From a virus, in the IMG/VR virus record IMGVR_UViG_3300025286_000050, positions 1 to 38,306 of that record: a DNA stretch of 38,306 nucleotides; one strand, given 5' to 3'. The position numbers and the translations under genes are program-made. The notes under the pieces were generated by a model. It was not told where the DNA came from. It saw only the letters and a program-made list of their open reading frames with translations, and did not search any database. Within the stretch, counting starts at the first letter, position 1; each line of letters begins with the position of its first letter. Of this stretch, positions 1-38,306 are shown one piece after another.

Positions 1-1
1 T

Positions 2-340
2 AGCAACGCTGGACTCCGCAAGGGTTCCGATGATGACCGAAACCTCTGGCCCGATACCCTCCGAATCATTGGGGAGGTGGGACCAAGACTCGTCATCCTG
101 GAGAACGTGCCAGGCATCCTTGTGGGAAGTGATGGACGGCCACCATATGGGGGCACCGTGGTCGGACAGTTGGCTGAGGTCGGGTATGACGCGGAATGGC
201 GAGTTGTATCTGCTGCCGATGCAGGAGCGCCACATAAACGGGACCGATGGTGGCTCCTCGCCTACCTCCAAATGGCTGACTCCCACGGCGGCAGACCAGA
301 GACGAGGGTCAAAGGAGGATTGGCGGAAATACCGGGATGA
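2..340 (+). CDS. DNA cytosine-5 methyltransferase, catalytic-half subunit (5'-truncated by window edge)
   Basis: This is the C-terminal part of a C5-methyltransferase catalytic domain, which transfers a methyl group from S-adenosylmethionine to cytosine. The window starts just after the expected PCQ motif. Visible are the ILENVPG block (motif VI), GYDAEWRVVSAAD, and GAPHKRDRWW (motif VIII region). The frame ends soon after at GGLAEIPG, before any motif IX/X, so the product lacks the usual C-terminal third. That third is found in the overlapping +1 frame (30-926). The intact counterpart is at 37659-38282, and the shared segment differs at about 4 of 62 residues. Precedents for split enzymes of this class are M.AquI and M.EcoHK31I. 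Identity of the family is certain; how the halves work together is inferred. Confidence 0.85.
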   Translation, partial: SNAGLRKGSDDDRNLWPDTLRIIGEVGPRLVILENVPGILVGSDGRPPYGGTVVGQLAEVGYDAEWRVVSAADAGAPHKRDRWWLLAYLQMADSHGGRPETRVKGGLAEIPG

Positions 341-926
341 AGGACAAACCTCTGGCGCAAGACTCCGAAACCAGGTGGCCGGCAAGGTCGCCACGCCACC
401 GCTGGCATTGGCGGCGAGGATGTTTCCCACGCCCAAGGGGACGGATTGGAAAGGTTCCGGCACAAGCCAGAAAGCCATCGACCGGGAAGCCGCCCACTTT
501 AACCTCTGGGGAGTGGTGTCAAAGTTGAATCAAATCCCCACACCCTCATCCGGCGGGGATAGCGGAGGGCCGCACGGCATCCGGGGTGGGAGTTGGGCCA
601 AGGAGAAGCTGGTCGAGACATTCGGGGAGGAGGACGCCGTCGCCATGAGCGGTGGTTCCCTCTCGCCCGATTGGGTCTCCTGGCTGATGGGTCTGCCGGT
701 GGGCTGGACTTCGCTGGAGCCGCTACCCGGAGAGGAATACCTCGACTGGTTCCACGCCCAACAGGACGGGACTTGGTGGCAAATTGAACGGGGATTGCCG
801 AGGGTGGCGACCGGCATCAAGGACCGGGTCAACCGCCTCAAGTGCTTAGGGAATGGGATCGTCCCAGCAAGTCTGGCATTATTTTTGAGAGGTGCGACAT
901 GGAGTACAGAGTCGGACAATATGTGA
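30..926 (+). CDS. Methyltransferase partner: target-recognition region plus motif IX/X half of a C5-methyltransferase, in the +1 frame
   Basis: This 298-residue product contains the C-terminal features missing from the overlapping catalytic-half frame. They are LSPDWVSWLMGLPVGWTSLE at residues 211-230 and RVNRLKCLGNGIVP at about 266-279, which matches motif X (the LGN-x-VVP block). Residues 15-63 (WDQDSSSWRTCQASL, then SWLRSGMTRNGELYLLP) and the TPTAAD and FPTPKGTDWKG blocks match a widespread phage protein type usually annotated as methyltransferase-related. About 300 nt are shared with the 2-340 gene in another frame, and both look conserved. ATG 30 (or 33) is the first start available; no strong ribosome-binding site is visible because the window edge is close. 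Role as a second subunit, or as the product of a frameshift, is inferred. Confidence 0.8.
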   Translation: MMTETSGPIPSESLGRWDQDSSSWRTCQASLWEVMDGHHMGAPWSDSWLRSGMTRNGELYLLPMQERHINGTDGGSSPTSKWLTPTAADQRRGSKEDWRKYRDEGQTSGARLRNQVAGKVATPPLALAARMFPTPKGTDWKGSGTSQKAIDREAAHFNLWGVVSKLNQIPTPSSGGDSGGPHGIRGGSWAKEKLVETFGEEDAVAMSGGSLSPDWVSWLMGLPVGWTSLEPLPGEEYLDWFHAQQDGTWWQIERGLPRVATGIKDRVNRLKCLGNGIVPASLALFLRGATWSTESDNM

Positions 927-1024
927 GGTTGAAACCACCCGTCCACGCCAATAACGATATATTTTGTGTGTGTGAGATGGACCCTGAGACCTCCCCCCCA
1001 TCGCTCCAATCACGGCGGACCTGA
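899..1024 (+). CDS. Small hypothetical protein
   Basis: This 41-residue protein begins MEYRVGQYVRLKPP. That pattern recalls the first strand of small KOW/SH3-like proteins, but it is too short for a firm assignment. ATG 899 is chosen because GAGAGGTG lies just upstream. A longer version from 842 would lie almost wholly inside the methyltransferase partner gene. The first 28 nt overlap the end of that gene, and the nuclease gene begins 7 nt after its stop. This supports translational coupling in an early operon. Function unknown. Confidence 0.5.
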   Translation: MEYRVGQYVRLKPPVHANNDIFCVCEMDPETSPPSLQSRRT

Positions 1025-1031
1025 TCCTAAC

Positions 1032-1355
1032 GTGAACGCCCAGGAAATCATAACCGAGAAGGACTTTCAGGCGACCGTCATCGACCTGGCCCGACAACTG
1101 GGCTGGATCGTGGGCTTCACTTACGACGCCCGGAAGTCTGAACCTGGAGAACCAGATCTCCGGATGGTACGCCCTCCGCGGATCATCTTCGCCGAACTCA
1201 AGACGGTCAAGGGCCGTATAAGTAAAGGCAGATGGAACAAGTCCGGGCGTTGGCTCCCAGGTCAAGACGAGTGGGGAAAAGCCCTCTCTGAATGTCCGTG
1301 GGTTGAATACTACCTCTGGCGACCGACTGACAACATTGAGGACATCCTGCGGTGA
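1032..1355 (+). CDS. VRR-NUC-like PD-(D/E)XK nuclease
   Basis: This 107-residue protein has the compact layout of phage VRR-NUC nucleases, which cut branched or damaged DNA during replication and recombination. The fold markers are an N-terminal helix (TEKDFQATVIDLARQLGW, residues 8-25), GEPDL with D42, then FAELKTVKGRIS with E55 and K57 forming the D...ExK site. LPGQDEW at about 75-81 matches the helix after the core. GTG 1032 is preferred because the domain starts immediately after it; an upstream ATG at 966 would add an unrelated proline-rich stretch overlapping the preceding gene. Its position after a methyltransferase and before an HNH remnant fits a DNA-processing cluster. Substrate is not determined by sequence. 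Confidence 0.85.
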   Translation: MNAQEIITEKDFQATVIDLARQLGWIVGFTYDARKSEPGEPDLRMVRPPRIIFAELKTVKGRISKGRWNKSGRWLPGQDEWGKALSECPWVEYYLWRPTDNIEDILR

Positions 1356-1489
1356 TGAGAAAGCGGTCCAAGAAGACAACCAAACTCTACCGGGCCGAGC
1401 GAGTCCCGCTGGTCAAACGTCTCTTGTCCGAGACATTCAACTGCGCGAATGGAAGACGCTCTGCGGTGACTGTTAGAAGTTACACCTGA
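1355..1489 (+). pseudogene. HNH-endonuclease-like N-terminal remnant
   Basis: The frame starts at an ATG overlapping the stop of the nuclease (TGATG). It gives 44 residues beginning MRKRSKKTTKLYRAERVP, then LVKRLLSETFNC. This resembles the start of phage HNH endonucleases, where a basic helix precedes the first zinc-binding cysteine. The frame then ends without the paired cysteines or the catalytic histidines. Its last 10 nt overlap the end of the convergent late operon. I read it as a truncated HNH gene cut off at the early/late junction; a short functional peptide cannot be excluded. Confidence 0.4.
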
Positions 1490-1758
1490 GCATGGTCCCG
1501 TAGATGCTGAGTGACCGTCGCTTGAACATCTTTTACGTCAGCCTTGGTTTCCTTCACATCTTCCATGATATTGCCGACGTTGGCATCCATGGTGATGATG
1601 GCTTCCCGCATCTTGCTGCGCTGTTTGGCTTCTTCAGCGACCGACCCGTTGGCCTGGCGTTTGGTTCGCCAAGTTAGGAACCACCACACCCCAAGACCGA
1701 CGCCCGTAACGGCTGGGCCAAAGATAGCGACCGCTTCTTTTATTACATCAACCGGCAT
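1480..1758 (-). CDS. Holin-like / membrane-anchored coiled-coil protein
   Basis: This 92-residue protein, read from ATG 1758, has one clear transmembrane segment (IFGPAVTGVGLGVWWFLTW, about residues 12-30). A basic stop-transfer stretch (RTKRQ) follows, then a long amphipathic, probably coiled-coil tail. A single-span protein with a charged tail at the very end of the late operon is the usual place for a holin or spanin-like lysis factor. A longer form from TTG 1797 is possible, but it would add a non-hydrophobic leader. No endolysin is recognised next to it, so the lysis role rests on position and topology only. Confidence 0.5.
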   Translation of the reverse strand: MPVDVIKEAVAIFGPAVTGVGLGVWWFLTWRTKRQANGSVAEEAKQRSKMREAIITMDANVGNIMEDVKETKADVKDVQATVTQHLRDHAQV

Positions 1759-1790
1759 GATACTTCTAACCTGACCATATCCTGGTGCAT

Positions 1791-1913
1791 CTACCAACCC
1801 AACAACCGCACATTATCCAAAAAAGAGCGGCTAAAAGTCCTGTCCGCCATGCTGTAGGCCAGGGCCACACCTTGACCCGCCTTAAAACGGCTCTCGGCGA
1901 CGGTATGGGCCAT
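1791..1913 (-). CDS. Small hypothetical protein
   Basis: A 40-residue frame starts MAHTVAESRFKAGQGVALAY and ends at TAG 1791. It lies in the 174-nt gap between the holin-like gene and the next upstream late gene. No good ribosome-binding site precedes its ATG at 1913. It is listed because it fills the gap in the operon direction with protein-like composition. It could equally be non-coding spacer. Confidence 0.3.
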   Translation of the reverse strand: MAHTVAESRFKAGQGVALAYSMADRTFSRSFLDNVRLLGW

Positions 1914-1933
1914 TTGTAGCGGGGAAACATCTG

Positions 1934-2518
1934 TTACTCAGCCTCGTTCCACCTATCGGTATCATAGAAATGCCCGTACCCACCGTCTTCGTGCATGAAG
2001 CAGCCGGGGCCGCAGAGAACCCCGAAGCCTTGATGGAATAGATGGGCAATGGGGTCTTGATGGTCCCACTCGATCTGCCAATCACCGACGTAGCCCTTCA
2101 CAATCTTGAGGGCGTCGGGGTTATTCCAGTCCATATGTTCGTCACGCCACCGCCAGGACTGCCCTGCCCGCAGGTAGCACAAACGGTTGAGGGTCGTGGG
2201 CCTGCGAACACCCTTGACCATGGGATGCGGCTCAATATCGCCCGGCCTCCAAAGAATCAACCTTTCCCCGTGAAGCTCTCCCTTGGCCCTGATGTGGATG
2301 CGGCCAACCTCATTGTTGGTATCAGTGATGACCGCTTTGCCAAGCATCTCTTTGAAGTGCCACCGTCCGTTCCCAACACGGACGGACATATATCCTTGGT
2401 TGCGGTCCCACGAGATCACCATGTTATGGATACCCGCCGGGAATGGCACTTGCGGACCGATAGGGGCTTCGTTCTGAAACTGTGCCTCGGCCTCGATGTC
2501 TCGTTGACTAGTGACCAT
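1934..2518 (-). CDS. Hypothetical late protein (lysis or virion-associated, not recognised)
   Basis: This 194-residue protein is rich in W, H, D and G, and I do not recognise it. Visible features are a conserved-looking aromatic core (GQSWRWRDEHMDWNNPDALK), followed by a C-terminal stretch rich in H, D and C (DHQDPIAHLFHQ, then CGPGCFMHEDGGYGHFYDTDRW). It sits where late operons often carry lysis or fibre-associated genes. The clustered His/Asp/Cys could bind metal, but no amidase, lysozyme or peptidase signature is clear. ATG 2518 overlaps the preceding gene by 11 nt and has GAGGCAAATA upstream. Confidence 0.7.
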   Translation of the reverse strand: MVTSQRDIEAEAQFQNEAPIGPQVPFPAGIHNMVISWDRNQGYMSVRVGNGRWHFKEMLGKAVITDTNNEVGRIHIRAKGELHGERLILWRPGDIEPHPMVKGVRRPTTLNRLCYLRAGQSWRWRDEHMDWNNPDALKIVKGYVGDWQIEWDHQDPIAHLFHQGFGVLCGPGCFMHEDGGYGHFYDTDRWNEAE

Positions 2519-2840
2519 TATTTGCCTCGGCCAGCTTTGGTTCTACGTCTTCGCTCAGGTCGGGTAAAGGGCTTGTCTCTGCTGTTACCTCCGCTGGCTT
2601 ATGACCGTTGGTTGAAGCCTCAACGGGTTCCGGTGGCAGTATCCGAATCTCATGGTTCTTGTCCATGAGTTGGAGCCTGTCCACGGAAAAGGGGGCGCCG
2701 TTCCCGTCCTTGCCTGCCTTGAGAGCGGCGATGATATTGTAGAATTTCTCCCCCTGGTCGGCGAATATCTCTACCTTGTTCGCCATCCGGGTATACATCG
2801 CCCCAATTTCCTCGCCTGCCATGATGTTCGTGTTCCCCAT
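2508..2840 (-). CDS. Hypothetical late protein
   Basis: From ATG 2840 this is a 110-residue protein. That start is chosen because GGGGAG lies just upstream; ATG 2870 is also in frame and would overlap the previous gene. The N-terminal half is helical and mixed-charge (EEIGAMYTRMANKVEIFADQ). The C-terminal half is acidic and proline-rich, ending PDLSEDVEPKLAEANNGH, probably unstructured. No family recognised. It sits between the fibre-region genes and the 194-residue unknown. Confidence 0.65.
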   Translation of the reverse strand: MGNTNIMAGEEIGAMYTRMANKVEIFADQGEKFYNIIAALKAGKDGNGAPFSVDRLQLMDKNHEIRILPPEPVEASTNGHKPAEVTAETSPLPDLSEDVEPKLAEANNGH

Positions 2841-2848
2841 GGTCTCCC

Positions 2849-3454
2849 CTATCTTGTTAAGATTCGCCATATTCCGTTTTCTTTCGCAATCCGTGCGTTG
2901 TTTTCATCACGAGGTAAATCCCTGGGCCACATAGCTTGCAACTCTTGCGGAGTATCGTTTGATGTCGTTAAATCAAAGGTTTGAGGAATGTCCCGCAGGG
3001 TCTGTAGTTTTGTTTTGAGCGTTGTGGTAAACAACTGCTCAATTTCAGGAAATTGCCGTACTTTAGACCTAGATTCTTTCACTAATTCTATATTACGAGA
3101 CTGCCGGATATAGTCCATTTGGATGCCACGGGCTTTAGCCATGTTTATCTTTGGACGCCCGTCCGTGTCCATCTCCCAGGCACCTAAATATCCCCGTCTT
3201 TTGCCCTCACCATCAGGGAACACCGGATACCTATAATATCTACCGCAACATTCGGCCAATCGCTGCCTTTGATCCGCGTCTTCTACGATGTGTATCGTGT
3301 GATTGGCGGGTAATGAATATCTTACTCGCAACTTGGCTATGGCAAGGTCAAGAAGTTCGTCGTCGCTCAACCCCGCGTGAGCAAGGTCACCATAGGCTGG
3401 AGAAGATACTCGGTACACCCCATTCAAATCTAGAAAGGTTGCTATCTTCACCAT
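2849..3454 (-). CDS. Hypothetical protein next to tail fibre (possible fibre-assembly or tail protein)
   Basis: This 201-residue protein begins MVKIATFLDLNGVYRVSSPA. A helical, basic C-terminal region follows (IRQSRNIELVKESRSKVR). It is immediately downstream of the long fibre-type gene, with the two genes abutting at 3454, which is where fibre chaperones and small tail proteins usually sit. No conserved chaperone motif is visible, so only a positional guess is possible. Confidence 0.65.
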   Translation of the reverse strand: MVKIATFLDLNGVYRVSSPAYGDLAHAGLSDDELLDLAIAKLRVRYSLPANHTIHIVEDADQRQRLAECCGRYYRYPVFPDGEGKRRGYLGAWEMDTDGRPKINMAKARGIQMDYIRQSRNIELVKESRSKVRQFPEIEQLFTTTLKTKLQTLRDIPQTFDLTTSNDTPQELQAMWPRDLPRDENNARIAKENGIWRILTR

Positions 3455-5037
3455 TATTGGTCACCAAACACAGCCATACTATTGTGAAGCCCCGCGTCGG
3501 TCCCGGCCCCGCAAGCGTTAACAGAGGTGGTGGTGGCTCCGGTGGTGGCGATACTAGCGTCAGTCACCGTCATCGACACAACCTCAGACATACCGCCAGT
3601 AAACGCATAGTTGGCGCCACTAAAATCTACGTCCCAAAGATGGTCTGTCTCCCCGGCGGCGCCGCCGTCTGTCACGCTAGTCATATTGTAACTTGATGTA
3701 ATGCTGTGCGCGCCGCATTGTTCCCATCCGACCCACACTTTTGCGGTGCCTGGATGGAATTTTTGGGTACCAGGCGAGGTGTACTTATTCGTGATGCAAG
3801 CCGCTTCCTGCTCTGCTTGCGACGCCGCACATGTGGCGCTCGGGGTCGCCCAGGTCGTAACGCCGCACCCATCTGTCTGTAGGAATTGGAGCGCGCACCC
3901 GTTCCCCGTCGGCAACGTCAACGACCATGTACCAGCCGCCGCAGCGACAGTCATAGTCACGACGCCCGAAGTCCCACCTCCGAAGCGCAGGCATCCGGTG
4001 GTCCCGCCAGGGATGCCCAGACCGATACCACCGCACTCGACCAGGATGCCGTATTCACGGGTGTTCGTAACGTTGGTTGAGTCCACCGGTTTACCAGCGA
4101 TATGTAAGGTCGCTGAGTCGGTCAGGGTCAACCCTGTGGCTGTAGATGTCCAGGTCGGAACACCGAGATAAACGGCGGCTCCAACCGCAATGGTGGCACA
4201 GTTCCCGGCGGCGTTGATGTCCTGGGAGTCAGCGGGTATGTGCAGCCAACTACCCACGGCGGATACCATGTCACGGGTCTGAGATGCGGGAGTCAAAGAG
4301 ATGAAGGCTCCAGTCGTGACCGCCCCGCCCAACCCTAAGCTATCGGTGCCGCCATCCAGTGTCAGCAGGTTGGCGTTGTTCGCTCCCTCAACCCGCAGGT
4401 CAACGTCGTTGCCGCCCTCATTAAATATGGTGTCGGCCGTGGTCAAACTCAGATACTCAGCCCCGGCCAATTGCAGCGAAAGCTCCGTTCCCCCGGCCAC
4501 GTTTATAAAGGCTGAGGTACCGTCGTGGTTGCCTATCGCCAGGTAATCGGTTGCCGGAGTCGTATTGCTGTGAATGGCGAGTTCAGGATGTGTTCCAGGT
4601 AACCTAGCCCAATCGGTAGCCATGGCTCCCAGGGTCGTGATGTGCATTTGCCGGGAAGTGTCGCCGATGCCAATGACGAAAGCGTGGTTGCTAGCGTCAC
4701 CGATAGACCACCGCATACCCGCGTCGTTACCGATGCCGAAGTATAGGTTTCCTTCCAGGCCACAAACGCAGCCGTCGCCGGTCTGGTAGGTGGCGTGTTG
4801 AATCTCGTCAGCGTAGCGAGACCACCTAAAGGCACTGCCACAGTTGACCCGAATGTCGTATTTATTAGCGGCCAGCGTCAGGCATTGGAACACGCCCGAT
4901 GAGTTGGATGTATCCGCCGTGCCCAAACCAGCGGCGGTAGTCTCAGTGGCGTTGACGCTGGTTGGGAAATAGATAGCTGTTCCGCAGGCGATAGCCACAC
5001 CAGCGTTGGTTGCCATATTTCCGGTTAAACGTACCAT
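3454..5037 (-). CDS. Tail fibre / receptor-binding-type protein
   Basis: This 527-residue protein is read from ATG 5037, just after the previous gene stops at 5040. A longer reading would begin inside that gene with an unnatural arginine-rich leader. The body is low in charge and full of G/T/A/N beta-rich repeats typical of trimeric fibres. It contains a segment like the crystallisation-prone fibre repeats (GCLRFGGGTSGVVTMTVAAA, then GTWSLTLPTGNG). The C-terminal part (PGTQKFHPGTAKVWVGW, then SYNMTSVTD) resembles a receptor-binding end domain common in phage fibres. It is unusually rich in cysteine for a fibre. Probably binds the host surface. Confidence 0.7.
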   Translation of the reverse strand: MVRLTGNMATNAGVAIACGTAIYFPTSVNATETTAAGLGTADTSNSSGVFQCLTLAANKYDIRVNCGSAFRWSRYADEIQHATYQTGDGCVCGLEGNLYFGIGNDAGMRWSIGDASNHAFVIGIGDTSRQMHITTLGAMATDWARLPGTHPELAIHSNTTPATDYLAIGNHDGTSAFINVAGGTELSLQLAGAEYLSLTTADTIFNEGGNDVDLRVEGANNANLLTLDGGTDSLGLGGAVTTGAFISLTPASQTRDMVSAVGSWLHIPADSQDINAAGNCATIAVGAAVYLGVPTWTSTATGLTLTDSATLHIAGKPVDSTNVTNTREYGILVECGGIGLGIPGGTTGCLRFGGGTSGVVTMTVAAAAGTWSLTLPTGNGCALQFLQTDGCGVTTWATPSATCAASQAEQEAACITNKYTSPGTQKFHPGTAKVWVGWEQCGAHSITSSYNMTSVTDGGAAGETDHLWDVDFSGANYAFTGGMSEVVSMTVTDASIATTGATTTSVNACGAGTDAGLHNSMAVFGDQ

Positions 5038-5039
5038 GA

Positions 5040-5702
5040 TTACCCTACAACGATACCTGTTATATAAACATCCACGGCAGCGCCGCCGCCGCCGCCAGCC
5101 AGTTGAATCCACTCCAAATCTGACGTTGCCGCTAGCGGAGCATAATCATCAAGGGCGATAGGCGTTATGCTATCGGCAGGCAAACGGCTGGTCCCCACTA
5201 CATATACTACACCCGCCACCCTTTGTGCTAATCTTGCCTGCACCGCCTTCGATGAGTCGGCGCTGATCACCATGCGTTGCATATAGAATGTCTTAGCCGC
5301 AGGGACGGTCCATACCCCTTGTGAACTTGCGCCTTCATCGGCCACCACTGTTCCAAAGATATTAGCGGGAACCCCAGAAGTTACCGAGCCTGTTCCAATA
5401 TAGACTTTCCCTGCGTTCACTTCTCCGCTGCCAGCAGTTAGCACCGTAAGCAACTGAACTCTGAAACAATCTGTAGAGGTTGTGCTAACAGCAGTTTGGC
5501 CATTCATGGTCAGGGTCTCGCTGAACTCAACATGGCTGCTATCTAAGAAATCGACCTTGACTGTTCGTGCGCCCGTGCCCGCAGAGGTATCATTGGTATC
5601 TGCCGAACTGATGGTCATGGCTGAACCAGAAGACGGGAAAGAATATCGCCCGCCTTCTGACCAGCAAGTCTCTAGACTGGTTCCCACGGTGGGGTTGCTC
5701 AT
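5040..5702 (-). CDS. Virion structural protein (beta-rich)
   Basis: This 220-residue, Ser/Thr/Gly/Val-rich protein lacks membrane segments. Its TGARTVKVDFLDSSHVEFSE and LTMNGQTAVSTTSTDC stretches resemble a beta-sandwich structural protein found in tail or fibre modules of uncultured phages. The start is an ATG that overlaps the stop of the 33-residue gene at 5699-5800 (ATGA), so translation is probably coupled. The exact virion position is unknown. Confidence 0.65.
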   Translation of the reverse strand: MSNPTVGTSLETCWSEGGRYSFPSSGSAMTISSADTNDTSAGTGARTVKVDFLDSSHVEFSETLTMNGQTAVSTTSTDCFRVQLLTVLTAGSGEVNAGKVYIGTGSVTSGVPANIFGTVVADEGASSQGVWTVPAAKTFYMQRMVISADSSKAVQARLAQRVAGVVYVVGTSRLPADSITPIALDDYAPLAATSDLEWIQLAGGGGGAAVDVYITGIVVG

Positions 5703-5800
5703 AGTCCACCGAAAGAAGGTATGCCCAGCGATATTCCCACGGGAACTTCCCAGATGAAATCCTTGGGTCCGCTTGACGGCGTGAATTGAGAGGTCATCAT
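5699..5800 (-). CDS. 33-residue protein in the tail operon
   Basis: This very short gene starts MMTSQFTPSSGPKDFIWEVP and ends IPSFGGL. Its ATG (5800) overlaps the stop of the upstream gene as ATGA, and its own stop overlaps the next start as ATGA. Double coupling of this kind strongly favours real translation, although the product is tiny and unrecognised. It may be a small virion or assembly peptide. Confidence 0.6.
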   Translation of the reverse strand: MMTSQFTPSSGPKDFIWEVPVGISLGIPSFGGL

Positions 5801-6099
5801 TTCACCAGGGCGATGTAATCCACGTCATCGCCGTTCGTGGCAGCATCGACGTAGAAATCGCTCAACAGCACCGATGTATCACGGGCAACCACCTGGGAAG
5901 GATTCAATGTGATGGCCTCTCCGGGCGCTAACTCTAGACCCACCGCGGCGGCCACCGTTGAATCGCCAACGTAGGCATTTCCAGCGTTCCCCGTCCTAGC
6001 CTTGAATGTGATGCTCAATACAACCTCTGCCGCCGTACTTATCTGAACACGGGTAGTGGCCGTAGGTATATCTATGGAATCAGCGATAGGCCGTGCCAT
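5797..6099 (-). CDS. Small virion structural protein
   Basis: This 100-residue protein contains GNAGNAYVGDSTVAAAVGLE followed by LAPGEAI. This is a recurring signature of small beta-sandwich virion proteins that decorate capsids or tails. It follows the 645-residue tail protein directly and couples to the 33-residue gene through an ATGA overlap. Localisation is inferred from family resemblance and position. Confidence 0.65.
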   Translation of the reverse strand: MARPIADSIDIPTATTRVQISTAAEVVLSITFKARTGNAGNAYVGDSTVAAAVGLELAPGEAITLNPSQVVARDTSVLLSDFYVDAATNGDDVDYIALVK

Positions 6100-8037
6100 C
6101 TATACCTCGGCTAAAGTGAGTCTAAAGTCTCCGGTCCACACGTTGCCGGTGTTCTCAAGCGCCTGGTAGCCCACCACGTCCACATAGTAGACCCAAGGGT
6201 TGGTATTCCCGGCGTCGTCAGCCGTACGGTTCCTGAACGTGAACCTAGATTTGACGTTATTCTCAGAAGCTATCCGAAGGTTCTCAAACATCTGCTCAAG
6301 GGTCCGGCCACCGTATGGCCTGGACATATCTACGGTCACTTGATGGCCCCAAAGGGCGGGCAACTTCTTTCGCCATTCCAAGTCTATACGAAGGATGTCC
6401 GGTGTAAGGGTCGTGGTTGAGCCACGGGCCAGTGCCGCCCTGAACCTGATCGACCTGAAATCCGTACCCGATGGGGTCGCTACCGCTGGGAAATGGTAGG
6501 TCGCAACACCGTCGCTGGTTATCTCACCAGAAGCGTTCACGTCCGAAGAATAGGTGCTGGTCATCGTGGTGAAAGAACTTGACCCATTCAGGGCAAAGGA
6601 CATTATGACGGTCTCGGTAGACGACGCACCTGAAACCTCTACTCTGAGCCTTGCCGCCAGTTTATCCACTTCGGACTGCCCACCAGTAAAATCGGGAGTC
6701 TCATGGTTGCCAGCGGTGGCGTAGGGCAGGTCTGTGACGTAGACCGGGTTGATGATGTTCTGGGGTATCCGCATGTGATAGACACGCTGGTTCTGCGCCC
6801 ACCACATCCGGTATACGTTATAAGCGTCAGAGACATGCAACCAGGTGATTGCCGCAGTAGAGTTGGCCGATAGCCACTTGCGTTCCCAGCCTAGCTTGTC
6901 CCAACCCATGATGTGGGAGAAGCCGGTATCGGGGTCCAGGGCAAATGAGTTGGATGGCCCCTGTGGGCCCCCCTGTCCAGGGCCGGACCCGAGAAATAGG
7001 TCTCCTGCTGAAGCGATGGTTGTGGCGTCGATGATGGCCAGAATCTCGTTATGGCTAGGGACCAGTTGCCGGATATTGCCACGGCGGTTCGAAGGCAAAC
7101 CGTCGTCCCTATCCGGCCCCATCTGGTCCACCGTGGCACGATTGGCGTCGATGTCATATTTGCTCACCGCTAGGCCCGATGAGAAATACATGGAGTCCCG
7201 CCATGTCGCAGCCCCTTTCCCATTATCAGGGTGAAAGGGCAACCGCAGGCGAGTCTCGACAAAACGCCTATTGCCCACATCATGGGCAAACAGACCACGG
7301 GTGGTCGCTACGTAGATGATGTCGTTCCCGCCACTATCGTAGCCGACGAACATGCCGGTAACAGAATTGTTGCCAAGCTGTAATTGAGCGTCGTCGGTTT
7401 CTGTGCCCAAAGCCAACGACCACCAAAGTTGGCCGGTAGAATCTATGCCCCAAACCCTCTCATCCCAAAAAGCGAGGAATTGAGTGTTCTTGGTATCATC
7501 CGTAAAAGAAGACCCGTTTGAGGTGTAGGTATAGCCACCGTCCGTGGCAATAATCATGTAGACCGTTCCGCCCAGACGAACATCATGCAATTCATCTGTG
7601 GCAACATCCGGCAAGGTATCAACGTTGGCCCAGACACCGGTGGTGTTGTTATAAGAGCGGAAGTCTGTGCCGAAGGCAGCGTAAATGGTGCTGCTCAGTT
7701 CTGAGATGACTCCAATCTCAGATGCGGCCCCGGCAGCGGTCAGGGTGGCTAATCCAGGCAGAACCAAGTGACCGTCATAGCGGAGTTGAAGGTCTGAGTC
7801 CCATGCCCGCTTGCGTTGAAGCAGGTCTTCACCATCAAACTTGTCGATGCCTACGCCCAACTGCCAATTGGACCACGATTGGACCGACAGCCTTGGGTGG
7901 GAATCCCTGGTATGGTCCGCCGTCACAATCTTGAGAGCGTCCGTAGAGATCAGGCCAGATTGCACCCTCCCCTTGATGGGGTAACGAATGTCATTTAAGA
8001 CAATCTCATGTTCACCTACTACGGTTGCCGTGGTCAT
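6100..8037 (-). CDS. Large tail/neck structural protein, beta-propeller-like
   Basis: This 645-residue protein is rich in W/Y/D/G with repeated short strands such as LGGTVYMIIATDGG, VWGIDSTGQLWWSLAL and IIYVATTRGLFAHD. Their spacing suggests a multi-bladed propeller over about residues 90-420, followed by a beta-rich C-terminal region. Comparable proteins occur between connector and fibre genes in short-tailed phages and are probably tail components. The start codon overlaps the stop of the 427-residue upstream gene (ATGA). No catalytic motif is visible. Confidence 0.65.
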   Translation of the reverse strand: MTTATVVGEHEIVLNDIRYPIKGRVQSGLISTDALKIVTADHTRDSHPRLSVQSWSNWQLGVGIDKFDGEDLLQRKRAWDSDLQLRYDGHLVLPGLATLTAAGAASEIGVISELSSTIYAAFGTDFRSYNNTTGVWANVDTLPDVATDELHDVRLGGTVYMIIATDGGYTYTSNGSSFTDDTKNTQFLAFWDERVWGIDSTGQLWWSLALGTETDDAQLQLGNNSVTGMFVGYDSGGNDIIYVATTRGLFAHDVGNRRFVETRLRLPFHPDNGKGAATWRDSMYFSSGLAVSKYDIDANRATVDQMGPDRDDGLPSNRRGNIRQLVPSHNEILAIIDATTIASAGDLFLGSGPGQGGPQGPSNSFALDPDTGFSHIMGWDKLGWERKWLSANSTAAITWLHVSDAYNVYRMWWAQNQRVYHMRIPQNIINPVYVTDLPYATAGNHETPDFTGGQSEVDKLAARLRVEVSGASSTETVIMSFALNGSSSFTTMTSTYSSDVNASGEITSDGVATYHFPAVATPSGTDFRSIRFRAALARGSTTTLTPDILRIDLEWRKKLPALWGHQVTVDMSRPYGGRTLEQMFENLRIASENNVKSRFTFRNRTADDAGNTNPWVYYVDVVGYQALENTGNVWTGDFRLTLAEV

Positions 8038-9317
8038 GTGGTGAACCTGGCGTCCCGCAGAATGGGGAAGTTACGTTTGTGTCCGGCGGCGATGCCCATG
8101 TAGTCGTTGGACTGAGCCAACCTCGCCCTGGCATCCTCGGACGACTCGCCACGAATAGGTCGGCGCAAAGCCAAACCAGCGGCGTGGTAAGTGATGTAGC
8201 TTTCAGGCACTTCCGTTACGGTGGTGTCAGCCGTCAGCAAGGTCGGTACATCGCCACCCTTGAGCTTGATAAGCCGGTAACCGATGACGCTATCTCCACC
8301 ACGAATTAGGACCAGATCACGGGCCTGCTTGTCTATGTCCCAATAGATGGTGTCCAAAAGCTCCCAATCATATTTATTTTCGTCGGTGGCATCCACGCCG
8401 GTCACCCAGATGGTGTTACTGGCGATATTAGCGTTGTACTCCAAGGCGACAGAAATAATGGCCGTGGCCTCAGAGGGCGTGAAGCTACTCACGGCTTCGG
8501 TCATAGCCACCCGCACCCAGGTTTCCTCGCCAGCGGTCAGGGCCGGGATAATGATTATCTTGTCGGTATCAGCGCCGTTGGCCGTGGCTGAAAGCCTGAG
8601 AACCAAATCATTAGCGGCCACGCCCACATCTACCTTGATGCCAAACTCGATATGGGTCATGTTGCTCAAGTCGTTGGCGGCTATGCTGATACTGGTCAGG
8701 TCGCCGTTGCTGCCGCCCGAAACAACCATTTTGGCAGGCATGACGCCGTAGAGCCTGTCTTCGTCATCCTGGGTAACAGTGAACGAAGCCGACGTTGACT
8801 CGTTCCAAAGCTCACCGTGCTGAGTCACAACTTTAGAAGTCATACTGACACGGGTGTCAATTCCATAAATAACGGCACGGTTCGCTGGAATGTCAAACCT
8901 TGTACGCCCGCCCGAATGGAGGGTGATGTCCTCAACAGGGTCGAATACGTACCCCGTGGCGTCTTTCTGGGCCTGATTAAGGAAGTTGTGAATGGCGGCA
9001 GGGTCATACCACTGGTCCCAGAGTTCAGCGGTGTCAGCGTCGGCGGTGGAAGCGGCAACGGCTGGGTGGAAAGTAAGGGTCACCTGATTGCTAGAGACTG
9101 TGCTATCGGTAACCTGCCGAATCGACCCATCATTAGTGCCTGAAGTGAAAACCAACCATTTCCCGTTGGGATCGTCCGCTGTGACGATGGCAATATCATC
9201 GGTGAGAAAGGTCGTGGTGGAACCAGAGGCGTCGGCCTCTAACTCCTTGATAGCACCAAGGAGATAACCGACATTGACCCGTAGTTCCTCACGGGTTGAT
9301 TCTTGCAGAACCGCCAT
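8034..9317 (-). CDS. Virion structural protein, possible adaptor/tail component
   Basis: This 427-residue protein has a helical N-terminus (TREELRVNVGYLLGAIKELE). A Ser/Thr/Asp-rich beta region follows, then a central lectin- or carbohydrate-binding-like sandwich (about residues 195-320). The C-terminal helical part is RARLAQSNDYMGIAAGHKRN. The N- and C-terminal parts look like phage adaptor or connector proteins that line up with the tail. It lies between capsid-side genes and the propeller-like tail gene. Assignment is tentative. Confidence 0.55.
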   Translation of the reverse strand: MAVLQESTREELRVNVGYLLGAIKELEADASGSTTTFLTDDIAIVTADDPNGKWLVFTSGTNDGSIRQVTDSTVSSNQVTLTFHPAVAASTADADTAELWDQWYDPAAIHNFLNQAQKDATGYVFDPVEDITLHSGGRTRFDIPANRAVIYGIDTRVSMTSKVVTQHGELWNESTSASFTVTQDDEDRLYGVMPAKMVVSGGSNGDLTSISIAANDLSNMTHIEFGIKVDVGVAANDLVLRLSATANGADTDKIIIIPALTAGEETWVRVAMTEAVSSFTPSEATAIISVALEYNANIASNTIWVTGVDATDENKYDWELLDTIYWDIDKQARDLVLIRGGDSVIGYRLIKLKGGDVPTLLTADTTVTEVPESYITYHAAGLALRRPIRGESSEDARARLAQSNDYMGIAAGHKRNFPILRDARFTT

Positions 9318-9410
9318 CTACTTCTTTTTACCGCCCGTCTTGACGATACGGCCTTTAGGGCCGCGCTTGATGCCCTTTTTCGCTTGTTCTTTGGAAGTAT
9401 GAACTGGCAT
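9318..9410 (-). CDS. 30-residue lysine-rich peptide
   Basis: A short gene starts at ATG 9410 behind AGGAGA, giving MPVHTSKEQAKKGIKRGPKG and ending TGGKKK. It stops immediately before the next start (9317). The product is about one-third Lys/Arg, so it may bind DNA or an acidic virion partner. The good ribosome-binding site and tight packing support it as a real gene. Confidence 0.65.
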   Translation of the reverse strand: MPVHTSKEQAKKGIKRGPKGRIVKTGGKKK

Positions 9411-9419
9411 GACATTCTC

Positions 9420-9851
9420 CTAATACGAGATGCCGATAGCAACCAATACTGCCGAGGCATAAGCGGCGGTGCCAGGGGTCCGGCATTGGAAGTAAAGGGT
9501 GCCCGATTGCGTCCGGTAGGGCAAACCGATATTGTCCACGACCGCAAAGGAATTATCGTTCAGGTTGGTATAATCGCCAGCCGCTACCTCTACTCTGCCA
9601 ACACACGTCTCAAGCTCGGCGTCGGTCGGGTCAAAAGCGTCGGCGTCAGCGGTGCCTAGAATATCGGTGTGGAACAAGAACATCTCGATAGCGTCGTCTT
9701 CACTATCGGTGTCAATGACCATGAACGATTCGATGACGCCGTGTTGGGGAACGCCGTCAAAAGAGTTCTTTGCGCCGAAGGCGTCACCTGCGGTATAAGC
9801 GGCGGTGGCAACGCCTAGGTCAACGAATTGGGTTACCCAGGTATTAGGCAA
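9420..9851 (-). CDS. Virion structural protein
   Basis: This 143-residue acidic, beta-rich protein (QFVDLGVATAAYTAGDAFGA; GRVEVAAGDYTNL) has the composition of a small capsid or tail decoration protein. It starts with TTG 9851 preceded by AGGAGG at good spacing. No ATG exists near this point, so the unusual start is well supported. Exact role unknown. Confidence 0.7.
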   Translation of the reverse strand: MPNTWVTQFVDLGVATAAYTAGDAFGAKNSFDGVPQHGVIESFMVIDTDSEDDAIEMFLFHTDILGTADADAFDPTDAELETCVGRVEVAAGDYTNLNDNSFAVVDNIGLPYRTQSGTLYFQCRTPGTAAYASAVLVAIGISY

Positions 9852-9903
9852 TGCGGGTTCCTCCTCTCAGCCCAACCTATACGGTTCAGGCTTGCATGGC
9901 CAG

Positions 9904-10263
9904 CTATCTTTTAGCGAAGGTTTTGATGCTCCCTGACGCTTGGCGCTGCAAATCCAGGTCAAGAATCTCAAAGATTATCCAATCAGGGCAATCCTTAAAA
10001 TCAAAACCGCGGTCTTTAATCTCCGGGGCTGAAGCTACGCCTCGGCACTCTAGGCAAACCCAAGCTTCAACTTGATCATGGGGAGGACCAGTCCACGCAA
10101 TCCTGCCATGAACCGGAATACTGTAACAACGAATCGAAGGCCGCTCACTTTTGCCAAGCCCCGCCGCCCGATTGCTGCGCTCTCGTTCCTTGTCTCCAAA
10201 CCGGTAGTTCAGCCCCTTCTCGATGATGCTGTGAACATCTCGATAGGCTTTAAGTAACGTCAT
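9904..10263 (-). CDS. Hypothetical protein
   Basis: This 119-residue protein is read from ATG 10263, which overlaps the glycosyltransferase stop as ATGA; a longer version would run inside that gene. The N-terminus is a charged helix (MTLLKAYRDVHSIIEKGL). The middle has WVCLECRGVA, a lone CxxC without a visible second pair. I recognise no family. Coupling to the glycosyltransferase suggests they are made together. Confidence 0.6.
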   Translation of the reverse strand: MTLLKAYRDVHSIIEKGLNYRFGDKERERSNRAAGLGKSERPSIRCYSIPVHGRIAWTGPPHDQVEAWVCLECRGVASAPEIKDRGFDFKDCPDWIIFEILDLDLQRQASGSIKTFAKR

Positions 10264-11240
10264 ACGTGCCATCCATTGTTTTCGGTCTTGGCCTGCTCTG
10301 GGATACCGTTGGGATTGACAATCGCAAAGTAGGCTCCCCACTCATCAATGTATCCATCATCAAAGGCAGGGTCAAAACCTGGCGGAGGGCCAAGGTCTCG
10401 TTCTTGATTCTGATGCTCGTCATGCGTGGCACGGTTGGACTCCATCTTTTCATCGTAGGTCTTTGAGCCGTCCCGCCGTGGCCCTTTCGTGACGTTGACC
10501 ACCGTGTTTGTGTCCAATTCTATGTGGTGCGCCATATTAGCCAAGCATTGATTGAAATGGTAATCATCCCCACGCCAAGCATAGGGTTCCAAATGATTGA
10601 ATATCTTGGGGTTGAACAACATGCAGGACATCGCTGCCCACTGTACCCGAACCAACCCCTGATTCGGCGCAAACCCCGTCGGATGCGAAAGAGGCCGGAT
10701 GGTTGCCGGATACTCCGAACTCAACTCATTGAGCATGGGGAACACCACCGGGCGGTCCCACGCCATTAGCTTAGAGATAGTGTCTTCTTCCAGAAGAACA
10801 TCGGTGTCAATCATCAGTACCTTATCGGCACCGGCGTCCCGTGCCATCATCGCCGCCTTCCACCGCATCATGGCTATAGCGTCAGCCGGGGCAAAGTTCT
10901 TGTCTTCAACCCCGTGCAAAGAGACCGAATACCCCGATTGAGCGGTATGGCGCATGGCGTTTTGCAGTCTCCACCAACAGTCTTTTTGCCACATATTGCT
11001 GATAGGGACGATCAGTAAGGACTGCGGGGCCAGGTGAGGAAACCGGTAGGCGTACCTTTGACCCAAAAGAACGGCACCAGACGCCTGATGCAAGTCCCAA
11101 CTGGAAGGCACGATGTCGGGGTGGGTTGAGCGGTCCGCAATGAACCGCTCATCCACTCCCATCTCCAGTAATTGCTTACGCCTTTCGGCAATCTTCTCTA
11201 GCCGTGATGTTTGTGAAGATTCCTCTCCCACCGCAGTCAT
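10260..11240 (-). CDS. Glycosyltransferase (GT-A-like)
   Basis: This 326-residue cytosolic protein shows the GT-A nucleotide-sugar fold. It has a SLLIVPI strand at about 74-80, a central ADKVLMIDTDVLLEEDTI segment with the metal-binding DxD at residues 145-147, and an acceptor-side WRGDDYHFNQC region. The last 60 residues are polar and probably disordered. It lies within the virion gene block rather than the early region. It may therefore glycosylate a virion protein, or act late on the host surface. Donor and acceptor cannot be read from the sequence. Confidence 0.75.
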   Translation of the reverse strand: MTAVGEESSQTSRLEKIAERRKQLLEMGVDERFIADRSTHPDIVPSSWDLHQASGAVLLGQRYAYRFPHLAPQSLLIVPISNMWQKDCWWRLQNAMRHTAQSGYSVSLHGVEDKNFAPADAIAMMRWKAAMMARDAGADKVLMIDTDVLLEEDTISKLMAWDRPVVFPMLNELSSEYPATIRPLSHPTGFAPNQGLVRVQWAAMSCMLFNPKIFNHLEPYAWRGDDYHFNQCLANMAHHIELDTNTVVNVTKGPRRDGSKTYDEKMESNRATHDEHQNQERDLGPPPGFDPAFDDGYIDEWGAYFAIVNPNGIPEQAKTENNGWHV

Positions 11241-12151
11241 TAAGAGCCGAGACCGGTTAGGTTAATCAAGCCGTACTCAGTGCTGGCATTGGCCTTGACG
11301 GTCATGCCAATCACCGGAGCGTTGTTAGCAATACCGGAGGTGATGTCCACCACCGTTCCAGTGGTAGCAAGGCCCGCTGCACGGAAGGATGTGGTGCCGC
11401 CGTCCTGGTCCAATAGGACGAAGGTGGTAGCGGTGGTAACCAGGGCAGCGGTGGTGCCGCCGACCTCCACACGCCTCTTGTGGCTCTCAACCGCACCAGC
11501 GGTGGTGACAGACGCCTGAGCGGGCAGTCCTTCTAGGAGAGTGCCGTCAACCAGACAGGTAGCGTAGCCCTCAACCTGGCTCCAGTAAAAGCGGTCGGCA
11601 GCGGCCACACCGGGCGATACACCCGCTACACCAGAGGTAGGCGGAGCCGGATGTATCAACACCTGGTGATACCGGTTCCGAGTGAAGGTCACCTCAGAGG
11701 TCGTGTCCAAGGCCACTTGCACGGTTTCTTGCGGGGCAAGACTTACCGTCAGGACAGCGGACGAAGCGGCGGCGGCGTTGGCGTCACCGGCGTTGAACGC
11801 CCTTTGAATACTATGAGTGTACGCCTCGCCGGTAGCGTCGTTGCTATGGACAATGCCCTCAGCGTAGATGTCCACGGCAGCGAGAGTCGTGCCGAGAGTA
11901 GCGCTGATGGCTGTGGCTCCAATAGCCCTGGTGGTATCGCAAACCACGTTGGTATGGGTGGCCAGGCCGACCACCGACTGATACAGGTTGCCAGCCACTT
12001 CCACTGTGCCGTCGTTCAAGGCGAAACGGTACTTTCGTCCGTCCGGCAACACCAGATAGGAACCCAATTCAAGGATTCCCAAGTTGGCGTTACCGCCGTT
12101 GGCATAGGTTTCGTTGTTAGTGCCGTGGGGTCCAAACCAAGTTCTAGGCAT
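11240..12151 (-). CDS. Virion structural protein
   Basis: This 303-residue protein is rich in Ala, Thr and Val and low in charge. Features include LGILELGSYLVLPDGRKYRF near the N-terminus, a repetitive beta body and a C-terminal SGIANNAPVIGM segment. Such proteins commonly follow the capsid gene in uncultured short-tailed phages and are probably capsid decorations or connector-associated. The glycosyltransferase start overlaps its stop (TAATG). Confidence 0.65.
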   Translation of the reverse strand: MPRTWFGPHGTNNETYANGGNANLGILELGSYLVLPDGRKYRFALNDGTVEVAGNLYQSVVGLATHTNVVCDTTRAIGATAISATLGTTLAAVDIYAEGIVHSNDATGEAYTHSIQRAFNAGDANAAAASSAVLTVSLAPQETVQVALDTTSEVTFTRNRYHQVLIHPAPPTSGVAGVSPGVAAADRFYWSQVEGYATCLVDGTLLEGLPAQASVTTAGAVESHKRRVEVGGTTAALVTTATTFVLLDQDGGTTSFRAAGLATTGTVVDITSGIANNAPVIGMTVKANASTEYGLINLTGLGS

Positions 12152-12175
12152 GATATTCCTCCTGCAACTTCCTCT

Positions 12176-12994
12176 CTATTGGGCTGTTACCTTAGACTTC
12201 CGGGCCGCTCGTGCCTTAGCCATTCGGTCCTTTACGGCCTGTATCTGCTCCGGAGTCCGCTCCGGTTTCTCCGTAATAGGCAATGTGCCCACCGTTCCTG
12301 CTGGCGCAGTGGATTTCTCCAGAAGCGCTAGAGTCAAGGCGTCAATCTTCGCCCGTAATTCGTCAACCTCAGTGGCCTTATCAGCCTGCTTGCTCAATTG
12401 GTAGGCTTCCCATTCCTTGCCGTGCCGACTAGCGGCGTGTTGGTACATATCCATTGTGCTTTGGAATCCGGTTTCCCCACGCCTCTGACAAGTAATCAGG
12501 AAGCAGTCGATATCACCGTAAAACTTGTGTTGAAACGGAACGTCGTCTTTTCTCAGATAGAAGCAGGGAATCACCTGACTGGCTACAGTGCTGGCCCTAC
12601 ACTTACCGCAACCGGTCTTCTCACACTTCCTGCACCTCACCCTGAAGCCTGACTCTCCACAGCACAAACAATGCTTCTTGGTAAGGTAACTGCGCCCACC
12701 GTCATGTTGGTCTCCATCTGGATTCCAACGAAGGGTAAGAGTAGACGGCGACCCATCCCACATCCATGCACGAATAGCGGCAGGACGGCCTTTAGCCTGG
12801 CCCCTTTCAAACGCCTCTTTCTGACCTGCGGGATAGATACTGGCCCCGGAAACGTGTCCACCGTCGGTCAAGTCACCACTAATGGTGTCCTCTCCGGCAC
12901 TCTCAAGCGCCTCGGCCAACGCCTTCTCCGCAGCGTCCAATTCCAGAGCAACAGCTTCAACGTCACTGTTGTCAGTTTCCATTATTAGGGGCAT
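12176..12994 (-). CDS. Hypothetical zinc-finger protein in the capsid operon
   Basis: This 272-residue protein has three visible parts. First is an acidic helical N-terminus (VEAVALELDAAEKALAEALE). Second is a cysteine cluster at about 109-133 (CLCCGESGF, then CRKCEKTGCGKC) that should bind one or two zincs. Third is a helical C-terminus with a heptad-like stretch and a basic tail (RMAKARAARKSKVTAQ). Known family not recognised. An AAGGTATAG upstream site supports ATG 12994; METDNSD at 12982 is a second choice. Confidence 0.65.
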   Translation of the reverse strand: MPLIMETDNSDVEAVALELDAAEKALAEALESAGEDTISGDLTDGGHVSGASIYPAGQKEAFERGQAKGRPAAIRAWMWDGSPSTLTLRWNPDGDQHDGGRSYLTKKHCLCCGESGFRVRCRKCEKTGCGKCRASTVASQVIPCFYLRKDDVPFQHKFYGDIDCFLITCQRRGETGFQSTMDMYQHAASRHGKEWEAYQLSKQADKATEVDELRAKIDALTLALLEKSTAPAGTVGTLPITEKPERTPEQIQAVKDRMAKARAARKSKVTAQ

Positions 12995-12997
12995 GAT

Positions 12998-13453
12998 CTA
13001 TACCTTCGCTAGAATCTTGAGTCCGGGCACTCCCGTGGGAGCGTAGTGATAGCCCACCGGCAAATGTAAGCGCACGGGTGGTTTCTTTGGCGTTGACGTT
13101 GGATGCTTTCGGGCATCCATGATTGCCTCATTTCGCCGTTCCTGTAGCGCATGGCACATATCTACGATTTCCTTATTGGTGCGCCTGGGAACGAACTTCT
13201 TTTCTTTCTTGGCCTCAAGAAGGTATTCCACCTCATCCAGAGTGGTTTCCATCCCACCAAGTATGATGCAAGCCGCCTGTCCACCTTGGCCTCTCGCCAG
13301 CCCCTCATCTGTGGTGGTGGAAACCATATGGTCACCGTCACGAGACTTGGTGATGACATTCTTGATCATCCTGCCACCAGGACCAACCCCGTAATATATG
13401 GATTGCACCATCTCGTTAGGGTCACGGCGGAATTTTGGAGTGTAATGCTCCAC
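12998..13453 (-). CDS. Hypothetical protein
   Basis: This 151-residue basic protein has DPNEMVQSIYYGVGPGGRMI near the N-terminus, a central helical DEVEYLLEAKKEKKF and a proline-rich C-terminus. It begins with GTG 13453 that overlaps the stop of the 62-residue gene (TAGTG). No family recognised. It is probably a minor late protein. Confidence 0.6.
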   Translation of the reverse strand: MEHYTPKFRRDPNEMVQSIYYGVGPGGRMIKNVITKSRDGDHMVSTTTDEGLARGQGGQAACIILGGMETTLDEVEYLLEAKKEKKFVPRRTNKEIVDMCHALQERRNEAIMDARKHPTSTPKKPPVRLHLPVGYHYAPTGVPGLKILAKV

Positions 13454-13641
13454 TACTTCGGCTCCGTACTCATCAGCCTATCGTAAACCTCTTCCATGTC
13501 CTTTCTAGCCTTGGTGTGGTCAGCAGCCCTGTTTCCCTCGATGGTGACTTCCCATTCGATGCCGTTAGGATTGGCCCCACCGTATACACGGTAGCGAGTG
13601 GGGCCACCTTCCCAAGGGGTGACTACCTTTTTAATCTCCAT
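13453..13641 (-). CDS. Small hypothetical protein
   Basis: This 62-residue protein starts MEIKKVVTPWEGGPTRYRVY and ends with a charged helix (ARKDMEEVYDRLMS). It follows the major capsid gene by 8 nt. No family recognised. Confidence 0.6.
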   Translation of the reverse strand: MEIKKVVTPWEGGPTRYRVYGGANPNGIEWEVTIEGNRAADHTKARKDMEEVYDRLMSTEPK

Positions 13642-13649
13642 GCTAAATC

Positions 13650-14543
13650 CTACGAAGTGGGGTCGGTATTATCCGCTTGCCATTCTCTGCCGTGTATGTC
13701 CAACAATTCACCAAACCCGTAGTCTATGACCATGTTGAGTTCGATGTTCCGCAAAGATTTGTTGGAGTCGTCCACTTCCAAATCTACGGGCATGAACTCA
13801 TAGATAAGGCAGGAATCCTTATGAAATACACCGCCCCGAACGTTGTTCCCTGATGCCACCAAATTGGTGGAAACCCGAATAGGAACACCGAAGTATTCAC
13901 CAGAGGGGAAGAACCGATTCAGGGTCCGGGTATTGGCCGAGTTGTTCTGAGCGGTATCCGGGGCGTGAGAAGTGCCGCTGCCAGCGGGAAACAACTGTTG
14001 CCGAATATCGTGCCACATGGGAGGGCTGATGACAGCGGATACGTCACGCATCATCATCTCGTTGATAGGCTCACTGGCGTTGGATAACTGTGTCTGACCG
14101 GCGCTCAATTGGCCGATGGTGGCAGGTGAACCGTCCAAACCGACCACGTTGCTAAAGCCGTCAATCAAGGTGGCAAAGTCCTGCTCTTGTTTGACGTTGA
14201 TGGCCGACCCCATCGCTGTCCCAGCGTCTCGCAAGAACTTGTCCCGGTTGACGGTACGCAGCATCTTGTTGGTCAAGTCAACGCTTACACCAACCTCGGT
14301 GGCCGAGATAGCCACGTTGGAGTCAACCAACGTCTCGGTCTGCATGTCCACGCCTTCAGTAAGGCCAAAGGCGGTGACGCCAGGCATCTTGGGCGAGTTG
14401 AAGGTGTCGTCCATGCCCGGTCTACCGCGCTGAACCTGGAACGACCTCTTGATAGATAGAACGTCGTCCTTAAGGGTCTTTCGAGCAGGGCCAATCACCT
14501 TCTCCTGGAGATTGGTAATCGTTGAGGTGGTCGAAATAGCCAT
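13650..14543 (-). CDS. Major capsid protein
   Basis: This 297-residue protein forms the icosahedral shell. Evidence is its place directly after the scaffold gene and the overall pattern of capsid proteins of this size. A helical N-terminus precedes a mixed region with VDLTNKMLRTVNRDKFLRDA. A helix-rich P-domain-like part follows (NEMMMRDVSAVISPPMWHDI). The C-terminus then shows RFFPSGEYFGVPIRVSTNL and NIELNMVIDYGF, the kind of strand pair found in the A-domain. The ribosome-binding site AGGAGA supports ATG 14543. Sequence reading suggests an HK97-fold capsid. Confidence 0.8.
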   Translation of the reverse strand: MAISTTSTITNLQEKVIGPARKTLKDDVLSIKRSFQVQRGRPGMDDTFNSPKMPGVTAFGLTEGVDMQTETLVDSNVAISATEVGVSVDLTNKMLRTVNRDKFLRDAGTAMGSAINVKQEQDFATLIDGFSNVVGLDGSPATIGQLSAGQTQLSNASEPINEMMMRDVSAVISPPMWHDIRQQLFPAGSGTSHAPDTAQNNSANTRTLNRFFPSGEYFGVPIRVSTNLVASGNNVRGGVFHKDSCLIYEFMPVDLEVDDSNKSLRNIELNMVIDYGFGELLDIHGREWQADNTDPTS

Positions 14544-14552
14544 CGTTGTCTC

Positions 14553-15311
14553 CTATCTATTCAAGAATCTGTCGTACTGGTCGTCGCTGACCTGGCCGTT
14601 CAGCCAGAGAGAGTCGATATTGTCTGAAGTCACGGTAGCCCCACCGCCCGCTCCCCCATCGTAATGCTGTTCTTTGACCTTGTCCTGTTCTAATCCTGTA
14701 GTCCGCCTCTCCAATCGTCCGGTGTGGGCGAGCAACTTGGCGTACTGCTCCATCTCAGCGGGACTATTGAAGTTTATGAGAGCTTGAGGGTCTACACCTT
14801 CCTGCTTGCCGTAGAACTCAGCCGCCCGTTGCTTGGCCTGGCCCAATTGAACCTGTTGGTGTAGGTTGGCTAATTGTTGCTGGGCGTTCTCCCGCTCTTG
14901 TCTATGGATATTCGCCATAGCCTCGGCGGTAGTGGAATCCCAACCCAACGACTCATAGTGATTGCGGAGTTGCTGAGTCTGTTGGGCAACCTCTTGCTGG
15001 TCACGGGCACGGTTGAACTCGACTTCCCGGCTTTCCAAATCCTGTAAACGCTGGCGCTCAAGCTCGTTGAGTCCTTGCGGCGCAGGATCAGACGTGGGCT
15101 GCAACTCAGCGGGTAGTTTGAAGGGTTCATCAGCGGGAGCCGGAGCCTCTGGTTCGGTCTCTACCGGGGTTTCTGGCGCTGCTGTTTCTTCAACCGCTGG
15201 CGCATCAGTAGTAACCGTAATATCTGATAAAGTCTCAACCTCCGGCGTGATGATGAAATCTTCACGTTGAACGTCGGCTTCGGTTGATTCAGATATAGCT
15301 TCTTGTGTCAT
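14553..15311 (-). CDS. Capsid scaffolding protein
   Basis: This 252-residue protein guides procapsid assembly. It has a long acidic, Pro/Glu/Thr-rich N-terminus (residues 1-85). A glutamine-rich coiled coil follows (ELERQRLQDLESREVEFNRA onward to about residue 165), then a short C-terminal helix (SDDQYDRFLNR) that probably binds capsid. This layout and its position directly upstream of the capsid gene are classic. The intrinsic terminator 12-50 nt upstream of its ATG (15323-15361) suggests that its expression is regulated separately from the upstream virion genes. Confidence 0.85.
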   Translation of the reverse strand: MTQEAISESTEADVQREDFIITPEVETLSDITVTTDAPAVEETAAPETPVETEPEAPAPADEPFKLPAELQPTSDPAPQGLNELERQRLQDLESREVEFNRARDQQEVAQQTQQLRNHYESLGWDSTTAEAMANIHRQERENAQQQLANLHQQVQLGQAKQRAAEFYGKQEGVDPQALINFNSPAEMEQYAKLLAHTGRLERRTTGLEQDKVKEQHYDGGAGGGATVTSDNIDSLWLNGQVSDDQYDRFLNR

Positions 15312-15322
15312 AAAACCTCAAT

Positions 15323-15361
15323 AAAAAAGCCCGTGCGTCCGGCTGAACCGGAGACACGGGC
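15323..15361 (-). terminator. Intrinsic terminator / attenuator before scaffold and capsid genes
   Basis: On the minus strand, GTG-anchored arms GCCCGTG (15361-15355 with 15335-15329) pair perfectly over 7 bp. An inner 5-bp stem (TCCGG with CCGGA) sits inside a small internal loop, followed by six U residues at 15328-15323. It stands only 12 nt before the scaffold ATG. It can end read-through from the ejection-protein genes, and it would also attenuate transcripts that start at the -10 element at 15398-15406. Confidence 0.85.
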
Positions 15362-15397
15362 ACTTGGGCCACGTAATGTCAAACCTTATTTTCGGCG

Positions 15398-15406
15398 ATT
15401 ATACCA
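15398..15406 (-). promoter_or_regulatory. Extended -10 promoter for scaffold/capsid genes
   Basis: Read on the minus strand the bases are TGG followed by a perfect TATAAT, an extended -10 (TGnTATAAT). A weak TTGTGA lies about 15 nt upstream. The expected start near 15391 would give a leader of about 80 nt containing the terminator hairpin, then the scaffold and capsid genes. Confidence 0.55.
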
Positions 15407-15411
15407 TAATT

Positions 15412-15567
15412 CTATTCATCACAAGACCTGGGAACGATCACAGGCTCAGAACCGTTCTTAACGTGGCAACGCGGGCAAAACATCATCCACGGCCTGGAGA
15501 ACATCTCCCCAAGCAACTTGCGGCACTTCCAACAACGAGGCTTGATGTCCACGCCTGTGTCAATCAT
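15412..15567 (-). CDS. Com-like small zinc-ribbon protein
   Basis: This 51-residue protein has two CxxC knuckles, CWKCRKLL and CPRCHVKN, separated by PWMMF. This is the pattern of Mu Com and the related small phage zinc fingers. Mu Com binds RNA and activates translation of the mom DNA-modification gene. Here the ATG at 15567 overlaps the stop of the 1034-residue virion gene (ATGA), so it is coupled to late virion genes instead. Whether it regulates RNA (for example the attenuator leader immediately downstream) is only a possibility. Confidence 0.75.
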   Translation of the reverse strand: MIDTGVDIKPRCWKCRKLLGEMFSRPWMMFCPRCHVKNGSEPVIVPRSCDE

Positions 15568-18500
15568 CGGCCTATGGACTCCTGAAAGCGTTGGATATCT
15601 TGCTGGGATGGTCGTGGGATGGGGCCGGTTTCTCTACCTGAAGTCTCATCAAAGGTTTGAGCGCTTGCCCCTAAGAAGGCGGGAAGCGCCTTGAACCCAC
15701 CAAGCCATCCATCCTCATCAATAGCTTCTGCCATGTCTTGTACAAATAGAGGTATTGTCCGTTTCCCAATCTCCCTGAGCGGTCCAGGTATAGGTTTCCC
15801 GAACAATTCGCCGGGAGCGCCAAATGGTGTACCTATGAAGTCTCTACCGGTAAAAACCGGCGAATCAATGACAAGAGACGTGGGAGGGCCAGCTTTAGAA
15901 CGCAAGAAGCGCAAAACCGTATCACCACGACCACGCACAGGGACAACCTGATCAGAGCGAATATCACGCCGTTGGTTGGTTGCCAACTGCGCCGTATATC
16001 TAGCAATCGGCTGGAAGCCACCCCAAAAATCCAACCGAGTCTTTCCAATGCGAATCTTCCCAAAGTCGGAAGACCGTGGGTCAATCTGCACGTCCACACC
16101 TGGAATGAAACTAAGAAGGCTCAAAGCCGTGATTCCCGAAGCCACAAAAGTCACCAATTCCTGTGCCGCTAGTTTTCTAACTCTCGGACTTGAACTGAGC
16201 GCACTTAATGGAAGGGAGATGCGTGACGATACGAACCGTGGGCTGAAGAACCCGGCGTTGAGAATAGGAGCCATATCTTCCAAGCGCCCAAGCCCACCAC
16301 GGCCAGTAGCTCGGTTGATGAATTTAGCCAATTCATCCAGGTCGTTAGCGCCTACCGGTGTCCCACTCTTTTCCCATTTCTTCACGATATCCGACATAAC
16401 GTCGAAGCGGAACTTATTCAAGAACGTGACGTAGGCTCGTTCACTCTGCCTGATACCTGGGATAAACCGAGCAAATCGGGACATGAACTGTTCTTCACGT
16501 CCAGCTAATCCAGTCCCAACACCCGTACGATCAGCTATGAAAAGGTTGCGTAAATCAGAGCCATCATGCCTACCCGTGAACCTAGCAAAGTTAGGGTCTA
16601 ACCGAATCGCCTGGTCAACAGCCTCAGCACTTCCTTCCCGTGCCAGCGCCTTGAACATCGTTGCGATATTTTTAGTGAATCTGATTGGATGACTCGGCGC
16701 AAGAACGATTCCCTGCCTAAGAGGGGCTGAAGCATCCCAGGCAGTCATCACGGTACGGGGAAGGTTTAGAGCGTCAACGGCGTTTTCAAAAACCTTCTCC
16801 CTAAGAGGACGATGCCTAAGAATAGCCTTCGACAATTCCGGCCCAAACATATCCTCTAATAGGACTATCTCGCTGCGTGTGGGAACCTGCCCCAGCAAAA
16901 CCTTCTCCAATGCGTCACTGGTATTCAGCCTTTGGAAGAACAACTTGTCAGAATCACGGATTCTATCAAACAAGGGAACCACTTCTTCGCCGGTAAGTTG
17001 TTCCCCAGGTGGGGTAAACTGACCTGGCGCAGGAAGGTCGCCCCGAAGTGGTGCTCTTGCCCTCTGAAACGCCCCCCTAGCGTCACCTTGCCCCAAAATA
17101 TCACTAGCCTGACCAACACGCCTGCCTAGTTCCTCGGTACGCAAGGTTTCAACGTCTGCTCGTAGAGGTACCGCCTGATTCAAAAGGTCAGTAAGTTTCC
17201 GAGTAGCGTCCCTAGAAGCAGCAGGTAGATTCTGTAGTTGAGACGATACCCTTGGGGCGGCTCTTGCTCCACCTCGTGCTATTCCCCGGCCTGCCGCCAA
17301 AATACCACCAGGGGTAAGCGCCCCAATGCCTACCTGGGCAGCTAAAGGTCGGTCTACTGGTAATTCACGAATCGGCGCACGAATCTGCGCACGAAGCTGG
17401 ACAGCTTCTTGGGGAGTACGGGCCTCAAAAGGAACACCCTGGCGTGGAAACTCTTTTCGGATAACTCCAGGGGGAATCTCGTCACTTAATGAAGGGCGTA
17501 TAATAGGTAAAGGCAATGCACGTTGGCTAGACGGGACAATCCGTGTGATTGGTTCTCTACGTATCACCCCAGGTATTTCCAATTCATTGGGAAGCTGAGG
17601 CAGGGTAAGTTCATCGATGTTCGCTCTAAGAGCGTTCGCCTGCGATTGAAGTGCCCTTACCCTCTGATTAACCGGACTATTGGGTCGCGGCCCTGGTTGA
17701 GTAGTCCTAATCTCGTGCTCAAGACTCCGGAGCTTCCGGCGCATCCCATCCAAGTCTTCGGGGTCTATACCCCTCGGGAATTGCCTCTGCGTTGCACGGG
17801 GTTCCACTATCCTCACTCCACCACGGGTGACAGGAGCAGTCGTCTGTACGCCCGAGACCGGACGTTGCTGGATAGACTCAGCAGCATTTCTCACCGCCGT
17901 TGGAGTAGTATCACCTGGAAGTATCCGAACCTCACTCCTTTGGCCGAGTTCTAGTGCTGCTCGATTTAAGTCACGTTTGCTACGAAATATTATTTTCTCA
18001 CCCAATGGTTTCTGAGGAGTCACAAGAACCAAACTATGCTCCGCCGCTACTGGAGCAGTTCTTACAACCGGAACATCACCAGGAGCGATTATCGCTCCTT
18101 CCGCCGTCCTGCCAGATCCCGGCGGCAAAGCCAACTGTGCAGAGGGAATCTCTCGAGTTGCCCTTAAGGCGGCCACAGCACGTCTGATTGCGCCCGGTCC
18201 AGGAATTAAACCCAAACCTGGAACGATATTCAATGGGTCGAGTGCACCTTCGGAGATGATTCGGTCTACTGGATGTAGTTCTTGTTGCCGCCCCAATCGT
18301 TCTGTGAACGACATATCCTTGGCTCTCTGAATGTCTTCCTCAGTGGCGTTAAATGGAATAGACATAGGTGCACCAAGAAATTTAGCTGCGCCTGCTTCGC
18401 CACCGGCTAAAATCAATTTCCCAATATTTAGGGCGGATTCTCCGATGCCCTCTCTGCGGGGGCCACCGGCAACCAAAAGATTCAAAACATCCTGGGGTGC

Positions 18501-18668
18501 CCGTCGTGCCAAAATACCAATTTCAGATAGCCGTTCCTCCCCCACACCTTCTAAGCGTTCTCGATTACTGGGAGTAACGGGCCGACGTTCAACCGGAGGT
18601 GTAGGAGTATCCGGCGGACGTAATCCATGGTCGATCTCCCATTGCCTGATGTCATCCGGTGTGGTCAT
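15564..18668 (-). CDS. Large internal virion / ejection protein with LPD38-like C-terminal region
   Basis: This 1034-residue protein is the longest in the window. The N-terminal third is rich in Pro, Arg and Gly and includes a hydrophobic G/P segment (GLGLIPGPGAIRRAVAALRA). The middle is low-complexity and proline-rich. The C-terminal 400 residues contain LPRTVMTAWDASAPLRQG, RFTKNIATMFKALARE and FSPRFVSSRISLPLSALSSS. This is the pattern of the large-polyvalent-protein associated (LPD38-like) region seen in phage proteins carried in the virion. It probably enters the cell with the DNA, taking the place of the ejection proteins of short-tailed phages. Confidence 0.7.
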   Translation of the reverse strand: MTTPDDIRQWEIDHGLRPPDTPTPPVERRPVTPSNRERLEGVGEERLSEIGILARRAPQDVLNLLVAGGPRREGIGESALNIGKLILAGGEAGAAKFLGAPMSIPFNATEEDIQRAKDMSFTERLGRQQELHPVDRIISEGALDPLNIVPGLGLIPGPGAIRRAVAALRATREIPSAQLALPPGSGRTAEGAIIAPGDVPVVRTAPVAAEHSLVLVTPQKPLGEKIIFRSKRDLNRAALELGQRSEVRILPGDTTPTAVRNAAESIQQRPVSGVQTTAPVTRGGVRIVEPRATQRQFPRGIDPEDLDGMRRKLRSLEHEIRTTQPGPRPNSPVNQRVRALQSQANALRANIDELTLPQLPNELEIPGVIRREPITRIVPSSQRALPLPIIRPSLSDEIPPGVIRKEFPRQGVPFEARTPQEAVQLRAQIRAPIRELPVDRPLAAQVGIGALTPGGILAAGRGIARGGARAAPRVSSQLQNLPAASRDATRKLTDLLNQAVPLRADVETLRTEELGRRVGQASDILGQGDARGAFQRARAPLRGDLPAPGQFTPPGEQLTGEEVVPLFDRIRDSDKLFFQRLNTSDALEKVLLGQVPTRSEIVLLEDMFGPELSKAILRHRPLREKVFENAVDALNLPRTVMTAWDASAPLRQGIVLAPSHPIRFTKNIATMFKALAREGSAEAVDQAIRLDPNFARFTGRHDGSDLRNLFIADRTGVGTGLAGREEQFMSRFARFIPGIRQSERAYVTFLNKFRFDVMSDIVKKWEKSGTPVGANDLDELAKFINRATGRGGLGRLEDMAPILNAGFFSPRFVSSRISLPLSALSSSPRVRKLAAQELVTFVASGITALSLLSFIPGVDVQIDPRSSDFGKIRIGKTRLDFWGGFQPIARYTAQLATNQRRDIRSDQVVPVRGRGDTVLRFLRSKAGPPTSLVIDSPVFTGRDFIGTPFGAPGELFGKPIPGPLREIGKRTIPLFVQDMAEAIDEDGWLGGFKALPAFLGASAQTFDETSGRETGPIPRPSQQDIQRFQESIGR

Positions 18669-19051
18669 CTAGTGAACGTCGTGAGCGGCCTAAAGGGTGT
18701 TGGGCTACCGATACCTTGTCGCTGGTCCGGAGTCAACCGTTGGAACACGTCGCCAAAGTCGAAGTTACCCACGAAGTCGGCAAACCTCAAATCAGGTGTC
18801 AAACCAGCCCGAATCTGCTGGTCAAGCAACCCCTGGAACTGACCAAAGATATCGCTGAACTGGTTACGGAAGAAATCCCGCTGGTTCGGGTTTAGTTGCG
18901 CCCGCTGCAAAGCCCCCTGGAACGGTATCTGTGGCTCTTGTTCCAAAAAGTCTGCGAACGGCCCTTCTAGGTTGGCGGCTGGGCCAACCTGTTGCCCCTG
19001 AAAGAAGGTAGGCGGCGCGAATTGCCTGAAGGTATTCCCTTGTGTCGTCAT
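18665..19051 (-). CDS. Small internal virion protein candidate
   Basis: This 128-residue protein is unusually rich in Phe and Gln (NTFRQFAPPTFFQGQQVG; RDFFRNQFSDIFGQFQGLLD). The gene couples by ATGA overlaps to both neighbours. It lies in a run of four Gln/Phe/Ala-rich proteins between portal and capsid, the classic place for proteins inside the capsid. No family recognised. Confidence 0.6.
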   Translation of the reverse strand: MTTQGNTFRQFAPPTFFQGQQVGPAANLEGPFADFLEQEPQIPFQGALQRAQLNPNQRDFFRNQFSDIFGQFQGLLDQQIRAGLTPDLRFADFVGNFDFGDVFQRLTPDQRQGIGSPTPFRPLTTFTR

Positions 19052-19902
19052 TGCAAGAACCCCCTACGCCGGAAATCTTCAATCAAAGCAAGAATCTGCT
19101 CTTGCGTTTGGAATTCTTGAGGACGATCAGCAAATCTACTCTCAAATTCTGTCCCCAACACATCAGCGACACCAGAACGAGTTCTTGGAGCGAGACTAGC
19201 AAGAAAAGGCTGTATCGCAGCAGCGGCGGCTCCCGGCGCAGTACCTAATGTCCCACCAGCGAATGTAGCCGCCGCTGAAGGTTCCGCCGCTACTGCTGCC
19301 AAAATAGCATTTAACTCAGTATTTAAACTCTCACGAGTGGGGCGGGGAGCGCCCAGGAATGATCCAAATGCAGCGCCTAACTCTTGCTGGGGGAAAAAAT
19401 TGGTTATGGGGCTAACATCCTGAAATTGCCCAAAGGCTCGGCTAATAGCTTGCTGACCAGGTGTCGTAAATTCACTAAAAGGTCTTCCAAAAGCAGCCCC
19501 CGCACCACGTAAAGCGGCCTCTCTCGCTGGCTGTCCAGCAAATAACTCAGCTTGCTGGCCAACATCTGCCTGTCCACGAGCAGTCAATGTAGGGGCAGGC
19601 GCAGGATCAAGTACAGTCTTATCAATAGCACCATCACTTGGCAAGGGAGGTGGAGGCGTTGGCACTCGGCCAGGAGTAATGCCAGGCGCTGCTTGAGGCC
19701 CAACCCCCTCTGGTCCAATCAATGGCTCAACCAACCGGGTATTAAAATCTCGGGCATCTTCCGGGGTCAAACCAAGATTCTGCACCAAATACGCAATGCG
19801 CTTCTCAGGTGTATTAAATTCTGGATTCCGTGCCCTCGCTTGCTGAACTAGAAAATCCCTAGCACGGACACGTTCTTCAGAACTTGTTTGGTGAGTAGGC
19901 AT
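19048..19902 (-). CDS. Internal virion protein, paralogue of the upstream gene product
   Basis: This 284-residue, Ala/Pro/Gln-rich protein has a helical, charged N-terminus (SSEERVRARDFLVQQARARN). Its C-terminal half closely matches the C-terminal part of the 459-residue upstream product: both contain FQDVSPITNFFP, then FLGAPRPTRE, then AAAIQPFLA. The two genes evidently arose by tandem duplication. Function is inferred from position between portal and capsid. Confidence 0.65.
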   Translation of the reverse strand: MPTHQTSSEERVRARDFLVQQARARNPEFNTPEKRIAYLVQNLGLTPEDARDFNTRLVEPLIGPEGVGPQAAPGITPGRVPTPPPPLPSDGAIDKTVLDPAPAPTLTARGQADVGQQAELFAGQPAREAALRGAGAAFGRPFSEFTTPGQQAISRAFGQFQDVSPITNFFPQQELGAAFGSFLGAPRPTRESLNTELNAILAAVAAEPSAAATFAGGTLGTAPGAAAAAIQPFLASLAPRTRSGVADVLGTEFESRFADRPQEFQTQEQILALIEDFRRRGFLQ

Positions 19903-19904
19903 AA

Positions 19905-21284
19905 CTAGAACCCCGCATTTCTGAACTGATTAAAGATACCAGCTATCTGCTGAGGTGTTTGAAATTGCTCTGGATTCAAGGCAAACCGGCTAGCGGCCTG
20001 ATTCTCCAAGATGCCCGCAAGAGAACCACGCAGCCTCGGGGCTACCCCGGCTAAGAAAGGCTGAATCGCCGCAGATGCCGCCGCCTGCGGAGTACCAAAT
20101 CTTGCCTGAAACTGCGCCCCAACCGGACCCTGTGGAGAAGCTTGGAATCCCTCGAGAATCCTATCAATGCCGCCTTGCAAGCCCTCACGGGTAGGCCGGG
20201 GAGCGCCAAGAAACGACTGAAACGCCTGGCCCTGTTCCTGACCGGGGAAGAAATTCGTGATAGGACTGACATCTTGGAACCGATTGAAAGCACCAGTGAG
20301 CGCTTGCTGGCCCGCTGGGGTGAATGACGGCAACTCCCGGCCAAAAGCCCCAGCGGTGCCCCGAAGGAATACGTCACGAAGGTTTTGTTCCTCAAGAAGC
20401 CGTTGGCGCTGACCTCGGATGGTATTGAAGATTTGCTGGGCTTCTTCTGGGGTGATATTAAACCGATTTTGAATGAACTGAAGGGCGGTATCAGGGGTGA
20501 GCGCACCAGTGCCTAACAATCCAATAATCTCGTTGACCCGGCTTGCCATGAGAGCAGCTTGGCGCTCTTGCTCGACACGCTGGCGTTCTGCTTCTTCCGC
20601 CGCTAGGCGTTCAGCTTGCTGGGCAGCAAGGGCAGCTTGGCGTTCCTGCTCGATACGCTGTTGTTCAGCGAGATCGACTTGCTCACCGGGGCCAGCCTCA
20701 ACGTCATTAAATTCGCCAGTCCCGCCTACAGGAACTCCGCCATCTCCCTGCTGTGCGTTTATCTCACTTATCCAAGAGTTGACGATGGAATCTGGAGCCT
20801 CAATGCCCATCCCACGCAATATCTCTACGGCTTGCGCACCATCTATCTGTCCTGCTCTAAGTTTTGCCCGTGTACCTTCAACGGTTGGATCACCCTCAAA
20901 AAGGCCGAAGGGACCGCCTTCTTCTCCGAATTCTGCCAATAAGGTTCTAGCCTCAGCGTCCCCAGCCTCGGCAAGCTGCCGGTATAATTCCTGAGCTATG
21001 GCAAATGACTGTGGGCCAGCGGGAATACGCCCACTTCTCAATAGATTTTGGACATCGGCGACAGTATTAGCCGTTACTGGCCCAGAAGTCCCGATGAATG
21101 CTATGGCTTTAGCAGATTGAGAGGCTCGCCTCCCACCACCGCCGCCACCCGTAGCTCCACCAATCAGTTGAGCAAGTTGGTTAAACTCACTCTGAGTGAT
21201 TTGGTCTTTGTTAAGAAAATCCCTAGCCTCATTTATCGTCCGTGCTTCTACGGTCAATCCGCGGCTAGTTCGTAAAATTGCCAT
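19905..21284 (-). CDS. Internal virion protein with coiled coil, paralogue of the downstream gene product
   Basis: This 459-residue protein has three parts. The N-terminal part ends in a glycine run at about residues 46-51. A long Glu/Gln/Ala/Arg coiled coil spans about residues 205-245 (QQRIEQERQAALAAQQ). The C-terminal 180 residues are shared with the next gene (FQDVSPITNFFPGQEQGQAF; FLGAPRPTREGLQ). Two charged repeats of QRIEQERQAAL-type sequence lie within the coil. Position directly after the portal suggests a protein packed inside the capsid or forming the connector core. Confidence 0.65.
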   Translation of the reverse strand: MAILRTSRGLTVEARTINEARDFLNKDQITQSEFNQLAQLIGGATGGGGGGRRASQSAKAIAFIGTSGPVTANTVADVQNLLRSGRIPAGPQSFAIAQELYRQLAEAGDAEARTLLAEFGEEGGPFGLFEGDPTVEGTRAKLRAGQIDGAQAVEILRGMGIEAPDSIVNSWISEINAQQGDGGVPVGGTGEFNDVEAGPGEQVDLAEQQRIEQERQAALAAQQAERLAAEEAERQRVEQERQAALMASRVNEIIGLLGTGALTPDTALQFIQNRFNITPEEAQQIFNTIRGQRQRLLEEQNLRDVFLRGTAGAFGRELPSFTPAGQQALTGAFNRFQDVSPITNFFPGQEQGQAFQSFLGAPRPTREGLQGGIDRILEGFQASPQGPVGAQFQARFGTPQAAASAAIQPFLAGVAPRLRGSLAGILENQAASRFALNPEQFQTPQQIAGIFNQFRNAGF

Positions 21285-21293
21285 CTCTTACCT

Positions 21294-23183
21294 CTACGGA
21301 ATAGGCCCGACGCCGTTTCTTTCCCTGCCGTTCTGCGCCCCTGGCCGTGGAGTTCCCGGCGGAACGTTCGGCCCTGCCTGCGGCACCACTTGGGGCGGGC
21401 CTAAGCCTTGTCCTTGACGTGGCAAAGTATCCGGGCTAAGGCCAGGGCCACCGGGGGCGGGCGGCTGAATCGAACCTGGCATGATGAAAGGTGGAAGGCC
21501 CATAGCCATATTCTGACCTATCATAGCCTGCCATTGGGCGAAGTAATACTTGGCCCGTGGGTCTCCCCGTTTAGCCAGCGCCTCTGTCAAAGTCTCAAGT
21601 TGAGCAAGGGGATGCGCCATTGCTCCCATCTCTTGGAAGATAGCGTCTTGCTCCATGTCCGAGTCTTGCATCATCATCGTGTTTTCTCTGATGTAATAAT
21701 CAGAGACGATGGGCATACCGTTGGGTCCGGGTTGCCGATAAAGTTGGGCCAACTGAGCTTGAGCGGCGTCCTTTTCCGGCAAGATAGGTACGAGAGTGAC
21801 TTCCACTTCGGGCAAGTCCTCGATGTCCTCTGGGGTTATCCTGGCCGAGAACCACTTCCGGTTGTTCCCCACGCCGCTGAGTTCCATCGAGGGGAAAGCG
21901 CCGGTCAGGTAATGGTCTGCCCACATATTGGTGATTTGCTTGAGGGCCACCTGTTCCGCCTGGATGAAGGGGTTGATCTTGTCAGCGGCGTCACCGGCCT
22001 TCAATGTCTGCATGGCGAATCCCGATATGGCCAATGGGCTATCGCCAAAAGTGATGGGAGAGAACCCACCCCGGTCCATATCGGCGTTCAAGATGGCCTG
22101 GAAGTTATCTATGTCAGGGGCGGACTTGATGAAGTCATAGACGATAAGTTCCTCGCCATCGGCCAAAGGTATCTCGCTGCCAGCTACGAATGGGTCACCC
22201 TCGACCAACTTGATGCCGTCCCGGCTACGGATACCGAAGACGGGCTTGCGGCTTCTAGCGGCAAGTTCCTTTCTGATGGACATCATAAAGTTGAAGTCAT
22301 CATAGAGATTTCGGTTGTCAGCGTATATGCTGTCACCGTAGGTGGCCAGGGCGTCGTTTATTCCTTCCTGAGTCGTGGTCTCCTGTAAAAGGGTATGGAG
22401 TGAGTCTGTCCCGTGACGCCGGTGAACGATGAATGGCTGAAGGCTCGAAGGAACTACCCAAGCAGGAACGGTAGGCACGTCACCACGGGTTATCATGCCG
22501 TGTTCCTCGTCCTTCACCGCCTCATCCTGCGCTTCCGGTATCAGAACGATATTCTTCTCGGTGTCGTAGTAGTCATACCGCACCATGAGTTCTTGGGCGT
22601 CAGGATTGTCGTTCCCATCGGCCAAGCTTATCTTCTTGAAGATGCCGCCGCCGTACTCGGCCCGAATCTCAGCGACGGAAGACACGTACTTGTGGCAGAC
22701 CCAAAGTAGACCGTCATGGCCGAATTCCCACATGACCTCTCTTGGATCCCAAGGGGTGGCATCAGTCCAACTTCTACGTCCACGCTTGTTCAGCAACGCC
22801 CTGCCACACGTCCAGCCACGGATGGGGAGATGCCAGGATATCTGAGAGCGAAGCGGTGGTTGGCCTATACGAGTCAGCCGTTCATCGTTGGCTTTGAGAT
22901 TACCAAGAATGAACCTTTCCTTGGCATTATCGGCCTCACGGGTGCTTCTATCGTCGTTGCCCTGGAAGACTTGATACGTGACCGCAGCGCCTGAAAGCAG
23001 ACTCACTCCCTTCCGTCCTAAAGTCTTGGGTGAGTTGGTGGTATAGGCTTGGTAGCCCTCGCCCGCTCCAGTGAAAAGCTCGTTATTCCAGAGGGCAAAA
23101 TCCCGGTCCATACGTTCACGCATCGACTTGGTATTGCGCTCCTTCTCGTCCACCTTGTCCATGATATCTTTAGGTGTAGTCAT
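21294..23183 (-). CDS. Portal protein
   Basis: This 629-residue protein forms the ring through which DNA is packaged and leaves. It follows the terminase large subunit with one small gene between, the usual order. Portal-like features are the long helical N-terminus with Arg/Glu-rich segments, LNKRGRRSWTDATPWDPREV, WHLPIRGWTCGRALL, and a central wing region (ISGFAMQTLKAGDAADKINP). The last 60 residues are Gly/Pro/Gln-rich and probably flexible. No clear sign of truncation. Confidence 0.8.
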   Translation of the reverse strand: MTTPKDIMDKVDEKERNTKSMRERMDRDFALWNNELFTGAGEGYQAYTTNSPKTLGRKGVSLLSGAAVTYQVFQGNDDRSTREADNAKERFILGNLKANDERLTRIGQPPLRSQISWHLPIRGWTCGRALLNKRGRRSWTDATPWDPREVMWEFGHDGLLWVCHKYVSSVAEIRAEYGGGIFKKISLADGNDNPDAQELMVRYDYYDTEKNIVLIPEAQDEAVKDEEHGMITRGDVPTVPAWVVPSSLQPFIVHRRHGTDSLHTLLQETTTQEGINDALATYGDSIYADNRNLYDDFNFMMSIRKELAARSRKPVFGIRSRDGIKLVEGDPFVAGSEIPLADGEELIVYDFIKSAPDIDNFQAILNADMDRGGFSPITFGDSPLAISGFAMQTLKAGDAADKINPFIQAEQVALKQITNMWADHYLTGAFPSMELSGVGNNRKWFSARITPEDIEDLPEVEVTLVPILPEKDAAQAQLAQLYRQPGPNGMPIVSDYYIRENTMMMQDSDMEQDAIFQEMGAMAHPLAQLETLTEALAKRGDPRAKYYFAQWQAMIGQNMAMGLPPFIMPGSIQPPAPGGPGLSPDTLPRQGQGLGPPQVVPQAGPNVPPGTPRPGAQNGRERNGVGPIP

Positions 23184-23508
23184 TCATCGACACCCGCGCT
23201 AATTCACGAAATTCGCGTAGTACGTCTTCGTCGTGTAGTTTTTGATTCTGCCGCCCGTCCATTTCTCCAAGTTTATATCCGCGGCGAAATGATTCGGATA
23301 CCTCCAAGTCTATTGCCTTAGAATATCTATCTCTTGGACCGCCAATCAAACGATAATACCAACGATGGGACCATCCGATCAAATAATTAAAGGGGACTAG
23401 GGCATAAACAGACGCCCGCAGGTGGGACAATCGATACGCAAATCCCAAATATAGAGGCAACTCTATCCCTGCATCCCTGTCGGATATCTCCCGCAAGAAT
23501 CTCATCAA
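23170..23508 (-). CDS. Small hypothetical protein between terminase and portal
   Basis: This 112-residue protein begins MMRFLREISDRDAGIELPLY and has a moderately hydrophobic middle (ASVYALVPFNYLIGWSHRWY). A charged helical C-terminus follows. Its start overlaps the terminase stop (ATGA) and its end overlaps the portal start by 14 nt. Family not recognised. Confidence 0.6.
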   Translation of the reverse strand: MMRFLREISDRDAGIELPLYLGFAYRLSHLRASVYALVPFNYLIGWSHRWYYRLIGGPRDRYSKAIDLEVSESFRRGYKLGEMDGRQNQKLHDEDVLREFRELARVSMNDYT

Positions 23509-24791
23509 TGCCTCACCACCTTAATAGTCTGGGACGGATTGGCCGTCTCGGGAGTAAAGTCCGAGAGCATGTACCTTTCGGCGTCCATCAGATGGAACCG
23601 GGACTTGTTGTCGATCTTCTCGGTGGGCTGGTAATTGTCGTCCAATTCACGGCTGTAACTGAGCTTTTCATCCAGATACATCGGCAGGTCATCGAAGACG
23701 AACAACTTATTCTGCTGATGCCAACCATACACCCTGTTGATTCCGGCTTCAACCTCTCGCATCCGAGGCTTGACTATGGGCCAGCCCGCGGCTAGGAAAC
23801 TCTCTCGCCAGCCATCCTCGTGGTTGGCCCCGCCCGCTCGGCGAATGACATTCTCGCCCTGGGAGAGCCGGATAAATGCCTGAGCGTGGTCGAAGGCGCT
23901 CAGTCCACCAGCGTGATACTCACGGTAGGCGTAAAGAAATCCGGTGCCAGGGTCTTGGGCGTACCACATGGCGGCAGTATTATTGGGGCCAAAGTCGTGC
24001 CCTACATATCTAGGCCAAGACGATGGAAGCTGGAAGCGTTTGACCTTACAAACAGTGTCGTCGAAAGAGTCGTAGATGAGACCGGCGGGCCGTTCATAGA
24101 TACCCCTATAGAATAGGTTGAACTTCCACCTGGGCATGGTATTCCTGGCCCTTTCGTATTCCTCCATGGGGAAAGCCGGATTGTCCGTGCTGTCGCCCTG
24201 AATGACCTCGATGTCCGGGTCTCCGTTCTGCCAGCGGTCATAGACCTCATTCTTGAACCATCCGAACTCGTATAGGGTGGTCGTCCCAAGGATACGGCCC
24301 TGGTTGATGCTAACCCGGCGCAGGACCGCTTCCCACGCTTCCCTTCGGAACTGATGTTGCCCCAACTCGTCGCACCAAGCGGCCTTGGCCGTGGCGGACT
24401 CGGCGGACTCAGGATTGGTGGCAGAGGCGAATATGACTCGCCAGGCCGGACCACCATGATAACGGTCGAAGCTCTCAAAGACCTTATCAGCTTCCCGCCA
24501 GGTTCCCAGCCGAAGCAGAGTGTCGAACACATAAAGGAATTCTGGTTGCATCTTGAGCTTGAGCAATGGGAAGGTAGCGGTCACGGCCAGGTAGTCGCCC
24601 GGCCCCTTTTCTTCAATCTCACGCTCAAGCCAATGCGGACCCCAACTCGTCTTCCCCCACTGAGCCCCGCAAATAACCATGACGAACCGCTTGAGGCTTT
24701 TCCACGCCTTAGATTGGCCAGCGTGAAGATTGAGACGCAGCGTCCCATCAACTATCTCACGCAGGGGTTTGATGTCAGATTTGGTCGTCAA
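23505..24791 (-). CDS. Terminase large subunit
   Basis: This 428-residue motor packages DNA into the procapsid and cuts it. The ATPase half has a Walker A variant CGAQWGKT (G42 to T48) and a Walker B with acidic pair WCDE (D141 and E142). LGTTTLYEFGWF at about 168-179 matches the coupling region. The nuclease half starts with VGHDFGPNN, whose D266 is the first metal-binding acid. A later acidic segment (HLMDAERYMLSD) is where the last acid would be. Length is normal for this class. Its ATG overlaps the preceding small gene by 4 nt. Confidence 0.92.
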   Translation of the reverse strand: MTTKSDIKPLREIVDGTLRLNLHAGQSKAWKSLKRFVMVICGAQWGKTSWGPHWLEREIEEKGPGDYLAVTATFPLLKLKMQPEFLYVFDTLLRLGTWREADKVFESFDRYHGGPAWRVIFASATNPESAESATAKAAWCDELGQHQFRREAWEAVLRRVSINQGRILGTTTLYEFGWFKNEVYDRWQNGDPDIEVIQGDSTDNPAFPMEEYERARNTMPRWKFNLFYRGIYERPAGLIYDSFDDTVCKVKRFQLPSSWPRYVGHDFGPNNTAAMWYAQDPGTGFLYAYREYHAGGLSAFDHAQAFIRLSQGENVIRRAGGANHEDGWRESFLAAGWPIVKPRMREVEAGINRVYGWHQQNKLFVFDDLPMYLDEKLSYSRELDDNYQPTEKIDNKSRFHLMDAERYMLSDFTPETANPSQTIKVVRH

Positions 24792-25009
24792 CGATGCCTG
24801 TTTCTCCGGTGTTTATTGAACCAGCCAAACCGAACATACCGGTGGCCGCAACAGTCTGCGCCCATGGTCACATCTTTTGCCCACGTATCAAGCACACCAA
24901 AGAACCAAAGAAGTTTAGTGTCTTCGGCGAACACCAACGCTTCACCCATAGCACGGCCAACTTGCTGGAATAGCATTGTTCTGTCTTCTTCCTGAAGATT
25001 ATCAGTCAC
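24788..25009 (-). CDS. Small hypothetical protein upstream of terminase
   Basis: From GTG 25009 this is a 73-residue protein, MTDNLQEEDRTMLFQQVG onward, ending with a basic tail (FNKHRRNRHR). GTG is chosen because it begins one nucleotide after the stop of the zinc-ribbon gene. The longer ATG 25060 version would run inside that gene in another frame. The stop overlaps the terminase ATG (ATGA). Its helical centre (GRAMGEALVFAEDTKLLWFF) suggests a small helical protein. It does not resemble the terminase small subunit, which is encoded at 29426-29956. Confidence 0.6.
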   Translation of the reverse strand: MTDNLQEEDRTMLFQQVGRAMGEALVFAEDTKLLWFFGVLDTWAKDVTMGADCCGHRYVRFGWFNKHRRNRHR

Positions 25010-25010
25010 T

Positions 25011-25094
25011 TCAAGTCTCCCGATACCCGCAGCCGGGGCAGAGCCGCTTGCAATGAACATCTACCATAGCTGCGCCGCAGATGAGACAGGTCAT
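25011..25094 (-). CDS. 27-residue zinc-ribbon peptide
   Basis: The gene encodes MTCLICGAA and, after a short linker, CPGCGYRET. It is a minimal zinc ribbon with two CxxC knuckles. Starts and stops interlock with its neighbours: an ATGA overlap on the upstream side and a 1-nt gap to the downstream GTG. Peptides of this form are seen in other phages; function unknown. A damaged relative is found at 25585-25758. Confidence 0.65.
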   Translation of the reverse strand: MTCLICGAAMVDVHCKRLCPGCGYRET

Positions 25095-25141
25095 TCGGCC
25101 TCAGAATCGAAAAACTCGTTGTACCGGATTTCGGAAAGCAT
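25091..25141 (-). CDS. 16-residue linking frame
   Basis: A tiny frame MLSEIRYNEFFDSEAE starts at an ATG overlapping the HTH gene stop (TGATG) and ends in an ATGA overlap with the zinc-ribbon start. It could be a real mini-gene or simply a relay that keeps ribosomes moving between the two genes. Confidence 0.35.
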   Translation of the reverse strand: MLSEIRYNEFFDSEAE

Positions 25142-25335
25142 CAGACCCCGGGATCCACCAGCATCCTTTCGAAGGCGTCGACGGGTATGAAAATTTTTCG
25201 GCCAATTCGAATATGCGGCAGTATGCCTTGGGCCAACCAGTCGTAGAGCAAATTCCGTCCGAATTTCTTCCCATCCCGGTTGTGCAGGTTTAAGAATTCC
25301 GTAGGGCTCAGCCATTCGTTCCGGGTAGTAGTCAC
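25141..25335 (-). CDS. Excisionase/MerR-type helix-turn-helix protein
   Basis: This 64-residue protein has the winged-HTH pattern of Xis/AlpA-like regulators: WLSPTEFLNLHNRD, a recognition helix in KFGRNLLYDWLAQGILP, then the wing HIRIGRKIFIPVDAFERML. It starts at GTG 25335 behind AGAGGT and heads the late operon. It is followed by the zinc ribbon, the terminase and the portal. No integrase is present, so a transcription-control role for the late operon is more likely than excision. The AGGTC repeats about 80 nt upstream are candidate binding sites. Confidence 0.75.
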   Translation of the reverse strand: MTTTRNEWLSPTEFLNLHNRDGKKFGRNLLYDWLAQGILPHIRIGRKIFIPVDAFERMLVDPGV

Positions 25336-25416
25336 GATACCTCTCTAACAAAGCCATTCTGGTGAGAATTGACACTCAATTCATCACTCATCATAATGAC
25401 TGATACCGGCCAGTAA

Positions 25417-25453
25417 TAGGTCAATTAGGTCCATTATTTAGGTCAATTAGGTC
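25417..25453. repeat. Direct repeats TAGGTCAATTAGGTC (operator candidate)
   Basis: The 15-bp unit occurs exactly at 25417-25431 and 25439-25453, a 22-bp period that places both on the same DNA face. Each unit is itself AGGTC-N4-AGGTC, so four AGGTC boxes lie at 25418, 25427, 25440 and 25449. They lie in the spacer between the divergent HTH gene (minus) and small basic-protein gene (plus). This looks like an operator for one or both. Confidence 0.6.
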
Positions 25454-25584
25454 TTCGGTTAGCAATATTCGTATCCGATTCAGATGCGGTGCCGCACGAC
25501 CACAAGAGACGAAACTCAGGGTGCGATTTCATCGCTTATTACCGTTATAGTAGAATACCACCAATCATCAAATAACAAGGACAA

Positions 25585-25758
25585 TCAGCCATGCCAGCAA
25601 AGCGCACCCGACCGTCCCCAACAAAGAAATCCGGGACCGTGTCGATGAAGCAAGTTCGAAAGGCGGTCACAAAGGTCGCAAAACAACGGGGTAGGGTAGT
25701 TAAGAAAAAATAGGCAAGATTTAACGAACACGGCTACACCGCAGATGGGGCAGGTCAT
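25585..25758 (-). pseudogene. Diverged zinc-ribbon frame, relative of 25011-25094
   Basis: The minus frame begins MTCPICGVAV, parallel to MTCLICGAAM in the gene at 25011-25094, and its DNA near the start is similar as well (CCGCAGATG, then CAGGTCATT). After the first knuckle it runs on as an unlike Phe/Leu/Cys-rich tail without the expected CPGC. It overlaps the plus-strand basic gene completely. I read it as a broken duplicate of the zinc-ribbon cassette. Confidence 0.4.
25591..25713 (+). CDS. 40-residue highly basic protein
   Basis: The gene encodes MPAKRTRPSPTKKSGTVSMK and ends GRVVKKK. About 40% of residues are Lys or Arg, with almost no acidic residues, so it likely binds DNA or RNA. 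The ATG follows AAGGA at about 9 nt. It is the only plus-strand gene in this part of the switch region. It lies opposite a damaged zinc-ribbon frame on the minus strand. Confidence 0.55.
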   Translation: MPAKRTRPSPTKKSGTVSMKQVRKAVTKVAKQRGRVVKKK

Positions 25759-25799
25759 TTGGTAATCTCGTGCGAACTGGCAGCCCATGTTTTACTCAT
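25755..25799 (-). CDS. 14-residue linking frame
   Basis: The frame MSKTWAASSHEITK lies between the 81-residue gene and the zinc-ribbon relative, with ATGA overlaps on both sides. The same arrangement (short frame, then zinc ribbon) occurs at 25011-25141, which supports a duplicated cassette. Translation is uncertain. Confidence 0.3.
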   Translation of the reverse strand: MSKTWAASSHEITK

Positions 25800-26041
25800 A
25801 CCCAGCCGTCCATATGTTCCGGCTCGATCAAATCCACCAAGAGTACATGGTGTCCCATGTGCAGGGCCGGACCAGCCTGACGAGCGGCCTGCTCGGCCTG
25901 GGTCCGAAGTATCATTATGTACCTCATGCCCGGACCCATCGCGGTGTTGCACACCCAGCAGGTGGTGATGAATTCCATATCCAGGAAATCATCGACCTCT
26001 CTACTGGCGCCGTAGCCTATGTCATTCAGGTAGGAGAACAT
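25796..26041 (-). CDS. Small hypothetical protein
   Basis: This protein of up to 81 residues contains TTCWVCNTAMGPGMRYIM, with one CxxC, and a helical C-terminal half (LRTQAEQAARQAG). The shorter start MEFITTCWVC is also possible. It overlaps the preceding gene by 20 nt, and its stop couples to the next short frame. No family recognised. Confidence 0.5.
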   Translation of the reverse strand: MFSYLNDIGYGASREVDDFLDMEFITTCWVCNTAMGPGMRYIMILRTQAEQAARQAGPALHMGHHVLLVDLIEPEHMDGWV

Positions 26042-26168
26042 ATTCCACTTCTTCCTGGCACCACAGGCATCGGTAGATACCCGGTGAAAGCTCGGGGCTG
26101 TCGTCGTCGGTATCGGCTATCCACATGATATTGTGGCCGTTCTGAACGCAGTATTCCTCGGGTGTCAT
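26022..26168 (-). CDS. 48-residue zinc-knuckle protein
   Basis: From ATG 26168, behind GAGAGG, the protein reads MTPEEYCVQNGHNIMWIADT and later YRCLWCQEEVEYVLLPE. The Cys/His spacing (C...H, then CxxC) suggests a small zinc-binding module. The start overlaps the preceding gene's stop (ATGA). Function unknown. Confidence 0.6.
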   Translation of the reverse strand: MTPEEYCVQNGHNIMWIADTDDDSPELSPGIYRCLWCQEEVEYVLLPE

Positions 26169-26326
26169 AACCTCTCCATCAGCTTGATGCGCCTGCCTGG
26201 AATATCGGCCTGGTACATGCCGGCAGCGTGGACGAACGCCCAACCACCGCAGGAACAATTCATGGTCTTGGGAGCATGGCCTTTCCGCCACGGGTGCCCG
26301 AACTTTTCATGCCACCAAACTCTCAT
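26165..26326 (-). CDS. 53-residue hypothetical protein
   Basis: The protein starts MRVWWHEKFGHPWRKGHAPK and contains NCSCGGWAF. Both ends overlap neighbours as ATGA, strong evidence for a real coupled gene. The Cys and His residues may bind metal. Family unknown. Confidence 0.6.
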   Translation of the reverse strand: MRVWWHEKFGHPWRKGHAPKTMNCSCGGWAFVHAAGMYQADIPGRRIKLMERL

Positions 26327-26790
26327 GGCACCACCACCAACCAATCTGCCAACGATTCAGTCTGGACCCGGTAGGGAGCCTCCGGTACGTTCAAACTGAG
26401 CGCCACCCGTGGCCACCTTCTCGTGAGCAAATCATTGTTGAAGTAGGATTTGGTCATCACGGTCCCTTTCAGCGTTTCCGCCACCATCACGATCACCTCC
26501 GCCGATATGGGCCACATATAGTCCACTATCCACGTAGGATTGGCCGACACTTCCGGCGTCGTATTGAACAGCCTCACGTACCCCAACAACGTCTGCGGAT
26601 AGTTGGCCTCACAGATAGCAAAGTAGATGACCCTTTCGCCGAGCGCTTCCCACGTCTCCTGAGCCTTCTTCCAATTGGTCCCAGGCTCGGCCATATCCCT
26701 TTGGGGCTGGATGCAACGCTTGGATGCCAGAGCCGCGTCTTCGACTTCTTCCCATTCCTCTATCCGCGTGACTTTATACGGTGGTGGCAT
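26323..26790 (-). CDS. Hypothetical protein heading a minus-strand cluster
   Basis: This 155-residue protein contains the central stretch WEALGERVIYFAICEANYPQ, a beta-rich hydrophobic strand (SAEVIVMVAETLKGTVM) and RRWPRVALSLNVPEA near the end. It is the first gene of the minus cluster at 26.8-25.8 kb, downstream of the long hairpin at 26832-26888. No family recognised and no membrane segment certain. Confidence 0.6.
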   Translation of the reverse strand: MPPPYKVTRIEEWEEVEDAALASKRCIQPQRDMAEPGTNWKKAQETWEALGERVIYFAICEANYPQTLLGYVRLFNTTPEVSANPTWIVDYMWPISAEVIVMVAETLKGTVMTKSYFNNDLLTRRWPRVALSLNVPEAPYRVQTESLADWLVVVP

Positions 26791-26831
26791 TTTATTCTTT
26801 AGAAAGGACTTTCATTTTGTGAAAAATATTG

Positions 26832-26888
26832 GGGGTGCCCATCCACGGTTATTCAAAACCCGCTAAGCCGTGCCGGGGTGGGCACCCC
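26832..26888. promoter_or_regulatory. Long inverted repeat (hairpin) between minus cluster and early promoter
   Basis: Arms GGGGTGCCCATCC and its near-complement GGGTGGGCACCCC form about 13 bp with one G-U pair. An inner CACGG/CCGTG stem extends the structure. On the minus strand it is followed by AATATTTTTC, so it might stop minus-direction transcription or shape the 5' end of the 26323-26790 mRNA. Operator use is equally possible. Confidence 0.5.
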
Positions 26889-26921
26889 ACCGCGCAACGT
26901 AACTGTAATGGACGTGGTCTA

Positions 26922-27086
26922 ATGAAAATCTGTGTAGATTGTGCCAACGGGACCAAGGTGGTCCAATCCCTAATCCCGCCAGCTGGAGAAGTTTGTGATG
27001 CCGCCGTGAGAGTAGCGGCTCCACCATTCTACCACACCCTAGGATTGCGTGAGATTCACCCAGATCACGCACGAATTGGGGCTTGA
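26922..27086 (+). CDS. Possible small CxxC protein
   Basis: A 54-residue frame begins MKICVDCANGTKVVQSLIPP and ends GLREIHPDHARIGA. It has one CxxC and later His residues. There is only a weak ribosome-binding site, and its stop overlaps the -35 hexamer of the early promoter. It is listed as a low-confidence gene in an otherwise empty stretch. Confidence 0.3.
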   Translation: MKICVDCANGTKVVQSLIPPAGEVCDAAVRVAAPPFYHTLGLREIHPDHARIGA

Positions 27087-27111
27087 CAGGCTATGATCTA
27101 TCCTGTATATT
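27083..27111 (+). promoter_or_regulatory. Strong sigma-70-type early promoter
   Basis: TTGACA at 27083-27088 and TATATT at 27106-27111 are separated by exactly 17 bp, five of six or better in each hexamer. The expected start near 27118 leaves a leader of about 40 nt with AAGGAAGG before the first early gene. This is the best promoter match I see in the window. Confidence 0.8.
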
Positions 27112-27158
27112 AAGTCAACAACAACAATTAATACAGTTAGATCAAAGGAAGGAAAATA

Positions 27159-27437
27159 ATGTCAACCATAACATACAATCCCACCCAAACGAATCATAGA
27201 AATAACGGTATCCAGCATATATACCGATTCGAGAATTCCCGGTATTCGGCATCAGTCGTCAAGACTCCGTATTCATACGGTGGCGAATCTGGATTATGGG
27301 AATTAGCGGTATTACTGGATGGGAAGATTACATACGACACGCCCATCACGCAATGTCACGACGTTACGGGATGGCTCACGGATGCCGAAGTACAAGAGAT
27401 TCTGGCACAAATTGACGCATTAACGGAGGCGAAATAA
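27159..27437 (+). CDS. Conserved-type hypothetical early protein
   Basis: This 92-residue protein contains YRFENSRYSASVVKTPYSYG and ESGLWELAVL, then a C-terminal helix (WLTDAEVQEILAQIDAL). I recognise the pattern as a short phage protein (Y-G-ASVV, S-YGG, GLWELAVL, TPIT) that is common next to early genes, but its function is unknown. It is first in the operon behind a strong promoter and an AAGGAAGG site, so it is likely made early and abundantly. Confidence 0.7.
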   Translation: MSTITYNPTQTNHRNNGIQHIYRFENSRYSASVVKTPYSYGGESGLWELAVLLDGKITYDTPITQCHDVTGWLTDAEVQEILAQIDALTEAK

Positions 27438-28096
27438 TGGCGAACGGATACGTAGTCTACAGTGGCCCTAGCATGATAAATGGTGAACCTATCAAGGTTA
27501 TCAAGACTGGCACAACACGCGACTCCGACAATCGGAAAACGGGCGCAATGCTCCAATGGTGGATTATGCCAGTGAATTCAAAGCCGACCGATGCTATAGC
27601 TAACGGAGACGATGCGGCGGTTTGTGGCGATTGTCCAGCGCGCCCCGCAAACGGTGGTCACTGCTACCTAAACCATGGTTGGATAAATGGCACCTGGGGC
27701 GCATCGTATCCCGTAGAACCGGCACACAAAGACAATCCCGATAGACTGGGCGCATGGGGCGATCCAGCTGCAATGCCTTACGACGTGGTACGCGAACACA
27801 TGGGCGCAAAGTGGACCGGATACACCCACCAGTGGCGCACCTGTGATCCTCGATTCAAGACGATAGTCATGGCATCAGTAGACACGCCACAAGAGTACAT
27901 AGCAGCTACACAAGCCGGATGGCGCACATTCCGCGCCCGTATGGCTAGCGGTGCAAGTGGTACGTATAACGTGTTCGATAATGAAGTAGTATGTCCGGCT
28001 AGCAAAGAGGCTGGACAACGTGTCAAGTGTTCAACGTGTCTACTATGTGCCGGTACGTCAAGGAATGCCAAAAACGTAACCATAATCATCCATTAG
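27437..28096 (+). CDS. Conserved hypothetical early protein
   Basis: This 219-residue protein starts MANGYVVYSGPSMINGEPIK. NRKTGAMLQWWIMP and CGDCPARPANGGHCYLN follow, then a C-terminal cysteine cluster (CSTCLLCAGT). The CGDCP-H/R-P-N-G-G pattern is typical of a phage/plasmid family of unknown function. Cysteines at both ends could hold metal or a redox centre. The start overlaps the preceding stop (TAATG). Confidence 0.75.
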   Translation: MANGYVVYSGPSMINGEPIKVIKTGTTRDSDNRKTGAMLQWWIMPVNSKPTDAIANGDDAAVCGDCPARPANGGHCYLNHGWINGTWGASYPVEPAHKDNPDRLGAWGDPAAMPYDVVREHMGAKWTGYTHQWRTCDPRFKTIVMASVDTPQEYIAATQAGWRTFRARMASGASGTYNVFDNEVVCPASKEAGQRVKCSTCLLCAGTSRNAKNVTIIIH

Positions 28097-28127
28097 GCTG
28101 GAATAAATAAAAGAGGGAAGGTGAATC

Positions 28128-28361
28128 ATGGCGATACTAGACTACATATCACAAGACACGATCGACAACGTCACGGAATGGGCCAACCGGACAACGTGCC
28201 GGTGCTGCGGAAAGAATCTAGGACTTGAACGGTTCGAGGTAGTATTCAACCCACGGACATTCATGGATGATGCGCCCATACATACCCGCTGCATACCCAA
28301 GCATTGGGGCAAACACGCCCACGGTATCAACGCTACACGCTGCAAGGAATTCGGGGAATAA
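28128..28361 (+). CDS. Small zinc-binding hypothetical protein
   Basis: This 77-residue protein has TTCRCCGKNLGLERFEVV with a CxxC knuckle and later THIRC-like spacing (HTRC, then RCKEF). That is enough Cys/His for one zinc. GGGAAGGTG lies upstream. Family unknown. It lies in a run of small early genes each with its own strong ribosome-binding site. Confidence 0.65.
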   Translation: MAILDYISQDTIDNVTEWANRTTCRCCGKNLGLERFEVVFNPRTFMDDAPIHTRCIPKHWGKHAHGINATRCKEFGE

Positions 28362-28377
28362 ATTGGAGGGAGTGAAC

Positions 28378-28644
28378 ATGACTACACTACGTTTTATCAG
28401 CGACTCCGCACATGGTTGGTTGGAAGTACCCACGGTAGACGTGGCGGCGGCGGGAGTGACTCCCAGCCGGTACAGCTACATCGACGGGCATAGTGGCCTA
28501 ACGTACTTGGAAGAGGATTGCGACGCCCCCAAGTACTTGGACGCAACCCGATGTACCTTCGACTTGGCAGTACTATGGGGCGGTATCAAGGAAGACTTTA
28601 TCGACGGCCTATGCTGGATACGTGACTTGCCCCCGGCGGCGTAG
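28378..28644 (+). CDS. Hypothetical early protein
   Basis: Read from ATG 28378 behind GGAGGG, this gives 88 residues (MTTLRFISDSAHGWLEVP). The upstream extension would overlap the previous gene and is not used. The pattern HGWLEVP then SGLTYLEEDCDAPKYLDA resembles a widespread phage/bacterial protein of unknown function, often near small modification or defence genes. No catalytic residues can be proposed. Confidence 0.7.
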   Translation: MTTLRFISDSAHGWLEVPTVDVAAAGVTPSRYSYIDGHSGLTYLEEDCDAPKYLDATRCTFDLAVLWGGIKEDFIDGLCWIRDLPPAA

Positions 28645-28688
28645 TTATCACCCGGCATTAACCGGCAAATAAATCAGGAGGGAGAGAC

Positions 28689-29303
28689 ATGCCACGAATC
28701 ATCACAACCAAGTACCCCGGCAATTGCGCCGATTGTGGCGCGGACATACCCGAAGGGGCCGATGCCCGGTACTACGGGCGGGGCCGCATCTACGGCGTAG
28801 GGTGCCATGACAAGGCGGACGGCCCCAACGTCACCTCCGCACTGGAAACCGCCGCAATCGCCGCCTCAGAGGCTTACGGGGCATATGTGGCGGAACATTA
28901 CACTACCCCGGCATTCGCCGTTGTGGAGAACGACCCCGGCGATATGTTCCACGACCCTGACAAGCCCACCCGGGTGGTCGGCACCATGTTCGACGTGTGC
29001 GGGTTCGTATGGGTAGACGTAGATAACCGGCGCAAGAACGGCGCACCTGGTGCGCGTATGCTGCGCGAATTCAAGAGTCACGCGGCCGAGGACCACATAG
29101 GCACATGGCGGCTCGGGGAATTCTCTCTCAGTCACTCAGGATACGATGGCTCGTGGCACCTGGGCGGATATGGTGCGGATAGCGTGGCCGGCGGAACTGG
29201 TAATGGTGCGCTCAGTGCGGCCAAGGCCGGCGCCGGTGCGTTTGTTGCCAGTATGGCGGCCGCGGGATATGACGGCCTCCGCGTAGAATCGCGGATAGAC
29301 TAG
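28689..29303 (+). CDS. Zinc-ribbon-containing hypothetical early protein
   Basis: This 204-residue protein has a treble-clef-like N-terminal module (CADCGADIPEGADARYYG, then GVGCHD). A helical stretch follows, then a beta-rich, Gly-rich C-terminal half (SGYDGSWHLGGYGADS). The N-terminal module is common in phage proteins that touch DNA. Good GGAGGG ribosome-binding site. Function unknown. Confidence 0.65.
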   Translation: MPRIITTKYPGNCADCGADIPEGADARYYGRGRIYGVGCHDKADGPNVTSALETAAIAASEAYGAYVAEHYTTPAFAVVENDPGDMFHDPDKPTRVVGTMFDVCGFVWVDVDNRRKNGAPGARMLREFKSHAAEDHIGTWRLGEFSLSHSGYDGSWHLGGYGADSVAGGTGNGALSAAKAGAGAFVASMAAAGYDGLRVESRID

Positions 29304-29319
29304 CGAAGGAGTGTATAAC

Positions 29320-29796
29320 ATGGCCCAGATATGTCGCTGTTGCGGCACGTCATGCAAATTAACCCTGATGGTCTCCCAACCATTTTCCCACGCTCAACCT
29401 ATCTATACTGGCCACCTAAGCCCCATTACTGGGCCTCCCAGGCTCGCTGGTCGGAGCTATGGCTACCTTCCGTTAACCCCTCTGATTCGTCGTTCGGTGA
29501 GGGCGTTTTTGAGGGTTCTTCCACCGTGTACGGAGCCTCGATCATGTGATGTTCCTCACTCTTCCCATCGTTCAGCACAACCACCACCTTGGTTATGGTT
29601 GGCCGTTCATCTTGACGTTTTTCGTCAAGTAATCCCTCAGTCTTACCGATTAACTCTAATGCACGGTTGGATGGTCCGAATTGCTTTGCTTCCCTGGCGA
29701 GGGTGGCGTTTGTCGCAAACTCGTCGACCAATTTCGAACGGTCCCAAACGATGCGTTCTGCCAATTGAGCCTCGATACGCTCACGTCCAGCCTTGA
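29320..29796 (+). pseudogene. Truncated zinc-ribbon frame running antisense through terminase small subunit
   Basis: The start has an excellent GAAGGAG site and encodes MAQICRCCGTSCKLTLMV, a zinc knuckle. After about 15 residues the frame enters the region antisense to the terminase small subunit. It continues open for about 140 more residues of Pro/Arg/Leu-rich sequence with no protein-like pattern. I read it as the 5' end of a small zinc-ribbon gene cut off when the terminase gene was inserted. The 158-residue fused product may still be made. Confidence 0.4.
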
Positions 29797-29956
29797 TCAA
29801 CGGGGCTATGGCGGGGTGTACGTCAAGCTCGTATGCTTCTTTAGCGATGGAATGATCGCTCATATTATGAGCGTCATAAACGAGTTTGTAAGCAAGGGAA
29901 GGATCGTTACCGGCAAGCCTCGCGTTTTTGTAAGCCTCTTGCTTGGAAGTCAGCAT
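29426..29956 (-). CDS. Terminase small subunit
   Basis: This 176-residue protein has the pattern of the terminase small subunit: LTSKQEAYKNARLAGNDPSL, a helix with a second helix-turn-helix segment (SDHSIAKEAYELDVHPAIAP), then ERIVWDRSKLVDEF and ASNATLAREAKQFGPSNRALELIGK-type helices. The C-terminal tail is acidic. It recognises packaging sites and recruits the large subunit. ATG 29956 is preferred; an extended -10 (TGTTATAAT) ends 6 nt upstream, so the mRNA may be leaderless. Location is unusual: reversed and alone in the early operon, 4.6 kb from the large subunit. Confidence 0.85.
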   Translation of the reverse strand: MLTSKQEAYKNARLAGNDPSLAYKLVYDAHNMSDHSIAKEAYELDVHPAIAPLIKAGRERIEAQLAERIVWDRSKLVDEFATNATLAREAKQFGPSNRALELIGKTEGLLDEKRQDERPTITKVVVVLNDGKSEEHHMIEAPYTVEEPSKTPSPNDESEGLTEGSHSSDQRAWEAQ

Positions 29957-29962
29957 GGGGAC

Positions 29963-29971
29963 ATTATAACA
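29963..29971 (-). promoter_or_regulatory. Extended -10 promoter, predicted leaderless start for terminase small subunit
   Basis: Read on the minus strand the bases are TGT followed by a perfect TATAAT, and only six nucleotides separate it from the ATG. A start at the usual +1 distance would place the first transcribed base at or next to the start codon. No Shine-Dalgarno sequence exists there, which fits leaderless translation. Confidence 0.5.
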
Positions 29972-30055
29972 GGTGGGCTGTGGTAAAAAGGGAGGGTGTT
30001 GGGAACCGTAGGTTCCTGACGATAGAGGAATTTTTTTAATTTTCGTTGGCTTAAA

Positions 30056-30112
30056 ATAACGCAAATAACAACCAAATAACGTGTTATCGAGTTGTTATCG
30101 GGGTTGTTATCC
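30056..30112. repeat. ATAAC-rich palindrome box cluster, copy 1
   Basis: This 57-bp stretch holds ATAACGTGTTAT at 30076-30087 and flanking ATAAC half-sites. Two GTTGTTATC-type units follow (GAGTTGTTATCGG and GGTTGTTATCC). The same elements occur in the cluster at 36979-37042, where two perfect ATAACGCGTTAT palindromes are present. Candidate operator or replication-initiator binding site. Confidence 0.6.
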
Positions 30113-30137
30113 AGGGTTCTGCCAGGCGTGGTCAGGC

Positions 30138-30226
30138 ACAAAAAAAGAAGCCTTGGATGGCTTCAAAATGAATCAGGTGGGGCCCGACCGTTCGCTCCGG
30201 TCTTTAATGGACACTGCGTTCACTTG
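30138..30226 (-). ncRNA. Predicted small RNA with intrinsic terminator
   Basis: On the minus strand TTGACA (30260-30255) and TACCAT (30237-30232) are spaced by 17 bp. The transcript would start near 30225. About 40 nt in it can fold GACCG-CGGTC-type arms (around 30183-30201), and then the GAAGCC/GGCTTC stem (30164-30147) with a 7-nt U-run ends it at about 30140. No protein frame of note lies in this 90-nt unit. A promoter, a compact folded body and a terminator together suggest a stand-alone RNA. Confidence 0.5.
30147..30164 (-). terminator. Intrinsic terminator of the predicted small RNA
   Basis: GAAGCC pairs perfectly with GGCTTC around a 6-nt loop. On the minus strand it is followed by seven U residues (30146-30140). 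No protein-coding gene on this strand ends here, so it most likely ends a short RNA. Confidence 0.7.
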
Positions 30227-30231
30227 GGTAG

Positions 30232-30260
30232 ATGGTAACAGGTTGTCAATGGAATGTCAA
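30232..30260 (-). promoter_or_regulatory. Sigma-70-type promoter for the predicted small RNA
   Basis: TTGACA at 30260-30255 and TACCAT at 30237-30232 are separated by 17 bp. The nearest downstream minus-strand features are a hairpin and terminator, and the terminase small subunit lies beyond them. Confidence 0.55.
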
Positions 30261-30283
30261 GGGTTTTGCGCGTTTCCCCTTAA

Positions 30284-30433
30284 ATGACTAATGGGGAATA
30301 CCGGGATAAACCCTTCAATAACTCGGATGTTCAAGCCAAGTTAGTTTGGGAATTGGTTGTCTCTTTGGACTGCGAGGCGGCAGGGCATGATGCCGAAGTA
30401 GACAATAGGATGGCAGAGTCGAAACGGGCCTAA
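30284..30433 (+). CDS. Small hypothetical early protein
   Basis: This 49-residue protein starts MTNGEYRDKPFNNSDVQAKL and ends DNRMAESKRA. Its content is helical, mixed-charge and protein-like. No clear ribosome-binding site stands before the ATG. Family unknown. Confidence 0.4.
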   Translation: MTNGEYRDKPFNNSDVQAKLVWELVVSLDCEAAGHDAEVDNRMAESKRA

Positions 30434-30496
30434 CCCACCCGTCTGCCAGGACTGACCACCTGGTACTGATGATGATAGGTCAAGAGGGAGAAGATC

Positions 30497-30769
30497 ATGG
30501 CTAAACAAACTGTGACGGAGAGACGGCAGGAAACCGTGGACAAAGCCGAAGAGCTTATGAGTGAAGCATTGGACCTGCTAGAGGGGTTGTGGCAGGAATT
30601 GGATGATATCCGATCCAACTTAGAGTTAATCGGTAAGACTGAGACTGAGAAGTATCAACGGTTGGAAGAATTGGTTGATGTCCTAGATGCTTCCAAAACT
30701 GAGCTTGAGAGTGCCAGGGATAGCCTGCCCATGTGTCGGTTTCGGGTGATGATATATTCGTCCCGATAG
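30497..30769 (+). CDS. Coiled-coil early protein
   Basis: This 90-residue protein is almost wholly heptad-like: TVTERRQETVDKAEELMSEA, then LLEGLWQELDDIRSNLELIG, and LEELVDVLDASKTELESARD. The last 13 residues (LPMCRFRVMIYSSR) look unlike the rest, so a late frameshift may have replaced the original C-terminus. GAGGGAG precedes the ATG. Function unknown. Confidence 0.65.
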   Translation: MAKQTVTERRQETVDKAEELMSEALDLLEGLWQELDDIRSNLELIGKTETEKYQRLEELVDVLDASKTELESARDSLPMCRFRVMIYSSR

Positions 30770-30803
30770 CAAGGCTTTTTCCCAACAGGCAAAGCATAAG
30801 GTA

Positions 30804-31067
30804 ATGGAATGGAACGCCAAGGATTTGATGATTAACATCACGGAGACTGATCCACGGCGGAATGTGTATCGGAATGTGTATCTTACGTTCGATGGCAAGC
30901 GTTGACCCGGCGCAATCTTGGCCGACGTGTCGGGCTATAGTTACTCCAGGGGCGTCGATAAGGTTGCTGAGGCATTAGGGTATGAGTCTTACTACAACTA
31001 TGCCTGTATCACACGCCCCACCGAAGTCCTAGACCGCATCTACGCACTTAAAGATCAATTGGAGTAA
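30804..31067 (+). pseudogene. Early gene interrupted by an in-frame TGA
   Basis: The frame starts MEWNAKDLMINITETDPR and reaches an in-frame TGA at 30903-30905 after 33 residues. It then continues in the same frame for another 53 residues (DVSGYSYSRGVDKVAEALGY onward) to a TAA that overlaps the next ATG. The downstream half reads like the G-Y-S-Y-S-R-G pattern of small phage proteins, so the whole 264 nt was one gene. Single-base stop mutation, strain heterogeneity or read-through are all possible; TGA is clearly a normal stop elsewhere here. A 12-bp exact tandem repeat (30859-30882) sits before the stop. Confidence 0.6.
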
Positions 31068-31411
31068 TGATGAAAGCTGAACGCACCATACCGAAAGACG
31101 TGGCCGACCTGCTGAAAGAGATCATCAGCCTGGACTGCCAAGCTACGGGCGAATTGAAAGCCTCAGACGGCACCTTCTGCTTTATAGGCGGCTTGAAAGC
31201 GTGTATTGACCCGGATTGGGCTATTAAGGATTATAGCCTGTATTATCTTGATTCAACCGAGGATGCAATAGAACAAGCGGAGCGCCATCTCGGTTTGAGA
31301 GTCGACACTTTGTGGGGAGCCGCTATAATCAACGACAGCTCCAAGACGCTCCCCTACCGCCGCCGGAGCCTCAAGCTGTGGATAGACCACCGAACGATAT
31401 TCGAGGAATGA
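31067..31411 (+). CDS. Hypothetical early protein
   Basis: This 114-residue protein contains DVADLLKEIISLDCQATGEL, then FCFIGGLKACIDPDWAI, and a basic end (RRRSLKLWIDHRTIFEE). The start overlaps the preceding stop (TAATG). No family recognised. Confidence 0.6.
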   Translation: MMKAERTIPKDVADLLKEIISLDCQATGELKASDGTFCFIGGLKACIDPDWAIKDYSLYYLDSTEDAIEQAERHLGLRVDTLWGAAIINDSSKTLPYRRRSLKLWIDHRTIFEE

Positions 31412-31545
31412 TGAAAACAGAAATCATACTAGGCACTGGGTTAGGGTGCCTTTTGATAGTCTGTGCAATAGGGTGCCTTTGGATAGTCTGTGCAATTGGT
31501 ATCCCCGTGGCTACTATTTGGCTGCTATCACTGGAATCCTCTTAG
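31408..31545 (+). CDS. Small membrane peptide with internal tandem duplication
   Basis: A 45-residue, very hydrophobic peptide starts MMKTEIILGTGLGCLLIVCA. The 27-bp sequence at 31444-31470 is repeated at 31471-31497 with two changes, giving GCLLIVCAI followed by GCLWIVCAI. It would form one or two membrane spans. It overlaps the previous gene (ATGATGA) and has GAGGA upstream. Confidence 0.5.
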   Translation: MMKTEIILGTGLGCLLIVCAIGCLWIVCAIGIPVATIWLLSLESS

Positions 31546-31570
31546 CAATCAAGAAGAACGGAGGAATGAA

Positions 31571-31816
31571 ATGACCATCATAAAAACAGACCTGGACGGC
31601 CAGGAACGGGAATTTGAAGTACTTAAACCTGAGAACGGTCAAACCCTAATGCTGTACCGCCAGTATTGTGACTTCTGCGGGGAATATGATCAGATGGTCT
31701 CCCGCTGCGAGAGGTGCCAGAAACACGCCTGTATCCAATGCAAACGGTACTCCAATACTCCTGAGATATGCCAAATAGACCTAAGCATCGTTGTAAGAGC
31801 CGCACGGGGCTTTTAA
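31571..31816 (+). CDS. Zinc-finger early protein
   Basis: Read from ATG 31571, with GGAGGAATGAA upstream, this gives 81 residues. The N-terminus is a short beta stretch (MTIIKTDLDGQEREFEVL). The second half holds a cysteine array (YCDFCGEYDQMVSRCERCQK, then CIQCKRYS) that can bind two zincs like a B-box or RING-like module. A longer upstream version would overlap the membrane peptide and is not used. Confidence 0.65.
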   Translation: MTIIKTDLDGQEREFEVLKPENGQTLMLYRQYCDFCGEYDQMVSRCERCQKHACIQCKRYSNTPEICQIDLSIVVRAARGF

Positions 31817-32070
31817 GGCTTGAGAGGTAGTCAGGGTGGTCTAGTGGGGGAAAGTCCCCAGCAATCGCCATGACAGCGTTATTCTAGGGGTTCTAAAAAT
31901 GGAGAGACACCAGAAGATTCTGAATACAATAGGGAATGAAATGTCCAATATAGAACATTGTGGCCGTGTTTCATCCTAACAACGGCCTTAGTACCAGTCG
32001 CAAACACCCCATCCTGCGCCCCGTCGCCTTAGACCTTGACACAGCCCAACCCAACCCTTAAGATAAGCCT
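31817..32070 (+). other. Intergenic stretch with no convincing gene
   Basis: This 254-nt stretch contains a GGTGGTCTAGTGG sequence like a tRNA D-arm but no matching acceptor, anticodon or T arm. A 26-residue frame (31900-31980, MERHQKILNTIGNEM) has a weak start. It may be a small remnant. I see no promoter of strong quality. Confidence 0.5.
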
Positions 32071-32256
32071 ATGATAAACAACAACCAACAAAATAAGTAT
32101 TACTTTCGGGCCAAGCGTTTAGACTCTGGTGAGCTAGAGTGCCACCATTGCGGCGGCAGGTGGAAACCCAAAGTCCAAGAACCCGTCATGTGCGTTCGGT
32201 GTCACATGAGGCTCGACATTCCTAAGGGTGGTTTTACCCATGAGGAGAAACCATGA
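32071..32256 (+). CDS. Small zinc-ribbon protein
   Basis: This 61-residue protein has ELECHHCGGRWKPK and MCVRCHMRLDIPKGG, a four-cysteine ribbon of the kind that binds one zinc. Its stop overlaps the next start (ATGA). Function unknown; a small regulator or adaptor is likely. Confidence 0.65.
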   Translation: MINNNQQNKYYFRAKRLDSGELECHHCGGRWKPKVQEPVMCVRCHMRLDIPKGGFTHEEKP

Positions 32257-32465
32257 CAGAAAAGTTCTCGTGTTGCTGCGGGGCCACGGAACTAAACGTA
32301 CCCGGCTTTGGCGGCATCTGTAGTGACTGCCACGATCATACCGATTTCTTTTACCCGTGCGGCGGGTGTGGCGAGCTTATCAAAGAGGACAAACCCTTCT
32401 ATTGGCAGTCAGACGGTCCCTATCACGGCGAGTGCTTAGAGATAGACGTGGAGAACCAACGATGA
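32253..32465 (+). CDS. Small zinc-finger protein
   Basis: This 70-residue protein is rich in Cys: KFSCCCGATELNV, GICSDCHDH, then PCGGCGELIKED and GECLEI. Up to two zinc sites are possible. Both ends are coupled by ATGA overlaps. Function unknown. Confidence 0.65.
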   Translation: MTEKFSCCCGATELNVPGFGGICSDCHDHTDFFYPCGGCGELIKEDKPFYWQSDGPYHGECLEIDVENQR

Positions 32466-32857
32466 ACCTCACAAAGCCAGACCGTTACCACACCAAGGGC
32501 TACCAGCAATCAACTATGAACATTTGTGAGAATTGCCAACAGCCTATCAGCCTACGGCAATGGCTTCAAGAGACGTGCCGGGCCACCGGCATCGGGCACA
32601 CGCCCATAATGAATCGAATCAGTAGGAGGCAATCCATGGAAGAACCAGTGAGCGGACCCAAAATAGACTCGATGAAGCCCGTCATCCACCGCAGGGTGAA
32701 GGTAAGCCATTCCGTCAAGGGAATCGTGACTACCGAGGCCACGTTCTCTATCGACGGCAACCCGGACAACATGCCTATGTTCAACACGCAATGCGTAGAA
32801 TTTTTTGATTGGGTGGACAAAACGTGGCCGCCCCATATCGAAGTGGATGGAAGGTAA
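32462..32857 (+). CDS. Hypothetical early protein with internal start
   Basis: The 131-residue form starts at ATG 32462 (MNLTKPDRYHTKGYQQST) and has a CENCQQP knuckle, with a helix of WLQETCRATGIG type. A perfect AGGAGG at 32624-32629 stands 6 nt before an in-frame ATG at 32636. That start would produce a 73-residue C-terminal protein on its own (MEEPVSGPKIDSMKPVIHRR). Both products may be made. No family recognised. Confidence 0.55.
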   Translation: MNLTKPDRYHTKGYQQSTMNICENCQQPISLRQWLQETCRATGIGHTPIMNRISRRQSMEEPVSGPKIDSMKPVIHRRVKVSHSVKGIVTTEATFSIDGNPDNMPMFNTQCVEFFDWVDKTWPPHIEVDGR

Positions 32858-32859
32858 CC

Positions 32860-33069
32860 ATGACAATGGATGAACAACTCATAAAGGGACTCCAAGAACG
32901 GGCACACGCCCTAAACTCGCAAATCGATTACCTTGACGGTGAGGCGCAGCAGCACGAGGACAAGGCCAGGACCGCATTTGCTGAAAAACAACGGCTATCT
33001 CGTGAGGTTAATAATCTCACCAATGTCATCGAAGACCTGCTCAATGCCAAACAAGAGGTGCCAGCATGA
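32860..33069 (+). CDS. Coiled-coil early protein
   Basis: From ATG 32860 the protein has 69 residues, including IKGLQERAHALNSQIDYLDG and FAEKQRLSREVNNLTNVIED, a continuous heptad-like coil. The stop overlaps the next start by 4 nt. It probably self-associates or partners the following recombination-type protein. Confidence 0.6.
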   Translation: MTMDEQLIKGLQERAHALNSQIDYLDGEAQQHEDKARTAFAEKQRLSREVNNLTNVIEDLLNAKQEVPA

Positions 33070-33989
33070 ACCAGCTAGCTCCAATCGAACACCAAGAAAC
33101 TTCTTTAAGCACGGCGGGATTAGAGCATACCCGCCAACAACTAACCTTACTTGAGAACTTTGTTAGTGACGTGCTACGCAAAGACCAAGATTACGGTACA
33201 ATCCCTGGCACGATCAAACCAACACTTTTGAAGCCGGGCGCTGCTAATATCATCGCTGCTTTCAATTGCCACGCGGAACCTTATTGCGATGAACGAACCG
33301 TGGATGCCATTGGTAGCTTCGTGTCTTACGAGCATCACGTCGATGTGGTGCATAATATCACCGGCAAGGTGATGTCTCGTGGCTATGGCGGCTGTAATTC
33401 CCATGAGGTCAAATACCGCTACCGTGATTTAAAACGTACCTGCCCCACTTGCAACGCGGCGGCGATTATTAAAGGCCGTGAAGATTACGGTGGTGGATGG
33501 CTTTGTTGGGCCAAACAGGGTGGTTGTGGCGCAAAATTCATAGATGGGACTCTAGACATTGAAGAACAACCCACTGGCCGGGTCGAAAACGAAGACCCTT
33601 TAGACCAGATGAACACCTACATGAAAATGTCCATCAAACGGGCCGAGGTCGATGCTGCCTTACGCCTGCCTGGAGTGGCTCGGTTCTTCACACAAGACTT
33701 GGAAATTAACGAAGGCGCCCCTCGTGATGATCCAGAGAGAGTCGTAGAGGGCCAACCGGCAGACTTAGCGATGTTGTGCCCCGTCCACCACACTGAGTGG
33801 TTTAAAAAAGGCCGTATGCGCCAATTCGCCCATCCCATCGAGGGGCAGGAAGGCCAGTGGTGCAATCAAAAAGACGTTGAAGCCATGGTCGTTGACGCCG
33901 AACAACCCGCGGCGCAACCTGGATTATGCCCGCACCTTGAGCGGGACTACGCAACCAACGAGTGCTTGGAGTGTGGGGAGAAGGGTTAA
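33066..33989 (+). CDS. Phage recombination / ssDNA-binding-type protein with zinc ribbon
   Basis: This 307-residue protein shows three recognisable blocks. First is the sequence DQDYGTIPGTIKPTLLKPGA (residues 41-60). Second is RTCPTCNAAAIIKG followed by WLCWAKQGGCGAKF, a zinc ribbon at about residues 127-160. Third is MKMSIKRAEVDAALRLPGVA. This arrangement is common in phage genomes and is often labelled as a recombination or single-strand-DNA protein. A second cysteine cluster at the C-terminus (CPHLERDYATNECLECG) adds metal-binding capacity. It lies before two RecA-fold ATPases, consistent with a DNA replication/recombination role, which I infer. Confidence 0.65.
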   Translation: MNQLAPIEHQETSLSTAGLEHTRQQLTLLENFVSDVLRKDQDYGTIPGTIKPTLLKPGAANIIAAFNCHAEPYCDERTVDAIGSFVSYEHHVDVVHNITGKVMSRGYGGCNSHEVKYRYRDLKRTCPTCNAAAIIKGREDYGGGWLCWAKQGGCGAKFIDGTLDIEEQPTGRVENEDPLDQMNTYMKMSIKRAEVDAALRLPGVARFFTQDLEINEGAPRDDPERVVEGQPADLAMLCPVHHTEWFKKGRMRQFAHPIEGQEGQWCNQKDVEAMVVDAEQPAAQPGLCPHLERDYATNECLECGEKG

Positions 33990-34142
33990 CCAAACCAGTG
34001 GCCAGCATGAAAGTTTATCGTCAATGCCTTACGGATCGCCGTGGGACCGAATCCCTCACATTATTGTGCTATAAGCGTATATGATTTGTGCGGCATGGTC
34101 AACTATATTGGTCTAACCAAATTTTTTGAGAGAGAAGTCGAC

Positions 34143-34331
34143 ATGACGACAGAGAAACATCCAATCGGGATGTCCATCCATGAAGGAGCGAAAGTGGCCA
34201 TGGTTTCTAAGGCCACGCTGTATTCACTCGCCAACCAGGGGAAGTTGCCGGGAGCACGCCGAGTCGGAAAACGGATCATCATCCACCGTGAAACCTTTAT
34301 ACGCTGGCTCGCAGAAGGCATGGGCCGGTAG
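34143..34331 (+). CDS. Excisionase/MerR-type helix-turn-helix protein
   Basis: This 62-residue protein is read from ATG 34143; a longer form would run upstream without support. The pattern MSIHEGAKVAMVSKATLYSL, then NQGKLPGARRVGKRIIIHRE and FIRWLAEG matches Xis/AlpA-type winged HTH proteins. It is the second such protein here (see 25141-25335). It probably binds DNA as a transcription or replication regulator. Confidence 0.75.
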   Translation: MTTEKHPIGMSIHEGAKVAMVSKATLYSLANQGKLPGARRVGKRIIIHRETFIRWLAEGMGR

Positions 34332-34339
34332 AACAAGAA

Positions 34340-34368
34340 CGCCGCACCTGTGGTAACCGGTTGCGGCG
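34340..34368. repeat. Hairpin CGCCGCA/TGCGGCG
   Basis: A perfect 7-bp stem with a 15-nt loop starts 9 nt after the HTH gene stop. There is no U-run, so terminator activity is doubtful. Confidence 0.4.
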
Positions 34369-34453
34369 ATTGGAGAAACTGGCCGAGTGAGAGCGCCATA
34401 ATATGCGAGCGTAGCCATGACGTGAGAGAGTACCAAAATCCCGGAGTGTTACC

Positions 34454-34570
34454 ATGGCCGCAACAACCTGTCTTAAATGCGGGGCCATCGTGCCTGATTA
34501 CGAGACTTGGTTCAAAGAGGATTGTCCCACATGCCTAATAACCTTACATCCGCTTATAGAGTCTCCTTAG
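34454..34570 (+). CDS. 38-residue zinc-ribbon protein
   Basis: The gene starts at ATG 34454 behind GGAG and encodes MAATTCLKCGAIVPDYETWF followed by CPTCLITLHPLIESP. Two CxxC pairs make a minimal zinc ribbon. It overlaps the next gene, which starts at 34531, by 40 nt in another frame, suggesting tight coupling. Confidence 0.6.
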   Translation: MAATTCLKCGAIVPDYETWFKEDCPTCLITLHPLIESP

Positions 34571-35202
34571 CGGAAGTGAAGCTGGCTAGGACCAACGCCG
34601 GGGAACTCCAACGACGGGCTCTCATCGGAGAAATGCCTGAGCTGACCCGACTCCCGTTGTTGGGAGATTCTGCCATCTCGCCCGTTATCAAGGGATGGTC
34701 CCACATGATTGTGGCCTACCCCAAAACCGGAAAAACGGAACTACTGACGCGGATGGCCGCTGAATGGGGCGAGGCCGGACTGAACGTGGTATTTATCACC
34801 GAAGAACCAGAAAGCGTTTGGACCGCAAGACTCTCCAAGCTAACCGTTGGATTTGACAATGTAGATCTCGTCTACGCCATGGGAGCCGAGGCGGATGAGA
34901 TTCTAGAGGCCATCAACCTAGGTACCGACGATGTTGTAATCCTTGACACGATCAGGCTACTGCGAATCCGCGATGAGAACGACAATTCCGCGATCAACAT
35001 CGCCTTGACCCCATTCATCGCCCTCTGTCGGAGAAAAGGGGCGACTCTCTTGATGTCACACCACACACGCAAAGGTAGCGGAGAACACGGGGAAGCTGCC
35101 GCTGGCGGTCACGCCTTTCTTGGGATTGTCGACGTGTCCCTAGAAATACACCGATGGAACGAGGAAGAAGATGCCTTACAAGACATACAAAGCTCCAGGT
35201 GA
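34531..35202 (+). CDS. RecA-fold ATPase (RepA/AAA_25-like), small form
   Basis: This 223-residue protein has Walker A AYPKTGKTE (GKT 67-69), Walker B VVILDT (D139) and a LLMSHHTRKGSGEHG segment at about 174-187, which is the sensor/loop region of replicative-helicase-type RecA folds. It stops soon after, so it is shorter than typical phage RepA-like helicases, which carry a C-terminal extension. ATG 34531 is chosen inside the preceding zinc-ribbon gene. It probably acts in replication or recombination. Confidence 0.75.
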   Translation: MPNNLTSAYRVSLAEVKLARTNAGELQRRALIGEMPELTRLPLLGDSAISPVIKGWSHMIVAYPKTGKTELLTRMAAEWGEAGLNVVFITEEPESVWTARLSKLTVGFDNVDLVYAMGAEADEILEAINLGTDDVVILDTIRLLRIRDENDNSAINIALTPFIALCRRKGATLLMSHHTRKGSGEHGEAAAGGHAFLGIVDVSLEIHRWNEEEDALQDIQSSR

Positions 35203-35452
35203 GACACGTTTTGGCGGGGCCGATACTACTCGTGCTGGCCTTCGGTTAATCATTGCCTTGCAAGACGATTTGCCTGACAAATGGGGCGGGTCCACGTCGG
35301 GTAAGTACCACCGCCGGCGTGAATGGTTGGCTGACCACGGCATGAATGTAGCCCGGCTTATCGAACTTAAGGGCGTTGAGCGCACTGCGGATTTTTTGGG
35401 GATGCCCGAGATATTGGTGCGGCATTGGTACCAACGCAGGGATTCATGTTAA
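35171..35452 (+). CDS. Hypothetical protein with HTH-like C-terminus
   Basis: This 93-residue basic protein starts MPYKTYKAPGETRFGGADTT and has a C-terminal helix pair (GVERTADFLGMPEILVRHWY) like a HTH recognition motif. The first 32 nt overlap the end of the ATPase gene in another frame. DNA binding is plausible. Confidence 0.55.
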   Translation: MPYKTYKAPGETRFGGADTTRAGLRLIIALQDDLPDKWGGSTSGKYHRRREWLADHGMNVARLIELKGVERTADFLGMPEILVRHWYQRRDSC

Positions 35453-35459
35453 ACTAACC

Positions 35460-35540
35460 TTGTTCTCAGGTTGGGAACGAACAAGCCGCTTCCCCGGCTA
35501 CGCTGTGGGAAGACGGTGTAGCTAAGGGAGCGGCGTTTTT
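35460..35540 (+). promoter_or_regulatory. Structured RNA leader that sequesters a ribosome-binding site
   Basis: The 81-nt stretch between two genes folds into two hairpins. The first is TTGTTC/GAACAA (35460-35465 with 35479-35484), with a competing GTTC/GAAC pairing. The second is GCCGCT-T-CCC (35485-35494) with GGGAGCGGC (35526-35534), and an inner GCTAC/GTAGC stem. The 3' arm contains GGGAG, the only candidate Shine-Dalgarno of the next gene, whose ATG is at 35541. The T5 run just before the ATG could also make it a terminator. Either way it is a regulatory structure. Confidence 0.6.
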
Positions 35541-35954
35541 ATGAGATACACACGAGATGAGGCGATGCGCATAGTCTACGGGTTGATACAAGGGCCACAC
35601 TCACGGCCACGCCCCGTGTCAGACGAGACGTTTCGCCGGTGGTTCGACCCAATGGGGGCAGAGCATGACGAGATGATGAAAACGTTGCGTGGCCTGCAAG
35701 AGACATTAGAGGTGGTAATGGAAGATGCCCAGCGAACCGAGTCTCCAACAGCAGGCAGGGGTTTATCAACTTACATGGAAAGACGAGAACGTGGTGATCC
35801 GGGTGGACCGTATCCATACCGAGAAAGCGGGAGTGTACGGGGAAATCCTAATCAGAACAACGGCTCCGGGGTTTCAACCTCATTTGCACGGCCCCGTCCA
35901 CTTCAACCTGATAGCGACGACAAGCCGCCGCCAACTGGTAAGCCATCTGAATGA
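35541..35954 (+). CDS. Hypothetical early protein overlapping the following ATPase gene
   Basis: This 137-residue protein begins MRYTRDEAMRIVYGLIQGPH and has a helical, charged first half (KTLRGLQETLEVVMEDAQRT). The last 76 residues are Pro/Gly/Arg/Ser-rich and are read from the same DNA as the first 76 codons of the ATPase in another frame. The first half looks like a normal protein; the second half looks like overprinted sequence. Translation is probably controlled by the structured leader upstream. Confidence 0.55.
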   Translation: MRYTRDEAMRIVYGLIQGPHSRPRPVSDETFRRWFDPMGAEHDEMMKTLRGLQETLEVVMEDAQRTESPTAGRGLSTYMERRERGDPGGPYPYRESGSVRGNPNQNNGSGVSTSFARPRPLQPDSDDKPPPTGKPSE

Positions 35955-36939
35955 CCTACTGCCCGTGGATTGGGCCGGTGTCCTAGAACAAGCTTGTTAT
36001 ATCGTGGTCGAGCAACACCGCGAGGGAACACCGGCAGTCCATATCGCCGACCACCAGATGCCCGAAGGGTTAGCCATGAGAATCGAACCGATATTACAAG
36101 AGAATCAAGCCACCTTATTCTTCGGCGAGGGCGACAGCCTCAAGAGCTTCTTCGCCACCTACCTTGCCGTGTTGGTCCAGACAGGCACGGCGGCGCCCGC
36201 CCTTAATCCCGTGCTTGGGAACGTCATGTACTTGGATTACGAGACCGACGTGGATACCTTCTGGGAGCGAGTGGATATGCTTACGAGTGGGCTGGATATG
36301 CCTATTCCAGAGGGTATGTTCTACCGCCCGATGGTACAGCCCTTGGTGGCTGAGTTTCCACGGGTGAATGACTTGGTGATGGAGAATGACATCAAACTCG
36401 TGATCGTGGATAGCGCCGCCCCTGCCACTGTTGAGCCGGAGAACGCAGAGAGGGTGACGGCGTTCTTTACGGCGCTGCGGTCCCTGAATACGACCTCATT
36501 GGTGATAGCCCACATGACCAAGACGGCCAAAGGAGACTATCCTTTTGGCAGTACCTTTTGGCGCAACCTGCCTAGGTCTAATTTCCAGGTCAAAGCCGAC
36601 CGCACAGGGAATGACGTGGCTATCTCACTGCGTCATACCAAGTCCAACAACGGCAAGCGGTTGCCCTTGCAAGGGTTCCAGTTTGCCTTTGATGGTAATT
36701 CAGTGATGGTGACTACCGCCAAGCCTGGCGACCATCCGAACCTAGCGGAAGACATGCCGCTCAGACAGCAGATGCAGAACATCTTGGGGCGGGGAGCCAT
36801 GACGCTAGACGAACTAGACAAACTTATCGAGAAGCCTCGGACCCACATTATTTCAGAACTCAATCGCCGGTCGTCCGGCAACCCGTTCACGCAGGTCTCG
36901 CCGGGGAAATGGGGGCTGGCTTTGTCGGGGAATGAGTAA
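35725..36939 (+). CDS. RecA-fold ATPase (RepA-like helicase), full length
   Basis: This 404-residue protein has an N-terminal beta-rich domain (residues 10-110: WKDENVVIRVDRIHTEKAGV and DWAGVLEQACYIVVEQHREG). The RecA-type core follows, with Walker A variant FFGEGDSLKS (G134-S141), YLDYETD (about 169-175), Walker B LVIVDS (D229) and IAHMTK (H263). The C-terminus has a winged-helix-like end (MTLDELDKLIEKPRTHIISE). This layout is common for phage RepA-type helicases that unwind DNA at replication start. The K140 Walker lysine is kept although the preceding glycine is Leu. Confidence 0.8.
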   Translation: MPSEPSLQQQAGVYQLTWKDENVVIRVDRIHTEKAGVYGEILIRTTAPGFQPHLHGPVHFNLIATTSRRQLVSHLNDLLPVDWAGVLEQACYIVVEQHREGTPAVHIADHQMPEGLAMRIEPILQENQATLFFGEGDSLKSFFATYLAVLVQTGTAAPALNPVLGNVMYLDYETDVDTFWERVDMLTSGLDMPIPEGMFYRPMVQPLVAEFPRVNDLVMENDIKLVIVDSAAPATVEPENAERVTAFFTALRSLNTTSLVIAHMTKTAKGDYPFGSTFWRNLPRSNFQVKADRTGNDVAISLRHTKSNNGKRLPLQGFQFAFDGNSVMVTTAKPGDHPNLAEDMPLRQQMQNILGRGAMTLDELDKLIEKPRTHIISELNRRSSGNPFTQVSPGKWGLALSGNE

Positions 36940-36978
36940 TGAATCGGCCAGCGGCTGACGGAAGTTTGCAGAGCCTAA

Positions 36979-37042
36979 ATAACGCGTTATCGAGAATCCA
37001 AGCGTGAAATAACGCGTTATTGGTTGTTATTGAGTTGTTATC
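36979..37042. repeat. ATAACGCGTTAT palindrome cluster, copy 2
   Basis: Two perfect palindromes lie here: ATAACGCGTTAT at 36979-36990 and AATAACGCGTTATT at 37008-37021. GGTTGTTATTGAG and GAGTTGTTATCGG follow. The same box type occurs at 30056-30112. The position just after a RepA-like gene suggests an initiator, replication origin or operator site. Confidence 0.65.
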
Positions 37043-37080
37043 GGAATGAAAAACAGCGGTGGCCGGGTGCCGGAGGATAT

Positions 37081-37311
37081 ATGCCAAGAGTAATCAAGCG
37101 CCAGAGCACCAAGCAGGTCCAAGAGAAGCTTGTCGTTTTTCTTCGGGAAGGGAAGACAGGAAACGTCACTCTCGATAGAGGTACTCAGGGGGGAATGACA
37201 CGCACGGTGGAAGGTCACGCCTTTAACGCAGCTTTCCATCCCAATTATGGCTATGTCCAGTTTTGCCGGGTGTGCCACAAAACCGAATCAGACCATGTTA
37301 TCTCCCCCTGA
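37081..37311 (+). CDS. Hypothetical basic protein with CxxC
   Basis: From ATG 37081, behind GGAGGAT, the protein has 76 residues (MPRVIKRQSTKQVQEKLVVF). It is basic in the first half and ends YVQFCRVCHKTESDHVISP with a CxxC. No family recognised. It lies next to the ATAAC box cluster, so a DNA-binding role is possible. Confidence 0.55.
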   Translation: MPRVIKRQSTKQVQEKLVVFLREGKTGNVTLDRGTQGGMTRTVEGHAFNAAFHPNYGYVQFCRVCHKTESDHVISP

Positions 37312-37478
37312 GTCGTCAGGGATTGGATCTTCCAGATGTCCGGCTGCTTCCCTTTGAAGACGGCCAGTGGCGGAAGGTCGTAGATTAGATGGTGGGCCAC
37401 GTTGAGGAACAGCCCCTGGGACGCCGGGGTGCCGGAGGTGTCGGTCGTGGTCAACACCGCGGAGGACTACCGCGCATG
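37308..37478 (+). pseudogene. Possible degraded small gene(s)
   Basis: Two short open stretches lie here without good starts. One reads LSRQGLDLPDVRLLPFEDGQ and stops at TAG 37386-37388. In a different frame the other reads SPWDAGVPEVSVVVNTAEDY and ends with a TGA that overlaps the next ATG (ATGA). Both look protein-like, so they may be pieces of one frameshifted gene or two tiny coupled ones. A CCCTGA/TCAGGG hairpin (37306-37321) lies at the start. Confidence 0.35.
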
Positions 37479-37655
37479 ATTACGATCCGCCGGACCTGTC
37501 CCGAATGCGGCGGCGACATGGTCGTCGAGCTGTTACGCCCGGGCCCGCATGAGCCGCCGGTCTTGTTCCTGGTCTGCCCTTGCGGGTACTGGGAAGCGGC
37601 GCCGGCGGACATCGAGGCCGAGTTGGAGGACCGTCCCCGGATGCCGGGATTTTAG
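37476..37655 (+). CDS. Zinc-ribbon protein upstream of methyltransferase
   Basis: From ATG 37476 this is a 59-residue protein with RTCPECGGDMVVELL and LVCPCGYWEAA, a classic four-cysteine zinc ribbon. A longer upstream form exists but begins in a different-looking, Gly/Arg-rich leader. It stands 3 nt before the methyltransferase start, so the two are co-translated. It may be a small regulator of the methyltransferase or its DNA target, by analogy with Com; this is only inferred. Confidence 0.65.
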   Translation: MITIRRTCPECGGDMVVELLRPGPHEPPVLFLVCPCGYWEAAPADIEAELEDRPRMPGF

Positions 37656-37658
37656 GAG

Positions 37659-38282
37659 ATGCAAGATGACATGGATATACATCCCCGACTCAACGTCCTC
37701 GACTGTTTCAGCGGATACGGCGGCTTCGCCCTCGGACTCCGACTCGCCTACCCGGACACCAACTTCCGGACGGTCGCCTATATCGAGTGGGACAGATACT
37801 GCCAGCAAGTCATCCAGGCCCGGATCGGAGACGGATACGGATACCTCGATGACGCTCCCCTCTGGGGAGGAGACATCCGAGAATTTGACGGCAAGCCCTG
37901 GCGTGGAAGAGTGGATATCTTGTCTGCCTCTTTCCCCTGCCAACCATTCAGTACTGCCGGCAAACGGGAGCGGGAATTCGATTCTAAAGGGCGAAACCTC
38001 TGGCCCGATACCCTCCGAATCATTGGGGAAGTGGGACCCAGCCTCGTCATCCTGGAGAACGTCCCAGGCATCCTTGTGGGAAGTGATGGACGGCCACCAT
38101 ATGGGGGCACCGTGGTCGGAGAGTTGGCCGAGGTCGGGTATGACGCGGTCTGGCGAGTTGTATCCGCTGCCGATGCTGGAGCGCCCCATAAACGAGCCAG
38201 GTGGTGGCTCCTGGCATATCCCAACGCCGACCTCGGCGGACGTTTACACCGGGAACATGGAATCGAGTCAGCAATCGGATGA
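37659..38282 (+). CDS. DNA cytosine-5 methyltransferase, catalytic-half subunit
   Basis: This 207-residue protein has the motifs of the catalytic half of a C5-methyltransferase. Motif I is LDCFSGYGGFALGL (F17-x-G19-x-G21), which binds S-adenosylmethionine. IEWDRYCQQVI is motif II, FPCQPFS with catalytic C94 is motif IV, ILENVPG (133-135 ENV) is motif VI, and GAPHKRARWW is the motif VIII region. It stops at residue 207, where normal enzymes continue with a recognition domain and motifs IX and X. Those are encoded in the overlapping +1 frame from about 38023 onward. ATG 37659 abuts AGGAG; ATG 37671 is an alternative start with better spacing. Confidence 0.9.
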   Translation: MQDDMDIHPRLNVLDCFSGYGGFALGLRLAYPDTNFRTVAYIEWDRYCQQVIQARIGDGYGYLDDAPLWGGDIREFDGKPWRGRVDILSASFPCQPFSTAGKREREFDSKGRNLWPDTLRIIGEVGPSLVILENVPGILVGSDGRPPYGGTVVGELAEVGYDAVWRVVSAADAGAPHKRARWWLLAYPNADLGGRLHREHGIESAIG

Positions 38283-38306
38283 CTCCATGCACTCGGTGAG
38301 CCTGCC
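38023..38306 (+). CDS. Methyltransferase partner in the +1 frame (3'-truncated by window edge)
   Basis: The +1 frame of the last 284 nt is open from the TTG at 38023 to the window end. It reads LGKWDPASSSWRTSQASL, then SESWPRSGMTRSGELYPLP and HIPTPTSADVYTGNMESSQQ. This is an even closer match to the phage methyltransferase-partner protein type than the 5' copy at 30-926. The open frame reaches further upstream, to a GTG near 37905, so the true start is uncertain. The C-terminal motif X half lies beyond the window. It overlaps the catalytic-half gene for about 260 nt in another frame. Confidence 0.65.
   Translation, partial: MGKWDPASSSWRTSQASLWEVMDGHHMGAPWSESWPRSGMTRSGELYPLPMLERPINEPGGGSWHIPTPTSADVYTGNMESSQQSDDSMHSVSL

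Follow-up and report, generated by a model that had tools for sequence, protein, structure and literature searches.

The DNA analysed here (the window) is the whole 38,306-base IMG/VR virus record IMGVR_UViG_3300025286_000050, which is classed as linear and whose large terminase indicates a tailed phage. At its 3' end, frame 0 of the plus strand encodes alpha, the catalytic half of a C5-cytosine methyltransferase with motifs I–VIII (positions 37659–38282, 207 aa; alternative ATG start at 37671). The motifs FSGYGG, PCQ, ENV and GAPHKR can be read directly from this frame, in that order; PCQ (motif IV, with the catalytic cysteine) lies at 37935–37943 and ENV (motif VI) at 38055–38063, where the +1 frame reads WRTS over the same DNA. 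The initial annotation had described a 207-residue product that carries catalytic motifs I, IV (PCQ), VI (ENV) and VIII and then stops, and profile searches bear this out: alpha matches PF00145 at 125 bits (cut-off 22) over profile positions 2–163 of 324, with a stop thereafter, and phrog_363 at 3.7e-50. A 5'-truncated alpha is found at the other end of the window (positions 2–340, plus strand, stop at 338–340; PF00145, 66.6 bits). The alphas of split loci match PF00145 partially, whereas the Miro, SPbeta-type and Javan65 proteins match it throughout, nearly over the full length of the profile for Miro and SPbeta-type. Alpha is preceded by a gene for a small CxxC protein (37389–37655, plus strand), as is the locus in the relatives L001 and L003. 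Further upstream, two neighbouring genes (34507–35202 and 35725–36939) both match AAA_25 (PF13481) and form a RecA-like ATPase pair. Six large open reading frames tested on the minus strand between 3457 and 23183 (427–1034 aa) had no PHROG match at E ≤ 0.001, and the window phage appears from its sequence to belong to a little-known phage group.

The +1 frame at the 3' end reads SSSWRTSQASL, SWPRSGMTRSGELYPLP and PTPTSADVYTGNMESSQQ, with no stop up to the end of the contig. Its product matches phrog_1008 ('DNA methyltransferase', E = 1.2e-12), in agreement with the proposal that this frame encodes a distinct phage protein, here called beta. The N-terminal part of beta, from a candidate internal start at ATG 37849 (MTLPSGEETS...), runs off the contig (37849–38304, plus strand; 83.7 bits against a beta profile), making 37849–38282 a candidate dual-coding stretch, well supported from about motif IV onward. 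At the 5' end, frame 0 closes at 340 and the +1 frame continues from 3 to 926 (plus strand, 5'-truncated, 307 aa), extending beyond the alpha stop through RVNRLKCLGNGIVP (motif X), as the initial annotation had noted; this beta matches phrog_1008 at 2.3e-19 over profile positions 55–307 of 329. Its motif X, RVNRLKCLGNGIVPASLALFL (825–887, plus strand), aligns with positions 262–312 of the phrog_363 profile, and the tail of beta thus matches the motif-X end of alpha's own family. A putative motif IX, LSPDWVSWLMGLPVGW (660–707, plus strand), was assigned by resemblance; profile alignment of beta with single-chain methyltransferases (hhalign) gave no signal for motif IX. Pfam holds no beta model, a PDB search with beta gave no match, and a scan of genome contigs with the window-type beta returned no relatives. 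Between motifs VIII and IX, beta is variable in length, contains PTP repeats and differs between the two ends of the window; this variable region may be the recognition region. AlphaFold2 modelling of beta alone, with two alignments, gave folds of low confidence (pLDDT 60 and 62), as would be expected of a chain needing a partner, yet such models are uninformative and target recognition by beta remains a prediction. Positions 264–660 and their counterparts in relatives form an array of PTP-containing blocks, variable in length and exchanged among relatives, which makes this array a candidate specificity cassette.

The contig starts and stops inside the methyltransferase gene, and its two ends differ. 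They were initially annotated as two copies. An alpha/beta pair is indeed present at both ends, but the sequence they have in common is limited to 227 nt (38–264 and 37992–38218, plus strand, 93% identity). The relatives L001, L003 and L016 have a single locus, onto which the 3' end and then the 5' end of the window map in order, and in L001 and L016 the same part of the locus is covered by both ends. The 'two copies' are therefore probably the two ends of one alpha/beta locus in a circular map. As relatives have one locus that accommodates positions 37992–38306 and then 1–264, the contig probably represents a circularly permuted genome that is nearly complete, the simplest reading being that its ends carry two alleles of one locus; tandem copies of the locus may also account for them.

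Selection on the overlap was examined in 83 phage loci at no more than 80% identity, gathered by alpha-only queries and aligned to the alpha model, together with a few earlier loci. In the null model, synonymous codons were shuffled within each gene, preserving the alpha protein and codon usage. Over the part of alpha that begins at column 76 (motif IV), 6 stops interrupt the +1 frame, against 220 expected, and this frame is fully open over motifs IV–VIII in 80 of the 83 loci (7.1 expected). Stops are not depleted in columns 1–75 (motifs I–III; 233, 190 expected), nor in the +2 frame, which is open over motifs IV–VIII in one locus (0.8 expected). All 73 of the +1 products tested match phrog_1008. 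The single-chain controls (SPbeta-type, Fpv5, KashFlow and Miro) all have +1 stops in the same region (4/4). Divergence at alpha third positions falls between the motif I–III part and the motif IV–VIII part from 0.54 to 0.33, from 0.47 to 0.22 and from 0.32 to 0.14 in three identity bins (the pairs not being independent), a drop of about 40–55%, while divergence at first and second positions is similar. In the window group, this suppression peaks in the stretch that begins about 15 codons ahead of motif VI; the group is partly recombinant, L003 being sharply different in its second half.

Conservation of beta residues exceeds the synonymous expectation in every 15-column bin (z 7–23), most of all in FSxTWPRSGM and PTP. 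One proline of PTP is present in the beta of 70 of 81 sequences, whereas the alpha residue lying over it is proline in 36, alanine in 17 and serine in 14. Conservation in the +2 frame is also raised (z 6–20), a side-effect of fixing codons, and the information-content test is therefore insufficient by itself. Synonymous shuffles rule out chance openness of the +1 frame on three counts (stops, open loci and beta-profile scores): purifying selection acts on both frames across the family, and the DNA from motif IV onward is truly dual-coding. The scarcity of stops, the suppression at synonymous sites and the beta-profile scores uphold the dual coding first suspected over motifs VI–VIII, but its supported start is motif IV, not motif VI. 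Decay of one frame while the other is kept does not appear as a trend. Three of the 83 loci have +1 stops: in L104 and L073, beta-like sequence resumes beyond a single stop, and L030 has a later beta start. In one further relative (L024, 700–2000), beta is intact while a stop at motif IV interrupts alpha, which also has no recognisable motif I, suggesting a decaying or rearranged copy.

Two loci, from Streptococcus phage Javan65 (L204, 1495–2775) and Clostridioides phage phiC2 (L205, 1549–2499), have a frame 0 whose motifs extend from the catalytic core as far as motif IX, and a +1 reading frame open over motifs IV–VIII (0 stops, with 2.8 and 7.0 expected, respectively). Both +1 frames end in a common SLxDILExEVxxKYxLS block. 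These loci are possibly a second, AT-rich lineage of dual-coding C5-methyltransferases.

The first start codons of the open +1 segment cluster, family-wide, at columns 60–74, just ahead of motif IV, and ATG paired with a Shine-Dalgarno sequence is modestly over-represented (26 vs 18 and 17 vs 9). The ATG common to the window group is 37849 in the window, giving MTLPSG; the 3' end lacks the conserved internal ATG that the 5' end has. No stop interrupts the +1 frame anywhere along the alpha gene in the window and its nearest relatives, and an upstream extension of beta over alpha motifs I–III has been considered (37666–37848, plus strand), from an ATG at 37666 (MTWIYIP...) that lies 7 nt after AGGAG. 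This unproven extension is open in seven relatives, within chance, shuffles giving open frames at frequencies of 0.17–0.47 each, and a phage search with the MTWIYIP N-terminal part gave no match. A full-length overlap from the start of alpha is not supported, with 8 open frames among the loci with that N-terminus and 6.4 expected.

Motif X can lie in either chain, depending on the relative. It is in alpha in 66 of the 83 loci, with beta nested in the +1 frame and carrying an IX-like motif where one is recognised. About nine loci (L003, L016, L019, L022, L027, L030, L045, L048 and L050) and the window differ: their alpha stops after motif VIII, and it is beta that carries motif X. The initial annotation had left open whether the two products pair as subunits or are joined by a frameshift. 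A programmed shift to the +1 frame once motif VIII of alpha has been read would yield one polypeptide and, near the alpha stop of the window group, where the +1 frame carries motifs IX–X, would rebuild the full motif order. Such a system would have a short overlap with a shift site and a fused product, whereas the overlap found here is long and conserved: about 100 codons of conserved beta lie upstream of any shift and would be unneeded by a fusion. In addition, alpha itself reaches motif X downstream of beta in most relatives, where shifting would lose that motif. A frameshift is, consequently, quite unlikely, and pairing of the two chains as subunits is favoured.

The two ends of the window might also be read as a pseudogene pair, with function retained only in relatives. 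The ends differ at 17 sites, mostly alpha third positions: 12 differences are synonymous in alpha and change beta, 5 change both proteins and none changes alpha while being synonymous in beta. Because of this 12:0 ratio, the in-window comparison gives no support for constraint on beta. The two ends, tried as evidence for beta conservation, show the opposite, and the claim that both frames are conserved holds across the 83 loci but not from the window alone. The beta changes in the 5' end include WP to WL and PLP to LLP, and L024 has a broken alpha. Nevertheless, every catalytic motif is intact in the window, both of its betas score above 80 bits, and both frames are open in every close relative, making a decaying methyltransferase an improbable explanation. 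Beta may be relaxed or diversifying in one of the window alleles.

A third possibility is that alpha is a single functional gene or a fragment, the open +1 frame being a shine-through effect of GC-rich DNA that encodes a conserved protein. For the window, this was assessed with a beta profile built from other lineages only, without any sequence of the window group. The +1 frame scores 83.7 bits at the 3' end and 80.8 bits at the 5' end, whereas same-alpha shuffles average 37 and 44 bits, with maxima of 60.9 and 64, respectively; none of 300 shuffles reaches the observed scores, and seven close relatives give the same outcome. Much of the resemblance does come free, shuffled alpha still scoring about 37 bits, and the openness of the window's +1 frame alone has a probability of about 0.09. 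Against this stand the observed scores, above every shuffle, the excess of open loci across the family, the stronger conservation of PTP in beta than in the alpha residues over it, and the lack of motifs IX–X in the window alpha; shine-through is very hard to sustain. A sequencing or assembly error that split one gene, to which the different contig ends inside the gene might point, is barely credible, as the two-frame layout is intact in seven relatives (L001, L003, L004, L016, L019, L022 and L027) and corrected single-frame genes do not emerge as a trend.

The locus very probably encodes a C5-cytosine DNA methyltransferase that is split over two truly overlapping genes, whose two chains probably form one enzyme. 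Alpha (frame 0) would supply the SAM-binding and catalytic core with motifs I–VIII. Beta (+1) would begin inside alpha near motif IV, share the DNA of motifs IV–VIII, and then continue alone, through the variable region of PTP repeats, as far as motifs IX and X. Both chains would be translated from one mRNA, because the ribosome-binding site and start of beta lie within the alpha coding sequence. The chains most likely associate, alpha being responsible for catalysis and beta for target recognition and motifs IX–X, and the complex would methylate phage DNA, probably as a protection against host restriction. More broadly, and with somewhat better than even confidence, these enzymes can be proposed to be obligate two-chain cytosine methyltransferases found phage-wide, with a catalytic core (motifs IV–VIII, about 100–120 codons) whose DNA invariably also codes for the recognition subunit, and with a motif X that has moved between frames and chains during evolution. 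Cases of long overlap on the same strand between two ancient, conserved and catalytically relevant proteins are uncommon and difficult to demonstrate, and it is the many independent lineages available here that make the overlap test decisive. The overlap ties together two subunits that have to meet and limits how the specificity of a phage methyltransferase can change; it also accounts for the output of gene callers, which report either one of the halves or two fragments at these loci. Movement of motif X between frames provides a testable model for the dividing and re-dividing of an enzyme without loss of function.

Several elements of this arrangement are already known: two-chain C5 enzymes, one overlapping case and an annotator's 'internal gene' in a phage. 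No description of family-wide dual coding in phages, or of the window layout, was found among 5.4 million openly available papers, of which four mention M.EcoHK31I itself. The window alpha and beta are members of phrog_363 and phrog_1008, both labelled 'DNA methyltransferase' and catalogued separately; no statement was found of one being encoded inside the other. In Paenibacillus phage Shelly (gp55/gp56), beta is annotated inside alpha with the note 'g55 internal gene', but the Shelly alpha matches phrog_363 right up to the profile's last part and encloses beta completely, whereas in the window alpha stops early and beta continues beyond it. The small chain of M.EcoHK31I is translated from an alternate frame of the gene for the large one. 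M.EcoHK31I (YGGCCR) is a two-chain C5-methyltransferase with motifs I–VIII and X and the predicted recognition domain in the large chain, and motif IX in the small chain (PMC3404938); M.AquI (CYCGRG) is also two-chain, with motifs I–VIII in alpha and IX–X in beta (PMC3404938). The window resembles M.EcoHK31I in having two chains, with beta in the +1 frame inside alpha DNA, but differs from its description in that the window alpha stops after motif VIII and motif X is in beta. It resembles M.AquI in its division of motifs between alpha (I–VIII) and beta (IX–X, with motif IX assigned by resemblance), but M.AquI is split within the variable region and the window in overlapping catalytic DNA; no description of a deep overlap in M.AquI was found in the literature consulted. 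Judged by motif content and by the nesting of beta, the majority layout is of the M.EcoHK31I type, and the small group to which the window belongs combines the motif division of M.AquI with an overlap.
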